Assembly (NCBI RefSeq): GCF_020748465.1
Contig: NZ_JAHZMP010000001.1
Location: forward strand, 124,001 to 188,000
DNA from: Terrisporobacter mayombei
Lineage (GTDB): Bacteria; Bacillota; Clostridia; Peptostreptococcales; Peptostreptococcaceae
Direction of reading: 5' to 3'
DNA: 64,000 bases
Shown: positions 1 to 64,000 of the stretch, one piece after another
How positions within the stretch are numbered: the stretch's first letter is position 1
How the letters are laid out: every line of letters starts with the position of its first letter
The notes under the pieces: generated by a model
The model's input: the letters and a program-made list of their open reading frames with translations, nothing else
Databases searched by the model: none
Told to the model about the DNA's origin: nothing
Made by a program: the position numbers and the translations under genes

Positions 1-7682: not shown

Positions 7683-9218
7683 CTACATTACATCTTTATT
7701 TTTACTGATTCTTTTTTGTTTTTTCTCATAACTTCCATATAATAAATATGCTATCAAAGTAAACGCTAAAGGACCTGCTATCATTGTTATTGTGCTTACC
7801 AAACCTTCAGATGATTGTATAGTTGGTTGTATTACTGTAAATACATTTGCAAAACCTACTATAAAAGTTACTATTATTGCAAATATTGTTGCTGATGTTT
7901 GTGTTTTATATATCATAAAAGGACTTTCAATTTCCCCATTTAATTGCTTCTTCTTAAACTTTATAAATGCCAACGATAAGAACATGTATGGAATTGTCAT
8001 AGCCACATTTGTCATTAAAGCTAGTATATTAAAGAAGGCTGATGCGCTCTTTCCTCCAAATGATACTATAGCTATAATAATTATTACTATTGCAGCTTGA
8101 ACTTTCATTGCATATACTGGCATACCATCTTTTAATTCACCAATTTTTCCAGGCCAAATTTCTTTTGGAGATCCTTGTATTAATGTTTTTAAAGGTGAAT
8201 AAGTTAATGTAAAGAATGCTCCTGTTAATGCTAAGAACATTGATAATCCTACTAATCTAGCTGTCCATGATCCTATACTTAATGCTACTGCCTCACTAGT
8301 TCCAAATCCTATACCAATTTGATATCCTAAGTTTTTCATTAATACATATGCAACATTTCCTAAGTGAACATTATCTGAGTTTAGTATGGTATTCCAATTT
8401 GTAAACATACCACATGCAAATATACCTATTGCATATCCAACTGATATTATAATAGCAGAAATCATAACACCTTTTGGGAATGTTTTTTCTGCATTTTCAG
8501 TTTGATCAACTAGACCTCCAACTACTTCTAAACCTCCAAATGCAAATATTGCAAAAGTTAAAAATGAGAATATACCAGTCATTGATTGGTAGTCAGGACT
8601 TGGAGATGTTGTAAATGATTGAGCCACATTATTTATAGGCTCTGATAATCCACCATTTGCAGCAAAAACACATATACCACCAATTAATAAAACTAAATTT
8701 AATAAAGTAACTGCTGTTCCACCAATAGAAGTTATTTTACTTATTTTATCTAGACCTTTACTTCCAACAAATGTAACTAGTAATATCCAGGCTATTCCTA
8801 ATATTCCCAAAGTTTGAACTGAAGTCAATCCAAATAATGACCAAGTAGTTGTCATGTCACTTCCAAATATAGCGTTTGATAATGGAACCCATATTCCTGA
8901 ACCAACGTTTACCATCCATATTATGTAAGATGCATACCACATAAATGTTCCAATAAATGCATATTTTCCACCTACTGATTTTTCCATCCAAGAATACATT
9001 CCACCTGTTTCGTGTTTAAATGCAGCACCATACTCTGACATCATAAAAGCATATGGAATAAAGAACAAAACTGCACTAAATACATACCAAGGTATTGCAG
9101 AATATCCCATTAAAAAGAATGCTCTTGGCATATTTGTAAAGCCAAACACCGATGTAAAAATCATAAGTATTAAGGATACTAGTGTAAGTTTTTTTGCATT
9201 GCTACTTTCATTCGACAT
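7683..9218 (-). CDS. yjeM: YjeM-type amino acid permease (glutamate:GABA antiporter family)
   Basis: 511 residues and about 12 hydrophobic segments of the APC superfamily. The N-terminus (LILMIFTSVFGFTNMPRAFF, then IPYAFMMSEYGAAFK and ETGGMYSWMEKSVGGKYAFI) matches the YjeM/GadC branch very closely from memory. The ribosome site AAGGGGG lies seven bases before the ATG. It follows the M18 aminopeptidase gene by 26 bases on the same strand, so an operon that clips and moves amino acids is likely. The transported amino acid is not determined by the sequence. Confidence 0.88.
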   Translation of the reverse strand: MSNESSNAKKLTLVSLILMIFTSVFGFTNMPRAFFLMGYSAIPWYVFSAVLFFIPYAFMMSEYGAAFKHETGGMYSWMEKSVGGKYAFIGTFMWYASYIIWMVNVGSGIWVPLSNAIFGSDMTTTWSLFGLTSVQTLGILGIAWILLVTFVGSKGLDKISKITSIGGTAVTLLNLVLLIGGICVFAANGGLSEPINNVAQSFTTSPSPDYQSMTGIFSFLTFAIFAFGGLEVVGGLVDQTENAEKTFPKGVMISAIIISVGYAIGIFACGMFTNWNTILNSDNVHLGNVAYVLMKNLGYQIGIGFGTSEAVALSIGSWTARLVGLSMFLALTGAFFTLTYSPLKTLIQGSPKEIWPGKIGELKDGMPVYAMKVQAAIVIIIIAIVSFGGKSASAFFNILALMTNVAMTIPYMFLSLAFIKFKKKQLNGEIESPFMIYKTQTSATIFAIIVTFIVGFANVFTVIQPTIQSSEGLVSTITMIAGPLAFTLIAYLLYGSYEKKQKRISKNKDVM

Positions 9219-9244
9219 GTTAAGTCCCCCTTAAAATTTGTAAT

Positions 9245-10630
9245 TTATTTTATAAATTGTTTGTAGCCTCTATACATTTCATAAATATCCACTTTAGATA
9301 TTACTTCATAAGGGGCATGCATGCTTAGCACCCCAACACCACAGTCAATAACTTGCGCTCCATAATTAGCTAAAATAAATGCTATAGTTCCCCCACCACC
9401 TTGGTCTACTTTTCCAAGTTCTGCAGTTTGCCATGCTATATTTGCTTTATTGAATATATTTCTAATTTCAGATACAAACTCGGCATTTGCATCACTACTT
9501 CCTGCTTTTCCTCTTGCTCCTGTATATTTTGTAAGTACAACACCACTACCTATTTTGCATGAGTTGTTCTTGTCATATACTGATGCAAAGTTTGGATCAT
9601 ATCCAGCTGTAACATCTGCTGATAGCACTTTAGAGTTGTAAAATGCTCTTTTTACCTTTAATTCACAGTAATCTTCTTGTAGATTTACAAGCTCAGATAC
9701 CACGTTTTCAAAGAACTTTGACTTCATTCCTGTGTTACCTTCAGATCCTATTTCTTCTTTATCAACACAAATTACAGATGCTGTATACTCTGGATTTTCT
9801 ATATCAAATATGGCCTTTATTCCTGCAAAGGAACAAACTCTATCATCATGACCATATGAAATTATCATAGATCTATCTATTCCTAAATCTTTAGCAAATC
9901 CGGCAGGTACTATTTCAATTTCTGCACTTAGGAAGTCTTCTTCACTCATTCCGTATTTTTCATTTAATAATTTTAAGATTGTGTATTTTACTTTATCTGA
10001 TTCTTCATTTTCATTAGGCATATTTCCACATAATACGTTTAAATCTTCTCCACCTATACCATCACTCATTTTTTTAGAATTTTGATCTGCTGATAAATGA
10101 GGTAATAAGTCAGTTATGCAAAATACTGGATCATTTTCTCCATCACCAATAGATATTTCCATAGATGTACCATCTTTTAATATTACAACTCCATACATTG
10201 CTAAAGGAATTGTAACCCATTGATATTTTTTAATACCACCATAATAATGAGTTTTTAGCATTGCCAAATCAGTATCTTCATAAAGAGGATTCGCCTTTAA
10301 GTCAAGTCTAGGAGAATCAATGTGACTTCCAATAATTTTCATACCTTCTGATATATTTTTTTCACCTATTACAAATAGTGCTACTCCTTTGTCTCTGTTA
10401 ATGGCATATATCTTTTGTCCAGGCTTTATCTCCTTGTCTAACATTGCATCTTCCAAAGATATATAGCCCCTTTCCTTAGCCATATTTACAATTTCTTTTA
10501 CGCATTTTCTTTCTGTTTTACCACGGTCTAAGAATTCCATATACTCTTTCGAGTACTGAAAAACGTTTTCGCACTCATTATTTTTTCTTACAACATCCCA
10601 TCCATTTTTTAATTCGTAATTTAATTTCAT
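9245..10630 (-). CDS. apeA: M18 family zinc aminopeptidase
   Basis: 461 residues from the ATG at 10630, chosen because GGAGGG sits eight bases upstream; the five extra codons to 10645 would start before it. M18 signatures are present: the first metal-ligand motif GSHIDSPRLDLK near residue 90, EEIGSEGNTG with the catalytic glutamate near 295, and SSDANAE near 390. The C-terminal end carries GVGVLSMHAPYEV with the last histidine ligand. It is a cytosolic exopeptidase for acidic or neutral N-terminal residues, first gene of a likely two-gene operon with the permease downstream. Confidence 0.92.
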   Translation of the reverse strand: MKLNYELKNGWDVVRKNNECENVFQYSKEYMEFLDRGKTERKCVKEIVNMAKERGYISLEDAMLDKEIKPGQKIYAINRDKGVALFVIGEKNISEGMKIIGSHIDSPRLDLKANPLYEDTDLAMLKTHYYGGIKKYQWVTIPLAMYGVVILKDGTSMEISIGDGENDPVFCITDLLPHLSADQNSKKMSDGIGGEDLNVLCGNMPNENEESDKVKYTILKLLNEKYGMSEEDFLSAEIEIVPAGFAKDLGIDRSMIISYGHDDRVCSFAGIKAIFDIENPEYTASVICVDKEEIGSEGNTGMKSKFFENVVSELVNLQEDYCELKVKRAFYNSKVLSADVTAGYDPNFASVYDKNNSCKIGSGVVLTKYTGARGKAGSSDANAEFVSEIRNIFNKANIAWQTAELGKVDQGGGGTIAFILANYGAQVIDCGVGVLSMHAPYEVISKVDIYEMYRGYKQFIK

Positions 10631-11028
10631 TATACATCCCTCCAAAATATTTTATATTATGAATATAATTATGCTAAATGACTTACTAAATTAAACATAT
10701 GTATGTTTTCACTTACTTTTATTATTTGTTTAAATTCTAACAACATCATTTTCGAATTTCAACAAAAAAAATGTTTTCGCAATAGTAAATATTTTCTATT
10801 TTTTCGAATTATTTGAAATATTAAATATTATTTTTCTAACTATTCAAATTTCATTAGTTACTAGATTTTTATTTGTGAAAAATTTAATTATTTAATCAGT
10901 AATAGAACACTTCCATTAAAATAAATTGAACTCTACAAATCTTAACTTGCTTTTTTTAAAAAAATGAGTACTTTAAATATGAACATATCAAATGAAAAAT
11001 AGATAAAATTACTTAAACAAAATAAAAA
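10631..11028. other. AT-rich intergenic region
   Basis: About 400 bases between the aminopeptidase start and the terminator of the EAL gene. I see no open frame with a ribosome site, no repeat and no structured RNA. The aminopeptidase promoter should lie here, but no convincing -35/-10 pair stands out. Confidence 0.5.
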
Positions 11029-11053
11029 TACTGGAATGAAATATCATCCCAGT
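11029..11053 (-). terminator. Terminator of the EAL gene
   Basis: ACTGGGATGAT-ATTTC-ATTCCAGT-type hairpin followed by ATTTTTATTTT on the minus strand. Confidence 0.7.
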
Positions 11054-11122
11054 ACAAAGTCTAAATTTTTAGTTTTAATTCATATATACATATCAATATG
11101 TATATTTATTTACAGCTTATTA

Positions 11123-12739
11123 TTATTTCACAGTGAACTTTTCCAATTCTTCAATAGGTAAGGGTTTAGAGTAAAAGTATCCTTGAATATATAAATTATT
11201 ATGATATATATTTTTTATTTCATCAATTTGATATTTCTCCTCAACACCCTCAATAATAAAGTATTTATTTGTTAGTAATGTTACATTAGACATAAATTTT
11301 ATTACTTCATTGTTGATTTTCGATTTTGCTATATTATCAGCAAAATATTTATCTAATTTGATAATATCAAATGCTACTATTTCTAACATATTTAAATTTG
11401 CATATTCTATTCCAAAATCGTCTATAGCAATTTTATACCCATTATTTTTTAAGATTCCTATGGTAGACTTTATGCCTTCTAAGTCTTTAAAATGAATGTT
11501 TTCTAAAATTTCTATGCAAATACTTCCCTTTTTAATTTTATTTTTATTTGCTATATCTATTATTTTATTTATAAAAGCTTCATTTTCTAATTCTTCAAAT
11601 GATAAATTAATAGATATATAAAAGTCTTTATTTTTATAATATTCATAATTACTTATAATTTTATAATCATGAATTGCTCTTTCTAAAACCCAAAGCGTCA
11701 TCTCAAAATACATATTTGATATTTCAATATCTTTTAAAAAGCATGAAGGCAGTAATATTTTATTATTTTTATCTTTTAATCTTAATAAACTCTCAAAACC
11801 AACTACTTCATTATTATTAGGGTTAACTATTGGTTGATAATATAAAGTAAAGTTATTTTTTTCTTTGTTTTCTCTTATCTTTCTCCTTAGTATTATTTTT
11901 TTAATAACAGGATATATAATCCTATATGATATAAAGACTACTAGTAAAATCACACAAAATAAACTAATTGAATTAGTTACTATAATTTCTTTTCTAAAAT
12001 ACTTGTGGTATATAAATAATAATTTATTGTAATATTTAGACTTATATTTTTCATTAATAATTGTATCAAACTTTTTTACTATATCTTTACTATTTTCATT
12101 CCCCGCAATATAAGCAACACCAGATGAATAGTTAAATATATTATTGTAATTATTTTTTAAACTATAACTTTTAGGTAAAGATGTTACATCAGCTCTGCCA
12201 GTTTCAAGCATATTAACACATTCATCAAGACTTTTAGCTTCTATTAAATCCAGTTTTATATTCTGTCCTCCAAATGCATTATTTATCCAACTGGCAGTTA
12301 TATCACCTTTGACATATGCGAATTTCTTTCCATTTAAATAATTTACATCTCCATAAACAACATTCTTATCTTTTGTATATATGCTTTGGTCATCTAAAGA
12401 TATATTATTAACTGAGTAAAATAGCTTTTTTGCCCTATCTTCTCCATAATGCACACCTAATAATATATCAATTTCATTGTTTTTTAATTTTTCTATGGCA
12501 TTATCAATACTAACATTTACATATTCATATGTTATATTAGAATCTTTGCACAAAACATTTAATAAATCATTATAATATCCAGTTATATTATTATTCTTAT
12601 CCTTATAGTAATAAGGTTCATATAAGTATAACCCTACTTTTATTGTTTTATTATTTTCATATGCAAAAATATTTATTTTTGAAAAAACTATCACAAAACA
12701 TATACTTAAAAAGAGTATTTTTCTTATTTTTTTAACCAT
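11123..12739 (-). CDS. Membrane c-di-GMP phosphodiesterase: solute-binding sensor domain plus EAL domain
   Basis: 538 residues from the ATG at 12739 (AAGGGGG five bases upstream; the frame opens at a TTG inside the ribosome site). Residues 1-25 are a signal or anchor segment. About 28-240 is a family 3 solute-binding domain (IKVGLYLYEPYYYKD, then GYYNDLLNVL), so it senses a small ligand outside the cell. One membrane helix follows near 250-280, then a cytosolic EAL domain to the end. All key EAL positions are present: ESLLR (for EALLR), NLSFEE, EILE, DDFG, KLDK, EGVE and QGY. No GGDEF domain. The protein should hydrolyse c-di-GMP, so it is a candidate antagonist of the riboswitch-controlled adhesin in this window. 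Monocistronic. Confidence 0.9.
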   Translation of the reverse strand: MVKKIRKILFLSICFVIVFSKINIFAYENNKTIKVGLYLYEPYYYKDKNNNITGYYNDLLNVLCKDSNITYEYVNVSIDNAIEKLKNNEIDILLGVHYGEDRAKKLFYSVNNISLDDQSIYTKDKNVVYGDVNYLNGKKFAYVKGDITASWINNAFGGQNIKLDLIEAKSLDECVNMLETGRADVTSLPKSYSLKNNYNNIFNYSSGVAYIAGNENSKDIVKKFDTIINEKYKSKYYNKLLFIYHKYFRKEIIVTNSISLFCVILLVVFISYRIIYPVIKKIILRRKIRENKEKNNFTLYYQPIVNPNNNEVVGFESLLRLKDKNNKILLPSCFLKDIEISNMYFEMTLWVLERAIHDYKIISNYEYYKNKDFYISINLSFEELENEAFINKIIDIANKNKIKKGSICIEILENIHFKDLEGIKSTIGILKNNGYKIAIDDFGIEYANLNMLEIVAFDIIKLDKYFADNIAKSKINNEVIKFMSNVTLLTNKYFIIEGVEEKYQIDEIKNIYHNNLYIQGYFYSKPLPIEELEKFTVK

Positions 12740-12828
12740 TCTATCCCCCTTCAATTTTAAGTATTTTCACCATTAATATTTTATGGTAAAAAAAGTAATA
12801 ATTCAAGCTTCTAATAATTAAAAAGTGC

Positions 12829-12858
12829 TAATCTAAAATTAGCACTTTGGTTAAAAAT
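12829..12858. terminator. Hairpin between the AlsT-type and EAL genes
   Basis: AAGTGCTAAT-CTAA-ATTAGCACTT hairpin with an A run on one side and a short mixed tract on the other; most likely a secondary terminator for the AlsT-type gene. Confidence 0.6.
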
Positions 12859-12875
12859 CATATTATTTTCTAATT

Positions 12876-12910
12876 TTAAAGGGTGTATCATTTTTGATAC
12901 ACCCTTTAAA
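12876..12910 (-). terminator. Terminator of the AlsT-type gene, sequence shared with 44790
   Basis: AAAGGGTGTATCA-TTTT-TGATACACCCTTT. The same 30-base hairpin occurs again at 44792-44821, so it is a dispersed terminator module in this genome. Confidence 0.8.
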
Positions 12911-12925
12911 ATTATTTATGTTATA

Positions 12926-14347
12926 TTACATAGCTTTTTCTTCTCTATCATCTCTCCAATGTTCAATGTTTTCTAATCCTTTTATGTTAGAAGCATCAAA
13001 TACTGGTTCTTTTATTCCAGCTTTCTTTTGAGCTGTGTAATCTTGTAAAGCTATAAAAGCATATTTACCAAGTAAAGCTATAGCTATTAAGTTTATTATT
13101 GCCATTAGACCCATAAATAAGTCTGCTAAATTCCAAACTATTTCTACAGTTGCTACTGAACCAAATAAAACCATACAAACAACTAATGCTCTAAAAACAT
13201 TTAACACTGTTTTATTGTTACTCATAAATTCTATATTTGATTGACCATAGTAATAGTTACCAACTATAGAACTAAATGCAAATAGCAATATACATATTGC
13301 TAAAAATACATATCCTATTGATCCTATGTGAGAACTTAAAGCTGCCTGAGTTAATTGTATTCCGTCAAGTCCTGCTGTTGAATAACCAGGGTATAACAGT
13401 ACAATAAATGCAGTACATGAACAAATTACTATAGTATCTGTAAATACACCTAAACTTTGGATTAAACCTTGTTTAACTGGATGAGTAGTATCTGCAGTTG
13501 CCGCAGCATTTGGAGCAGAACCCATACCTGCTTCATTTGAGAATAAACCTCTTTTTATACCAACTAATATCATACCACTCATTGAACCTACTGCCATTTC
13601 TCTAAATCCAAAAGCACTTTCAAATATAGTTAATATTACTCCTGGTATTTCTGTTATATTAATTGCCACAACAAATAAAGCAACTAATATATACATAACT
13701 GCCAATACTGGCACTATTATTTCAGAAACTTTTGCAACTCTGTGAACACCACCAAATATTACCAATGCTGTTAGTATAGCAATAACTACTCCTATTACAA
13801 ATTTATCTATTCCAAAAGCATTGTTAAATGCAGCTGTGATTGTGTTTGATTGAACTGCATTAAACACAAATCCAAAACATATTGTTATAAGAATTGAGAA
13901 TAACATTCCCATTTTTTTACTTCCAAGACCTTGCTCTATGTAATATGCAGGTCCTCCTCTAAATCCTTCACCATCTTTTATCTTAAATATCTGTGCTAAT
14001 GTACTTTCAACAAAGCTTGATGCTGAACCAATAAGAGCTATTAACCACATCCAAAATACTGATCCTGGTCCTCCAGCAACAACTGCCATTGCAATACCTG
14101 CTATATTACCAGTACCAACACGAGATGCTGTTGATATACAGAAAGCTTGGAATGATGAAACTGCTCCTTCTTTCTTCTCTCCCTTTGCTCCATCACCTAA
14201 AAGTCTAAACATTTCTCCGAAATATCTAAATTGTACAAACTTTGTCCTAAAAGTAAAGTAAAGTCCTAACACAATTAACATTACTATAAGAACTTTTGAC
14301 CATAAGAAGTCATTAAAACTTAATACTAAATTGTTTAATAATTCCAT
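12926..14347 (-). CDS. Sodium:alanine/glycine symporter (AlsT/DagA family)
   Basis: 473 residues from the ATG at 14347, which has GGAGGG nine bases upstream. About ten hydrophobic segments. AlsT landmarks: STASRVGTGNIAGIAMAV near residue 75, GGPAYYIEQGLG near 135, and FSNEAGMGSAPNAAATADT near 275. Members carry alanine, glycine or glutamine with Na+. The 250-base upstream region contains a 13-bp inverted repeat (14472-14517). Not preceded by a glycine riboswitch, unlike some family members. Confidence 0.92.
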   Translation of the reverse strand: MELLNNLVLSFNDFLWSKVLIVMLIVLGLYFTFRTKFVQFRYFGEMFRLLGDGAKGEKKEGAVSSFQAFCISTASRVGTGNIAGIAMAVVAGGPGSVFWMWLIALIGSASSFVESTLAQIFKIKDGEGFRGGPAYYIEQGLGSKKMGMLFSILITICFGFVFNAVQSNTITAAFNNAFGIDKFVIGVVIAILTALVIFGGVHRVAKVSEIIVPVLAVMYILVALFVVAINITEIPGVILTIFESAFGFREMAVGSMSGMILVGIKRGLFSNEAGMGSAPNAAATADTTHPVKQGLIQSLGVFTDTIVICSCTAFIVLLYPGYSTAGLDGIQLTQAALSSHIGSIGYVFLAICILLFAFSSIVGNYYYGQSNIEFMSNNKTVLNVFRALVVCMVLFGSVATVEIVWNLADLFMGLMAIINLIAIALLGKYAFIALQDYTAQKKAGIKEPVFDASNIKGLENIEHWRDDREEKAM

Positions 14348-14471
14348 TATATTTTTCCCTCCAATAATATTCATATTTTATTTCTTGTTTTATTAATGCA
14401 AAAAATGCATAATCTATTCACACTTCATTCATTTAAGCTAATTATAAGATATTTTTTCTTAAATTACAACA

Positions 14472-14517
14472 TTTTTTTGCATAATTTGATTATCATGTTG
14501 CAATTTATGCAAAAAAA
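14472..14517. promoter_or_regulatory. Inverted repeat upstream of the AlsT-type gene
   Basis: TTTTTTTGCATAA and its exact reverse complement TTATGCAAAAAAA, 20 bases apart. A further ATGCAAAAAATGCATAAT lies at 14398. The repeated TTTTGCAT word suggests a regulator site, but the centre spacing would also allow a weak hairpin. Confidence 0.4.
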
Positions 14518-14552
14518 GATTAAGGAAAACATTTTTCCTGCATTTTTTGAAA

Positions 14553-14602
14553 TTAAAAATAAGATACTCTGAAATGCTTTGCAAGATTCATTTCAAAATA
14601 TC
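14553..14602 (-). terminator. Terminator after ilvD and the symporter remnant
   Basis: GATATTTTGAAATG and CATTTCAGAGTATC pair imperfectly, followed by TTATTTTT on the minus strand. It serves ilvD because the remnant between has no start. Confidence 0.6.
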
Positions 14603-14627
14603 TTTAATTTTTATAATTCTAAATTAG

Positions 14628-14765
14628 TTAGTATTGAGTAATTTCTTTCCCGCTTTTTTCTGCCTCATCTGTGTCTTTCATATTGGCAAATATGTTGGCT
14701 ATTATAGCGCCTGAAATATTATGCCATACAATAAATATAGCTCCTGGTAATGTAACTATTAAAAC
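14628..14765 (-). pseudogene. C-terminal remnant of a bile acid:sodium symporter-type (BASS) transporter
   Basis: Minus-strand frame of 45 codons ending at the stop at 14628. The peptide contains LPGAIFIVWHNISGAIIAN, which matches the conserved last membrane segment of BASS/YocS transporters, followed by a polar tail (KDTDEAEKSGKEITQY). It has no start codon of its own and overlaps the last codons of ilvD in another frame. A deletion that joined ilvD to the tail of a transporter gene would explain this. The family assignment is from memory of the motif. Confidence 0.6.
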
Positions 14766-16420
14766 TCCAATACTGCCCCTCTATCTCCAGAAGTAACCAT
14801 TTTACTATATCTACCTAAATAACCAGTAGTTATCTTTGGTTCTCTTAGAATCCAAGCTTTTCTTCTTTCTTCTAATTCATCTTCAGATACTACCATATCT
14901 AAAGTTTTTTCATTTATATTTATTCTTATTAGATCTCCTTCTTTTACTAAAGCTATAGGTCCTCCCACTGCTGCTTCTGGTGAAACGTGACCTATAGATG
15001 CCCCTCTAGATGCTCCAGAAAAACGTCCATCAGTTATAAGAGCAACACTTTCTCCCATACCCATACCTGCTATGGCTGAGGTTGGATTTAACATTTCTCT
15101 CATTCCTGGTCCTCCCTTTGGACCCTCATATCTTATTACAACCACATCTCCTGCTACTATTTTCCCACCTTTTATGGCAGCTATAGCATCTTCTTCACAG
15201 TCAAATACTCTAGCTGGCCCAGCATGTATTAACATTTCATCACAAACTGCTGATTTTTTCACTATAGATCCATTTGGTGCAAGATTTCCTTTAAGAGCTG
15301 CAAGTCCTCCAGTTTCACTATATGGATTTTCAATCGGTCTTATAGTTTCTGAATCTTTGTTTTCACATCCTGCTATGTTTTCACCAATGGTTTTTCCAGT
15401 AGCAGTTATTAAATCTGTATATAGTAAACCTTTTTTATCTAGTTCATTCATAACAGCATATACTCCACCTGCTTCATTTAAATCTTCCATATATGTATAC
15501 CCTGCTGGTGCTAAATGACAAAGATTAGGAGTTTTTTCACTTACCTCATTTGCCAAGTCTAGCGTTAATTTTATCCCTGCTTCATGAGCTATAGCTGGTA
15601 AATGAAGCATAGAGTTAGTAGAACAACCTAGAGCCATATCTACTGTTAGAGCATTCATAAATGCTTTTTCAGTTAATATATCTTCTGGTCTTATGTTTCT
15701 TTCGTAAAGTTCCATAACTTTCATACCGGCGTGTTTAGCAAGTTTTATTCTCTCTGAATACACTGCTGGTATTGTACCATTTCCTTTTAGCCCCATACCT
15801 ATAGCTTCTGTTAAACAATTCATTGAGTTTGCTGTGTACATTCCAGAACAAGACCCACATGTTGGGCATACTTTATTTTCAAATTCAGCAACTTCTTCTT
15901 CAGTCATATTTCCTGCAGCAAAAGTTCCTATGGCTTCAAACATAGAAGATAAACTTCTTTTTTCTCCTTTAACACGACCTGCAAGCATAGGTCCTCCACT
16001 TACAAATATGGTAGGAACATTCACTCTTGCAGCTGCCATTAAAAGCCCTGGTACATTCTTATCACAGTTTGGTACCATAACTAGTGCATCAAGTTGATGA
16101 GCAAGTGCCATAGATTCTGTTGAATCTGCTATAAGTTCTCTAGTTGCAAGTGAATATTTCATTCCCTCATGCCCCATTGCTATTCCATCACATACAGCTA
16201 TTGCTGGAAACACTACAGGTGTTCCACCTTCCATGGCAACACCTAGTTTTACTGCATCTACTATTTTATCCAGATTTATATGACCTGGTACTATTTCATT
16301 ATATGAACTTACTATCCCTACTAAAGGTTTATTCATTTCCTCCTCTGTATGGCCTAGTGCATTGAATAAAGAGCGATGTGGCCCTTGCCCAATCCCTTTT
16401 CTCACATTATCACTTTTCAT
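14759..16420 (-). CDS. ilvD: Dihydroxy-acid dehydratase
   Basis: 553 residues from the ATG at 16420, where AGGGGG lies seven bases upstream; the ATG at 16438 lies upstream of that site. Family landmarks: iron-sulfur ligands in [11 protein letters not shown] and [40 protein letters not shown], and the end [14 protein letters not shown]. It catalyses the fourth step of valine/isoleucine synthesis. It stands alone, without ilvB/C/E nearby, and is divergent from a GntR regulator with a palindrome between them. The C-terminus is complete even though a foreign gene remnant begins directly after it. Confidence 0.96.
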
Positions 16421-16511
16421 TTTATTTCCCCCTGCCATTTTATATATTCTAAATTTTCAAATAATTTATTTTACAATTAAATATGTTATAATACTATTAT
16501 CCATCAAATAG

Positions 16512-16525
16512 TTGTTGGACAACAA
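16512..16525. promoter_or_regulatory. Candidate GntR operator between ilvD and its divergent regulator
   Basis: TTGTTG-GA-CAACAA is a perfect palindrome midway between two divergent genes, followed eight bases on by a related GTTGTGTAAC half. FadR-type GntR regulators commonly bind such TTGT/ACAA palindromes. Likely site of autoregulation and of ilvD control. Confidence 0.6.
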
Positions 16526-16605
16526 TACGTGTTGTGTAACATAATATTAGTTCTACATATGTATAATGTCAATTAAATTTTTAAATATACTTTTAGGAGG
16601 ATTAC

Positions 16606-17286
16606 ATGAAAAGAAAAGAACCTTCATTATCTTTACAAATTGCTGATGATTTAAAAGAAAGAATAATAATAAAAAAAGAATATAAAATTGGAGATAAGTT
16701 ACCCAATGAAAATTTATTATCAGATGAATTAAATGTTAGTAGAACTACTTTAAGAGAAGCCATTAGAATCCTTACAACAGAAAATATTCTAGAAATAAAG
16801 CGAGGCAAGGGAACTTATATTATTAATGATAGCCTCGATAATCATGATTTTGGAAAACTAAGTAACACAGTTTCTAATTTGAAGGATTTACTTGAACTTA
16901 GACTCATAATAGAGCCTATGGCCGTTTATTATGCCACTAAAAGAGCCACTGAGAAAGATGTGGAGAACATCTTACACTATGGTAAAAATGTTGAAGAGAA
17001 AATTCTAAACAATGAAGATAGAAGTGAAGATGAGTTATATTTTCACAACGCCATTGCTAAGGCTAGCCACAATGCTTTTATAAAAGATTTAATGCCTATT
17101 ATTAATGAAGCTATTAACAAAGGTGTTAATTTATCTAAAGAATTTGATAAGATAAATGAATTAACCCTAAGGGATCATAAAATGATTATGGATTTTATAA
17201 CTGATGGAAATGCTGAAGGTGCCAAGGTTGCCATGGAATTACATATTATAAATGCTATGACTGTATTTGGTATACAAGGTAATTAA
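16606..17286 (+). CDS. GntR/FadR-family (FCD) transcriptional regulator
   Basis: 226 residues. The N-terminal winged helix (about 8-72) has the GntR pattern GDKLPNENLLSDELNVSRTTLREAIRIL read in short pieces: KLPNE, LNVSRTTLREA, KRGKGTYI. The C-terminal FCD domain starts with LLELRLIIEPMA near 96 and has the metal-ligand histidines FHNAIAKAS and DHKMIMDFI. FCD regulators sense small organic acids, often bound through a metal. Ribosome site TAGGAGG seven bases upstream. It is divergent from ilvD and probably controls it; the effector is unknown. Confidence 0.88.
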   Translation: MKRKEPSLSLQIADDLKERIIIKKEYKIGDKLPNENLLSDELNVSRTTLREAIRILTTENILEIKRGKGTYIINDSLDNHDFGKLSNTVSNLKDLLELRLIIEPMAVYYATKRATEKDVENILHYGKNVEEKILNNEDRSEDELYFHNAIAKASHNAFIKDLMPIINEAINKGVNLSKEFDKINELTLRDHKMIMDFITDGNAEGAKVAMELHIINAMTVFGIQGN

Positions 17287-17435
17287 AATTGTTAATAAAT
17301 TACTTTTCAAAATATTCTGAAATTAGTAGCTTTTCTAAGTGTTTTTGTATATACTATATTTAAAATAATAAATAAAGTTTATTACTAATATAGTTAAATA
17401 AAACAAGAACATTCTCAAAAGGAAAGGTGATTACT

Positions 17436-17753
17436 TTGAAAAATGAAAGAAAAGAAAATAAAGTTTGTAAACAAGTCATAGGATTCGATCCAATCAAATG
17501 TGAATGCAAGACTATTACAATGTGCAATTTGCAATCTGGAGGAAAAACTCTATTTAGCCTTCAAAAATTAATGGAAGGTACGAGTTTTGATTTAATGAGT
17601 TTAAAACTACAACAGTTAGAAGAAATAGGATTAATATACAAAAGTGTAAACTATTCATATCCTGCTGAGATAAAATACTTCTTAACTATTAAAGGTTGGG
17701 AATGTGTAAGATCTCTACGTAGTTATGTGGATGTGGATAGTATAGCAGTATAG
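17436..17753 (+). CDS. HxlR-type winged-helix regulator, cysteine-rich N-terminus
   Basis: 105 residues from the TTG at 17436, preceded by GAAAGGTGAT; the frame also offers GTG three codons earlier inside the ribosome site. HxlR pattern: LFSLQKLMEG, LKLQQLEEIGLI, and the wing YPAEIKYFLTIKGWE. Four cysteines fall within the first 30 residues (about positions 11, 22, 24 and 30, with a CEC pair), which could act in redox or metal sensing; HxlR proteins often use one such cysteine. A terminator separates it from the second HxlR gene. Confidence 0.75.
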   Translation: MKNERKENKVCKQVIGFDPIKCECKTITMCNLQSGGKTLFSLQKLMEGTSFDLMSLKLQQLEEIGLIYKSVNYSYPAEIKYFLTIKGWECVRSLRSYVDVDSIAV

Positions 17754-17800
17754 GAGATATATTTACAAATGATGTATATAAAATATATTAAATAATAAAT

Positions 17801-17830
17801 GCCAAGTTAAATTACTTGGCGTTTATTTTT
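17801..17830 (+). terminator. Terminator of the first HxlR gene
   Basis: GCCAAGTTAA-ATTACTTGGC hairpin followed by GTTTATTTTTT. Confidence 0.8.
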
Positions 17831-17951
17831 TGCTAAAATTTGTATTGTATTTTTTATTTAAGTTTTCTACGATAGTTACCTTTTAGTAAGTATTATATTT
17901 TATTTTCTGTGTAAAATATATATATATACAATTAGTTAAAGGAGAATTAAA

Positions 17952-18248
17952 ATGAATAGTCATCATGATACAGTCAACATGGAAAATAACTTTCACACTA
18001 TAAGGGGTAAATACAAATCTTCAATAATTTGTAATTTGTCAACTGGTAGAAAAAGATTTACTGCCCTACAGAGATCTATTGGCCAAGTAAGCCATAAAGT
18101 ACTATGTGAAAAATTAAAAGAATTAGAAAGTGATAATTTAATTAATAGAGAATATTTTTATGAATATCCACCAAGAGTAGAATACTTTTTAACTACAAAA
18201 GGATGTGAATACTCAAAGCTTATTAAACAATTTGAAATATTAACATAA
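17952..18248 (+). CDS. HxlR-type winged-helix regulator
   Basis: 98 residues with AAAGGAGA seven bases before the ATG. It carries the HxlR core (GKYKSSIICNLSTG, FTALQRSIG, LKELESDNLI) and the wing YPPRVEYFLTTKGCE. It is paralogous to the gene 200 bases upstream and shares its order of conserved positions, but has only the central cysteine. Each has its own terminator, so they are independent units. Targets are unknown; no divergent reductase gene, the usual HxlR partner, is adjacent. Confidence 0.8.
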   Translation: MNSHHDTVNMENNFHTIRGKYKSSIICNLSTGRKRFTALQRSIGQVSHKVLCEKLKELESDNLINREYFYEYPPRVEYFLTTKGCEYSKLIKQFEILT

Positions 18249-18250
18249 AA

Positions 18251-18280
18251 GCCAAGGAAAAATCCTTGGCTTTATTTTAT
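18251..18280. terminator. Terminator of the second HxlR gene, overlapping the end of the convergent gene
   Basis: GCCAAGGA-AAAA-TCCTTGGC followed by TTTATTTTAT. The T tract lies over the last codons of the convergent membrane protein gene. Confidence 0.8.
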
Positions 18281-18751
18281 ATTGCTTCTATAAAAATCTC
18301 TTATTTTTGTATATGCATCTTCCAATTTACCATCAGAGTATTGAAGATTTACATTATAGTCCCCTCTTACCTTAGTTTTAGGTTGTGGAAATTTTATATT
18401 TTTAACTTCCTCTCCCTCTTTTTTAAGTCTAATTGCCAATACATCTACTGGTCTGTCTTTGTATGAGTCTTTATCAATATAAATTTCAGATATTTCATTC
18501 CAAGATATATATTTCCCCTTTGTATACTTTGTTTTAATTCCTTCTTTATTTACAGTAAGAATTGCATTAGGTATAATTAGTGACTTAATTTGATAAAGTG
18601 TTATTGCTCCAAATATAACTAAACATATTATTCCTAATGTATAAGAGCCGCTCAACATCATATACGCGCAACCTAAATCAGCAATTATTACTAAAAGTAA
18701 ATACATCAATATATCTCTTCTTGACCTTCTATATACTATTTCATTTTCCAT
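18272..18751 (-). CDS. Small membrane protein with PH-like domain (STM3941-like)
   Basis: 159 residues, ribosome site AGGGGG seven bases upstream. Two hydrophobic segments near the N-terminus (about 14-32 and 37-56) are followed by a soluble part resembling the PH-like fold of STM3941/YdbT-type proteins (ILTVNKEGIKTKY, ISWNEISEIYI). The role is unknown; such proteins are usually membrane-bound and of general or stress-related function. Confidence 0.6.
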   Translation of the reverse strand: MENEIVYRRSRRDILMYLLLVIIADLGCAYMMLSGSYTLGIICLVIFGAITLYQIKSLIIPNAILTVNKEGIKTKYTKGKYISWNEISEIYIDKDSYKDRPVDVLAIRLKKEGEEVKNIKFPQPKTKVRGDYNVNLQYSDGKLEDAYTKIRDFYRSNIK

Positions 18752-18844
18752 ATATATTCCCCCTTTGATAAATATGCATATATTTACATTATAACTGAAA
18801 AAATAGGCCGATAGATTTATTTTACTTCATAATATAAATAGTTA

Positions 18845-20470
18845 TTATTCTTTATTAATATCTATTATTAATTGCCCTATTGATAAGTTATAATCATTAC
18901 ATGGAAGAATTTTGTGAGTTAATATTTCAAAGTTATTGTTATTTAATTTTTCATATATTCTTGTAAATATTATTTCATTTTCAAATACTCCTCCACTTAA
19001 AGCAACTATATTTAAATGATATAATTTTCTTAAGTACAGACATATTCTAAAAGAAAATTCTACTATCGTATTATGAAATTTCATAGCTATTACACATGGA
19101 TTTATATTATTTATAACGTCTTTGAAGACTTCTTCTACTACATAATCTGTGTCCACTACAAACTGATTATTTTCATAGTTAATTTCAAATTTGTAGTAAC
19201 CCTTTGTATTCATAGATTTCTTTGCCAAATTTTCTAACTCTACACATGCTTCTCCATCATAAGAAATCTTATTTTGAAAATTTAAAAATGCACTTATTCC
19301 ATCAAACAATCTTTCCATAGAAGAAGTGAGAGGTGTATTAACATCATTTCTAATCATGTATAATATGGTGTTATAATTTTTGTATTTAATATAACTAAAA
19401 AGATTATTTATACTTAAATTACTTATTAGCTCTTCCACAGGAAAATTTAGCTTATTACTTGACCATGACTCAAGTAAACTTACTGCCATCTTCCATGGTT
19501 CTTTTGTTGCATTATCTCCTCCAGGCATTTTCATATATTTTAAATGGCCTACTTTATTAACGTTTTTGTTGTCACAAATTAAAAACTCGCTGCCCCATAA
19601 ATTTTTATGTTCTCCACAACCAGTTCCATCAAAGCATAATCCTATAACTTTTTCCCTTATATTATTTTCAAACATACAACTTACTATATGAGCATGATTA
19701 TGATTAACTTTTACTTTGCTTATATGATTATCTTTTAAATTAGTAAAATCATACCCTTTTCCAATTCTTATTATTCTTTCTTCATTTAAAAGTACTTTTA
19801 ACACAGATTCTTCTCTTTGTACATCAATTTCTTTATCATTAATTATAAAAAAATCTGCGATATTTTTTAACTTTTCCAAAGCATCTTCATTTTCATAGAC
19901 CATAGGCATACCACTTGTATTGCCACTTGTTATTACTAGAGTTTTAAGTTCATCATCAAATAACATGTAATGAAGAGTTGTATAGGGTAACATCACTCCT
20001 AAAGAATCTTTATTAAAGGAAATATTATTAGGTAGGCTATTGTTCTTCTTTTTTAAAATAACTATAGGATTATTACTTCTATTTAATATGCTTTTTTCTT
20101 TTTCATTAAGATAACAATAGTTTTTAACTTCATCAATGTCTTTCATCATCAATGATAAAGGTTTTGATTTTATATTTTTTCTTTGCCTTAAATTAGCTAT
20201 GGCTTTGTGATTTGTTCCATCGCAAACTAAATAAAATCCTTCCAATCCTTTAATTGCTATAATCTTACCTTCCTTTATAAGCTTTTTTACTTTCTCTATA
20301 ATCTTCTTATTGTCACTATATTCCCTACCATATTTATCTATTAATTTAAGATTAAGCTCACTATTTTTGTAACAAGTTGCTTGGGAATCAAACCGTCTAT
20401 CTAAATGATTCTTATCTATTATTTTTTCTTTATTTTCTATTTTAATTTGTTTTGTTTTTTTACTATTCAT
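18845..20470 (-). CDS. HypF-like protein lacking the acylphosphatase domain (YrdC + Kae1-like domains)
   Basis: 541 residues, against about 750 for HypF. It begins in what would be the second half of the HypF zinc-finger region (LDRRFDSQATCYKNSE corresponds to the DRRFHAQPTACP motif, but the CxxC pairs are gone). About 55-240 is a YrdC domain (LRQRKNIKSKPLSLM, TSGNTSGMP). About 245-541 is the Kae1-like carbamoyltransferase domain with VNHNHAHIVSCM, LCFDGTGCGEHKNLWGSEF, PGGDNATKEPW, SYDGEACVELE, KFHNTIVEF and ALSGGVFEN. In HypF the missing acylphosphatase domain releases carbamate from carbamoyl phosphate. No hypA-E or hydrogenase gene is nearby. Translation seems coupled to an 11-codon upstream frame. 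It may be a divergent carbamoyltransferase or a decaying HypF. Confidence 0.8.
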   Translation of the reverse strand: MNSKKTKQIKIENKEKIIDKNHLDRRFDSQATCYKNSELNLKLIDKYGREYSDNKKIIEKVKKLIKEGKIIAIKGLEGFYLVCDGTNHKAIANLRQRKNIKSKPLSLMMKDIDEVKNYCYLNEKEKSILNRSNNPIVILKKKNNSLPNNISFNKDSLGVMLPYTTLHYMLFDDELKTLVITSGNTSGMPMVYENEDALEKLKNIADFFIINDKEIDVQREESVLKVLLNEERIIRIGKGYDFTNLKDNHISKVKVNHNHAHIVSCMFENNIREKVIGLCFDGTGCGEHKNLWGSEFLICDNKNVNKVGHLKYMKMPGGDNATKEPWKMAVSLLESWSSNKLNFPVEELISNLSINNLFSYIKYKNYNTILYMIRNDVNTPLTSSMERLFDGISAFLNFQNKISYDGEACVELENLAKKSMNTKGYYKFEINYENNQFVVDTDYVVEEVFKDVINNINPCVIAMKFHNTIVEFSFRICLYLRKLYHLNIVALSGGVFENEIIFTRIYEKLNNNNFEILTHKILPCNDYNLSIGQLIIDINKE

Positions 20471-20502
20471 AATATCACTTCATTTCTTTCTTTTTTATTC
20501 AT
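20467..20502 (-). CDS. Short leader ORF overlapping the HypF-like start
   Basis: MNKKERNEVIL then TGA. It has the best ribosome site of the locus (AGGAGG, six bases before its ATG), and its stop overlaps the ATG of the HypF-like gene as ATGA. The downstream gene has only a weak site of its own (GAAGTGAT). Translational coupling, a leader peptide, or a frameshifted true N-terminus are all possible. Confidence 0.5.
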   Translation of the reverse strand: MNKKERNEVIL

Positions 20503-20789
20503 AAATTACCTCCTATTTGTAAAATCTCTTCTATATTATAAATATTCTTAATTTCCTTTCAAAATACATACATAGTTCTTTTAAACAGTATACATAATCT
20601 TTTATATGCCCAATTTTATTTATCAAGATTAAATACCGCATTAATATAACACATTTATCATATTTCACATTTAATACATACTATTTGTAAATATTAATAA
20701 AAAAAGTATTGTACTTTATAAATAATGATGTTATTATATCCTTAACAAATGTTTATACACATAAACAAATATTAATTTTAGGTGATTAA

Positions 20790-21878
20790 ATGACTTATAG
20801 AGAAAAAGAAATTTTGCAAATCCTAAAAAGTAATCCTCTGATTTCACAACAAGAGCTGGCAGATATGCTAAATATATCTCGTGCTTCTGTGGCTGTTCAT
20901 ATAACTAATTTAATGAAAAAAGGACAGATTTTAGGCAAAGGATACATTTTAAGAAAAGAAAATTACGTTACAGTTATTGGTGGATCAAATATGGATATTC
21001 AAGGTTTTCCAAATAATCCTCTGGTAATGCATGACTCTAACCCTGGTCAAGTAGATATATCCATGGGTGGAGTTGGTAGAAATATAGCAGAAAATTTAAG
21101 TAGACTTAATGTGAATACTAAACTTGTTTCAGCTATAGGAAATGACTTATATGGAAATACTATTCTTTCTGAATGTAAAAATCTAAATATAGATGTAAAT
21201 GATTGTTTTGTATCAGATGAATACTCTACTTCAATTTATGTTTCTATATTAAACGACTCAAAAGATATGCAACTTGCCATAAGTCATATGGACATTATCG
21301 AAAAACTGGATGAAACTTTCATTCATTCAAAGCACAAATCAATAGATGATTCTAAGGCTATAGTTTTAGATACTAATTTGTCTAAAGAAACTATAGATTT
21401 TATCACAAGAAATCACAGTCATTTACCAATTTTCGTAGATACTGTTTCTACTGCTAAATGCGTAAAAATAAAAGATATACTTCATAAATTTGATGGAATC
21501 AAATTAAACAAATATGAAGCAGAAACATTGTCTGGAGTTAAAATAGAAAATTTAGACGATGCTAAAAAATCTTGTGAATACTTTATAGAAAAAGGTGTTA
21601 AAAGTGTATTTATAACACTAAGTGGTGATGGTGTATATTGTGCTAACAAGGAAAAAACACTGCACATACCAGGCGTAAAAATTGATATAGTAAATGCCAC
21701 TGGAGCTGGAGATGCTTTTATGTCCGGTATAGTATATGGATTTATGAATGATCTTGATATAGAACAAACTGCAAAGTTCTCTGTTGGAGCATCAATTTTG
21801 GCACTATCTCATAAAAATACAATCAATCCTAATTTAAGCGAGGATTTAATAAATAAAACAATAAAGGAGCTAATATAA
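20790..21878 (+). CDS. psuK: Pseudouridine kinase with N-terminal winged helix
   Basis: 362 residues. Residues 1-55 are a winged-helix DNA-binding domain ([30 protein letters not shown]), and 60-362 is a PfkB sugar-kinase domain with [15 protein letters not shown] near 92 and the catalytic [12 protein letters not shown] near 306. Phosphorylates pseudouridine to the 5'-monophosphate used by the next gene, whose ATG overlaps its stop (TAATG). The fused DNA-binding domain suggests self-regulation of the operon. Identity is supported by the adjacent psuG. Confidence 0.93.
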
Positions 21879-22798
21879 TGTTAAAAAAATATTTACAAAT
21901 ACATCCAGAAGTTGAAGCAGCAGTTAAGGAAGGAAGACCAGTTGTTGCGTTAGAATCTACAATAATATCTCATGGTATGCCATACCCACAAAACGTTGAA
22001 ATGGCTAGTACTGTTGAAAATATAATAAGAGAAAATGGTGCAGTTCCTGCAACTATAGCTATACTAGATGGAGTTTTAAAAGTTGGTTTAACTAAAGAAG
22101 AAATAGAATTCTTAGCTACTAGCAAAATTGTTGTTAAGGCTTCTAGAAGAGATTTACCATTTATAATATCTAAAAAATTAACTGGAGCTACTACTGTTGC
22201 TACTACTATGATCCTTGCAGATCTTGCTGGTGTTAAAGTATTTGCTACTGGTGGAATAGGTGGAGTTCATAGAGGTGCTGAAACTACTATGGATATATCT
22301 GCTGACTTAGAAGAATTAGCTAATACTAATGTGGCTGTTATATGTGCTGGAGCTAAGTCTATACTTGATATAGGTTTAACTTTAGAATACTTAGAAACTC
22401 ATGGTGTTCCAGTAGTAGGATTTGAAACTGAAGAAATGCCTGCTTTCTACACTAGAAAATCAGGATTTGGTGTTGATTACAGAGTTGACTCTTCTATGGA
22501 AGTAGCTGAGGCTCTAAAAGCTAAGTGGGACTTAAATCTAAAAGGTGGTATGGTTATAGCTAATCCAATACCTAAAGAATTTGAAATGGATTACGATACT
22601 ATAACTAATGCTATAGAATCTGCTTTAAAAGAGGCTGAAGAAAAACATATAGGTGGAAAGCAAGTTACTCCTTTCTTATTAGATAAAGTAAAAACTATAA
22701 CTGAAGGAAAATCACTTGCTTCTAATATAGAACTTGTTTACAACAATGCTAGAGTTGCTGCTAATATAGCAAAGGACTTAGCTGATTTAAATAAATAG
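21878..22798 (+). CDS. psuG: Pseudouridine-5'-phosphate glycosidase
   Basis: 306 residues. Family motifs: [16 protein letters not shown] near 25-40, [25 protein letters not shown] with the conserved histidine, and [15 protein letters not shown]. Splits pseudouridine 5'-phosphate into uracil and ribose 5-phosphate, completing salvage of the modified base. Co-translated with psuK through a one-base overlap and followed by a strong terminator. Codon use is regular and the gene looks highly expressed relative to its neighbours. Confidence 0.96.
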
Positions 22799-22811
22799 TA
22801 ATCCTAAAAAC

Positions 22812-22858
22812 GGCTATGGTACAATAACTTTTAATCCTTGTACTATAGCCACTTATTT
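22812..22858 (+). terminator. Terminator of psuK-psuG
   Basis: GGCTATGGTACAA paired with TTGTACTATAGCC around a 13-base loop, followed by ACTTATTTTAT. Confidence 0.75.
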
Positions 22859-22888
22859 TATATCATTATTTTAATTTTCACTTTTAAT

Positions 22889-23800
22889 TTAAAATAATTC
22901 TTTTATTAATTTTGTATTTAAAAGCAGTCCTATTATAACTACTTTGGGCTTACATATTTCATCCATATATTCATAAGAATAATTCTTTGGAGTAAAGTCA
23001 AAGTGAACAGTTTTTCCATTTTCAATTTCAATTATCCCTTTTCCCCTTAACACATATCCTTGTTTTTTATCTTTTAGTAATTCTAATGCTTTTTTTAATT
23101 CTTCTTCTGTAAAAACTTTAGGTTTATCTATTGTAGTAGATTTCAATAATTTCTTTATTCTACTTGTATCCTTTAAATTTTCTTTTATAACAACTCTATC
23201 TATCTCTAAAGCCTCAATATAATGTTTTAAATTTAATTCTCTTTTAAAATACCAGTCTTCTTCTATTATATAAGCTTGCTCGTTATAGTCACTAAGTTTA
23301 TCTACAATAGTTTCTAGCTCATTTTTATTTACTTCTTTCAAGTGACTAAGTAGTATAATGTTTGCATTTTTTATTTGGTTTAAATAAAAATTCCCAAAAT
23401 TATCTTCATACTCATAAAAATTACATAAATCCACTATTGTTATTACATTAGTGATTATCATTTCTTTATTTGAAGATTTACAAATATCTTGGCACAATTT
23501 AATTATATCTGATAACATAGCAACCCCAGAAGGTTCAATTATAATTCTATCCAAACTAACTTCTTCACTTAGTGATAGAATTGCTTCTTTAAAATTACCT
23601 ATTAAACTGCAACATATACAGCCTGAAGGTAATTCTTTTACTGTGAAACCGCCCTTTATTAAATCACTATCTATGGAAATATCCCCAAATTCATTCTCAA
23701 TAATAGCAATTTTTTCATCTGTATTTTTGATAAATTGATTTAAAAAAGTTGTTTTTCCCGCACCTAAAAATCCTGAGATAATATCGATTTTTATACTCAT
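22889..23800 (-). CDS. CobW/G3E-family GTPase (putative metal chaperone)
   Basis: 303 residues. Walker A GFLGAGKTTFLNQF at 10-23, the family's CxCC metal motif in SGCICCSLIG near 60-68, and the IIEPSGVAMLSDI switch near 88. The C-terminus differs from classical CobW_C and ends in a short beta-rich domain (GKGIIEIENGKTVHFDFTP). COG0523-type proteins deliver zinc or another metal to target enzymes in the cytosol. No Zur-like box or partner enzyme is evident here, so the metal and client are open. Confidence 0.85.
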   Translation of the reverse strand: MSIKIDIISGFLGAGKTTFLNQFIKNTDEKIAIIENEFGDISIDSDLIKGGFTVKELPSGCICCSLIGNFKEAILSLSEEVSLDRIIIEPSGVAMLSDIIKLCQDICKSSNKEMIITNVITIVDLCNFYEYEDNFGNFYLNQIKNANIILLSHLKEVNKNELETIVDKLSDYNEQAYIIEEDWYFKRELNLKHYIEALEIDRVVIKENLKDTSRIKKLLKSTTIDKPKVFTEEELKKALELLKDKKQGYVLRGKGIIEIENGKTVHFDFTPKNYSYEYMDEICKPKVVIIGLLLNTKLIKELF

Positions 23801-23950
23801 TTCCTGTCCCCTTTTGTCTTAATTTAACTTAATTCAATTATAAGAGTAACATATTAGAAACATTTATTGAAATTGATATTTTCTATAAAGTTTGAATACA
23901 TATAAATTTCATTGATATATATTAACATGAGAAACTAAAGTTTTTTGAGT

Positions 23951-25201
23951 TTACATATTTATTACTTCGTATCTAAATCCTGTTTCTTTCATTAAATCTA
24001 AGTATGGAATTGGATTAAAGTACTCTGGTGAAAATACTCCTTCACCCTTCCAAATTCCTTTAGCAATAAGTTCTATAGTAAGAGCTGCACCAAATCCTGT
24101 TTGAGCTACTACTGCTTGCATACCCCAATCTTTTATCGATTGTTTATTTTCAAATGGTTGATATATGAATATTTCTTTTTTCTTTCCATCTTTTATACCT
24201 ATACAATGAACTCCAACAAGCATCATACCTGTCATTTCATCACCTATATCTTTTGGTTGTGGTGCACATGCTGCAACTACATCTCTTGGCACAACTTTTA
24301 CTCCACCTACGTCAACTTGATGTATACTTCTAAGACCTAATGAGTCTATTACTTTTAGTGCATTTATCAAAGCTGGATCTAAAGCTATTTTGAAAGTAGC
24401 TTTTTTAAGTCCATATTTACTTAAATATCTTTGCATAGTAACTACTTCTTCATGTTCTACTTTTATTAAAGTATTTTCTCCCACACCTTCAGGCATGATA
24501 AATGTTTCTTCTCCACAAAAAGCATCTTCCACTATAAATCCGTCCTTGTCTTTGTCATACTCCACATTTGGATTCATAACTTCATCTAAAATAGTCCATA
24601 CGTTAAATCCAAATGTTATATCATTTTCTTTAGCACCTGGTATTTCTAAGTTTCCACCATCTTTTATATGCACTTCATATAGTTCATCAAATTCATACTC
24701 TGCAGCATATTTTGCAAATACATTTACTACACCTGGGTCTATACCCATACATATACAAGCCATTTGATTTTTATTTTCCCAGTTTTCATGTCTATCAAAA
24801 TTGTACTTCGTCATAGGTTCTATATAACTATTTTCTATACCTATACCAAATTTAGGGTTATCCATAGGTACTGACCAAGTTCCCATACTTCCGTAATTTG
24901 TTCCACCCTCATAAGCAGCATCAAATATTTGGTTACTTACAAATGGTGCCGCAGCATCCATTACAAAATCTATATTATACTCTTTAATTAATTCAATCAT
25001 CTCATTTTTATTTTTAGCATCAACTTGAACTGCCTTATAATTTTCTCTTTCCTTTAAATTTTCTATTACTTCTTTAGCTCTACCTAGATTATAATCAGCT
25101 ACTAAAACAAATTCTAACCACTCTCTATAATTTTCTCTACTTTGCAGTATTCTTAATATTGATTCTCCTACTGCTCCTGATCCTACTAACATCATTCTCA
25201 T
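23951..25201 (-). CDS. Saccharopine dehydrogenase-family oxidoreductase under glycine riboswitch control
   Basis: 416 residues with an N-terminal Rossmann motif (MMLVGSGAVGESILRIL) and a GTNYGSMGTW segment near 100, continuing into a saccharopine-dehydrogenase-like catalytic domain (CMGIDPGVVNVFAKYAAEY, HCIGIKDGKKKEIFIYQ). Homologues include Lys9-type saccharopine reductase and carboxynorspermidine dehydrogenase. The leader carries a complete tandem glycine riboswitch ending in a terminator 70 bases upstream, which is not a usual partner for this family. That suggests the substrate or product is tied to glycine or to amino-acid overflow. Monocistronic; GGGAG lies 11 bases before the ATG. Confidence 0.85.
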   Translation of the reverse strand: MRMMLVGSGAVGESILRILQSRENYREWLEFVLVADYNLGRAKEVIENLKERENYKAVQVDAKNKNEMIELIKEYNIDFVMDAAAPFVSNQIFDAAYEGGTNYGSMGTWSVPMDNPKFGIGIENSYIEPMTKYNFDRHENWENKNQMACICMGIDPGVVNVFAKYAAEYEFDELYEVHIKDGGNLEIPGAKENDITFGFNVWTILDEVMNPNVEYDKDKDGFIVEDAFCGEETFIMPEGVGENTLIKVEHEEVVTMQRYLSKYGLKKATFKIALDPALINALKVIDSLGLRSIHQVDVGGVKVVPRDVVAACAPQPKDIGDEMTGMMLVGVHCIGIKDGKKKEIFIYQPFENKQSIKDWGMQAVVAQTGFGAALTIELIAKGIWKGEGVFSPEYFNPIPYLDLMKETGFRYEVINM

Positions 25202-25270
25202 AATAATTTTTATCTCCCTTATTTAAATTTATAAATATACATTTATACATAAATATGATTTTTGAAAATG

Positions 25271-25476
25271 AAAAAGGACAGAGTAATAAGCATACTAAAA
25301 TTAAGTATCTTATTACTCTGTCCTTTTGCCAGTTGGTTATAGCCACGTAGGCGACGGTATCCGTTCTCTCCAAAGCTTCGTCAAATAATCTTCCTTTTGC
25401 CTGTCAGTTTCAAAAAAGATTAAGATAAATTCTTTTTTTTGCTTCTTCGGCCTTACATTTAAGTAATGTCTAAGAT
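25271..25476 (-). promoter_or_regulatory. Tandem glycine riboswitch with terminator
   Basis: Minus strand. Aptamer 1 (25476-25384) is closed by AATCTT/AAGATT and has GCCGAAGAAGCAA and GAAACTGACAGGCAAAAGG, the class core. Aptamer 2 (about 25393-25281) follows directly: GACGAAGCTTTGGAGAG, a CGGATACCG hairpin, GTGG and CTGGCAAAAGGACAGAG. Its P1 is CTTTG/CAGAG. The 3' P1 strand is also the 5' arm of a terminator, GGACAGAGTAATAAG paired with CTTATTACTCTGTCC and followed by TTTTT (25271-25324). Glycine binding should prevent termination. Layout and linker match the well-known gcvT tandem switch; aptamer 2 is compact. Confidence 0.9.
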
Positions 25477-25582
25477 TATTATCATCCGATCATATTTATT
25501 TTACTATTATATTTTATAATATATATTTTCATTGTCAATATATAATTGGGATTGCTCTTTAAATTATGTATCTTACACATAT

Positions 25583-25617
25583 AAAAAACCTTAGTAATAG
25601 TTTTCTATTTACTAAGG
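25583..25617 (-). terminator. Terminator of the BFD-like gene
   Basis: CCTTAGTAA and TTACTAAGG arms followed by TTTTTT on the minus strand. Confidence 0.75.
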
Positions 25618-25631
25618 CTTATTTAATATAA

Positions 25632-25931
25632 TTATTTTTTATTTTTTAAAATATTTTCTATTATTCCTTTACATCTACCACAACCAGTACCTGCATTAGT
25701 TTCTTCCATAACTTGCTCTACTGTCTCTGCACCATTTTTGACTGCTGCTACTACTTCATTTACAGATACATTTTGGCATTTGCAAACATTTTGTACTACC
25801 CTATCAATTTCTCTATATTCTTCATCATTTTCTATAACTATATCTGTCATTACCTTAATATCTTGTACTGTTCTAGCTCCTTGTGCTTGAGCTGCTCTAA
25901 CTTTTATATATTTTTCCTTATCTAAAATCAT
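25632..25931 (-). CDS. Bacterioferritin-associated ferredoxin-like [2Fe-2S] protein
   Basis: 99 residues from the ATG at 25931 (AAGGAG seven bases upstream; the earlier ATG is only one base from it). The C-terminal half is a BFD-type helix-turn-helix fold with four cysteines in the order CKC and GCGRC (NVCKCQNVS near 50, AGTGCGRCKG near 88), the usual [2Fe-2S] ligands. The N-terminal half (AAQAQGARTVQDI) resembles a second, cysteine-free BFD repeat. Probable electron-transfer or iron-handling partner; no bacterioferritin is in the window. Confidence 0.8.
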   Translation of the reverse strand: MILDKEKYIKVRAAQAQGARTVQDIKVMTDIVIENDEEYREIDRVVQNVCKCQNVSVNEVVAAVKNGAETVEQVMEETNAGTGCGRCKGIIENILKNKK

Positions 25932-26031
25932 ATGCATACTCCTTATATTTAGAAATAATATTATTTATTACTTTAAATCTATTATTCCATTTTAGTGTAG
26001 GTTTATACAAATATCATTTTTTAATATAATT

Positions 26032-26568
26032 CTATCTTTTTGTATAAGTTAAAACTGCAATTCCATCTGAGAAACTATAATTTTTTAAATGTAAATTTAT
26101 AGTTGGATTATTTTCCAAAAATAACTTTCTTCCCTTACCTAAGATGCATGGAATTATGCCAATAATGTACTCATCTATAACGTCAGCTTTTATAAATGAA
26201 TCTGCTAAAATTGCGCCACCAAATATCCATATATTTTTTCCTTCTTCTTTTTTCAACTTAAGTATTTTTTCAACAATATCTCCATTTATAATCTCCACAT
26301 TATCTTTATTTATATTAAGTTCCTTATTAGTAACCAGGTAAATTTTTTTATTTGAAAACTCATCAAAAGTTTCTCTAGGTATATCTTCATAAGACTTTCT
26401 TCCCATTACTATTGTGTCACAAGTTTCTAAAAATTTATTAAACTCAAATTGTTCTTTAGTATCCAGTGAATTATTATCTTCACCCACAATCCACTCAAAC
26501 CCACCATCTTCGTCGCTAATATATCCATCTATACTCATGGCTAAGTTAAAGATTATTTTTCTGTTCAT
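26032..26568 (-). CDS. RibD C-terminal / dihydrofolate reductase-like protein
   Basis: 178 residues. The DHFR-like fold is shown by IFNLAMSIDGYISDEDGGFEW at the start (read as SIDGYIS), VMGRKSYEDIP near 55, and WIFGGAILADSFI near 115. This family of YwjB/YyaP-type proteins reduces pterin- or flavin-related substrates, and the exact reaction is rarely known. Ribosome site AAAGGAG eight bases upstream. Single gene. Confidence 0.85.
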   Translation of the reverse strand: MNRKIIFNLAMSIDGYISDEDGGFEWIVGEDNNSLDTKEQFEFNKFLETCDTIVMGRKSYEDIPRETFDEFSNKKIYLVTNKELNINKDNVEIINGDIVEKILKLKKEEGKNIWIFGGAILADSFIKADVIDEYIIGIIPCILGKGRKLFLENNPTINLHLKNYSFSDGIAVLTYTKR

Positions 26569-26646
26569 TATATTTCTCCTTTTTTCAATAATTAAATATC
26601 TTTAAATAGTATTTCCTCTATATACCCATTATTTATTCACTTAAAT

Positions 26647-26694
26647 AAAAAAGATAGGAACGATACATTAATGTATTGTTCCTATCTTTTTATT
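26647..26694 (-). terminator. Terminator downstream of the membrane-anchored hypothetical gene
   Basis: AAAGATAGGAACAATACAT and ATGTATCGTTCCTATCTTT arms with flanking A and T runs. Confidence 0.85.
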
Positions 26695-26728
26695 ATATCA
26701 GGTTATTCTTTAATGATTATTTAAATTA

Positions 26729-27385
26729 TTATTCTACAAAGCTATCCTTTCCAATTAGATAATATAATCTGTCAGTATTACTAAATGAAAATGACTTATT
26801 TTTAAATAAACTAGCAACATTATTTTTTGTATCTTTGTTAAGCTCGTAATCATAACCGCTTATTTCTAGGGTTTTGCTATCTTTAGATAATTTTTCATAA
26901 GTTTTATCACTTACAACAAGCTGATTAGTGAAAAGTCCAGTTATTAAGATTTTCTTATTAAGAACACCTTTTATCTTTAGATCAATATCCTTTACTTTAA
27001 ATTCCTTTATTCCTTTTTGCTTCTTTAAATATGATATATTCTTTATCCCATCATATCTAGGTATAATCATTGCTTCATCACCAGAAAGATTAACTTCTTT
27101 GAGCCTTTTATCTTTAGCCAATTTATTATATTCTGATTGCTTAATAACTACAGTTCCTTTATCATCTACTTTAAGCATATCAAAATCAGTCTCTTTTACA
27201 TTTAAACCTTTCAATGCTTCATTTATTGCTTCTTCTTGTGATTTTTCCTGTTTATTGCCTTCTTCTGATATATATATAAGTCTGTATGGATAATCATTAG
27301 TTGATGATTTGTATACAGATACACCACCTGCTATAACTATTATTCCTAAAATAGCTGCTATAACTTTTCCTTTTGAAATTTTCAT
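26729..27385 (-). CDS. Membrane-anchored protein of unknown function
   Basis: 218 residues from the ATG at 27385, where GGGAG sits eight bases upstream; the longer frame to 27439 has no ribosome site. One N-terminal membrane segment (VIAAILGIIVIAGGVSVY) is followed by a soluble, lysine-rich domain (about 35-218) with mixed alpha/beta character that would lie outside the membrane. The extracytoplasmic loop of FtsX/MacB-like permeases has a similar feel, but there are no further membrane segments to support a permease. I do not recognise the family. Confidence 0.6.
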   Translation of the reverse strand: MKISKGKVIAAILGIIVIAGGVSVYKSSTNDYPYRLIYISEEGNKQEKSQEEAINEALKGLNVKETDFDMLKVDDKGTVVIKQSEYNKLAKDKRLKEVNLSGDEAMIIPRYDGIKNISYLKKQKGIKEFKVKDIDLKIKGVLNKKILITGLFTNQLVVSDKTYEKLSKDSKTLEISGYDYELNKDTKNNVASLFKNKSFSFSNTDRLYYLIGKDSFVE

Positions 27386-27662
27386 TTTACCATCTCCCTT
27401 ACATTTCATTAATTCAATTTCTATAAATCCAACAAACAACGTGGAAAATATATTATTATTTTATATCAGGTCAGGTTTTACAACAATGGATTTACATTGC
27501 AGAAAAGTTACATTTTTGATAGGTTTAGTTTAAGTGATATTAATTCAAATAAAAAAGATGACATTAGCCATCCTTTTATATTTAAATATATTTTATTTTT
27601 CAATTATTTCCTTTAGATAAATTAATGCTTTCATCATAGTTATTAAGAATAATCATACAACT

Positions 27663-28235
27663 TTAAGCGTAATTTGCATTTTCTCTTTTTACATATTTAC
27701 TTAATTTTGAACCTACTAAACTAGCCGTAATACATAAAACTATATCTCCTGGAATATCCAGTGGAAAACAAGATAATAATATTGCTACAAAAGGCATTTT
27801 AGTTCCCATATAGAAATTCAAAATAAAATATTTATACGTAAGACCTATAGCATAAGTCACTAAAAATCCACAAAAAGCTGCTATTAAGTACTTAGATATT
27901 TTTTTGCTTTTTATTTTTTCACAAACAAAACCTGTAACAAACGCACATAATATAAATCCTATTAAATATCCAAAACTAGGTCTTAGTATATATGTAATTC
28001 CTCCACCTGCTGCAAATATGGGAAATCCCATAAGACCTGTTATAACATATACTGTTACAGAAATCCCTCCTAATTTTGATCCAAGTAACATACCTGCTAA
28101 CAATACAAATAAAAATTGTAGTGTGAAATAATCAAGATTTGGTATAGGTATTTGAATAAATGCACTTATGGCAATCATTGCTGCAAATAAGCCACAAATA
28201 ACTATTTTGGATGTTTTATTTTTTAATTCAATCAT
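27663..28235 (-). CDS. bioY: Biotin transporter substrate-binding subunit
   Basis: 190 residues, five to six hydrophobic segments. BioY features: FIQIPIPNLDYFTLQFLFVLLAG read as the conserved P-x-x-x-x-x-TLQ region, GSKLGGISVTVYVITGLMGFP, FAAGGGITYILRPSFGYLIGF and PGDIVLCITASLVG at the end. The ECF energising subunits are not in the window, so it is probably served by a shared EcfAAT module. A BirA-type inverted repeat 60 bases upstream suggests repression by biotin-loaded BirA. Confidence 0.93.
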   Translation of the reverse strand: MIELKNKTSKIVICGLFAAMIAISAFIQIPIPNLDYFTLQFLFVLLAGMLLGSKLGGISVTVYVITGLMGFPIFAAGGGITYILRPSFGYLIGFILCAFVTGFVCEKIKSKKISKYLIAAFCGFLVTYAIGLTYKYFILNFYMGTKMPFVAILLSCFPLDIPGDIVLCITASLVGSKLSKYVKRENANYA

Positions 28236-28295
28236 TTTTATCCTCCTAAATTTTCTAAGTTTATATTTAGAAGTATAATTATGATTTTTATTTGT

Positions 28296-28322
28296 GTCAA
28301 CTTTTTATTTTTTTAAGTTAAC
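28296..28322. promoter_or_regulatory. Candidate BirA operator upstream of bioY
   Basis: GTCAACTT and AAGTTAAC face each other over 11 bases; the GTTAAC-type cores are 15 bases apart, as in BirA boxes (GTTAAC-N15-GTTAAC). It lies 60 bases before the bioY start. Confidence 0.6.
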
Positions 28323-28414
28323 CTTTTTTCATTAACAAAAACATCCTTTTATGAAACTAGTACTATATATTTGTTACATATCCATATTTTTTTAATTCTT
28401 TTAAATATTTACTT

Positions 28415-28443
28415 TAGACATATAAATAATTTTATGTTATGAT
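28415..28443 (+). promoter_or_regulatory. Candidate rnpB promoter
   Basis: TAGACA and TATGAT with a 17-base spacer, ending 20 bases before the RNase P RNA 5' end. Confidence 0.5.
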
Positions 28444-28462
28444 TAATTCATCAATTAAATAA

Positions 28463-28802
28463 TAAGTAAATCAGATAATCGCGGGTAGAGATTTTCTCTA
28501 CACGAGGAAAGTCGGAGCTCCACAGAGCAGGGTGCTAGGTAACGCCTAGTGGGAGTGATCCTAAGGAAAGTGCAACAGAAAACAACCGCCACTTTTGTGG
28601 TAAGGATGAAAAGGCGAGGTAAGAGCTCACCGTTTCTTCAGTGACGAAGAAAGCCGTGTAAACCCCACCCGGAGCAAGTCCAAGTTAGGATGAAAAAAGA
28701 TGCTGCTCGCATCTTCCAATTGGTAGGACGCTTGAGCTTATTGGTGACAATAAGTCTAGAAAGATGATTATCTAATACAGAACTCCGCTTATAGACTTGC
28801 TT
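28463..28802 (+). ncRNA. rnpB: RNase P RNA, Firmicute (class B) type
   Basis: Conserved blocks are in order: GAGGAAAGTCGGAGCTC near the 5' side, GTGCAACAGAAA and AACAACCGCC, GAAAGCCGTGTAAACCCCACC, GGAGCAAGTCCAAG, and the 3' block ATACAGAACTCCGCTTATAGAC. The ends AAGTAAATC and GACTTGCTT pair as P1. It is the catalytic RNA that trims tRNA 5' ends. A strong terminator follows. Ends are set from the P1 pairing, so they may be off by a few bases. Confidence 0.96.
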
Positions 28803-28822
28803 ATTCTAATCTATATGAAATT

Positions 28823-28868
28823 AAAGAGTATAAATTGAGTTTATCAATTTATACTCTTTTTGTTTTTT
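28823..28868 (+). terminator. Terminator of rnpB
   Basis: AAAGAGTATAAATTGA and TCAATTTATACTCTTT arms, then TTTGTTTTTT. Confidence 0.9.
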
Positions 28869-29010
28869 ATAATTTTTTTAAAAAAATAAAATTTTATCTT
28901 GCGGAGTTTGTCGAACTTTGTTATTATAAATATACAGTTATTTCCCCAATAACTGATTACTCCCCAAATAAATATATTCCCTAAAAACCCCTTTTTACAA
29001 TATATTTTAA

Positions 29011-29046
29011 AATCCTTGCTTGATCGGTAGAGCAAGGATTTTTTTA
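29011..29046. terminator. Terminator of the metal ATPase gene, usable from both sides
   Basis: AATCCTTGCT and AGCAAGGATT arms around a ten-base loop, T run on the plus strand and TTTTAAAA on the minus strand. Confidence 0.75.
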
Positions 29047-29053
29047 TACATTT

Positions 29054-30982
29054 TTATAAACTTGAACAACTTACTTCTCTACTTTTTCTTGAAGCTTCAT
29101 TTTTCAAATATTTTTCATTTTCATTTGATTTATTATTATATTTTAATAGTAAAGCAGAATTCATAATAACTAAAACTGAGCCAGCATTATGAACAAGAGC
29201 TCCTACTACAGGTCCTAGCATACCTGTCATGGCAAGAATAACTGCCACAAAGTTAAGTCCCATGGAAAAAGCAAGATTTATTTTAATCGTCTTCATCATA
29301 TGTTTTGATAATTTTAATAAATGAGGTAAATTATCTATATCATCTCTAACAAGTACAATATCTGCTGCATCTACTGCTATATCACTACCAACACCACCCA
29401 TGGCAATTCCTACAAATGCTTTTTTAAGTGCTGGAGCATCATTTATTCCATCTCCAACCATACAAACCATTTTCTTTTCTTGTTCTTGGCTCTCTTCAAT
29501 TATTTCTAATTTATCTTGGGGAAAACATTCTGATTTTACTTCTTCTATATTAACTTGAGACGCAATACTTTTTGCCACATATTTATTGTCTCCAGTTAAA
29601 AGAACAGGTGTAATTCCTAAGTTTTTTATACTTTTTATCATAAACTTGGACTCATGTCTAAGTGTATCACTTAGTATTACATAGCCAGCAATTTTATTAT
29701 CTATCCCAATATAAATTATTGATTTGCCTTTATTTTTATATTTTTCTCTAATAAATCTAATTTCATCTCTTTTAAATTTTTCATCTAGAAGCAAATGTTT
29801 ATTACCAGCTATTATTTTTTTATTATTTACTTTTGCAACTACTCCTCTACCTGGAGTTATTTCAAATTCCTGCGGAGGATTTATTTCTGTTTTATGATTT
29901 TCTTTAAAAGAAGATACTATTGATCTTCCAAGAGGATGCTCTGAGTATAGTTCACATGAAGCAACCATTTCATAAAGTTCTTCATTACTTAAATTATTCA
30001 TTACACTTACAACCTCTTCCACCTTTGGCTTTCCATAAGTTAAAGTACCTGTTTTATCAAAAGTAATTTTACTTATCTTGGAAAGTCTCTCTAGTGCATC
30101 TCCTTCTTTAACTAAAATACCATGTTTTGAGACGTTTCCTATGGCTGCTACTATAGCAGTTGGAGTTGCTAAAACTAAAGCACAGGGACAAAATACAACA
30201 AGAATTGTAACTTCTCTTATTATTTCTCCTGTTACTAACCAAGTTAAAATAGCACTTGAAAAAGCAGCTATAACAATATATGTTGCCCATTTATCTGCCA
30301 CACCTACTATTTTTGCTTTACTGGCATCTGCACTTTGAACTAGCTTTATCATTCTTTGGATAGAACTATCTTCTCCAACCTTTGTTGCTTTCATTTCAAA
30401 AGATCCAAACTGATTAACTGCACCAGAATATACACTGTCTCCTTCACTTAAATCAAGAGGAATAGACTCTCCACTCATAATAGAATTATCTATGGAAGTT
30501 TTGCCTTTTGTAATTACTCCATCAACTGGTATTATTTCCCCTGGATTAACTCTAAGTATATCTCCAACTTTAACATCTTTTGCATTAATAGATTTTTCCT
30601 CATTATTTACTATTATTCTTGCTAATGTAGGTGTTAAATGTACTAGTTTTTCAATTCCTTTTCTTGATTTTCTAACTGTAAATTCTTCAAGAAATGCTCC
30701 TATTTGCATTATAAATGCCACTTCACCAGCTGCAAATACTTCTCCAATTATAACTGATGCAATAAGTGCCATAGATACTAGTACATCTGCTTTTATATCA
30801 AACTCTGTAAATAGACCTTCTATAGCTTCTTTTATGATGGGAATACCACAAAGTATTATGGAAATCCAAGCTAAATCTAAATTAAATAATTTTATATGAC
30901 TAAAACTAAATATAAGTGCAATTCCTGATATAACCAGAAATAAAATGTCTCTTTTTATTTCATCTTTAAATATGTCTTTCAT
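29054..30982 (-). CDS. P1B-type heavy-metal-transporting ATPase
   Basis: 642 residues from the ATG at 30982 (GGAGGGG ten bases upstream; the longer frame from 31063 runs through two operator palindromes). No N-terminal HMA domain. Motifs: SGESIPLDLSEGD (actuator TGE equivalent reads SGES), CPCALVLATPTA in the sixth membrane helix, phosphorylation site DKTGTLTYGKP, HPLGRS, and GDGINDAPAL. The last helices carry HNAGSVLVIMNS, unlike the NY/MxxSS of copper pumps or the K/D pair of zinc pumps, so the metal is uncertain. A csoR gene and two palindromes upstream indicate metal-responsive control. Confidence 0.9.
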   Translation of the reverse strand: MKDIFKDEIKRDILFLVISGIALIFSFSHIKLFNLDLAWISIILCGIPIIKEAIEGLFTEFDIKADVLVSMALIASVIIGEVFAAGEVAFIMQIGAFLEEFTVRKSRKGIEKLVHLTPTLARIIVNNEEKSINAKDVKVGDILRVNPGEIIPVDGVITKGKTSIDNSIMSGESIPLDLSEGDSVYSGAVNQFGSFEMKATKVGEDSSIQRMIKLVQSADASKAKIVGVADKWATYIVIAAFSSAILTWLVTGEIIREVTILVVFCPCALVLATPTAIVAAIGNVSKHGILVKEGDALERLSKISKITFDKTGTLTYGKPKVEEVVSVMNNLSNEELYEMVASCELYSEHPLGRSIVSSFKENHKTEINPPQEFEITPGRGVVAKVNNKKIIAGNKHLLLDEKFKRDEIRFIREKYKNKGKSIIYIGIDNKIAGYVILSDTLRHESKFMIKSIKNLGITPVLLTGDNKYVAKSIASQVNIEEVKSECFPQDKLEIIEESQEQEKKMVCMVGDGINDAPALKKAFVGIAMGGVGSDIAVDAADIVLVRDDIDNLPHLLKLSKHMMKTIKINLAFSMGLNFVAVILAMTGMLGPVVGALVHNAGSVLVIMNSALLLKYNNKSNENEKYLKNEASRKSREVSCSSL

Positions 30983-31008
30983 AATATTCTTACCCCTCCT
31001 TATTAAAA

Positions 31009-31051
31009 TATACCCCCCTAGGTATACTTGAATTATACCCATAAGGGTATA
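31009..31051. promoter_or_regulatory. Two CsoR-type operator palindromes upstream of the metal ATPase
   Basis: TATACCCCCCTAGGTATA (31009-31026) and TATACCCATAAGGGTATA (31034-31051), 25 bases centre to centre, just before the ATPase ribosome site. TACCC/GGGTA palindromes are typical of CsoR/RcnR-family operators. Confidence 0.7.
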
Positions 31052-31083
31052 TTTTAGCAACAAGAATGTTTATTTTCAAAAAA

Positions 31084-31122
31084 TAAAACAAGGTTGTTAG
31101 CCCTTGCTAAACAACCTTGTTT
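31084..31122 (-). terminator. Terminator of csoR
   Basis: AAAACAAGGTTGTTTAGC and GCTAACAACCTTGTTTT pair almost perfectly, between csoR and the ATPase operators. Confidence 0.85.
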
Positions 31123-31145
31123 TATCAAATTTATATTTAATTATT

Positions 31146-31418
31146 TTACATTCTCGAAAAATATTCAATTGCTTTTGCGAAATCTTCTATTGTTTTATCT
31201 GCATCTCCATGTTCTATTCCCTCTTTAACACAGTGATGTAAGTGGCCTTCCAAAACTATTTGCCCAACTTTATGAAGAGCTGATTTTGCTGCATTAATTT
31301 GCATAATTATATCTTCACAAGGTACATCTTCATCTACCATTCTATCAACAGCATTCAACTGACCTATTATTTTTTTCATTCTTCTGTGTATATTATCTGA
31401 ATCCATACATTGTTTCAT
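31146..31418 (-). CDS. csoR: CsoR-family metal-sensing repressor
   Basis: 90 residues, all-helical DUF156 fold. Metal-ligand positions are CEDIIMQINAAKSALHKVG read as C at 34, then GHLHHCV with His and Cys near 59-63. This is the Cys-His-Cys pattern of copper-type CsoR rather than the His-rich RcnR or persulfide-type CstR pattern. Ribosome site AGGAGG seven bases upstream. It should repress the ATPase gene downstream through the two palindromes; it has its own terminator, so the two genes are separate transcripts. Confidence 0.88.
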   Translation of the reverse strand: MKQCMDSDNIHRRMKKIIGQLNAVDRMVDEDVPCEDIIMQINAAKSALHKVGQIVLEGHLHHCVKEGIEHGDADKTIEDFAKAIEYFSRM

Positions 31419-31530
31419 AAGTTATCCTCCTAATTGTTTTCATTTATATATAATGGATTTTTATCTATTTGTGTTATAGCCATTATATTATTATATGTTA
31501 AATTTTACTAGATAATTTTTGTGAAAAATT

Positions 31531-32679
31531 TTAACTTCTTGCATCATAATTAATTTCGCAAGTTAGATTATTTATATCTAAATCATCAAATACATTGTAT
31601 TCATTTGAAAAGAAGGATAATAATATTCTCATTCTATCCTTTGGCTTTAAACCTTCTCCTATGTCAACTCTATTAAACACTTTATTTCCTACTATTCTAT
31701 CTTGGTCATCTTTTAATATTATCTTCAAATTACTTAATGATTTTATCTCATAACTTTTTAAGTTAAGTAAATATGCATCAACATATAGTGTGTTAGCTTC
31801 TTCATCCATGGATTTTATTATTAAGTTTAAATCATCATTTCGACTATTATTATTTTTATTTTTTGAAGAATATGTTTTTATAAATCTACTTCCTTCAAGT
31901 ATTTTTCTTTTTTCCTTAAACTGATTTTTTAATTCATTTTTCAATTTATGAACTTCTTCATATGGATATGATAATAACCCTTCATATACAATATTTATCT
32001 TATTATTATTTAGATTTATTAATGTTTCAATTGTTCCAATAACATCGCTATTGTTAATTCCCACAATCCTTTGATAAATAAGCAAGTTATAGCAATCATT
32101 AAATACTTCTTTTATAGGAAAAATCTCACTGGGATTGTCTAAAGTTGGTCTTAAATTTGTTTTTACCTTTTTATTTTCATCATATATCTCATTTAAATAC
32201 TCTTTAGATCTTGTAGATAAATCTATTAAATATTTTTTCTTATTACAAGATACTGAAGTTCTATAATTATTTTTAAATTTAGCAGAAGGTAAATTATTAT
32301 TTTTATATTTCTCCATATTAAAAATTTCTATTAATTTCTCATTTTCATATTTGTAAATCACACCTAATTCATAACTTATTAAATTGTTATGTCCATTTTT
32401 ATCAACAAGTGTATTATTATACTCTCCTCTAATCATTATATTGTCAAGTCTATCTCCAGTAAAATCTTCAACAAAGAGTTGCATATTATATCCATTGTAT
32501 GGAACATTTATGGTAAGGGGTAAATTATTTTCTCTATTTATAACAAGTTGCAAGCTGTTTGCGTAATTGCTTTTTTCATCAGGAAATTCCCCAACTAATA
32601 TAACTTTGTCATCTGCATATTTATTAGTTATGCTGCCATAAGCTGCATCAATTATTACTTTTTTATTATTTAATGTCAT
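31531..32679 (-). CDS. SLAP-domain protein
   Basis: 382 residues without a signal peptide or membrane segment. The N-terminal half is a beta-rich region of the VCBS/YkyA-like kind (AAYGSITNKYADDKVILVGE, LFVEDFTGDRLDNIMIRGEY). The C-terminal 90 residues match the SLAP domain seen near accessory secretion and surface-protein genes in clostridia (LYVDAYLLNLKSYEIKSLSN, ILKDDQDRIVGNKVFN, LKPKDRMRILLSF). Role unknown. Ribosome site GGGGGAGG eight bases upstream. It lies upstream of no clear partner, and the ABC exporter behind it is on the same strand 130 bases away. Confidence 0.65.
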   Translation of the reverse strand: MTLNNKKVIIDAAYGSITNKYADDKVILVGEFPDEKSNYANSLQLVINRENNLPLTINVPYNGYNMQLFVEDFTGDRLDNIMIRGEYNNTLVDKNGHNNLISYELGVIYKYENEKLIEIFNMEKYKNNNLPSAKFKNNYRTSVSCNKKKYLIDLSTRSKEYLNEIYDENKKVKTNLRPTLDNPSEIFPIKEVFNDCYNLLIYQRIVGINNSDVIGTIETLINLNNNKINIVYEGLLSYPYEEVHKLKNELKNQFKEKRKILEGSRFIKTYSSKNKNNNSRNDDLNLIIKSMDEEANTLYVDAYLLNLKSYEIKSLSNLKIILKDDQDRIVGNKVFNRVDIGEGLKPKDRMRILLSFFSNEYNVFDDLDINNLTCEINYDARS

Positions 32680-32811
32680 AAAAATTCCTCCCCCAATTAT
32701 TTAATCCTAATATATTATTTATTTATCATGGATTGTCCTTATTACTAATACTATCTCATGTTAAAAATTTATAATATTTTAATTTTTGGAGGAGGATTTT
32801 AAATTTATTTT

Positions 32812-34485
32812 TTACATGACTATGCTTTTATTTTCCAATTTAATTATTCTATCACATGTTAAAACAGATGATAATCTGTGAGAAATTGAAAGTACAGTTC
32901 TTTCAGAAGAAGCACTTTTAAGTACAGAAATTATTTTCTCTTCTGTTTCTGAATCTAAATTTGCTGTAATTTCATCCAGTAACATAATTGGTGGTGAAGT
33001 TACAATAGCTCTTGCAATTGATAGTAATTGTCTTTGACCCTGTGAAAAAAGATGATGAGATGCAAATGTGTCATATCCTTCTTCTAGAGTTATTATATAA
33101 TCATGTAAACCTACAAATTTCATGGCATTTTCTATATCTTCTTTGCTTATTTTTTCATCTTTTAAACTAATCTGCTCCCCTACACTTCCCTTAATAAAAG
33201 AAAAAGATTGCTCCACATATCCAAAGATTTTTCGCTTTTCATAATTAGGTATTTCACTAACTTTCACATTACTTAAAGTAGCACTGCCACTACTTGGCTC
33301 CAAAAGTCCAAGGATTAATTTAAAAAGCGTTGTCTTTCCAGCACCTGTTCTTCCTGCAAAGGTTACACTTTCTTTGTATTTAATGCTAAGACATATATTT
33401 TCTAGAATATTCTCACCTTCTTCATAGTAGAAGTTTACATTATTAAGTTCTATATTTAAGTTATTATTTATAATTTTCTCATATGTAAAATCAACATTCT
33501 TCTTTGTTTCTTCTTTTTCATTTAAGAATTGATCTATTCTGTAAATCCCTGCTATGGACTGTTGAATATTTTGTAGTTCCATACCTAGATTTTCTATTGG
33601 TGTAAATATATTGTTTATTAACTCTATAGCTGCTGCAACAGTTCCTATAGAAATTCCTAAGAAAGATAAATGATCACTAGATAAAATAACTACAATAGCT
33701 ATGACAACTGCTCTTAGTACCAAAATTATAGGAGAAAAAATTGAGTCATAGAAATTTATTTTATCCATAGCTTCATAACTTTCATCTAAATAATTCACAT
33801 ATTTATCTTCCATATATTCTTCTTTTGCAAAAGATTTAATCATCTGTATATTATTTATACTTTCTGGTATGTGGTTATTTACTTTAGCTGTTAAAACACG
33901 ATACAACCTTTGTGCATTTAACATTTTTTTCTGAAATTTTCTAGTCAAAAAATACACTACAGGTATTATAAACAAAACTAAAATTCCAAGTTTATAACTA
34001 AATATCCAAATAGAAATTACAATGCCTATAATCTTAAAAGCATCTACAAACATACTGACTATACCACTTGTAAATAGTGAACCTACAGCTTCAACATCGT
34101 TGGAAAAACGAGATACTATGGAACCACTTTCATTTGTAGATAGGTATCCTATAGGTATTTTCTCCAACTTTATCATCATTTCTTCTTTAATTTTTCTTAT
34201 TATTTTCTGACCAAATATAGTTATGACTCCTTCTTTTCCAAAATTAAAAATACCAAGAAGTACAATTGTTGCAAAGTATAGTAAGGATGGAAATAACAGA
34301 CTTTTTCCTCCAACTGTTAAATAATCATCTATAATATATTTTAGTACTTGAGGCGTTGCTAAACTAAATCCAATAGTCCCAATTATTATGAAAAGAAGCA
34401 AAAAAGTAAGTGGTTTATATTCTTTAAATACATTTATTATTAATTTTACAACTTTGCTGTTGATTTTTATATGCTTACTGCTCAT
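32812..34485 (-). CDS. ABC exporter subunit B (catalytically complete NBD)
   Basis: 557 residues from the ATG at 34485, preceded by GAAGGTGAT; the frame extends nine bases further to a GTG. Six membrane helices (about 20-310) and a nucleotide-binding domain with Walker A GRTGAGKTTLFK near 380, signature FSQGQRQLLSIARA near 488, and Walker B LLDEITANLD with the catalytic glutamate. The start lies 11 bases inside the upstream ABC gene, so the two are translationally coupled and probably form a heterodimer. Substrate unknown, likely a lipid, peptide or drug. Confidence 0.9.
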   Translation of the reverse strand: MSSKHIKINSKVVKLIINVFKEYKPLTFLLLFIIIGTIGFSLATPQVLKYIIDDYLTVGGKSLLFPSLLYFATIVLLGIFNFGKEGVITIFGQKIIRKIKEEMMIKLEKIPIGYLSTNESGSIVSRFSNDVEAVGSLFTSGIVSMFVDAFKIIGIVISIWIFSYKLGILVLFIIPVVYFLTRKFQKKMLNAQRLYRVLTAKVNNHIPESINNIQMIKSFAKEEYMEDKYVNYLDESYEAMDKINFYDSIFSPIILVLRAVVIAIVVILSSDHLSFLGISIGTVAAAIELINNIFTPIENLGMELQNIQQSIAGIYRIDQFLNEKEETKKNVDFTYEKIINNNLNIELNNVNFYYEEGENILENICLSIKYKESVTFAGRTGAGKTTLFKLILGLLEPSSGSATLSNVKVSEIPNYEKRKIFGYVEQSFSFIKGSVGEQISLKDEKISKEDIENAMKFVGLHDYIITLEEGYDTFASHHLFSQGQRQLLSIARAIVTSPPIMLLDEITANLDSETEEKIISVLKSASSERTVLSISHRLSSVLTCDRIIKLENKSIVM

Positions 34486-36214
34486 CTTTATCACCTTCTT
34501 TTCTTCGTTGTAAAGAATAAAGTTGATTATACAGTATAGATGAACGAATTAATTTTTCGTGACTTCCATATTCTAAAGTTCTGTTCTCATTTATTAATAT
34601 GATTTTATTTAAGTATTTAAAAATTGATAGTCTATGGGAAATTAGTATAATTAAGCAGTCTTTGTAATGATTTCTCAAATTATCTATTATGATTTTTTCC
34701 GTATTCATATCAACTGCAGAGAAAGGGTCATCTAATATTAGCATTTTATTTTTATGATAAAGAGTCCTTGCTAAAGCAATTCTAGCTTGTTGACCTCCAC
34801 TGAGTCTTATTCCACCATTACCAACCATAGTATCTATCCCATGTTCCATAAATTTTAAATCTTCATGAAAACAAACCATATTAAGTACGTGAGATATATC
34901 TCCATCATCTCCTAAAGTTATATTGTTGTAAATAGTGTCTGAAATTAAATGAGGATTGTGTCCTAAATAAGATATGATTTTACTTCTTTCAAATTCGCTG
35001 TAATTTCGCAGTTCTTTCTTGTCTATTGTTAAACTACCTTCATAATCATAATCTGCTAAAAATATTTTCCCTATGGTCGATTTACCACAACCTATAGGTC
35101 CTGTTATTCCAATTATTTGATTTTCTTTTCCTTCAAAATTAAGATTTTCTATTATATACTCTTCGCTATATTTAAAATATAAATTCTTAGCTTCAACATT
35201 TGTTTCTTCCTCTATCTCATTTAAGTTTTTATCAATTTGACTATATTCTTTTAAGTAAGGCTTTATCCTATTCCAGGATACTCTAGATTTTTGAATTGTG
35301 TTAAATAATCTGGCAATTCTACTGGCTTTTACTGCCATAACAGAAAATATTGAGATGTAGGCAGAAAATTCACCAACAGTAAAATCGCCTTTGTAAACCT
35401 TCTCTCCCATCATGATTATGACAAATACAATTCCACCCATGGCAATCACATTATAAATCGGCTGCATGGCATTTTCCCATATATTTGCTGTAATTGCTTT
35501 TCTCTCAAAGTCTTCTAGTTCTTTTTCATAAATCGTTTTGTTATCAGTTTCTCTGCCATAAAGTCTGTATAAAATTGCATTGTCTATCATATCGTAAGTT
35601 ATATCTGATACTTTAGATATTTGACTTCTATAAGCTTTCGTAAATTTAAATATAATTCTTTTTAATTTTTCTGCAATAAGTATGGCAACTGGTATGAAGA
35701 TGCAAGCATACAATGTTATCTTCACATCGTACTGTAAAAGTGTTATTAAGTATGATACAAAGAGCACTCCTGTGTCAAATACCTCTGTGGTAGATTTTCT
35801 CATACCTTCCACACAGACATCCACATCAGAAATGGTCTTTGTCATAATACTTCCCATATTTTCTTCACTTAACTCTTTTTCTGTTTTGTGCAAGATATTA
35901 TTGTAAAGCATAAATCTCATGGTTGCTGTTGTTCTATTGGCAAATTGTCTCACATAATATCTTTTATAATATCTAAAAAATTGAACTATAAATGTAATAA
36001 ATATAAATATTAATGCTAGATTTATTACATTATTAAAACTAATCTTTGCAATTAAAGCATCAATTAGTTTTCCTTGATAAATAGGCCTAGCAACCATCCC
36101 CACATTATACAAAACCCCAAATACAGTGAGCAGAATTACTGTCTTCTTTTCCTTAAGCCAGTAATTCTTTATTTTATCAGGATTTTTTATAGACTGGGTT
36201 AATCTTTTTTTCAT
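34475..36214 (-). CDS. ABC exporter subunit A (degenerate catalytic site)
   Basis: 579 residues, six membrane helices then an NBD with Walker A GPIGCGKSTIGK near 368, signature LSGGQQARIALARTL near 478, and Walker B LILDDPFSAVD, in which the usual catalytic glutamate is aspartate. One degenerate and one canonical site is the pattern of heterodimeric exporters such as TM287/288 or BmrCD, so this is the companion half of the downstream gene. AGGGGGGG ribosome site seven bases upstream. First gene of the pair. Confidence 0.9.
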   Translation of the reverse strand: MKKRLTQSIKNPDKIKNYWLKEKKTVILLTVFGVLYNVGMVARPIYQGKLIDALIAKISFNNVINLALIFIFITFIVQFFRYYKRYYVRQFANRTTATMRFMLYNNILHKTEKELSEENMGSIMTKTISDVDVCVEGMRKSTTEVFDTGVLFVSYLITLLQYDVKITLYACIFIPVAILIAEKLKRIIFKFTKAYRSQISKVSDITYDMIDNAILYRLYGRETDNKTIYEKELEDFERKAITANIWENAMQPIYNVIAMGGIVFVIIMMGEKVYKGDFTVGEFSAYISIFSVMAVKASRIARLFNTIQKSRVSWNRIKPYLKEYSQIDKNLNEIEEETNVEAKNLYFKYSEEYIIENLNFEGKENQIIGITGPIGCGKSTIGKIFLADYDYEGSLTIDKKELRNYSEFERSKIISYLGHNPHLISDTIYNNITLGDDGDISHVLNMVCFHEDLKFMEHGIDTMVGNGGIRLSGGQQARIALARTLYHKNKMLILDDPFSAVDMNTEKIIIDNLRNHYKDCLIILISHRLSIFKYLNKIILINENRTLEYGSHEKLIRSSILYNQLYSLQRRKEGDKDEQ

Positions 36215-36236
36215 ATATTCCCCCCCTATAAATTTA

Positions 36237-37433
36237 TTAATTGAGCTTTTCTATCTCTAATACTTTTTTTATGCAATTATCATTTTTAAAATTAGAAGTT
36301 TTTTCACAATCTTCTATTTTATAATCTGGAATCACTTTTAATTCTTCATCACATACTCCATCTTTATTTAAATACATACAGCTAGCCATTCTAATAATTA
36401 AACCACTATTTTTTAGGTTAATTAATACAGGATCTATAACTCCACCATCTCCTCCTGTAGACTCCCCTATTACTGTTGCAAATTTTGTTTCTTTGCAAAG
36501 CATAGAAAATAACTCTGATGATGAAAATACTTGTTCATCCACAAGTAAATATATATTTCCTTTAAATTTCAAGTTAGGATTGCCTTTTATAGTATAAGAT
36601 GTATTTTCAAAATCAGTAAACTGTTTTAAAATTTCCTTTGGTCCATTCTTTTTTATATGCTCAGGTAAATTTTTTATGGGCTGTAATTTTATATTTCTTT
36701 TTTGTGTATATTTTTTAATTGTTTTACAGTTGTTTCTATAAATCCTATAACCACTTACTTTCGTATCATCTTTTATAAGTTTAGATAGTATCCCTTGCCA
36801 ATAACTATCACTTCCACCTGCATTGTCTCTTATATCAATAATTAAAGCTTTGTGATTTTCTAATGTGTTAATATAGTCGCCTATTTTGTTGAAATCTTCA
36901 TTAAAAGACCCACCACTTGAAGACATCGATGGCAAATAAATATATCCAACTTTATCTTTAATTATATCTTTTAAAGTCAATTCTTTTTTGAAAAAATGTT
37001 CCTTTGATATTTTTATCTTTGGTTTTATAGAATTATATCTGTTTATAACTTTTTCATCATTAAGAAAATCATACCAATTATTATTTGAATATGCTGTTTC
37101 AAAAAGTTCAAACCTACTTTTATTATCTATTAATTCCGTATGTCGATTATGTAAATCGCCTACTATTGATGACATTTCTTCTATAAATTTCTCATCATCA
37201 GGCGTATCTTCAATTCTCTTTAAATATTTTTCTTTGTTTTCTAGCCAATCCACATTATAACGTCTTTTATTTACATTTAAATAAGGATATCCTTTCTCTA
37301 TGTTGTTGTACAAATATTCAAAGTCCTCTATTTTTTCACTTTTAGAGAGTTGACTATTTTTAGAATAAATACAATTACCTAGTCCCATTATAAGTATAAA
37401 AATCATTATTAGAAGCAATATTTTCTTTTTCAT
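36237..37433 (-). CDS. S41-family (C-terminal processing-type) peptidase, membrane-anchored
   Basis: 398 residues from the ATG at 37433 (AAGGATG nine bases upstream). A signal anchor (LLLIMIFILIMGLGNCIYS) is followed by a region resembling tricorn-type helical lids and a C-terminal S41 domain (about 160-390): YIYLPSMSSSGGSF, IIDIRDNAGGSD, and the nucleophile region EQVFSSSELFSML, then STGGDGG. No PDZ domain is recognisable. It acts outside the membrane. It lies 22 bases upstream of nothing on its own strand: the ABC genes begin just behind it, which would allow co-transcription. Confidence 0.8.
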   Translation of the reverse strand: MKKKILLLIMIFILIMGLGNCIYSKNSQLSKSEKIEDFEYLYNNIEKGYPYLNVNKRRYNVDWLENKEKYLKRIEDTPDDEKFIEEMSSIVGDLHNRHTELIDNKSRFELFETAYSNNNWYDFLNDEKVINRYNSIKPKIKISKEHFFKKELTLKDIIKDKVGYIYLPSMSSSGGSFNEDFNKIGDYINTLENHKALIIDIRDNAGGSDSYWQGILSKLIKDDTKVSGYRIYRNNCKTIKKYTQKRNIKLQPIKNLPEHIKKNGPKEILKQFTDFENTSYTIKGNPNLKFKGNIYLLVDEQVFSSSELFSMLCKETKFATVIGESTGGDGGVIDPVLINLKNSGLIIRMASCMYLNKDGVCDEELKVIPDYKIEDCEKTSNFKNDNCIKKVLEIEKLN

Positions 37434-37601
37434 ACAGTTCACATCCTTATTATTCCAATTACTTTGCCCATTGTAACATTACTTTATAAAAAATTCAAAT
37501 GGCGAAATCTAATATGTATTCTAAATTTATACTTATACTTTATGATATATTTCAAATAATAATCGTAATTAGCAAAAATTTTTTAAATATTTACTAAAAA
37601 T

Positions 37602-37642
37602 AAAATAGGAGCTGGATAATCATTACATCCATCTCCTATTTT
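37602..37642 (-). terminator. Terminator of the molybdopterin oxidoreductase gene
   Basis: AAAATAGGAGATGGAT and ATCCAGCTCCTATTTT arms followed by ATTTTTAG on the minus strand. Confidence 0.85.
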
Positions 37643-37665
37643 TACATCTAATTTTAGTTTACATT

Positions 37666-39594
37666 TTAATATTTATATAATTTCACGAAAGTCTCGTTAT
37701 AAGTTACTTGACCGCCTATATCTGATATACCTGATTTTATTATCCAGTTGGGATTTCCATGCTTTTTCCAGAAACCTGCATACATCATAACTACATCATC
37801 GCAAATAGAATCATCAATTTGTATTAAAACTTCTATTTTTCCTTCACTTGATTCCATATTTATCAGATTATCTTGATAAAATTTATATTTAGATGCCATC
37901 TTCTTATTAATAAATGCTTTGGCTTTGTTTTCGTAGTCCATATAATGCTGACTAAATAATGATTCATTTCCATGATTTGTTAATAACCTAAAGTTGTATT
38001 CTTCATCTACTTTATTAACGTTTAAGGCATTTTCATTTATAAATATTTCGAACTTTCCCGACTCAGTTTTAAATTTTTTATCTTCCCAAGCTATATATTC
38101 ATGTATTGTAAAATAGTTTTTTGCAAGATAATCTAAGCTTATATCTTTATTTATATTTCTTAGCGGTTCTATCACTTTCTCCAAATACTGTCTTTTGTCA
38201 ACATAAGGATAATTAGTAAGATTTAATTTTCTAGCTACTTCTTGGAAAAAATAATACTCGTCCATAAAATTATTTTCTGGTTCCAATGCTTTTTCAATAT
38301 ATGTTAAATAAGGATTAGTCATAGAACTATATAACAAATCTTCACTTTCGAAAACACTTGTTACAGGAATAAATAAATCACAACTCTCTGCTGTATCAGT
38401 TAAAAATAAATCAAAGCATACCTTAAATTCAATTTTGGACATAGCTTTTTCTAATTTTTTTAACTGAGGTAGTTGATTTAAAAGATTGCTCTTTGTTATT
38501 ACTGCCATTTTAATATTCTTTTCTTCAATAAAATCACTTATCTTACTTACATAAAAAAATTCATCATCTGCATGTTTATAACTAAGGTAAGGATCTGTGT
38601 TTAATACATCTGGATAAACTCTATTTGCATAATTCACTCCTCCACCACTGTATCCTATTTGACCAGTTATAGCTCCTAATGTATTTATATATCCAATAGT
38701 ACTTCCACCATAATTATATTTTTGCATACCATATCCTTGTAAAATAGTCGAATACGTTTCTACATATTTTTTTACTATAAAATCTAGGTGGGGTAAAGTT
38801 ACTCCACACATTTTGCATAAATTTCTTAAGCTCAACTTATCTAAATAAGCTTTGTATTCATCAAAGTTTTTCACATATTTATTTATATAATCTTCATTAT
38901 GCAAGTTTAATTCAATTATTCGTTTTGCCATAGCCAAAGCTAAAGCTCCATCGCCACCAGGTTTTATACTTAAATGAAAATCAGCTTGCTTTGCTGTAGG
39001 TGTAAGGATTGGATCAATAACGATAACATAAGCGCCTGATTTTTGAGCTACTTTGATCATATTCATTGTATGTATTGTTGTATTAGCTGGATTTTTTCCC
39101 CATACTATAATAGTTTTACTATTTAACATATCTTCCAATGAATGACTTTTCACATCTCCAAAATTTCTTTTTTGAGCCTCTATTCCTGCACTCCAGCAAG
39201 GCCCACCTTTTTGTTTACAACTGCCTCCAAAAAAATTAAAAAATATCTCTCCAATACTTTTAAGAAGACTTCCACTTCCATATTGTTCATAATATATGAA
39301 GGATTTTGATCCATAGTTTTCTTTATAATGATTTAACTTTTTTGCCATAATATCTATAGCTTCTTCAAAAGTTATTTCTTCCCATTTATGATTAACCTTT
39401 AATAAAGGTTTATATTGTCTATTTAGATGATTATGTCTTTTAACATGCTTTAGCCCCTTTTTACAAATAAATCCTTTAGTGTATGGATGGCACTTGTCCC
39501 CTTCTATTTTTACAATATTGTTGTCTTCAGTATATACATTGAATTTGCATGCATCATAGCAATCTAATGTACAACCTCCACTTAAAACTTTCAT
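37666..39594 (-). CDS. Molybdopterin-dependent oxidoreductase (YoaE/YyaE type)
   Basis: 642 residues. The N-terminal 4Fe-4S site is CTLDCYDACKF with the fourth cysteine in GFICKKGLKH. Then come the Mo-bisMGD domains: KSFIYYEQYGSGSLLK, GKNPANTTIHTMNMIKVAQK near 173, KPGGDGALALAMAKRI near 212, GYGMQKYNYGGSTIGYINTL, and a C-terminal molydopterin dinucleotide-binding domain (NHGNESLFSQHYMDYE). No twin-arginine signal, so it is cytosolic. The substrate is unknown; no electron-transfer subunit or cofactor gene is adjacent. Ribosome site GAGGGTGATGAG overlaps the spacer to the ATG. Confidence 0.88.
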   Translation of the reverse strand: MKVLSGGCTLDCYDACKFNVYTEDNNIVKIEGDKCHPYTKGFICKKGLKHVKRHNHLNRQYKPLLKVNHKWEEITFEEAIDIMAKKLNHYKENYGSKSFIYYEQYGSGSLLKSIGEIFFNFFGGSCKQKGGPCWSAGIEAQKRNFGDVKSHSLEDMLNSKTIIVWGKNPANTTIHTMNMIKVAQKSGAYVIVIDPILTPTAKQADFHLSIKPGGDGALALAMAKRIIELNLHNEDYINKYVKNFDEYKAYLDKLSLRNLCKMCGVTLPHLDFIVKKYVETYSTILQGYGMQKYNYGGSTIGYINTLGAITGQIGYSGGGVNYANRVYPDVLNTDPYLSYKHADDEFFYVSKISDFIEEKNIKMAVITKSNLLNQLPQLKKLEKAMSKIEFKVCFDLFLTDTAESCDLFIPVTSVFESEDLLYSSMTNPYLTYIEKALEPENNFMDEYYFFQEVARKLNLTNYPYVDKRQYLEKVIEPLRNINKDISLDYLAKNYFTIHEYIAWEDKKFKTESGKFEIFINENALNVNKVDEEYNFRLLTNHGNESLFSQHYMDYENKAKAFINKKMASKYKFYQDNLINMESSEGKIEVLIQIDDSICDDVVMMYAGFWKKHGNPNWIIKSGISDIGGQVTYNETFVKLYKY

Positions 39595-39761
39595 CTCATC
39601 ACCCTCATTTTACCTAGAAATATTTTATATACAAATACAACCTCATCCAAGGAATATATATCTTCTACTTTGTGGATTCTCTACTTTGTATTCTTAACAC
39701 AACTTTAGTTGTTCACATACAGTATATCAAAATAATAAAAGAAGTGGTGAATTGTTTTTAG

Positions 39762-39810
39762 TTTCACAATAAAAGCTCATTTAAAATAGTAATGAGCTTT
39801 TATTGTGAAA
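39762..39810 (-). terminator. Terminator after the frameshifted small gene
   Basis: A perfect 19-bp inverted repeat (TTTCACAATAAAAGCTCAT and its complement) over an 11-base loop; it can end transcripts from the gene at 39891-40326. Confidence 0.75.
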
Positions 39811-39890
39811 AATAATTTTTAATTTTTAACCTTAAAACTTCGTAAGTTTACTTATAAATTTTAGCTTTGTTTATTTTATCTATTTTATTT

Positions 39891-40326
39891 TTATACCTTA
39901 ATTACAAAAAAATCAACGCTATCCTTGTTGTTTATTATTAATAGTTTCAAGGTATAATCATTATAATTTAATTCTGTTGAAAACTCATTTTCTCCCCATA
40001 ATCTTCCCTTTACTGTCTCTATATCTATTATATCGCCATTGGTATTAAACACTTTTACTTCTATTAAAGTTTTAATACTATCTTCTTTAAATATCTTTTA
40101 ATTTATTTTTACTAATATTAACATATAAAATATCATTTTTAACTGTTCCAGCATATTCATATACCTTATTTGCAGTATTGTCTTCAATCATTAAATTTAT
40201 TAACACATTTTTATTACAGTAAATATTATACATGGAATATAATTTAACACTAATAGTTAACTTATCATAATTATAAAAAACATTTTCCATTTGTGGAGAA
40301 ATTAATGGTTTATTATAAAAATCCAT
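39891..40326 (-). pseudogene. Frameshifted small gene of unknown function
   Basis: The first frame (40326 to 40087) starts MDFYNKPLISPQMENVFYNY after AGGGAGGG and stops at NKLKDI. From the same point the next frame continues without a break for 64 codons (IFKEDSIKTLIEVKVFNTNG through WGENEFSTELNYNDYTLKLL) to a stop at 39891. The total span of 436 bases equals 145 codons plus one base, and the join falls in a run of four A (40094 region), so one extra A explains it. The combined product of about 144 residues looks like a soluble, beta-rich protein, with no recognised family. It may be a sequencing error, a slippage site, or a real pseudogene. Confidence 0.7.
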
Positions 40327-40421
40327 AAAATTCCCTCCCTTTTAAATTCTTAATTTATAATATGATAAACAAATATTTCAGCACCTTATATGAAATATAT
40401 AATTTAATTCAATTTATTATA

Positions 40422-40805
40422 TTATGCAGTTATTTCAATTTGATTATTTTCAGGCCCAAGTATGCAACTTTCATAATAACCATCTCCTGTTGTACGTGGT
40501 CCACTTATCACTTCATATCCTGCTTTTTTTAGATCTTTTGTTAACTTATCTACCTTTTTCTTACTTCCCACACTAAAAGCCAAGTGAATATATCCACTTT
40601 GCGTAAGTGATTTTTCTATTGCTTCCACCTCGGGACGTGTCATTATCTCAAGTTTAGTATTGTCATCAAATGTTAAAAAATATGTTTGAAGTCCTGTTAA
40701 AAAGTTATGATATCTTTTATCTATTTTTGCTCCGAAAAACTTAGTATAAAAATCCTTTGTATTTTCCAAATCATTTACATACATTGCTACATGTTCTATT
40801 CTCAT
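40422..40805 (-). CDS. VOC-family (glyoxalase/bleomycin-resistance-like) protein
   Basis: 127 residues with the VOC fold: RIEHVAMYVNDLENTKDFYT at the start carries the first metal-ligand histidine, KLEIMTRPE the middle glutamate, and YIHLAFSVGSKKKVDKL, then ISGPRTTGDGYYESCI and the last acidic ligand in PENNQIEIT. Family members are glyoxalases, dioxygenases or thiol transferases, and this one cannot be placed further. It follows the ROK gene by 33 bases on the same strand, so it is probably the second gene of that transcript. AGGAGAG ribosome site eight bases upstream. Confidence 0.85.
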   Translation of the reverse strand: MRIEHVAMYVNDLENTKDFYTKFFGAKIDKRYHNFLTGLQTYFLTFDDNTKLEIMTRPEVEAIEKSLTQSGYIHLAFSVGSKKKVDKLTKDLKKAGYEVISGPRTTGDGYYESCILGPENNQIEITA

Positions 40806-40838
40806 TTTATTCTCTCCTATTTTATAAGTATATTTGAT

Positions 40839-41852
40839 TTATATAATTGTCTTTTTTGTTATTGTAAGATTAGATTTTAATGAATCCTTACATAATAAAT
40901 TTATGCCCCACATAATGTATTCAATAAGATCATGTATTTTAATTAGCTCTGGTAATTCTTCTTTATTAAATATATTATTTAGATTTTCTTTAATATTTGA
41001 GTAATCATCTACAATTGTAGAACAAATACCAATAACCTGAGGGTTTAGCATAGCTATAATAGACTGAGTATATCTAGTAATTAACTCTTCATGACCCTCC
41101 TTAGAATTTAAAAGTATTTCCATATTATCTGTAAGGTCAATTGGTAAATATTGAACCTCACCAGCCAAGTTATTCATCCCTTTAAGCATTCTTCCATTTA
41201 CTATAATCCCTACACCTGCGCAATGATTGGCTGGCTGGAACAATAAACAAATATCTTCGTAATTTTCTTGATCTAAATAAAATCCAATTGCTGCTGTATT
41301 AACATCATTGCCAAAAATAATCTTTTGCTCGTATTTTTCCTTTAGTAACTGTATAATATTAATTTCATTAAAATCATCTATTCCCGTAGATATTACATTT
41401 TCATCTTTTATAATCCCAGGGATACTTACACCTATAACTTTAATATTTTCTACTTTTTCTAAAACACTATCTAAAATTTCATAAATATCTTCAATTGAAA
41501 TTTTAGGTTTAGCAATTCTATTTTCCATTAAAATCTCATCTTTTAAATTGTAAACTCTATAAACAAGATGGATTCTATTACTATTTTTAAATATAGATAA
41601 ACATAGATTTTTAGAATAATTACTATTTAATTCATAATGTTTTGAGGGTCTTCCTCCTGTAGATTTAGCATATCCAGATTCAATAACCTGATCACTTTTT
41701 AATAAATCACCTACAATATTATTAACACTACCAAGAGACAATCCTGTCAAAATTGATAATTCGTTTTTTGTACATGCATCTCTATTTATCAATGCATTAA
41801 TTATTTTTTCCTGATTTATTTTTCTTAAATTTCTTGTATTACTAATGTTCAT
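40839..41852 (-). CDS. ROK-family transcriptional regulator
   Basis: 337 residues. The winged helix (about 10-70: NALINRDACTKNELSILTGL, SLGSVNNIVGDLL, TGGRPSKHYELN) is fused to a ROK-like sugar-kinase fold with GVSIPGIIKD near 147, GNDVNTAAIGF near 184, and GVGIIVNGRMLKGMNNLAGE near 222. The zinc-binding cysteine cluster of ROK kinases is absent, so it acts as a regulator, probably sensing a sugar or sugar phosphate. A 10-bp inverted repeat lies 55 bases upstream. It is paralogous to the regulator at 49329-50306. Confidence 0.85.
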   Translation of the reverse strand: MNISNTRNLRKINQEKIINALINRDACTKNELSILTGLSLGSVNNIVGDLLKSDQVIESGYAKSTGGRPSKHYELNSNYSKNLCLSIFKNSNRIHLVYRVYNLKDEILMENRIAKPKISIEDIYEILDSVLEKVENIKVIGVSIPGIIKDENVISTGIDDFNEINIIQLLKEKYEQKIIFGNDVNTAAIGFYLDQENYEDICLLFQPANHCAGVGIIVNGRMLKGMNNLAGEVQYLPIDLTDNMEILLNSKEGHEELITRYTQSIIAMLNPQVIGICSTIVDDYSNIKENLNNIFNKEELPELIKIHDLIEYIMWGINLLCKDSLKSNLTITKKTII

Positions 41853-41907
41853 TTATTTTCCTCTTTTCAACTGAATAATTATAGTTTTTAATTATTTTAA
41901 CAATCGT

Positions 41908-41940
41908 TAATACTTTTGATAAGTCTTATTAAAAGTATTA
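41908..41940. promoter_or_regulatory. Candidate ROK operator
   Basis: TAATACTTTT and AAAAGTATTA, perfect 10-base arms with a 13-base spacer, upstream of the ROK gene at 41852. The half-site resembles that of the larger repeat upstream of the second ROK gene (50323-50373). Confidence 0.55.
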
Positions 41941-42079
41941 TAATATATATCTTGCTATAAAGGTAATTTTTATTATAATGTTTTTTTTATACAGTCTTAA
42001 TTTTATAAGTATCACTTGACTTTAAGTCAAAATTGAAATACTATCTTTTTATAATACATAGGAATCCGAGGTGTTGATT

Positions 42080-42403
42080 TTGAATAAAGAACTTATTAAA
42101 GGTAGTACTGTTACATTAATTTTGAATACTCTTGAAAAAGAGCCCACATATGGTTATGGAATGATTAAAGAAATTGAAAACAAATCTGGTGGAGTATTTC
42201 TTTTTAAAGAAGGAACTCTATACCCTATTTTGCATGACCTTGAGAAAAACAAATTTATTGAATCATTCTGGGAAAGTGAAAATGGTCGACGTAGAAAATA
42301 CTATAGAATTACAAAGAAAGGCTTAACAGAATTAAAAAAACGTGAAAATGAATGGGAAGTATTTAGTAAAACAATGAATCTGGTATTAGGGAGGCAATAT
42401 TAA
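42080..42403 (+). CDS. PadR-family transcriptional regulator
   Basis: 107 residues from the TTG at 42080, chosen because GAGGTG lies six bases upstream. PadR core: LILNTLEKEPTYGYGMIKEI, GVFLFKEGTLYPILHDLEK, and the wing GRRRKYYRITKKGL. It overlaps the next gene by one base (TAATG), which encodes a membrane protein of the type that PadR regulators commonly accompany. Expected to repress this operon until an unknown envelope or drug signal arrives. Confidence 0.92.
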   Translation: MNKELIKGSTVTLILNTLEKEPTYGYGMIKEIENKSGGVFLFKEGTLYPILHDLEKNKFIESFWESENGRRRKYYRITKKGLTELKKRENEWEVFSKTMNLVLGRQY

Positions 42404-43335
42404 TGGCTACAGAAAATAATACTATTGAAAACTTTCTACAATCTGCATGTAGATTTATTTCCACAGAAGAAAAAGCCCAAGATATGAAAGATGAACTTAA
42501 AGATCATATTTATAGTTATATTGAAGAATATACAGAAGATGGTATGAGTAGTAATGCTGCCACAACTATGGCTTTAAAACAAATGGGGGATCCTTATGTT
42601 TTAAGTAAAATTTATAAGGATAAAATTTATAAGTATAATAAGTTATTTAGAATTTTTTCACTAATAATAATTACATCCATATTTATACTTACAGACTTTG
42701 CTTATATTTCTTTAAATAGTTATAATAATTTTCAAATATTTCTATGCTCATCTTTTACTCTACTTATTTCTTTACAAAGTATATTTGAAATTGTAGATTT
42801 TATAAGAATTATTAAAAAAGATCGTGAGCTTTCCAAAGAAGAACCTCTTTTTTATATTCAATCCTATAAAGAATCTATTTGGGATGAAAAAGCTATGAAG
42901 TATGTTCAAATTTGTTTATTTGGATTTTGTCTTATACTTTTTCTCTCTCTTATAGATAAATTTAATACTATTGAATCACCAGAAGTATTTTCTTCTTCTT
43001 TAGTAACCATAAATAGCATAAGTTTCACTTTGCTTGTGGTAATGAGCGTATCAATATTTAACCCTAAGAGAAAAAGTGCAATTGTATATAATGAAGGTAT
43101 ACTTATGTTTAATTCATTTGTTCCCTTTTCCAGTATGAATGGATATATGTGGTCAAAGGAAAATATAAATGGAAAAGCTTGTTATAGTCTTGCATTTTCA
43201 ACTAAAAAAACATCTATATTTAAAAAGTCATCTTTGATTTCCAATGACAGAGCTTCTATAAAAGTTAGTTATTCTCAAATTACTTTATTAAATGAACTGT
43301 TTAAAAGTAATAATATAGATGAGATTAATAGTTAA
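42403..43335 (+). CDS. PadR-associated membrane protein with permease prefix-like domain
   Basis: 310 residues. Residues 1-75 resemble the permease-prefix/DUF1700-like domain (ENFLQSACRFISTEEKAQDM, KDHIYSYIEEYTEDGMS and the GD-x-y loop QMGDPYVLSKIY). Four hydrophobic segments (about 83-103, 108-128, 163-183, 198-218) follow, then a PH-like C-terminal domain. Such proteins are the usual second gene of PadR operons and are thought to work in envelope stress or as permease partners. Co-translated with padR. AGGGAGG serves as the ribosome site. Confidence 0.75.
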   Translation: MATENNTIENFLQSACRFISTEEKAQDMKDELKDHIYSYIEEYTEDGMSSNAATTMALKQMGDPYVLSKIYKDKIYKYNKLFRIFSLIIITSIFILTDFAYISLNSYNNFQIFLCSSFTLLISLQSIFEIVDFIRIIKKDRELSKEEPLFYIQSYKESIWDEKAMKYVQICLFGFCLILFLSLIDKFNTIESPEVFSSSLVTINSISFTLLVVMSVSIFNPKRKSAIVYNEGILMFNSFVPFSSMNGYMWSKENINGKACYSLAFSTKKTSIFKKSSLISNDRASIKVSYSQITLLNELFKSNNIDEINS

Positions 43336-43404
43336 AAATAAGTAATATAAAATTTTATGAAGAAATGAATAACCCCATGTTTCTCATATTCAATGAAGGT
43401 AATT

Positions 43405-43912
43405 ATGAATTTTTTAATATCAATAATAGTTGCAATATTGCTGGCAGCTTTTGGTCGCAACTTTATCAGCCTGGTTTATAACTACTATTCTTCCTATTTT
43501 AATAAAAAGTACTTTTTCTACCTCTATTTTTATTATTGTTATGTACACAGGGGCTTTTAGAAATGAAAGTAAGTTAATTAAGTATTTAATGCCTATTAGA
43601 GCCGAGTTATCAATTATAGCAGGTATACTTACTCTAGCTCACAATATAAGCTTTGGTAGAAATCACTTTGTAAATCTTTTTACTGCACCAGAAACTATGT
43701 CAACTAATATGAAGACTGCTGCTGGTGTGAGTATAATATTAATTGCAATAATGGTTCCTGTTGCTCTTTCAGATGACACTAATTGCATAATAAACGTTGC
43801 GGCTTATAGTGTTGTATTTATAACTTATGCTGTAATGCGTATTTCTAAGTTTTTAACTAAGAAGTTATTATATAAATCAAAACAAGGTTCTACAATGGCA
43901 ACTGCAAACTAA
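43405..43912 (+). pseudogene. Frameshifted membrane protein (possibly ferric-reductase-like)
   Basis: The real start is probably the ATG at 43405, with AAGGTAATT directly upstream, giving MNFLISIIVAILLAAF. About 15 codons on, that frame loses its membrane character and ends at a stop near 43560, while the +1 frame from 43430 carries on for 160 codons (ATLSAWFITTILPILIKS, RAELSIIAGILTLAHNISFG) to 43912. The span of 508 bases is 169 codons plus one, so one extra base near TTTTGGTCGC would restore it. The joined product has about five membrane segments. The conserved R-x-E-L-S and LAHN motif recalls heme-binding reductase-like membrane proteins; that is only a guess. Confidence 0.65.
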
Positions 43913-43960
43913 AAAAAAGTTGTAGATAGTTTATTATAATAACTATCTACAACTTTTTTA
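43912..43960. terminator. Bidirectional terminator between convergent broken genes
   Basis: AAAAAAGTTGTAGATAGTT and AACTATCTACAACTTTTTT form a long stem with A and T runs on both sides. Confidence 0.9.
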
Positions 43961-43969
43961 TTTAATATG

Positions 43970-44741
43970 TTAGATGCTAGTTTTATTTATAAAAATATTA
44001 AACTCATTTAGCAAAAATTTTAATTCATCTTCGTTATAGTAAAAATGCCCTGATTTTTCTAAGTTTATAATTTTATAATCATTCTGTAATTTATTATTAT
44101 AAGCTTTTAAACTTCTGTGACTAACAAGTTCATCACTTTTACAGTTAACAATTAAAGTTGGTATTTCTATATTTTTAAGTTTTTTTCTACTTAATGTTAT
44201 TAAATTAAACAAGTCCACATATCTAGGTATCCAAGTAAAATAAGTTAAAGGCGAGCATCTATCAACACTAAAAGCTTTTTGTGCACGGTTTTACTAAAAT
44301 GTCTTCTTCTCTAATCCTTCCTAAAGCTACTTTTATGCTACTAATCATCATATTAAATTTAACAAAAACTTTAAGAGGTGCTGATATTAATACAAGACCT
44401 TTTATTTTATTTTTATATTTTAAAGTAAATAATAGTGATATTAATGACCCCATGGAATGCCCTACTAATATGATATTTTCATATTTATCTTTATGTTTTA
44501 ATATTTCTTTTTCAACTGTATCTAACCATTTATTTTTGTTGCTTCTTCCAAAATCTTTCCCACTTTTTCCATGTCCGTCTAATAAAACTGCTGAGTATGA
44601 AAAACCTTCTTTATGTACAATTTCTGCAAATTCTTTAAATTGATTTGGCCCTTCTAGTATTCCGTGAATAAATATAACCATAGTATTTGACTTTTTATTT
44701 TCAAAAGCAAAGGATTTGTGTATTTCTTTTTCTACTACCAT
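43970..44741 (-). pseudogene. Frameshifted alpha/beta hydrolase (monoacylglycerol-lipase-like)
   Basis: The first frame runs from 44741 to 44268 and covers the N-terminal half (VIFIHGILEGPNQFKEF, nucleophile elbow LVGHSMGSLISLLF). It stops after DILVKPCTKSF. The other frame picks up at the same spot (AQKAFSVDRCSPLTYFTWIP) and runs to 43970 with the expected acid and base regions (TLIVNCKSDELVSHRSLKAY, EKSGHFYYNE). The 772-base span is 257 codons plus one base, so one extra base near 44280-44285 breaks a gene of about 256 residues. Ser, Asp and His are all still present in the joined sequence. Ribosome site GGGAG lies upstream of the ATG. Confidence 0.8.
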
Positions 44742-44789
44742 TAAAACACTCCCGAAATTATTATATATTTTACATAGTATGTTACCTTT

Positions 44790-44823
44790 TAAAAGGGTGT
44801 ATCATTTTTGATACACCCTTTAT
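44790..44823 (-). terminator. Terminator-like hairpin, second copy of the 12876 element
   Basis: AAAGGGTGTATCA and TGATACACCCTTT around TTTT, identical over 30 bases to 12877-12909. It lies upstream of the hydrolase start and downstream of the phosphatase gene, so it ends the phosphatase transcript. Confidence 0.75.
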
Positions 44824-44842
44824 ATGTCATTCGTTACAATTA

Positions 44843-45442
44843 TTAATAAGCCAATGCTTCTTCTATCTGATTAAAATCATGACGAATAATTTCAACTAAT
44901 TTGAACTCTTTATTTTCGTATTCATATTTAAATATAGTACAATTAGGTATACCTGTTTTCATTAGTTCATGAGCATCTTCAAAATTTGATAAGAAACATA
45001 AAGACGCCAATCCATGAGACACAGCTAAAACAGTATTGTGGTCTTCTTTTTCAATTATTTCCGTACATGTTTTAAGCATTCTTTCTTTAACTTGTGATAA
45101 AGATTCTCCACCATATTGAACAAAGAAACTCTCATAATCTTTTTTATCTCTAGGTTTTAAATCTTCACTTTCACCTTCAAATACGCCAAAACTCATTTCT
45201 TTTAAACCTTTTAATCTTACATAAGGTATACTTCCATTAGTAGCAATTTCCAAAGTGTCACAACATCTTTCTAAAGATGAACTATAGGCATGATCTATAT
45301 GAATATTTTTTAAATACTCTCCCGCTATTTCAGCTTGCTTTTCCCCCAAAGGTGTTAATGGTGAATCACAATGTCCTTGCATTTTTTTTCTTAAATTAAA
45401 TAAAGTTTGCCCATGGCGCATTAAATATAATGTTTTCTTCAT
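44843..45442 (-). CDS. Histidine phosphatase family protein
   Basis: 199 residues from the ATG at 45442 (AGGGG eight bases upstream; an ATG six bases earlier is too close). Catalytic motif LYLMRHGQTLFN at 5-16, the second pair YSSSLERCCDTL near 55, phosphoryl-acceptor loop EMSFGVFEGE, and LAVSHGLA near 148 with the second histidine. The family includes phosphoglycerate mutase-like and broad phosphatases (PhoE/CobC types). No cobalamin or glycolysis neighbour helps to narrow the substrate. Confidence 0.9.
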   Translation of the reverse strand: MKKTLYLMRHGQTLFNLRKKMQGHCDSPLTPLGEKQAEIAGEYLKNIHIDHAYSSSLERCCDTLEIATNGSIPYVRLKGLKEMSFGVFEGESEDLKPRDKKDYESFFVQYGGESLSQVKERMLKTCTEIIEKEDHNTVLAVSHGLASLCFLSNFEDAHELMKTGIPNCTIFKYEYENKEFKLVEIIRHDFNQIEEALAY

Positions 45443-45733
45443 ATTCATTCCCCTTCTAACTTTTATGATAAATGTATCAAGAACTATGTAATTCTATATA
45501 CATATGATAATTGTAGCATAAAAATTGTTAAGGTTAAGTAAATGAGTATTATATGCTTAGTCTAATGGGAAATTACGAAGATACTCCACAAATTTTGCAT
45601 CCATAAATATCCTCACCAATGATATGTAGCACTATATAAATCTATAGTTCTTATATCTATGAATCAAGCTAAAGATTTAGGTCCTAGACTTGCATTCCAA
45701 GTACTACTATAAAATTACTATTTAAATTATTTG
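45443..45733. other. Intergenic region, nothing recognised
   Basis: About 290 bases with no open frame that has a ribosome site. A minus-strand run of 15 codons ending GEDIYGCKICGVSS near 45580 has a CxxC pair and could be a scrap of a metal-binding protein, but it is too short to assign. Confidence 0.4.
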
Positions 45734-46165
45734 TTACATTTTAAGATAGCTCTCTTGTAACTTTTTTACACCTTCTAACTCCTTTATACATTCTTTAGCT
45801 TCATTGTTATTTATATATAATAAACAAGATATATCATCATTTTTCTCACTAATTCTAGTAGTTACTCTAACATGATCTTCTAAAACTTTGGTTTCAAATT
45901 TGTATATTAAATCAAGGTGACATTCCTCATTATCTATAATCACATTTACACTGTCTGCTACTATTTCCATATTTACATCTCTTTTTGTATCACTTTGTGA
46001 TATGTTTCCAAACTTAGTGTATTTATATGAATGACCTTTATAATCAAATCTATTACTAGTCTTTATTTGTTCTAGTATGTACTTTCCATCTTCTACCTGA
46101 TTAACAAAATCATCTTCTTCATAAAAATAATATTTCGAAAAATAATCTAATTTATATTTACTCAT
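45734..46165 (-). CDS. Conserved-looking small protein of unknown function
   Basis: 143 residues with AGGAGGG seven bases before the ATG. No signal peptide and no membrane segment; alternating beta strands (YKYTKFGNISQSD, VNVIIDNEECHLDLIYKFET, HVRVTTRISE) suggest a lipocalin- or SRPBCC-like barrel of the kind used in small-molecule-binding proteins. Three cysteines are scattered (near 86, 117 and 128). It stands alone. Confidence 0.55.
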   Translation of the reverse strand: MSKYKLDYFSKYYFYEEDDFVNQVEDGKYILEQIKTSNRFDYKGHSYKYTKFGNISQSDTKRDVNMEIVADSVNVIIDNEECHLDLIYKFETKVLEDHVRVTTRISEKNDDISCLLYINNNEAKECIKELEGVKKLQESYLKM

Positions 46166-46287
46166 ATTTCCCTCCTAAGTATAGTTTAAATTTAGTATCT
46201 GCAATTATATAAAGTAAATTCTAACTCTTTTAATTTCATTTATTATGTTGTATCATAATGTTTATGTTACAAGTTTAGGAGGATATT

Positions 46288-46449
46288 ATGGAAGATACAA
46301 CAATTTCAATAGAAGAAATGATAGAATTTATATATAGTAGATGTGCAGGCAATATTTCTAAGGATGAAATAGAAATGATTTTAGATTTACAAGAAGAATT
46401 TTTAGCTTCAAAAGGTTTAATTGAAGTAGAAGAAGATGAAATATATTAA
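46288..46449 (+). CDS. Small acidic protein of unknown function
   Basis: 53 residues starting MEDTTISIEEMIEFIYSRCA and ending VEEDEIY. AGGAGGATATT ahead of the ATG is an excellent ribosome site. Mostly helical with two negatively charged helices and a single cysteine; it resembles small acidic modulators in size, but I do not recognise a family. It lies between two unrelated transcripts and has its own spacing on both sides. Confidence 0.65.
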   Translation: MEDTTISIEEMIEFIYSRCAGNISKDEIEMILDLQEEFLASKGLIEVEEDEIY

Positions 46450-46525
46450 CTTCTAATTTAAAGTAGTTTAGATTTCTTTCTTATTATTTGATTGATACAA
46501 TATAATTTTTAACTTGGAGGAGAAA

Positions 46526-47077
46526 ATGTGTATTATTGAAACTGAAAGATTATTATTGAGAAAAATACAACAAAATGACTACAATGAAATGAAATCAATT
46601 TTACAAGATGAAGATTTAATGCTTTTAGGATGGGGAAAAACTTACTCCGATAAAGAGGTTAAAATTTGGATTGATAAAATCACACAGCAATATGAAGACT
46701 TTGGTTATAGTTATTATATAGCAATAGAAAAAGCAAGTAATTCAGTAATTGGAATAATGGGAATACTACCAATAACAATAAAAGAAGTAAAGTACATTGA
46801 AGTTGCTTATATACTAAAAAAGGAATATTGGAACAAAGGATATGCCACAGAAGGAATGAAAGCATGTGTGGACTACATATTTAATGTTCTTAATGCTGAT
46901 AAATATATAGCTCAAGTAATTCCCGAAAATATTAATTCAATTAAAGTTGCTGAGAAATTAGGAATGAAGGTTATAGATGATTACATGAGAGAACATAACG
47001 GAAAAGATGTATTTCATTTAATATATGCATTAACTAAAGAAGAGTATTTTAAACATAAAAAAGAGAGCTGTTTTTAA
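46526..47077 (+). CDS. GNAT N-acetyltransferase (RimJ/RimL type)
   Basis: 183 residues from the ATG at 46526, with GGAGG six bases upstream. GNAT features: IIETERLLLRKIQQNDYNEM at the start, the beta bulge VAYILKKEYWNKGYATEGMK with the acetyl-CoA loop NKGYATEG near 110, and PENINSIKVAEKLGMK near 140. Transfers an acetyl group from acetyl-CoA to an amine, possibly a ribosomal N-terminus or a small molecule. A clean terminator follows. Confidence 0.9.
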   Translation: MCIIETERLLLRKIQQNDYNEMKSILQDEDLMLLGWGKTYSDKEVKIWIDKITQQYEDFGYSYYIAIEKASNSVIGIMGILPITIKEVKYIEVAYILKKEYWNKGYATEGMKACVDYIFNVLNADKYIAQVIPENINSIKVAEKLGMKVIDDYMREHNGKDVFHLIYALTKEEYFKHKKESCF

Positions 47078-47093
47078 TTAGCTCTCTTTTTTA
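47057..47093. terminator. Terminator of the GNAT gene, between convergent genes
   Basis: AAAAGAGAGCT and AGCTCTCTTTT arms around a 10-base AT loop. Confidence 0.85.
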
Positions 47094-47109
47094 CACTTAT
47101 ATTCTAAAT

Positions 47110-47910
47110 TTAGTATGGTAAATGAAACACAGAAGTTAATTCAGGATCGCTTAACAATTGGTCAAAATGACTATGAGCAGAAATATATCCTATACCATGT
47201 CTGTCTTCATCTTTATTAATAACTCTATATTCATTACAAGCATTGACAATAGCCTCATAATCTTCGTGATTCTTAGCCTTGTATATGACTCTTTTATCTG
47301 ATGGAACTTTCTTTATATATTTAGGTTTTAAATAAAACATTGCATCTTTTATTTTTCCTTCATTATATAAATCAAAAATTATTCTTCCATTTTTTCTATG
47401 CATGGGATGATCGTCGTATTTGTATGTGTGGGCCACATGAGTCACACTTTTATATTTTTGTTCGAAATTTAGTGCAACTTCCTTCATTAAATCAAAATGG
47501 CTTCCTGATTTGTTATCCATATCTGCAAGTATTAAAATGTTCTCTTCTTTAATTCCCAAATCATATAGTGCTGCATAAAACTCCTTGTTTCTTAGTTCTC
47601 CTTTTTCTTTTCTACTTTTATTTTTATAAAATTCATCATTAAACACATTAACTCCACTTCCATCCGAGCCTAATACTATAAATACATGATCTGAACCTAA
47701 AGTGTTTACAGCTCTTTTTAAGGCACTTCCTCCCCACAACACCTCATCATCTTGGTGTTGTGGATAGAATACAGCGTACTCTTTAAATCCTCTGTTATGA
47801 ATACCTATATCTCTTTCAATGATATAATCTGAATTTGTTTTTTGTATCCAAAAGATTAATATAATTAATCCTATAAAAATACAAAGTAATATCTTTTTAT
47901 TTTTACTCAT
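47110..47910 (-). CDS. PIG-L family deacetylase, membrane-anchored
   Basis: 266 residues. One N-terminal membrane segment (LLCIFIGLIILIFWIQKT), then a PIG-L/LmbE domain outside the membrane. The metal motif is FYPQHQDDEVLWGG (H-x-D-D-E) near 50, and the later ligand block is HTYKYDDHPMHRKNGR near 160. The family removes acetyl groups from N-acetylglucosamine-containing compounds. A surface location suggests action on wall or glycolipid sugars. The ribosome site is weak (GTGGTGA). Confidence 0.88.
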   Translation of the reverse strand: MSKNKKILLCIFIGLIILIFWIQKTNSDYIIERDIGIHNRGFKEYAVFYPQHQDDEVLWGGSALKRAVNTLGSDHVFIVLGSDGSGVNVFNDEFYKNKSRKEKGELRNKEFYAALYDLGIKEENILILADMDNKSGSHFDLMKEVALNFEQKYKSVTHVAHTYKYDDHPMHRKNGRIIFDLYNEGKIKDAMFYLKPKYIKKVPSDKRVIYKAKNHEDYEAIVNACNEYRVINKDEDRHGIGYISAHSHFDQLLSDPELTSVFHLPY

Positions 47911-48057
47911 TAATATTCACCACTTACATAAGTCTTTCTATATGATTATTCTATCCATTTTATAATAATACACTCTTTTTTATAAACCTCTTATATTTAG
48001 GATGCATCTTTTCCCTGAAATATTATTTTTTATATAACTTTTTAGTAAATTGCTTAA

Positions 48058-49305
48058 TTAATCAAATATTGTTTGCCAATTAGGATCTTTTTCTGCTAGA
48101 AAGCACATTTTTATTTGCTCTTCCGTGTTTTTTGCCATATCTAATTCAGGCAATTCATTTAAACTAAAAAATCCACTATCACATGTTTCGATATTCTCTT
48201 TAAACTCACCACCAAGTACTTTGCATAACATGAAGACTTTACAAACTCCATAAGCATATCTTGGTATATTATGTTTATTTCTATCTTGAATTGCTATTAA
48301 CTTACTAGGAATAACATCAAGACCTGCCTCTTCTTTAACTTCTTTAACAGTATTTGAATAAATAGACTGATCTACATCAACCCAGCCTCCTGGTAAAGCC
48401 CAAGTATCTGTACTAATTTCTTTAACTAGTAATATTTTATTATACTTAAAAATTGCTGCTCTTGTATCTAGCTTAGGTGTTTGAAAGCCCGTCTCGTTGC
48501 AAAATAAATCATTAACTTTATCAAAATTTAATTCTGTTTTTGAGCTAATCATTTCTGCTGATATATGACGAACCATTTTAAATCGTTCTATATCATATGG
48601 ATCTTTTGAGTATGCTAGCCCTACTTGTGCTAAGTGCTGCAATTCAATTGCCCAATCTAACCATTCCATCTTATTTTCATCAGATTTCATTATAATATCT
48701 AATATATTTTTAGGATATTTTAGCTTATATGTAGCTTTTATTTTTTCTGTATCATTTGCCCCCCATAATGCTAATGCGAAGTCAACACATGCATCTTTTG
48801 AACATTGCATATCATAAATGGAATCACCTATGTATATAGTTTCTTCTTTATTCGCTTTTGTAATCTCTATATACTTCTCCATAGGCTCTTTATCAGGTTT
48901 GTGTTTTCTAGTATCATCTGCACAAATAACTAAATCAAAATATGAGTTTATCCCAAATTTTAAAAAGTCTGTCTCATATTCTTTTCTTGTCTTAGATGTT
49001 ATAATACCTAGACTGACGTTTTTGCATTTTAACTCTTGAATTACTTGCTTTATTCCTTCAAAAAGTGTTATCTCATCAGAGTATTTTAATAAGTTTTCAT
49101 TCCATTTTTCTTCAGCACCTTCTAAATCCTCTATTCCAAGTATTGATAAAGCATCCTTTCCAGGTATACCTAAGGCAAACTTTAAGTCGTCTAAACTTTT
49201 ATTAATACCTTCTTCTTCTATAGTTTTTTGTAATGATTTTAAAACTACTTTTTCTGAATCTATTAAAGTACCATCAACATCAAATACTATATGCGTATAT
49301 TTCAT
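48058..49305 (-). CDS. HAD hydrolase-NUDIX fusion protein
   Basis: 415 residues from the ATG at 49305 (GGGGG eight bases upstream). Residues 1-205 are a HAD phosphatase: FDVDGTLIDSEK motif I, GIITSKTR motif II, and GDSIYDMQCSKDAC motif IV. About 210-280 is a NUDIX-associated helical domain (WAIELQHLAQVGLAYSKDPY). About 285-410 is a NUDIX domain with box GGWVDVDQSIYSNTVKEVKE plus EAGL; the first box glutamate is Q and the usual R is K. It may clean up a damaged or regulatory phosphate compound in two steps. It starts 23 bases after the ROK gene and is probably co-transcribed. Confidence 0.88.
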   Translation of the reverse strand: MKYTHIVFDVDGTLIDSEKVVLKSLQKTIEEEGINKSLDDLKFALGIPGKDALSILGIEDLEGAEEKWNENLLKYSDEITLFEGIKQVIQELKCKNVSLGIITSKTRKEYETDFLKFGINSYFDLVICADDTRKHKPDKEPMEKYIEITKANKEETIYIGDSIYDMQCSKDACVDFALALWGANDTEKIKATYKLKYPKNILDIIMKSDENKMEWLDWAIELQHLAQVGLAYSKDPYDIERFKMVRHISAEMISSKTELNFDKVNDLFCNETGFQTPKLDTRAAIFKYNKILLVKEISTDTWALPGGWVDVDQSIYSNTVKEVKEEAGLDVIPSKLIAIQDRNKHNIPRYAYGVCKVFMLCKVLGGEFKENIETCDSGFFSLNELPELDMAKNTEEQIKMCFLAEKDPNWQTIFD

Positions 49306-49328
49306 ATAAATTTCCCCCAATTATATTA

Positions 49329-50306
49329 TCAATCTATTAAATCGTTAGCCATTTTTATTAACCCATATTCATAATCATTTATAAATTCATCTGAAATAAT
49401 AAGCTTTGGCATTACTTCTTTTGGAATTAAAAGTGTACAGTAATTTTTTATTTCATCTAATTTATCAGCAATGTATGGATTATTATATAGAACAATCAAA
49501 TTTGGATTTACTAAAACTATATATGATTGAATTATTTTTCCATAATATTCAACAATATTAACTCCATTAAAACCACTTGTAGCATATTTCAAATTGTCAT
49601 CACATATAGGAAGATAGTGTAATTCTCCAGCAAAGTTACATGTACCTTTCCATACATTTCCTTCTAAAACCATACTAGAACCTATTCCATTGTAACCCAT
49701 ATATATATTAACTACTGCTTCTTTATTATTTGTATCATGTCTTTCCCAGTATCCTTTGACAGCAACATTCATATCATTTTCCACATTTACAGGAACATTA
49801 TATTTTTTTATAAAATAATCAATTAGATCTACTCCTTGTAACTCTTTATATTCTATAAAAGATACAATTTTACCATCTTTAACAGTACCTGCCACTCCAA
49901 TCATTATACTTGCCAATTGAGTATATCGTGATTTTACTAATGATACTACATTATCCATTTCTTCCAGTATTCTATTTTTTGAATCAACACATCCATTATC
50001 TATTTTATTTTTACGAAAATCATTTACTATCCAATTAATCTTATTTCCTTCTAAATATAATATCAATGAAACTGCATACATGGGATTTAAACTATACTTT
50101 TTCGCACATCTTCCCCCAAGAGAATTTTTCATACCAGCTTCAATAACTTCATTTTTTTCAATTAAATATTCTATTACTGTACTTACAGTTGGAAAACTTA
50201 ATCCTGTATATTTAGCTATATCTGTTTTACTTATGGATTCGTTTTCCTTCAGTATATTACAAACTGTTTTAATATTTATACTTTTTATAGTTTCTGAATT
50301 TGCCAT
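49329..50306 (-). CDS. ROK-family transcriptional regulator, upstream partner of the HAD-NUDIX gene
   Basis: 325 residues. Winged helix (about 8-66: ISKTDIAKYTGLSFPTVSTV, EAGMKNSLGGRCAKKYSLN) and a ROK-like domain (GVAGTVKDGK, NVENDMNVAVKGYWER, MGYNGIGSSMVLEGNVWKG, then CNFAGELHYLP). As in its paralogue at 40839-41852 the kinase zinc cluster is missing. A perfect 20-bp inverted repeat lies 17 bases upstream and is the likely autoregulatory site. The effector and metabolic role are unknown; control of the HAD-NUDIX gene is inferred from position. Confidence 0.85.
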   Translation of the reverse strand: MANSETIKSINIKTVCNILKENESISKTDIAKYTGLSFPTVSTVIEYLIEKNEVIEAGMKNSLGGRCAKKYSLNPMYAVSLILYLEGNKINWIVNDFRKNKIDNGCVDSKNRILEEMDNVVSLVKSRYTQLASIMIGVAGTVKDGKIVSFIEYKELQGVDLIDYFIKKYNVPVNVENDMNVAVKGYWERHDTNNKEAVVNIYMGYNGIGSSMVLEGNVWKGTCNFAGELHYLPICDDNLKYATSGFNGVNIVEYYGKIIQSYIVLVNPNLIVLYNNPYIADKLDEIKNYCTLLIPKEVMPKLIISDEFINDYEYGLIKMANDLID

Positions 50307-50322
50307 TTAATTTTACCACCTT

Positions 50323-50373
50323 TAATTATACTTATTAAAATAGTTTTAAAAAGTATTTTAATAAGTATAATTA
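50323..50373. promoter_or_regulatory. Perfect 20-bp inverted repeat upstream of the ROK/HAD-NUDIX operon
   Basis: TAATTATACTTATTAAAATA and its exact reverse complement, separated by 11 bases (GTTTTAAAAAG). It includes a TATAAT-like word, so it may cover the promoter. Too far upstream of a stop codon and lacking a U run to be a terminator. Very likely the regulator's operator. Confidence 0.75.
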
Positions 50374-50408
50374 AATCAGTTTCCCTTCTTTATGTCAATA
50401 TAAATAAC

Positions 50409-50452
50409 AAAAAATTAAGCTCACTGCATTATCTTACAGTGAGCTTAATTTT
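50409..50452. terminator. Terminator after the amidohydrolase gene
   Basis: AATTAAGCTCACTG and CAGTGAGCTTAATT arms around a 10-base loop with A and T runs on both sides. Confidence 0.85.
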
Positions 50453-52078
50453 TTATATGGCAAATATTTGCTTTCCTTCTTTAATTGTTTCTAAAACTTT
50501 TATAGTTTCTAGTTCTTCTACTGGTATTTCCAGTGGGTTTTTATCAACTATTATCATATCGGCTAGTTTACCAACTTCTAAAGATCCTTTAGTGTTTTCT
50601 TCAAAATATTGATAAGCCCCATTTATTGTAACTGCTTTTATAGCTTCCATTACTGAAATTCTTTGGTGTTCACCTAAGACCCTTCCAGATTCAGTTTTTC
50701 TATTAACAGCATTATGTATAGCCAATATTTGATTTGGAACCTTCACTGGTGAATCTTGATGTAGTGTAAATTTTATATCTTTTTCTAATGCCCATCCAAT
50801 TGGCGATATGTTTTGAGCTCTTTCAGGTCCAAATACTTTATTGTAATGTAAATCTCCCCAGAACCTAACATGATCGTTGAAGAATGTAGGTATTGCATTT
50901 AATGCTTTAACTCTATCTAATTGGTCATATCTTAGAGCTTGACAGTGAACCATAACTGGTCTTAATTCTCTTCCATGTCCTGTTATTTCTACAGCTTTTT
51001 CGTAGCATCTTAAGAATTGGTCACAAGCTTCATCTCCATTTGTATGAACATTAACTTGAATATTCATTTCTATACAATCAACAAAATAGCTAGTTAAAAC
51101 TTCATCACTTTGAGTTCCATATCCACAGTAGTCAGCTGTTCTTCCATCTGGAACTACATAGTAAGGCTTGCTTAACCAAGCAGTAAATCCTTGTGGTGAG
51201 CCATCTAAGCAAGTCTTACCTCCACCTAATTTATAGTGATTAAAGTATTCTCTCTTTGGAGTTTTTTCATTTTTCATTAAGTTTTTAGTTGAAGGTTGAG
51301 TAGCTAAACCTACTATATCTAAAAATAGCATGTTATTTTTAGCACAAGTTTCTAAAATATCGTTATAATGATTAGACTCTTCTACAGATGCATCTTGAGT
51401 AGTAGTAATTCCTAATGATGCATAAAGTTTTTGAGCTTTAACTACAGATTTTAATACATCTTCAAAGCCTGGACTTGGTATTATTTTTTTCTTTTCACTA
51501 TCAAGTATAGCATTTTCTTCTAAAACACCATTTGCTTCTTTTAAATCTGGTGAAACAGTTCTTACAACTCCACCTTCTGGTACTATATAATCATCTCCAC
51601 TGTATCCGTAAAGTTCTAGAGCTTTTGAATTTACAGCCGCTAAATGTCCTGATGCATGAGAAATACTTATTGGTATATCTTTGCTAACAGTATCTAAGTC
51701 AAATTTAGTTGGATGTAATCCACCTTCAAACTTAGAATTATCGTATCCAAATCCTATTAGCCATTTACCCTCTTCTACAGGATTTTCTTTTAATTCTTTT
51801 CTTAATCTTTCTAATAACTCTTCTTTAGAGTTTACATCTCCTAACATTACTATCATTAATGTTTGTGGCATGGCAACTATATGACCATGAGGATCAATAA
51901 ATCCTGGTAAAACTGTTTTCTTCTCTAAATCAATTTTTTCAATGTCTTTTTCTAAGGCTAAAATTTCCTCATCATTTCCAACAGCTTTAATTTTATCATC
52001 TTCAATTAAGATTGCTTCAAAAACAGATTCATTTTTGTCTACTGTTATTATATTTCCATTAAAGTATATTTTTTTCAT
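50453..52078 (-). CDS. Metal-dependent amidohydrolase (YtcJ type)
   Basis: 541 residues from the ATG at 52078 (AGGAG eight bases upstream). Amidohydrolase-3 family: TVLPGFIDPHGHIVAMPQT carries the HxH ligand (near 60-75), SHASGHLAAVNSKAL, the later VNVHTNGDEACDQFL and MVHCQALRYDQLDRVKAL, and TLHQDSPVKVPNQILAIHN with the last aspartate. The substrate cannot be read from the sequence; related enzymes act on amides, cyclic ureas or formamides. Monocistronic, with a terminator behind it. Confidence 0.9.
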   Translation of the reverse strand: MKKIYFNGNIITVDKNESVFEAILIEDDKIKAVGNDEEILALEKDIEKIDLEKKTVLPGFIDPHGHIVAMPQTLMIVMLGDVNSKEELLERLRKELKENPVEEGKWLIGFGYDNSKFEGGLHPTKFDLDTVSKDIPISISHASGHLAAVNSKALELYGYSGDDYIVPEGGVVRTVSPDLKEANGVLEENAILDSEKKKIIPSPGFEDVLKSVVKAQKLYASLGITTTQDASVEESNHYNDILETCAKNNMLFLDIVGLATQPSTKNLMKNEKTPKREYFNHYKLGGGKTCLDGSPQGFTAWLSKPYYVVPDGRTADYCGYGTQSDEVLTSYFVDCIEMNIQVNVHTNGDEACDQFLRCYEKAVEITGHGRELRPVMVHCQALRYDQLDRVKALNAIPTFFNDHVRFWGDLHYNKVFGPERAQNISPIGWALEKDIKFTLHQDSPVKVPNQILAIHNAVNRKTESGRVLGEHQRISVMEAIKAVTINGAYQYFEENTKGSLEVGKLADMIIVDKNPLEIPVEELETIKVLETIKEGKQIFAI

Positions 52079-52153
52079 CTGTAATCTCCTTTTAGATGTC
52101 ATAACTTTATACTCATATATAATATTTCCCCTATTTTATTCCCTATGCTTTCT

Positions 52154-52555
52154 TTAATTCTTAGTAATATAAATACCTTTATCTATTACATACTTTTTTT
52201 CTAGATATTTTTCATATGGAGGATATACGATAACTGTTATTGCTAATAATTCAACAATCATTAAATGATATTTAGGCATTATAATTAATGATATTATCCT
52301 AATTAACGAATATATATCTAATAATAGTGCAAATCTTTTTTTACCTTTATTAAATGCTTTTTCATCACTAAATTTATAATAAGAATATTCCTTTAAATTC
52401 TTTGTAGTGGCTGCATATTTATGATTTAAAAATATAAATCCACCTAATATTGCTATATTCATCCCATTTTCCATAAAAAATTCTAGTATTATACCTATAA
52501 TTACTGTAATTAATATGATTTTATTATCTTGTTTATCTAACCTTGATTTTCCCAT
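52154..52555 (-). CDS. Small membrane protein of unknown function
   Basis: 133 residues with AAAGGA eight bases upstream. Three hydrophobic segments (about 13-30, 33-48, 82-118) and a basic interior. It begins 21 bases after the tldE stop, so it is probably the last gene of the tldD-tldE transcript. No family recognised. Confidence 0.6.
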   Translation of the reverse strand: MGKSRLDKQDNKIILITVIIGIILEFFMENGMNIAILGGFIFLNHKYAATTKNLKEYSYYKFSDEKAFNKGKKRFALLLDIYSLIRIISLIIMPKYHLMIVELLAITVIVYPPYEKYLEKKYVIDKGIYITKN

Positions 52556-52576
52556 AATTTATCCTTTCTATATTTA

Positions 52577-53920
52577 TTATTTTCCTGCTATAGAAAGTCC
52601 TGTAACTATTACTGATGGTGAACCAACATTACTCATAGGGAATTTTAAATCATTTCCTAAATCAACTATGTTTTTAAGTAAATCAAAGTAATTTCCAGCT
52701 AGTGTAATTTGCTCCACTGGGAAAGTCTTCTTACCATTTTCCACATAGAATCCTTTTGCTGCAAGAGAGAAATCTCCACTTACAGTGTTTGCTCCTGAAT
52801 GAAGCCCTGCTAAATCTGTTATAATCACACCTTCACCGATATCACTCATTAAATTTTCAAAAGATTTTTCACCTTTTCTAAGATATAAATTGCTTTCACT
52901 GACGCTAACAGATGAAGCATAAGAAGCTTTGAACCCGTTTCCAGTAGATTTTACACCTTGTTTATGAGCTGTTTTCAAATTATGAAGTAATGTATTTAAT
53001 TTTCCTTCATAAACTAATTCCTTTGTAAAAGTTGCCACACTTTCATCGTCGAAAGGCGCTGATGCAAGACCACCCTCCATTAGTGGATCATCAACTATAG
53101 TAACAATTGGTGAAGCTATCATTTGCCCTTCTTTTCCTTTTAAAAGTGAAAGACCTTTTTGTGCTGCATCTCCACTAAAAGTTCCTGCGAATGTTTCTAA
53201 TAACTGTACCATTGCTTCGTTGTATATAATTGTTTTGTAGTTTCCTGATGGAATGCTTTTTCCACCTAATTTTGATAAGGCTTCCTCCACACCTTGAGCT
53301 GCCATTTCTCTTGGTTTAACTTCATCTAAAGAAGATGCTACCACATAGCCCACACCATCATTTTTTCCACTTTCATCTTGCACTACTGGCACCACATAAG
53401 ACGTTAGGATATTACCTTTATTATTTAGTTCTAAACCTTTAGTATTGTAAATTCCGTAGTTTGATGAAGAATAAGAAATTTTACAACCATTTATATTTAC
53501 AACTTTCTCTGAGTAGTTTTTAGCTTCTTTTTCTAAGTCTAATGCTAAATCTATCATTTTACCTGGATCTATATCTTCAAGTTCCTTAGAATAAGTTTTT
53601 ACTTCACTATATGTTTTATCTCCCACATAAATAAAAGTTTCATCATCGTTTTCAATTAGGTTTGCACTGCTTTTAGCACTATTAACTAACATATCTATAG
53701 CAGCTTCATCTAATATTTCAGTATAAGAGTAGCCCATTTTATTATTGATTTTCCCTCTAAAAGAAAGTCCAAAAGACTTGGCTAAATTATACTTTTCCAC
53801 TTCTCCTTCATAAACAGAGATGCTTATGCTTTCACCATCACTAAAATAAATCTCGCACTCATCAAATCCTGTAATTTTTGCTTTTTCAAATAACAAGTTC
53901 TTAAATTGTAAAAATTCCAT
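52577..53920 (-). CDS. tldE: TldE/PmbA-type partner of the TldD protease
   Basis: 447 residues of the TldD/PmbA fold without the HExxxH metal motif: FGLSFRGKINNKMGYSYTEI, SGDAAQKGLSLLKGKEGQMI, SVATFTKELVYEGKLNTLLHN, and GANTVSGDFSLAAKGFYVENG near 375. TldD and TldE form a heterodimeric metalloprotease that trims or matures peptides and unfolded segments. Its ATG directly follows the tldD stop (TAGATG), so the two are coupled in translation. Confidence 0.93.
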   Translation of the reverse strand: MEFLQFKNLLFEKAKITGFDECEIYFSDGESISISVYEGEVEKYNLAKSFGLSFRGKINNKMGYSYTEILDEAAIDMLVNSAKSSANLIENDDETFIYVGDKTYSEVKTYSKELEDIDPGKMIDLALDLEKEAKNYSEKVVNINGCKISYSSSNYGIYNTKGLELNNKGNILTSYVVPVVQDESGKNDGVGYVVASSLDEVKPREMAAQGVEEALSKLGGKSIPSGNYKTIIYNEAMVQLLETFAGTFSGDAAQKGLSLLKGKEGQMIASPIVTIVDDPLMEGGLASAPFDDESVATFTKELVYEGKLNTLLHNLKTAHKQGVKSTGNGFKASYASSVSVSESNLYLRKGEKSFENLMSDIGEGVIITDLAGLHSGANTVSGDFSLAAKGFYVENGKKTFPVEQITLAGNYFDLLKNIVDLGNDLKFPMSNVGSPSVIVTGLSIAGK

Positions 53921-55312
53921 CTACTCTTCACTCCTTCCACCAACAGTTATCTCTTTCACTCTTATCATAGGCTGACCTACATTTGTTGGAATAGAGCCAG
54001 AAACTGAACCGCACATTCCTTGAGCCTGAGCTAAGTTGTCACCAACCATATCTATATTCATAAGAACTTCACTACCCTTACCTATAAGGCTGGCTCCTCT
54101 TACTGCTTCTTTTATCTCACCATTTTTAACTAAATATCCTTCTGCTACAGCAAAGTTAAACTCTCCAGTTACAGGGTTTACAGAACCTCCACCCATTTTT
54201 TTAGCATAAAGACCATTGTCTATAGATTTAATAATATCTTCTGTTTTATCTGTTCCTGCTGCTATAAATGTGTTTGTCATTCTAGAAGTTGGAGCAAATT
54301 TGTAGCTTTGTCTACGAGAACTTCCAGTAGGTGCAGTCTTCATTCTTCGTCCATTTAATTTATCTACCATGTATGATTTTAAAATTCCATTTTCTATTAG
54401 GACATTTTTCTGAGTTGGAGTTCCTTCATCATCTATGTTGGCAGATCCCCAGTGATTTGGTAGAGTTCCATCATCTATGGCAGTAACTTTGCTAGATGCA
54501 ATCTGCTGATCTATTTTATCAGTAAATACTGAGTTACCCTTGGCAACTGATGTTGCTTCAAGTGAGTGTCCACAAGCTTCGTGGAAGATAACTCCTCCAA
54601 ATCCATTGTCTATGGCAACAGTCATTTGACCTGCAGGACAGTTTTTCGCATTTAGCATAGTGTATGCCACTCTTGAAGCTTCTTTTCCATAATACTCTGG
54701 ATCTATATCTTCAAACAATTCAAAGCCTTTGCATGCTCCAGGTCCTTCATGTCCTGTTTGATTTTCATTTCCTTTTGATGCTACTGAAGTTATGGAAAGT
54801 CTAGTTCTTACTCTTTTGTCTTCTGTGTATAATCCTTCAGTGTTGGCAATTAGTACATTTTGCTCTTTGTCTAAGTAGTTTACACTTACTTGTGATATGT
54901 CAGAGTTGAAACCTTTTGCACTTTTGTATGCTTTTTTAATTACATTTATTTTATGTTGATAATCTACACTATTTGGATTTAATTTTATTGGATTTATGTC
55001 AGTAGTTCTTTTACAGTTGTTTAGTACTATAACTTTTTCTTGCCCTGCACGACCTAAAGCTAAAGCTGCTTTGTAAGCAGTGTCTAACATGGACTGAAGT
55101 GAGTTGTCATTTGTATATGCGTAAACGCTGTTGAATCCTTTGAAAATTCTTATTCCTATTCCGTAAGTTCTTCCCCCTAGGACATTTTCTATTTTACTAT
55201 CTATAAGACTTAGGTTGTTATTTATACAGTCTTCTTCAAAGATTTCTGCAAAATCCCCACCTGTGATTAGGCATTTTTCAAGCACTCTAGTTGCTATTTC
55301 TTTTGAGATCAT
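53921..55312 (-). CDS. tldD: TldD-type metalloprotease
   Basis: 463 residues with the zinc motif FGGVIFHEACGHSLEATSVA (HEACGH near 245-250), third ligand region further on, RTRLSITSVAS and GGSVNPVTGEFNFAVAEGYL near 390. Active subunit of the TldD/TldE heterodimer. First gene of the operon; AGGAGG seven bases before the ATG. No RiPP precursor or toxin-antitoxin gene, the known clients of this protease, is next to it. Confidence 0.94.
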   Translation of the reverse strand: MISKEIATRVLEKCLITGGDFAEIFEEDCINNNLSLIDSKIENVLGGRTYGIGIRIFKGFNSVYAYTNDNSLQSMLDTAYKAALALGRAGQEKVIVLNNCKRTTDINPIKLNPNSVDYQHKINVIKKAYKSAKGFNSDISQVSVNYLDKEQNVLIANTEGLYTEDKRVRTRLSITSVASKGNENQTGHEGPGACKGFELFEDIDPEYYGKEASRVAYTMLNAKNCPAGQMTVAIDNGFGGVIFHEACGHSLEATSVAKGNSVFTDKIDQQIASSKVTAIDDGTLPNHWGSANIDDEGTPTQKNVLIENGILKSYMVDKLNGRRMKTAPTGSSRRQSYKFAPTSRMTNTFIAAGTDKTEDIIKSIDNGLYAKKMGGGSVNPVTGEFNFAVAEGYLVKNGEIKEAVRGASLIGKGSEVLMNIDMVGDNLAQAQGMCGSVSGSIPTNVGQPMIRVKEITVGGRSEE

Positions 55313-55459
55313 GATGTTCCTCCTTTTTTGGTATATGTATATTATACCAATTTTTGTGGTAGTTTTAACATATTTTAAAATGCGCTACATTTTTATAACG
55401 CATTTTTTCTTTTATAAGTTTATTAATAAATACCACTTTATATTTTATTTAAACAATCA

Positions 55460-55514
55460 AAGAAAAAGCTATAAAAAATAGATTACTCATATCTATAATT
55501 TATAGCTTTTTCTT
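55460..55514. terminator. Long hairpin terminator upstream of tldD
   Basis: GAAAAAGCTATAAA and TTTATAGCTTTTTC arms with a second inner stem AATAGAT/ATCTAT; A and T runs on both sides. Ends transcripts from the YitT remnant. Confidence 0.75.
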
Positions 55515-55570
55515 TATTATTTATGATCTAATATTGTTTTAGAAATGTCTAAATCTTGATTTAAACATCT

Positions 55571-55924
55571 TTAACTATTTACTCTCTCTGAAACTAATGT
55601 CATTTTTAATAAGTTACTTAACTCACCTTTTAAATTATTCTTAAAAAGATAGTCCCATTTACAAGCTACATAATCAAGTAGTTTTGTACATACAACATGA
55701 TTTATTATTTCGTATAATACCACTTTTCCACATAATACAAAGTAAGAAGCAACAATAGTCAATCCATTTATAACCATTAACAACTCTGCTAGAGTTGCAT
55801 ATTTAAAAACTGTTTTTTGAAGAATTTTTGCCAGTGTATCTGTTCCTCCATAAGTAAATCCTCTTCTGTACAACATTCCAGAACCTACTCCAGATATAGC
55901 ACCAAAATATATTGTAACCAACAT
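55571..55924 (-). pseudogene. Internal fragment of a YitT-family membrane protein
   Basis: 117 residues matching the second membrane block of YitT/DUF161 proteins (GAISGVGSGMLYRRGFTYGG, then TDTLAKILQK, VINGLTIVASYFVLCG, VVLYEIINHVV), but YitT proteins are about 280-290 residues. The N-terminal two to three helices and the C-terminal DUF2179 domain are missing, the tail beyond residue 95 is unlike the family, and there is no ribosome site before the first ATG. A truncated remnant. Confidence 0.7.
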
Positions 55925-55982
55925 TAGAAAATAAATAATATATGTATGGATATCTTACATTAATAGGTCTTCATATTATCAT

Positions 55983-56675
55983 TTATTTTTTTCTTCTCTT
56001 TTTACTTTTATTTCTATCACTGCTTTTTTTAATTTTTTCACTTTTTTCACTTTCACTTTTGTATAAGTTATTTATAAAATTAGGTAAAAAAGTTTTTTTC
56101 ATATTTAGATATTCATCCCTATTTAGTTCATATCTAAGACAAAATAGAAGATTCTGTTTTGGCTTATAAGTTTTTATATATGTGAAGTTTAGCTTTTCAA
56201 CACAACTAGTGCTATATTTATTTTCTTCGTATATAAGAACCACCAATTTATCCACTTTAGAAAACTCAAAACTTGATATTATAGTAACCAAAGCCAGCTC
56301 TGTAGAAAAATCATTTCCCCAATATTTAGGGTTTATACAAATACCCAATTCCCCCTCTTTTGATTTAGGATTAACATTATTAAACCCCACATTTCCTATT
56401 ACCTTATAATCTTTTTTATAATAAATAGCATGGTTTCCTATTTTTCCTTTTTTATAATTATTTATGAAATAAGACTGTATAAACCTTTTACTACTATTTA
56501 TATCTCTGTGAGCATTGAAAGGTAAATATTTAACTACAATTTCCTTACTAAGATATTCATATACATCCTCTGCATCAGAAATCTCAAAAGGTCTAAATAT
56601 AAATCTAGGAGTTTCTATGATTTTCATCTGAGAATATATTGAATCTGAAATTTTATATCCAAATATATCATTCAT
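55983..56675 (-). CDS. GNAT N-acetyltransferase with basic C-terminal tail
   Basis: 230 residues, AGGGGGG eight bases upstream. GNAT pattern: IIETPRFIFRPFEISDAEDV at the start, VIGNVGFNNVNPKSKEGELG, and NPKYWGNDFSTELALV near 115. The last 25 residues are strongly basic (KKSSDRNKSKKRRKK), which is unusual for the family and could bind RNA, ribosomes or membrane phosphates. A different branch from the GNAT at 46526. Confidence 0.85.
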   Translation of the reverse strand: MNDIFGYKISDSIYSQMKIIETPRFIFRPFEISDAEDVYEYLSKEIVVKYLPFNAHRDINSSKRFIQSYFINNYKKGKIGNHAIYYKKDYKVIGNVGFNNVNPKSKEGELGICINPKYWGNDFSTELALVTIISSFEFSKVDKLVVLIYEENKYSTSCVEKLNFTYIKTYKPKQNLLFCLRYELNRDEYLNMKKTFLPNFINNLYKSESEKSEKIKKSSDRNKSKKRRKK

Positions 56676-56745
56676 AAGTTCTCTCCCCCCTTAAAAAATA
56701 ATAGTACTAGTATATTTATATTATGATAAAAATTCCTTCCAAATT

Positions 56746-56776
56746 AAAAAAGGAATGCTTAGGCACTCCTTTTTTG
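56746..56776 (-). terminator. Terminator of the D,D-carboxypeptidase gene
   Basis: AAAAAGGAGTGCCTAAGCATTCCTTTTTT reads as a stem of GGAGTGC/GCATTCC with T run on the minus strand. Confidence 0.8.
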
Positions 56777-56805
56777 TATAGTTATTAAATTTTACAATAA
56801 TATAA

Positions 56806-58110
56806 TTATCTTCTCTTTTTATTATGTCTATTTCTTCTTCTCATTCTTTTTCTTCTTAAATTTCTTAACCTAATACAATAGGCTACTACAAAGATCACTA
56901 TTAAAGCTATTACTATAAATATAATATATGATCCTGAGTAAATTTTAAGTAAATCAAATTTATTTAAATCCACTTTCCCACTTACTTTTGATGAATAATT
57001 AGGTAGAGTAAAGTTTAATTCTATCTCTTTATTTGCAAGCTTCCAGGCACTTTTATTTTCATTATTGTATTCTATTTTGGCATTTTCATCGTTAATATCA
57101 TTTTTATAATACATAACATCTTCTGTTGCTATAACTGGAACTGTTATATTCTTTTTAGGTCCAATAATACCGTACTTTCTGTATTGAAGTTCAATTGTGC
57201 CAATTTCTTCTCCAGCTTTTTTAAATACTTGTTTTTCAGCAGCAAAACCATAATCAACAATAGTTTTTGTATCATTAAATACATTTGTGCCATCTATTCC
57301 ATAATCAGAATTAAGAGCTACAGTAACTAGATTTCTACCTTCTCTTTGGAAGAAACCAACAAAACAATGACCAGCTTGAGATTCATTGCCTGTTTTTCCA
57401 CCTACATTACCATATTGACCAAGGATTTTGTTTCTTAATTTAATTGGTACAGCTTCTCCTTCTATATTAATTGTTATATTTGGACTTTGGTCTGATATTG
57501 TTTCCCTAATCCATTGGTTTTTGTAAGCTTCTTTTGCTATTACTGCTATATCGTAAGCTGTTGACATATTAATTTCTTTATTGTCTGGATCTACTGCATT
57601 CGCTTCTAGACCACATGGATTTACTACTTTTGTGTCTTCTAAGCCAAGGGACTTGGCTTTATCATTCATCATTTTCACAAAATCCTTGTAATTTCCTGCC
57701 ACAGAGTCTGCCATTAAATATGCAGCATCATTAGCAGAATAAACCATAACAGCTTTCATAAGATCATCACTTGAAATTTTGTCACCCTCATTTATTCTTT
57801 TCAAGTTATTAAGTGCTGTTTGAGTAGTTTTTAGTGATTCTTGTGTAAATGGTATGGCTTCTCCCTTAGAAGTATTTTCTGCAAAAACTAATGATGTTAA
57901 TAGTTTTATTGTACTTGCCACAGGCCTTTGAATCTTTGCATCTTTTGATGCAATAACTTCTCCTGTATCCATATCCATAACTATTGCTGATTGTGCAATT
58001 ATACCAGGTATGTCACCTGTATTATTTAATCCATTTGCTACACTGCTTAAAGATGTACATATTACTAATAAAATAGTTAATATAAATGTATTAAAAGACT
58101 TATTTCTCAT
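56806..58110 (-). CDS. dacF: D-alanyl-D-alanine carboxypeptidase (DacF/PBP5 type)
   Basis: 434 residues. Signal peptide (ILTILLVICTSLSSVANG), serine site RPVASTIKLLTSL with STIK near 67, SAN in VMVYSANDAAYLM near 127, KTG in VGGKTGNESQAGH near 240. A beta-rich C-terminal domain follows (275-375), then one membrane helix (SYIIFIVIALIVIFVVAYCI) and a basic cytosolic tail. Trims the terminal D-Ala of peptidoglycan stems at the outer membrane face. The tail anchor by a true helix differs from the amphipathic anchor of most PBP5 proteins. AAGGAG ribosome site. Confidence 0.93.
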   Translation of the reverse strand: MRNKSFNTFILTILLVICTSLSSVANGLNNTGDIPGIIAQSAIVMDMDTGEVIASKDAKIQRPVASTIKLLTSLVFAENTSKGEAIPFTQESLKTTQTALNNLKRINEGDKISSDDLMKAVMVYSANDAAYLMADSVAGNYKDFVKMMNDKAKSLGLEDTKVVNPCGLEANAVDPDNKEINMSTAYDIAVIAKEAYKNQWIRETISDQSPNITINIEGEAVPIKLRNKILGQYGNVGGKTGNESQAGHCFVGFFQREGRNLVTVALNSDYGIDGTNVFNDTKTIVDYGFAAEKQVFKKAGEEIGTIELQYRKYGIIGPKKNITVPVIATEDVMYYKNDINDENAKIEYNNENKSAWKLANKEIELNFTLPNYSSKVSGKVDLNKFDLLKIYSGSYIIFIVIALIVIFVVAYCIRLRNLRRKRMRRRNRHNKKRR

Positions 58111-58348
58111 TTAAAACCTCTTTCTCCTTTTGTATTACTAGTTATAACTATAAAGTTTTATAGATAAGAATAATTTTATTCTTATAATTAAAAGTAATGC
58201 AATAATTATATCATAATTTCTACATAATTTGTCAAGACACTTCCCATAGACATTAAAAAATATTTAGTCTTCTTTACTGTAAATTTACATAGACTTCCCC
58301 CCATGTTATAATGTGCAAGTAATATAATTATGGGGGAGAAAATTTATA

Positions 58349-59371
58349 ATGTTAAAAAGTAATTTACAAAAAATAATTCTAATACCTACAATAATATCCA
58401 TGGTACTAATAAGTAGTGTTTTTCATAAAAAACTTACTTTTGCTGCTACCTTAAAAGTAGTCAATACAAATAGTTTAAATGTGAGAAGCGGGGCTGGAAC
58501 TAAATATAAAGTTCTAGGAAAGCTTACCAAAGACACTAAAATAAGTGTTATTTCAGAAAGCAAAGGATGGAGTAAATTTACTTATAATAAGAAAACTGCT
58601 TATGTTAGTAGTAAATATTTGATTAACGCAAGTACTACAAAATATGTAAATACAAGTAGTTTAAATGTAAGAAGTGGAGCTGGAACTAAGTATAAAATTT
58701 TAGGAAAACTTAAGAGAAATACTAAAATAAATGTCATTTCAACAAGTAAAGGTTGGAGCAAGTTCACTTATAATGGGAAAACTGCTTATGTTAACAGTGA
58801 ATATTTAAGTAATACTAAAAGTGTAATATTAAATGTACCATATATAAGCCAATATCCTGATTTACCTCTTGGATGTGAGGCGACTTCTCTTGCTCCGTTG
58901 TTACAGTTTAAAGGTGTGAATGTTTCAAAAACTACTATAGCCAAAGAAATGAAAAAATCACCAAATAAAAATCCTTCTCTTGGATTTGTAGGAAGTCCTT
59001 TTAAAAATGAACCTGGTATTTTCCAAACCATATATCCAGAAGCTTTAGTAAGTTCAGCTAAAAAGTATAGACCAAATAGTGAAAATATAACAGGTGCATC
59101 TGTAAAAACTATAGAAAAAGAGCTTAGAGCTGGAAACCCATCAGTTATTTGGATGTCTCTTAATTTAGTTACTCCTCAAATGGGTTACTGGTATGAAAAT
59201 ACTAAAGACCAAATATGGGTAAATAAAAACCTTCATGTCATGACAGTTACTGGTGTGGATGATGATAATTTTTACATAACAGATCCTGCAAAGGGTAAAT
59301 ACAGTGTAAGTAAAACTAAATTCGAATCAATTTACAATAAAGTTGGAAAAAAAGCTTTAGTTGTTAGATAG
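58349..59371 (+). CDS. Secreted protein with two SH3b domains and a C39-type peptidase domain
   Basis: 340 residues with GGGGGAG ahead of the ATG. Signal peptide (about 1-33). Two nearly identical bacterial SH3 repeats (about 36-92 and 98-157), each with VNTNSLNVRSGAGTKYK or VNTSSLNVRSGAGTKYK and GWSKFTYN. A Peptidase_C39_2 domain runs to the end: catalytic cysteine in DLPLGCEATSLAPLL near 175, histidine in LHVMTVTGVDDDNFYITDP near 298. Cell-wall-binding cysteine peptidase or amidase expected. The two repeats differ by few residues, indicating a recent internal duplication. Confidence 0.9.
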   Translation: MLKSNLQKIILIPTIISMVLISSVFHKKLTFAATLKVVNTNSLNVRSGAGTKYKVLGKLTKDTKISVISESKGWSKFTYNKKTAYVSSKYLINASTTKYVNTSSLNVRSGAGTKYKILGKLKRNTKINVISTSKGWSKFTYNGKTAYVNSEYLSNTKSVILNVPYISQYPDLPLGCEATSLAPLLQFKGVNVSKTTIAKEMKKSPNKNPSLGFVGSPFKNEPGIFQTIYPEALVSSAKKYRPNSENITGASVKTIEKELRAGNPSVIWMSLNLVTPQMGYWYENTKDQIWVNKNLHVMTVTGVDDDNFYITDPAKGKYSVSKTKFESIYNKVGKKALVVR

Positions 59372-59383
59372 TTAAAAGAACGT

Positions 59384-59427
59384 AAAAAATATCTCAGGTT
59401 AAAAATAGCCTGAGATATTTTTTTATT
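59384..59427. terminator. Bidirectional terminator between convergent genes
   Basis: AAATATCTCAGG and CCTGAGATATTT arms with A and T runs on both sides. Confidence 0.9.
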
Positions 59428-59453
59428 AAATCTTTAAAATCCAATGGGCTATC

Positions 59454-60902
59454 TTACATCTCAACCATAGTAACCTTACGAGGTCTTCCCTTGATGTTTT
59501 TAGTTTGTAATGTTTTAAGTACCATTTCGCCTTTGTTATTTAAAACTTCCACAAAGGTAGATACATCCTGCACATTTATAACGCCTATATCTTCTGCTGT
59601 CATTCCTTCTATACTACAAAGTGTTCCAACTATATCAACTGGTCTCATCTTTGTCTTTTTCCCTGCATTTATGTGAAGTCTCATTATCTCACAACTCATA
59701 CTTGCACCTTTACTCATTTTAACTTCAGGTTTCTCGCTTAATTTTCTTTCAAATTCAGCTTTTAATTTTTTCACAGATTTTCTACTTGGCGTTTCTTGTC
59801 TTAAAACTAATTCTCTTCCTGTATATGAATTAATTTCAGATACACGTCTGTCATCAGCTTTAGTTACAAAGGTGATTGCTCTACCCTCTTTACCTGCACG
59901 ACCTGTTCTTCCTATTCTATGAACATAGTTTTCTCTAAGAACTGGTATGTCAAAGTTTATTACGTGAGTTATATTTTCTATGTCTATACCTCTAGCTGCC
60001 ACATCTGTAGCTATTAAATATCTGAAATATCCTTTTTTAAAATTAGACATTACTTTTATTCTGTCATCTTGTTCCATACCTCCATGTATTTTGTCACATG
60101 GATATTTTAAATCTGTTAATTCATTATAAATCATTTCTACTTTCTTTTGAGTGTTGGCAAAAATCACACAACTATCTGGATTTTCAACTATTGTAACATC
60201 TTTTAATAAATTTATTTTTGCATTTTCTTCTACTTTATAAGCTACTTGAACTATTCTATCAACTGTTAAAGTTTTAGCTTCTATTTCTATTTTAGTAGGA
60301 TTTTTCAAATATCTTTTTGATAAATCATCTATATCTTCTGGCAATGTTGCAGAAAATAACATGGTAACACGCTCATTAGGTAGTGCTTCTATTATTTCTT
60401 CTATTTGTTCAATAAATCCTAAACTAAGCATCTCATCAGCTTCATCTATAACAAGACATTTAATATTATCTGTAACAAAACTTCCTTCTTTTATATGGTC
60501 AATTGTTCTTCCTGGAGTTCCAACTACTATATGAGTCTTTTGCTTAAGTTCTTTTTCTTGAACAGCAAATGAAGACTTTCCATAAAGTGCACAAGCTTTT
60601 ATTCTTTTAAATCTACCTATATTAAATATATCGTCTTTTACTTGTATTGCTAGTTCCCTCGTTGGTGCTAGAACTAATGCTTGGGGCTTATTTTCTTCCC
60701 AATCAACTAACTCACATAGCGGTATTCCAAAAGTTGCTGTCTTTCCACTTCCTGTTTGTGATTTCACAAGGATATCTTTATTTTGTAGGGCTACTGGTAT
60801 AACTTGTTCTTGAACTTTTGTTGGATTTTTGAAATTTAACATTTCTAGTGATTTTAATATTTCATTGCTTAATTTATAATCTTTAAAGTTTGTTTTTGTC
60901 AT
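59454..60902 (-). CDS. dbpA: DEAD-box RNA helicase with DbpA-type RNA-binding domain
   Basis: 482 residues. Q motif [13 protein letters not shown] near 26, motif [13 protein letters not shown] near 48, DEAD box [13 protein letters not shown] near 150, SAT in [10 protein letters not shown], then VAARGID and [13 protein letters not shown]. The C-terminus (about 405-482) is a DbpA/YxiN RNA-recognition-like domain ([20 protein letters not shown]) that binds the 23S rRNA hairpin 92 in known members. Likely acts in 50S subunit assembly. The ribosome site is weak (AGAGATGAC). Confidence 0.92.
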
Positions 60903-61031
60903 TTTGTCATCTCTTTCTTCTCGTCATAGTAATCTTATCTATTATATCACACTAAGGCAATACTCCGTTTTTGTAATAAGTAGCTATTTTATATTTACAG
61001 ATGATCTAGATAAGTTATTATTAGTTTTAAT

Positions 61032-61706
61032 CTAATTTTTTTCGATAATTTTAAATTCTTTATTTCTTAATATGTTAAGTATTTGTTCATCTGATGTGAT
61101 TTTTTTATTTGTATAAATGCCTGTTCTACATAAATCCTCTTCTTGATGTACATCACTACCACCTGTAGCTATAAGACTTGGATTTTCTTCATAAACAGCC
61201 TTTGTCAAATCATTATTATTGTTGTGTCTTGGGTTTTGGTTATATATTTCAATGCCATGCAAATAGTTTATATCCTCTAATTTACTTCCTTTTTGTCTAT
61301 GAGGGTGGGCTTGAATAATAATTGCCTTATCCTTGAATTTATTATAAAAATCCTTTAATCCCATTTCTATCATCCACTCATTTTCTAAATAATCTTCTTT
61401 TTCCAATCCGAATACTAAAAAATCATTTGTATCGTTGTTAAAACTAATTTCCATTCCTAGACCTATGTAAAAATCTTTATCTTTACAGTATTCCATCCCT
61501 TTATCATAGCTATAGAAAAATTCCTTAGTTTTTTCTTTCCAATCTTCTCTTTTGCACTTTCTAAAATAGCCTTTTCTAAAATGGTCTGTAAGAACTAGTC
61601 CTGAGTAACCCTCTTCTATGTATTTGTCTATTATTTCTTCTATACTAAGACGCCCGCAAGGACTGATTTCTTTTGTGTGTATATGTATATCGTATTTAAA
61701 CTTCAT
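61032..61706 (-). CDS. PHP-domain phosphoesterase
   Basis: 224 residues. PHP motif I KYDIHIHTKEISPCG carries the HxH pair near 7-9, motif II VLTDHFRKGYF near 38, then IIQAHPHRQKG near 132 and the final GGSDVHQEEDLC near 190. Such stand-alone PHP proteins are metal-dependent phosphoesterases of unknown substrate; a role in histidinol phosphate or nucleic-acid monomer hydrolysis is possible. AGGGGA ribosome site. Confidence 0.88.
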   Translation of the reverse strand: MKFKYDIHIHTKEISPCGRLSIEEIIDKYIEEGYSGLVLTDHFRKGYFRKCKREDWKEKTKEFFYSYDKGMEYCKDKDFYIGLGMEISFNNDTNDFLVFGLEKEDYLENEWMIEMGLKDFYNKFKDKAIIIQAHPHRQKGSKLEDINYLHGIEIYNQNPRHNNNNDLTKAVYEENPSLIATGGSDVHQEEDLCRTGIYTNKKITSDEQILNILRNKEFKIIEKN

Positions 61707-61840
61707 CTGTCTTCCCCTTATTTTTTACATGACTTAGGTATAAGATACCATCTTTTTATATAATTATCACTTAGTAAAGTAACCTGTTTTTCTATTATAG
61801 TTAAAAACTCATAACTTAGGCATTCTTATATGAAAACAAA

Positions 61841-62407
61841 TTAATAAAATTTTAATGATTCAAATGATTTTAAAACTTTATCTTTTGATTTATCTGAATA
61901 ACAAGAATAAAATACCAAAGTCCTGTCTTCCGACTCAGTTATATAATATATTTGATAGTCATTTTCTATAACTTTCACTCGCTTGTCTCCTATAACTTTA
62001 TCATATACTTCATTTTCAATTTTACATTCAAGTTCTGTTTTATATATATCATTTGCATATTCTTCTAAACTTTTCTTTGTTTTAACTGCTCTTATATTTA
62101 AACCTTCTAATATAAGCGTCTTTTCATTAACTTTAACTGCTTCATTACTTGAAGGTGCAGCCATTGAAAGTATGCAACATTCATCTAAGTTCTCTAAATT
62201 AGTATTCCCATCATTATCAAAATTAGCTTCGTCTATGTCTTCTTGTGCAGTCCAATCTTTTGGTGTCTCCATTGAAAATCCAAACTTTTCATTAGTATAT
62301 TTAATATTATCCATTTTACCATACCAAGAATCAGTAGATTTTTTACAGCCAACCAAAGATATTATAAAAACTAAAAAAATCAAAAATAATATTTTGTTTT
62401 TCACCAT
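61841..62407 (-). CDS. Lipoprotein with PsbP/DUF1795-like domain
   Basis: 188 residues; a GTG at 62404 is better spaced from the AGGGGG ribosome site than the ATG. Signal peptide with lipobox ISLVGC near 20. The mature part (about 30-188) looks like the PsbP/MOG1-type fold of clostridial lipoproteins (KFGFSMETPKDWTAQEDID, then IYKTELECKIENEVYDKV, VIENDYQIYYITESEDR). It sits on the membrane's outer face. Function unknown. Confidence 0.65.
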   Translation of the reverse strand: MVKNKILFLIFLVFIISLVGCKKSTDSWYGKMDNIKYTNEKFGFSMETPKDWTAQEDIDEANFDNDGNTNLENLDECCILSMAAPSSNEAVKVNEKTLILEGLNIRAVKTKKSLEEYANDIYKTELECKIENEVYDKVIGDKRVKVIENDYQIYYITESEDRTLVFYSCYSDKSKDKVLKSFESLKFY

Positions 62408-62690
62408 AATCCCCCTGTGTTTTAAGTTTCTATTTTATATTCTTATTATAATCTAAATCTACTGATAATTACACAATTTAACAAGCAATGAATTGAAATA
62501 ATGTTCGATTCCTATACTCCTATTACTTTTAACTTATTTCTTACAAGAATATTTCTCCAAATTATAATACTAAGTTTTGTTAGACATAAGTACCATATCC
62601 AGCAAAACAGAAAAAACTTTATCTGTATAGTTAGAAAAGTTAACTAAATCACTTTAAATAGGGTTCTTTTGTAAGTGTCAAAAAATATAT
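62408..62690. other. Intergenic region upstream of the adenine riboswitch
   Basis: About 280 bases, AT-rich, without an open frame or recognised element. It ends at the -35 box of the riboswitch promoter. Confidence 0.4.
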
Positions 62691-62718
62691 TGACATAGTT
62701 TTTGAAAAATAATATACT
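62691..62718 (+). promoter_or_regulatory. Sigma-A promoter of the adenine riboswitch-add transcript
   Basis: TTGACA and TATACT with a 16-base spacer, a near-consensus match ending 12 bases before the aptamer. Confidence 0.7.
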
Positions 62719-62730
62719 TAGTAGAAATAT

Positions 62731-62851
62731 ATATTTCGTATAACCTCAATAATATGGCTTGAGGGTCTCTACCAGAAACCAATAATTTCTGATTACGAAG
62801 AATGCTTACTTTAATTTAGTAAGCATTCTTTGCAATCAGAAATTTTTTTTA
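62731..62851 (+). promoter_or_regulatory. Adenine-type purine riboswitch with terminator
   Basis: The aptamer (62731-62800) has the P1 arms TTCGTA/TACGAA, the conserved core TATAACCTCAATAATATGG, then GGGTCTCTACCAGAAACC, and ends in TTCTGATTACGAAG. The specificity base in GAT-T-ACG is U (C in guanine switches), so adenine is expected. The terminator (62783-62851) pairs AAATTTCTGATT with AATCAGAAATTT and AAGAATGCTTAC with GTAAGCATTCTT, then a run of eight T. It shares its 5' arm with P3 and P1, so ligand binding should prevent termination and switch the gene on. Confidence 0.95.
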
Positions 62852-62887
62852 TACAAAAATTTATAAATAATAAGGAGATGATACAAT

Positions 62888-63877
62888 ATGCTAAAAAAAT
62901 TACCCAAAATAGAATTACATTGTCATTTAGATGGAAGTGTTAGACCACAAACAATAATAGATATTGCAAAAGAAGAAAATATAGAAATTCCATCACATGA
63001 ATTACCAGAAATAGAAAACATCGTAAAGGTACCTTTTAATTGTGATTCTCTTGTAGAATATTTAAAAAGATTTGATTTACCAAATAGAGTTATGCAAAGC
63101 AAAGAAAGTTTGAGAAGAATAACTTTTGAATTGTTAGAAGATGCTAGTAGTGAAAATTTAAAATACATGGAAATAAGATTCGCACCATTGCTTCACACTT
63201 TGAATGGACTTAGTGTAAGTGAAATAATAGAAAGTATAATAGATGGAATCAAAGAAGCCGAAGAGAAATACCCTATAAAGGCTAATCTTATATTAGGCTG
63301 TATGAGAACTATGACTTTAGATGATGCAATATATGTGGTAGAAGAAGGAAAGAAATTTTTAAATAAAGGTGTTGTAGCTATAGACTTATGTGGTGCTGAA
63401 AATGAAGGATTTGCAATAGAGTTTAAAGAAGCCATTGATTTAGCTAGAGAATACGGATATAGAGTTACAATACATGCAGGAGAAGCTGCAAGTGGAGTAA
63501 ATGTATTAGAGGCAGTAGAAATATTAAAAGCTGAGAGAATTGGTCATGGTATAGGTATAAGAGATGTAAAGGAAGCATATGACATCGTCAAAAATAATAA
63601 CATAGTTTTAGAAATGTGTCCAACTAGTAATGTGCAGACTAAGGCAGTAAGTTCTTATGAAGACCATCCTTTTTATAAGTTTTATAAAGATGGATTAAAA
63701 GTTACTTTAAATACTGATAATAGAACAGTTTCTAATATTAATTTGACTAGTGAGTTTAATAATGTGGACAGTGTTTTTGAAATAAGTGAAGAAGATTATA
63801 AAAATCTGTACTTAGTTAGTGTAGATTCAACTTTTGCTGATGATAATACTAAGCAGTGGCTAAGAGAGTTTATATAA
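62888..63877 (+). CDS. add: Adenosine (or adenine) deaminase
   Basis: 329 residues with AAGGAGATGATACA before the ATG. Motifs of the metal-dependent deaminases: KIELHCHLDGSVRPQT near 8 (the HxH ligands), VTIHAGEAASG near 195 with the third histidine and catalytic glutamate, ERIGHGIGIRD near 222, and LNTDNRTVS near 278 with the last aspartate ligand. Converts adenosine to inosine in purine salvage. Expression is expected to be on when adenine is high, through the riboswitch and strong promoter upstream. Distinguishing adenosine from adenine deaminase needs a phylogeny. Confidence 0.93.
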   Translation: MLKKLPKIELHCHLDGSVRPQTIIDIAKEENIEIPSHELPEIENIVKVPFNCDSLVEYLKRFDLPNRVMQSKESLRRITFELLEDASSENLKYMEIRFAPLLHTLNGLSVSEIIESIIDGIKEAEEKYPIKANLILGCMRTMTLDDAIYVVEEGKKFLNKGVVAIDLCGAENEGFAIEFKEAIDLAREYGYRVTIHAGEAASGVNVLEAVEILKAERIGHGIGIRDVKEAYDIVKNNNIVLEMCPTSNVQTKAVSSYEDHPFYKFYKDGLKVTLNTDNRTVSNINLTSEFNNVDSVFEISEEDYKNLYLVSVDSTFADDNTKQWLREFI

Positions 63878-63912
63878 AACATGTAGACTTAGGTTTAATA
63901 AAACTAGTAAAT

Positions 63913-63951
63913 AAGGGATGCAATAAGGTGAACCTACTTGCATCCCTTTTC
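63913..63951 (+). terminator. Terminator of add
   Basis: AAGGGATGCAA and TTGCATCCCTT arms with an inner AGGT/ACCT pair, followed by TTCTTATC. Confidence 0.75.
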
Positions 63952-64000
63952 TTATCTTCCTTCTAAAAATCTTCACGCATAGGTAAAAATAGAACTTTAT

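Follow-up and report, generated by a model that had tools for sequence, protein, structure and literature searches.

An SBP-EAL membrane sensor of Terrisporobacter mayombei and its probably incidental proximity to a c-di-GMP-II riboswitch array

RmcA of Pseudomonas aeruginosa, one of the closest described systems, carries PAS and GGDEF domains in addition to its sensor and phosphodiesterase domains. In this L-arginine-responsive protein, an external SBP_bac_3 domain controls an EAL phosphodiesterase (PMC8846402), and the ligand is known for few of the SBP_bac_3 sensors that serve c-di-GMP enzymes; RmcA is the only one named in a 2022 review (PMC8846402). CdgH of Vibrio cholerae likewise takes its c-di-GMP input through family-3 solute-binding domains, but it has tandem PBPb sensors and the opposite enzyme (GGDEF). 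The nearest solved EAL by sequence, PdeB of Listeria monocytogenes (Lmo0131; 4q6j), is an EAL domain alone without a sensor and is a phosphodiesterase active in vitro (PMC4125290). On the output side, the Clostridioides difficile adhesins CD630_28310 and CD630_32460 have c-di-GMP-II ON switches upstream, and all four class II switches of that species are ON switches (PMC6200980). Our literature search found no characterised SBP-EAL protein in clostridia and no paper linking Terrisporobacter with c-di-GMP. The gene described here lies in a stretch of 64,000 nucleotides of T. mayombei (the window, i.e. the whole stretch of DNA that was analysed), with the following features around it.

11123..12739, minus strand: SBP-EAL gene, encoding a signal peptide, SBP_bac_3 domain, transmembrane helix and EAL domain (Pfam, hydropathy, motif numbering)
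12822..12848, minus strand: terminator-like hairpin upstream of SBP-EAL, 12-pair stem and T run, after the alanine symporter gene
11028..11055, minus strand: terminator-like hairpin downstream of SBP-EAL, 12-pair stem and T run, before the M18 gene
12778..12806, minus strand: candidate SBP-EAL promoter TTGAAT-17-TAAAAT, weak (9/12 match)
12926..14374, minus strand: Na+:alanine symporter of the AgcS family, upstream neighbour
9245-10645, minus strand: M18 aminopeptidase, downstream neighbour
7683-9218, minus strand: YjeM-type permease, downstream neighbour, 26 bases from M18

The SBP-EAL gene begins with an ATG codon preceded by a good ribosome site (AGGGGGAT), and an alternative TTG start lies 15 bases upstream of this ATG, overlapping the ribosome site. 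Pfam matches were found to SBP_bac_3 at aa 38-249 (E 1.2e-15; PF00497 positions 6-131 of 132) and to EAL at aa 286-526 (E 6.9e-47; PF00563 positions 2-236 of 236, the whole domain), with no other Pfam domain in the protein, which is without PAS, HAMP or GGDEF. Hydropathy revealed two hydrophobic segments, a signal at ~aa 8-26 and a single transmembrane helix at ~aa 250-275, which place the SBP domain outside and the EAL domain inside the cell with a short linker between them. The family match, export signal and membrane anchor of an SBP_bac_3 sensor are thus all present, and the Pfam domains and hydropathy bear out a preliminary description of the region as far as it joined an external solute-binding domain to an EAL domain. 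A single-sequence AlphaFold model of the protein had a mean pLDDT of 39. Unlike in RmcA, a single transmembrane helix is all that links the SBP domain to the EAL domain, and most of the amino-acid pocket has been lost. Relative to the sister genome G066, dN/dS was 0.11 for the EAL domain and 0.32 for the SBP domain (neighbouring genes, 0.05-0.12), which indicates purifying selection, strong on the EAL domain, and a functional protein that is maintained. Overall, SBP-EAL is a real, maintained membrane sensor of an already known type, whose loop 6 is specific to the subfamily and whose pocket is unusual. Cotranscription with either M18-YjeM or the alanine symporter was rejected because of the terminator-like hairpins on both flanks and, judged from the sequence, SBP-EAL is a transcription unit of its own; promoter-like matches in the region showed no excess over shuffles.

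The sensor profile was nearest to amino-acid binders, AncQR foremost, and the pocket was read at E17, F58, T78, R83 and D167 in AncQR numbering (PMC5431781). SBP-EAL has tyrosine or a gap, isoleucine, histidine, arginine and proline at these positions, i.e. four of the five are replaced, the pocket threonine and (in the window protein) the aromatic among them, and only the carboxylate arginine is retained. This arginine, R102, is conserved in 12 of 15 sequences, and neither the side-chain acid nor the ammonium-binding aspartate occurs in the pocket of any of the 15. The SBP-EAL proteins of the G049 and G057 genomes (L070, L072) have lost the carboxylate arginine. The pocket contacts of CdgH (glutamates, threonine) are also absent in SBP-EAL (PMC5431781). 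In CdgH, ammonium can be bound by alternative contacts (PMC5431781), so amino acids are still conceivable as SBP-EAL ligands. The safest prediction is that the protein binds a carboxylated small molecule, which may be other than a classical amino acid since only the pocket arginine is retained.

The neighbouring genes suggest an alternative explanation for the sensor, which we regard as possible but doubtful: SBP-EAL would sense a nutrient of its neighbours (M18, YjeM, alanine symporter) and couple amino-acid or peptide supply to c-di-GMP. The nearness of the profile to amino-acid binders is consistent with this, as is a paralogous SBP-EAL gene that stands, in both G066 and G067, directly before a second YjeM-type permease, the permease being 72% identical to that of the window. 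However, SBP-EAL has different neighbours in other genera, and the two missing acids in every pocket also argue against a nutrient of this kind. The G066 paralogue (L073:7753-9345) is an open frame of 530 aa, and most of the sensor has been deleted from the G067 paralogue (L063:7746-8927).

In EAL domains, loop 6 helps to position the dimer and the metal. When aligned with relatives and with Listeria PdeB, the EAL domain shows E316, N378, E410, E413, D440, D441, K461, E497 and Q519, among them every residue expected for metal, substrate and general base (E, N, E, D, D, K, E, Q), and the catalytic residues are the same as those of PdeB. They were retained in every full-length relative aligned, and the loop-6-stabilising glutamate E413 was conserved throughout the subfamily along with the metal-binding and catalytic residues. 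The claim in the preliminary description that all catalytic motifs are there therefore stood for the metal, substrate and catalytic residues but not for loop 6, which reads DDFGIEYANL in place of the canonical DDFG(T/S)GYSSL. The stretch DFGIEYAN departs from the published pattern of active EALs, DFG(A/S/T)(A/G)(Y/F)(S/T) (PMC2994820); absence of the canonical loop lowers the claim of activity, and membership of the EAL fold family does not require it. PdeB differs in having a canonical loop 6, DDFGKGYSSL. The variant DDFG[VIM][EQK][YH][SA]N was common to all 18 SBP-EAL sequences read, and three longer relatives (L033-L035) have DDFGV[ED]YSN. The altered loop is thus an inherited trait of the whole subfamily and no sign of decay. 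Two EAL proteins of ~910 aa from another genus (L036 and L038) have a likewise non-canonical loop 6, DDFGTENANL.

An EAL domain left weak or dead by its loop 6, acting as a c-di-GMP receptor with the SBP domain or a partner protein as its signalling target, would account for a variant loop in every SBP-EAL relative when the canonical DDFG[TS]GYSSL is found in most other EALs of this bacterial family. The loop-6 glycine replaced in SBP-EAL is 79% conserved over 8082 EAL domains (PMC2994820), which also favours a loss of activity. We nevertheless consider such a receptor unlikely, because the metal and catalytic residues and E413 are all kept across the subfamily, some of which the receptors LapD and FimX have lost, and the GGDEF genes found nearby in relatives suit a degrading partner. 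Given its catalytic residues and altered loop 6, SBP-EAL is likely, though not assured, to hydrolyse c-di-GMP.

The second element of the region is a riboswitch array upstream of an adhesin gene.

4063..4146, minus strand: c-di-GMP-II aptamer 1, RF01786 76.3 bits, terminator ~4075-4022 (fold)
3869..3952, minus strand: c-di-GMP-II aptamer 2, RF01786 80.8 bits, terminator ~3881-3828 (fold)
3382..3465, minus strand: c-di-GMP-II aptamer 3, RF01786 80.8 bits, terminator ~3394-3341 (fold)
3196..3279, minus strand: c-di-GMP-II aptamer 4, RF01786 76.3 bits, terminator ~3208-3155 (fold)
1..2684, minus strand: adhesin after the array, truncated by the window edge and complete in L056:9409-14685

All four aptamers were complete and scored 76-81 bits against a gathering score of 53.5, and the units of this array (4146-3196) are the only c-di-GMP-II switches of the genome. 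Every unit is followed by a separate intrinsic terminator, and the 3′ strand of P1 forms part of the terminator's 5′ arm, so a ligand-bound P1 would block the terminator and each unit is a predicted ON switch. The suggestion that lower c-di-GMP closes the adhesin switch agrees with this terminator placement and holds if the EAL domain is active. The C. difficile adhesin switches are single whereas the window array has four in series, from which, following the argument of PMC9481103, the adhesin response should be steep. The complete adhesin is a Cna-like protein of 1758 aa with repeats, an Asn-rich linker, a TPTTG-type sortase anchor and a hydrophobic tail. A 2022 survey of tandem riboswitches lists c-di-GMP-II doublets and triplets only, and has already reported these upstream of COG4932 surface protein genes in Paraclostridium and relatives (PMC9481103); four-in-series arrays were also found at G027:C1:2266705-2267167 and G055:C7:1069617-1070057. 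Aptamers 1 and 4, and 2 and 3, have pairwise equal scores and near-identical sequence, as if a pair had been copied mirror-wise, and an open reading frame of 52 aa and no known kind (3613-3771, minus strand) sits between units 2 and 3. Also present in the window are a glycine riboswitch (25314-25489, minus strand), a purine riboswitch (62716-62815, plus strand) and an RNase P RNA (28463-28807, plus strand).

From the nearest aptamer, aptamer 1 (4146), to the 3′ end of SBP-EAL (11123) we measured 7.0 kb, as the preliminary description had it (7 kb), and the riboswitch array that it named was confirmed by RF01786; five genes lie in between. That description had also proposed that the two form an input-output pair, with the caution that proximity alone is weak evidence. 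A dedicated local pair, in which SBP-EAL sets the adjacent adhesin switch, fits their common strand and 7 kb spacing and the same arrangement in the sister genome G066, which is colinear (three-unit array at 2258194-2258668, SBP-EAL at 2265641-2267254). By chance, one particular enzyme would fall within 7 kb with a probability of ~0.3%, and any of the ~nine turnover genes with one of ~3%. Within the genus, the window genome (G000) and G066 carry both, G067 (T. petrolearius) has remnants of both (three fragments of SBP-EAL, and a two-unit array followed by a single short fragment of the adhesin), and G068-G070 have neither SBP-EAL nor the class II array, with M18 and CNNM homologues on separate contigs. 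The T. petrolearius locus L017 is largely colinear with the window. However, IlvD, GntR, LprI and SDR genes near the G067 remnants are damaged too, and since these are unrelated neighbours the joint loss of SBP-EAL and adhesin may reflect regional decay. The transcription units are also separate, and outside the genus SBP-EAL and a class II switch are separated by 109-152 kb in G027 and G053 and lie on different contigs in G012, G013, G049 and G051, and G057 has SBP-EAL without a class II switch. Neither adjacency nor cotranscription is thus conserved beyond close kin, the arrangement being intact in the window genome and G066 only, and chromosomal closeness is unnecessary because c-di-GMP diffuses. 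We therefore regard a dedicated pair as possible but improbable, and the comparison across genomes agrees with the caution rather than with the proposal. That the two lie 7 kb apart is probably incidental and looks like an accident of a few related species, and SBP-EAL may influence the adhesin through the global c-di-GMP pool.

The wider distribution of the subfamily was also compared among genomes. C-di-GMP-II switches were found in 11 of 12 genomes that carry SBP-EAL and in 23 of 59 others (Fisher p 0.001, uncorrected for kinship), as expected if both belong to c-di-GMP-using lineages. In G049 and G057, a CdgH-like gene with tandem SBP-SBP-GGDEF domains adjoins SBP-EAL (L070:6021-8246, L072:6734-8872), and in G027 a GT2-BcsB-GH113 cluster has SBP-EAL as its last gene (L060). 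Overall, the subfamily is found in the company of c-di-GMP and matrix genes and has no fixed partner. In G028 (L059:793-6648), a LuxR-type regulator gene and TasA/SipW-like genes follow a class II switch, with an SBP-EAL gene truncated by the contig end 15 kb off; this was rejected as a conserved SBP-EAL/adhesin pairing because of the genes that follow the switch. A plasmid search returned SBP-EAL genes of Paraclostridium plasmids (37-39% identity), the remaining matches being distant EALs.

The c-di-GMP proteins of the genome itself were counted by family searches of an assembly of 4.16 Mb in 325 contigs (contamination estimate 7.33). Three EAL matches were found (SBP-EAL, a GGDEF-EAL and an EAL-HDOD protein), of which only SBP-EAL and GGDEF-EAL are of the catalytic type; EAL-HDOD, with a partial EAL match, was rejected as a further phosphodiesterase. 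There are six GGDEF proteins, GGDEF-EAL included, and two clear HD-GYP proteins with one further partial match. Three c-di-GMP-I switches were also found; flgB/flgC-like genes follow one of them, and another precedes a Ca-binding-type surface protein.

Taken together, we favour, with moderate confidence, a single-pass sensor phosphodiesterase that is controlled by a small molecule and acts on the global c-di-GMP pool, its proximity to the adhesin being probably incidental. The analysis shows the domains and residues, the selection on them, the terminator-like hairpins on either flank, the overlap within the switches and the distribution among genomes; which class of ligand binds, whether the enzyme is active, which way the ligand acts and what follows for the adhesin are inferred. 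The external SBP domain would close around a small, probably carboxylated molecule, and its movement would be passed through one transmembrane helix and the short linker to alter the EAL dimer and thereby the hydrolysis of c-di-GMP to pGpG. The enzyme would act on the general cellular pool and, as turnover enzymes are few in this genome, could plausibly shift all c-di-GMP outputs, i.e. the class I switch genes (flagellar ones included) and the adhesin after its four serial ON switches. A working phosphodiesterase would lower adhesin expression through these switches. More tentatively, the SBP-EAL proteins may form an uncharacterised subfamily of the Peptostreptococcaceae, with the loop DFG[VIM][EQK][YH][SA]N and a non-classical carboxylate pocket, in which loop 6 couples ligand to catalysis. 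The c-di-GMP network is small (two catalytic-type EALs, six GGDEF and two or three HD-GYP proteins), so that one extracellular sensor could be linked to defined riboswitch outputs, and the loop 6 altered throughout the subfamily offers a clean test case for loop 6 setting EAL activity.

Follow-up and report, generated by a model that had tools for sequence, protein, structure and literature searches.

The window studied here, i.e. the whole stretch of 64,000 nucleotides of Terrisporobacter mayombei DNA that was analysed, carries on its minus strand a 176-nt tandem riboswitch (25489-25314) consisting of two aptamers and followed by an intrinsic terminator, with one gene located 112 nt downstream of the RNA. 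This gene (25201-23951, minus strand) is preceded by the ribosome-binding site AGGGAG (25214..25219, minus strand, read from the sequence) and codes for a 416-aa protein of the saccharopine dehydrogenase family. On the basis of Pfam and NCBIfam profiles, an AlphaFold model and active-site columns, we describe it as a putative NAD-type enzyme similar to carboxyspermidine/carboxynorspermidine dehydrogenase (CASDH). A consensus scan found a promoter-like site, TTGACA-16-TAAAAT, 22 nt upstream of the RNA (25511..25538, minus strand, 11 of 12 positions), which is only suggestive, as the stretch is AT-rich and comparable matches are about equally frequent in shuffled sequences.

The best Rfam match of the RNA in cmscan, full length (1-177) and supported by covariation, was RF03166 (glycine-GGAnGA) and not RF00504 (glycine), with 170.5 bits and an E-value of 1.2e-37, the gathering score of RF03166 being 110 bits. 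The initial annotation, which placed a tandem glycine switch and its terminator directly upstream of a single saccharopine-dehydrogenase-family gene, was thus right about the arrangement, while its assignment to the ordinary glycine class had to be given up; here 'glycine riboswitch' is the name of an architecture and implies no ligand. Variant glycine riboswitches were reportedly described by Weinberg et al. in 2017, and we take RF03166 to be a family derived from that work. According to the Rfam structure line and our alignment, aptamer 1 with the leader/linker P0 (kink-turn region) occupies 25379..25489 and aptamer 2, whose P3b is reduced to a small hairpin, 25316..25375, both on the minus strand. 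Compensatory changes were noticed at 23 of the 37 consensus pairs in an alignment of 24 homologous RNAs.

Expression platform and predicted direction of switching

The expression platform is an intrinsic terminator hairpin with a U run (approximately 25327-25272, minus strand), which folds at -32.8 kcal/mol (z -9.9), with none of 200 shuffled sequences folding as well. Sequence and folds indicate that the 3' strand of P1 of aptamer 2, GGACAGAG (25316..25323, minus strand), belongs also to the 5' arm of this terminator. In the window, and likewise at L021, L022 and L052, the whole P1 strand falls inside the arm of the terminator; at L025 only part of it does. Because the GGACAGAG strand is common to both structures, P1 and the terminator exclude each other, and we predict from the sequence that the riboswitch is an ON switch, the same switching logic being known for gcvT of B. 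subtilis (PMC5666159). Ligand binding would let P1 of aptamer 2 form with the GGACAGAG strand; with this strand occupied, the terminator would not fold and RNA polymerase would continue into the dehydrogenase gene (antitermination). At L024, L033, L034 and L047 the platforms are shorter and have no obvious strong terminator, and these switches may act on translation.

At six loci (L025, L028, L029, L032, L035 and L044) a short shared segment resembling CATATTCGGG-AAGATG is found between the terminator and the ribosome-binding site, some 40-70 nt upstream of the start codon. As a second RNA element it is a doubtful candidate: at most of these loci it folds no better than shuffled sequences.

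The window contains other structured RNAs as well: on the plus strand an RNase P RNA (28463-28807) and a purine riboswitch (62716-62815), and on the minus strand four c-di-GMP-II riboswitches (3196-3465 and 3869-4146). The latter form two near-identical tandem pairs, with scores of 80.8 and 76.3 each occurring twice, which suggests a recent duplication.

Ligand pockets of the variant RNA

In the glycine riboswitch of V. cholerae the carboxyl group of the ligand is contacted by U81 and the amino group by G69, beside the A70-U80 pair (PMC12060979). These contacts rest on structures in which the orientation of glycine is disputed: the cited cryo-EM work summarises the pocket from earlier crystallography and argues for the amino group being oriented differently (PMC12060979). 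We transferred the pocket positions, in V. cholerae numbering, by aligning the motif CCGAAG-A-A-G...C-U-U-U-C-A-G-G, this mapping being our own. In aptamer 1 of the window U80-U81 is changed to G-A (25404..25405, minus strand), while the equivalent of G69, the amino-group contact, is kept (25445, minus strand); in aptamer 2 the equivalent of U81 is A (25333, minus strand). Corresponding changes run through the variant set. Position U80 of aptamer 1 is a purine in all 24 variant RNAs, the U81 equivalent is A in 18, C in three and G in three of them in aptamer 1 and A in every one in aptamer 2, so that a U is kept at this place in none of the 24, in either aptamer. The G69 equivalent is retained in both aptamers of the set, and the P3b arm of aptamer 2 is shortened. 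An amino contact kept together with a carboxylate contact lost agrees with an amine ligand.

Glycine itself was rejected as the ligand on the strength of these altered pockets and of a passage in a review, according to which variants of this riboswitch kind reject glycine. Double mutation of the glycine pockets in B. subtilis abolishes glycine control (PMC5666159). The suggestion of the initial annotation that glycine is the signal or the substrate is therefore not upheld. Canonical RF00504 riboswitches, whose aptamers retain UCUCAGG or CUUUCAGG, do occur in the same genome, in front of two grd (glycine reductase) operons, an AGCS symporter and a transporter gene of the folT family. Glycine sensing is thus covered elsewhere in the genome. 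The RNA of the window is probably not a glycine sensor. Our literature search returned no ligand for RF03166, which appears to be an orphan riboswitch family.

Two of the canonical arrangements deserve a separate remark. In the window's own genome two adjoining glycine reductase gene sets (L096, 1-7078) each have their own canonical glycine riboswitch. The S component of a folate-family ECF transporter (TIGR04518, 144.8 bits) stands behind a canonical tandem glycine riboswitch in this genome (L095) and in a congener (L098, genome G005); it is an unusual target for a glycine switch, which would make sense if glycine cleavage needs folate.

The dehydrogenase, its RNA and its genomic neighbours

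A protein search with one genome per species (84,980 species) gave relatives of the gene at 34 loci, the closest named one coming from a Terrisporobacter MAG (gene 86% identical), and RF03166 lay directly upstream in 20 of the 34, with 123-175 bits. These loci were selected by gene, and the test was repeated by RNA in 397 genomes of the family of one relative. There RF03166 passed the cut-off in 10 genomes: nine of the RNAs stand before the dehydrogenase gene (one of them at a contig end) and one before a remnant of it, while a close form of the gene without RF03166 occurs in one genome (Fisher p = 1.6e-16, an optimistic value, since the genomes are related). The initial annotation had made its proposal depend on conservation of the pair and had seen in the RNA a clue to the function of the gene; the pairing turned out to be strongly conserved and near-exclusive. 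In the remnant (L080, 1501-1768) RF03166 is fused directly to the last ~30 codons, i.e. to the C-terminal end, of the dehydrogenase, an internal deletion having taken out the terminator together with the bulk of the gene.

RF03166 matches of at least 115 bits precede the dehydrogenase or its remnant, and not gcv, grd or glycine/alanine transport genes; the weaker ones, from about 112 bits downwards, belong to canonical glycine switches, such as the one before gcvT at L004. The family is rare, being over the cut-off in one of 391 sampled Clostridia; the exact core motif of aptamer 2 was met in one of 398 genomes across the phylum, that of the window alone, and a search of viral contigs for the RF03166 core motif gave none. 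A literature search, whose scope excluded Weinberg et al. 2017, returned no paper linking the RNA with this gene family.

Two Pfam domains of the protein are over their cut-offs (PF03435 Sacchrp_dh_NADP, 50.1 bits; PF16653 Sacchrp_dh_C, 71.1 bits), and NCBIfam NF043000 is hit with 144.4 bits, below its equivalog cut-off of 800. The closest solved sequences are CASDHs. The AlphaFold model (pLDDT 90.5) is likewise nearest to a CASDH, 8deb (Z 50.2, rmsd 2.1 over 391 residues), and ranks CASDHs (Z 45-50) before lysine dehydrogenase (36.6), homospermidine synthase (30-32) and saccharopine reductases (25-29). For BfCASDH the residues His228-Glu229-Glu230 are proposed to be catalytic and Glu188 to hold aspartate semialdehyde, which CASDH chemistry employs, and saccharopine and lysine dehydrogenases are without this HEE triad (PMC10413350). 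The triad and the Glu188 equivalent are invariant in all 38 clade members and in three CASDHs. A true saccharopine dehydrogenase was rejected on the structure ranking and the presence of the triad, and homospermidine synthase on its lower structural likeness and the lack of a sequence match at E 0.001, though the enzyme may conceivably still have that activity. The residues binding the NADP phosphate in BfCASDH, Ser34/Arg35/Thr36, are replaced by an invariant Asp36, then mostly Tyr or Phe (also Cys or Ile), then mostly Asp. In Rossmann folds a single acidic residue of this kind usually signals a preference for NAD, which is a rule of thumb, and the sequence predicts an NAD-type cofactor preference here. 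On the substrate side Glu of CASDH is replaced by Trp202 and Arg by Asp206, and Arg306-Asp307 are clade-specific and invariant; these two may accommodate a carboxylate, in which case an amine resembling an amino acid would be the better candidate. The best explanation is that the enzyme represents a separate, NAD(H)-linked branch within the CASDH lineage, and not a saccharopine dehydrogenase.

We also considered the enzyme as the CASDH partner in spermidine synthesis. The partner decarboxylase (CASDC) is over or near the cut-off in four of 38 genomes and absent from the other 34, that of the window included, a count which may be diluted by two congeners without a checked gene copy. Where CASDC is present (L067-L069), a separate CASDH, ~25% identical to the dehydrogenase, stands beside it. 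Spermidine synthase passes its cut-off in seven of the 38 genomes, among them the window's. With CASDC and spermidine synthase mostly absent, this role was rejected.

At nine loci genes of potABCD type lie beside the dehydrogenase. The order potA-potB-potC-potD-dehydrogenase is found at L023, L030, L031 and L053, and dehydrogenase-potD-PII-potA-potB-potC at L024 and L049; potB-potC are upstream with other genes between at L048 and L051, and potD is divergent at L082. By our own rough estimate a pot cluster would lie this near to a gene picked at random in ~1% of genomes, so nine loci, or about four independent arrangements, far exceed what chance would give. PotD of L049 scores 218 bits against that of E. 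coli. At L024 RF03166 is followed by the whole set on one strand with intergenic gaps below 15 nt, and the riboswitch would thus drive both importer and enzyme there. The linkage is restricted to these nine loci, and pot genes were not seen in the neighbourhood of the window's own gene. PotABCD-type transporters carry further substrates besides polyamines. The neighbourhood points to an amine or polyamine-like compound, and away from the enzyme for glycine overflow proposed by the initial annotation.

Within the dehydrogenase-pot operons the gene of a P-II-like nitrogen regulator occupies 6451-6789 at L024 and 5669-6010 at L049. At L040 a carbon-nitrogen hydrolase with weak likeness to N-carbamoylputrescine amidase (5268-6137) begins 16 nt after the dehydrogenase.

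Candidate ligands and relation to known systems

The explanation which we prefer, by a narrow balance of judgement, is that the variant RNA senses an amine other than glycine and acts as an antitermination ON switch, and that the NAD(H)-linked enzyme of the CASDH branch oxidises either that amine or a derivative. The glycine-GGAnGA class would have abandoned glycine and now sense some other small amine-bearing compound; the enzyme would most likely oxidise this compound or a derivative, an amine or polyamine-like molecule, which in relatives would be imported by the PotABCD-type transporter encoded beside the dehydrogenase or in the same operon. A single operon uniting an ON switch, an NAD-type enzyme and an importer is in keeping with catabolism that is induced by its substrate, an imported amine, and from this we infer a catabolic direction of the enzyme. 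The ligand is probably polyamine-like and probably the substrate of its own dehydrogenase. More tentatively, as a possibility that we hold to be open to considerable doubt, RF03166 may be a separate class sensing an amine without the carboxylate contact of glycine (a polyamine or a carboxylated polyamine), which in Firmicutes of gut and soil would govern a hitherto undescribed pathway, induced by its substrate, for importing and oxidising such a compound by means of the NAD-linked CASDH branch.

The invariant R306-D307 and W202, specific to the clade and standing in place of other CASDH residues, also suit an enzyme acting on an amino-acid conjugate instead of a polyamine, with another amino acid or derivative (N-substituted glycine, a diamino acid or an amino-acid semialdehyde) as the ligand. 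A 33% identical relative lies between amino-acid permease genes (L054), and CASDH itself uses aspartate semialdehyde (PMC10413350). We take this reading seriously and still find it rather doubtful, as the transporter genes adjoining within the clade are of PotABCD type and not amino-acid permeases, and the pocket of the RNA has lost its carboxylate contact. Aspartate semialdehyde figures again if the enzyme is biosynthetic, joining it with an amine to give a carboxy-polyamine, with the switch turned ON when the amine precursor accumulates. Such a role, favoured by the invariant HEE triad with the Glu proposed for the semialdehyde and by CASDHs being the closest structures (Z 45-50), is unlikely in our opinion, because 34 of 38 genomes have no decarboxylase to take up the product, the cofactor site looks NAD-type and the switch of L024 would drive an importer too.

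A glycine riboswitch after all, with an enzyme handling glycine or a glycine overflow product, is very improbable. It would account for the tandem architecture, the leader-linker interaction, an ON platform as in gcvT switches and the retained G69 contact, but is opposed by the loss of the carboxylate-contact U from both aptamers in all 24 RNAs, by the glycine rejection stated in the review passage, by the B. subtilis double-pocket mutant (PMC5666159) and by the canonical glycine switches elsewhere in the genome. Both altered pockets and the truncated P3b might be the marks of a leader which binds no ligand and is decaying or constitutive; 23 of 37 pairs upheld by compensatory change, core positions invariant across distant species, and RNA and gene travelling together make this hardly credible.

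The RNA family is already known; what this analysis contributes is an unbiased measurement of its near-exclusive link to one gene, a new assignment for the enzyme and the operon that includes the transporter. The transporter link and the enzyme reassignment make the ligand of RF03166 testable, and the one-gene association, the PotABCD-type importer operon, the predicted ON direction and the predicted cofactor together yield a short list of ligands. Solving the ligand would give the riboswitch class its name and would show what the enzymes labelled 'saccharopine dehydrogenase' in databases do in this family.

Within glycine-GGAnGA (RF03166) the RNA of the window is an ordinary member, sharing the tandem architecture and the altered pockets, and we found no feature distinguishing it. 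With the canonical tandem glycine riboswitch (RF00504) it has in common two aptamers, leader-linker pairing, a P1/terminator ON platform and the G69 equivalent, and differs from it in the U81 equivalent lost from both aptamers, the truncated P3b of aptamer 2, and J1/2 of aptamer 1, which is of GGAGAG type in RF00504 and CUAGAC here. The enzyme shares with CASDH (NF043000; 8deb, 8h52) the fold, the His-Glu-Glu triad and the E188 equivalent, whereas identity is ~25%, Asp36 stands for Ser-Arg-Thr, other substrate-side residues are present and the genome is usually without CASDC. The spermidine riboswitch, a variant of SAM-I (PMC10853860), is alike in being a variant of a common class whose ligand has changed to a polyamine, and unlike in its derivation from SAM-I, its control of polyamine synthesis genes and its unrelated RNA.
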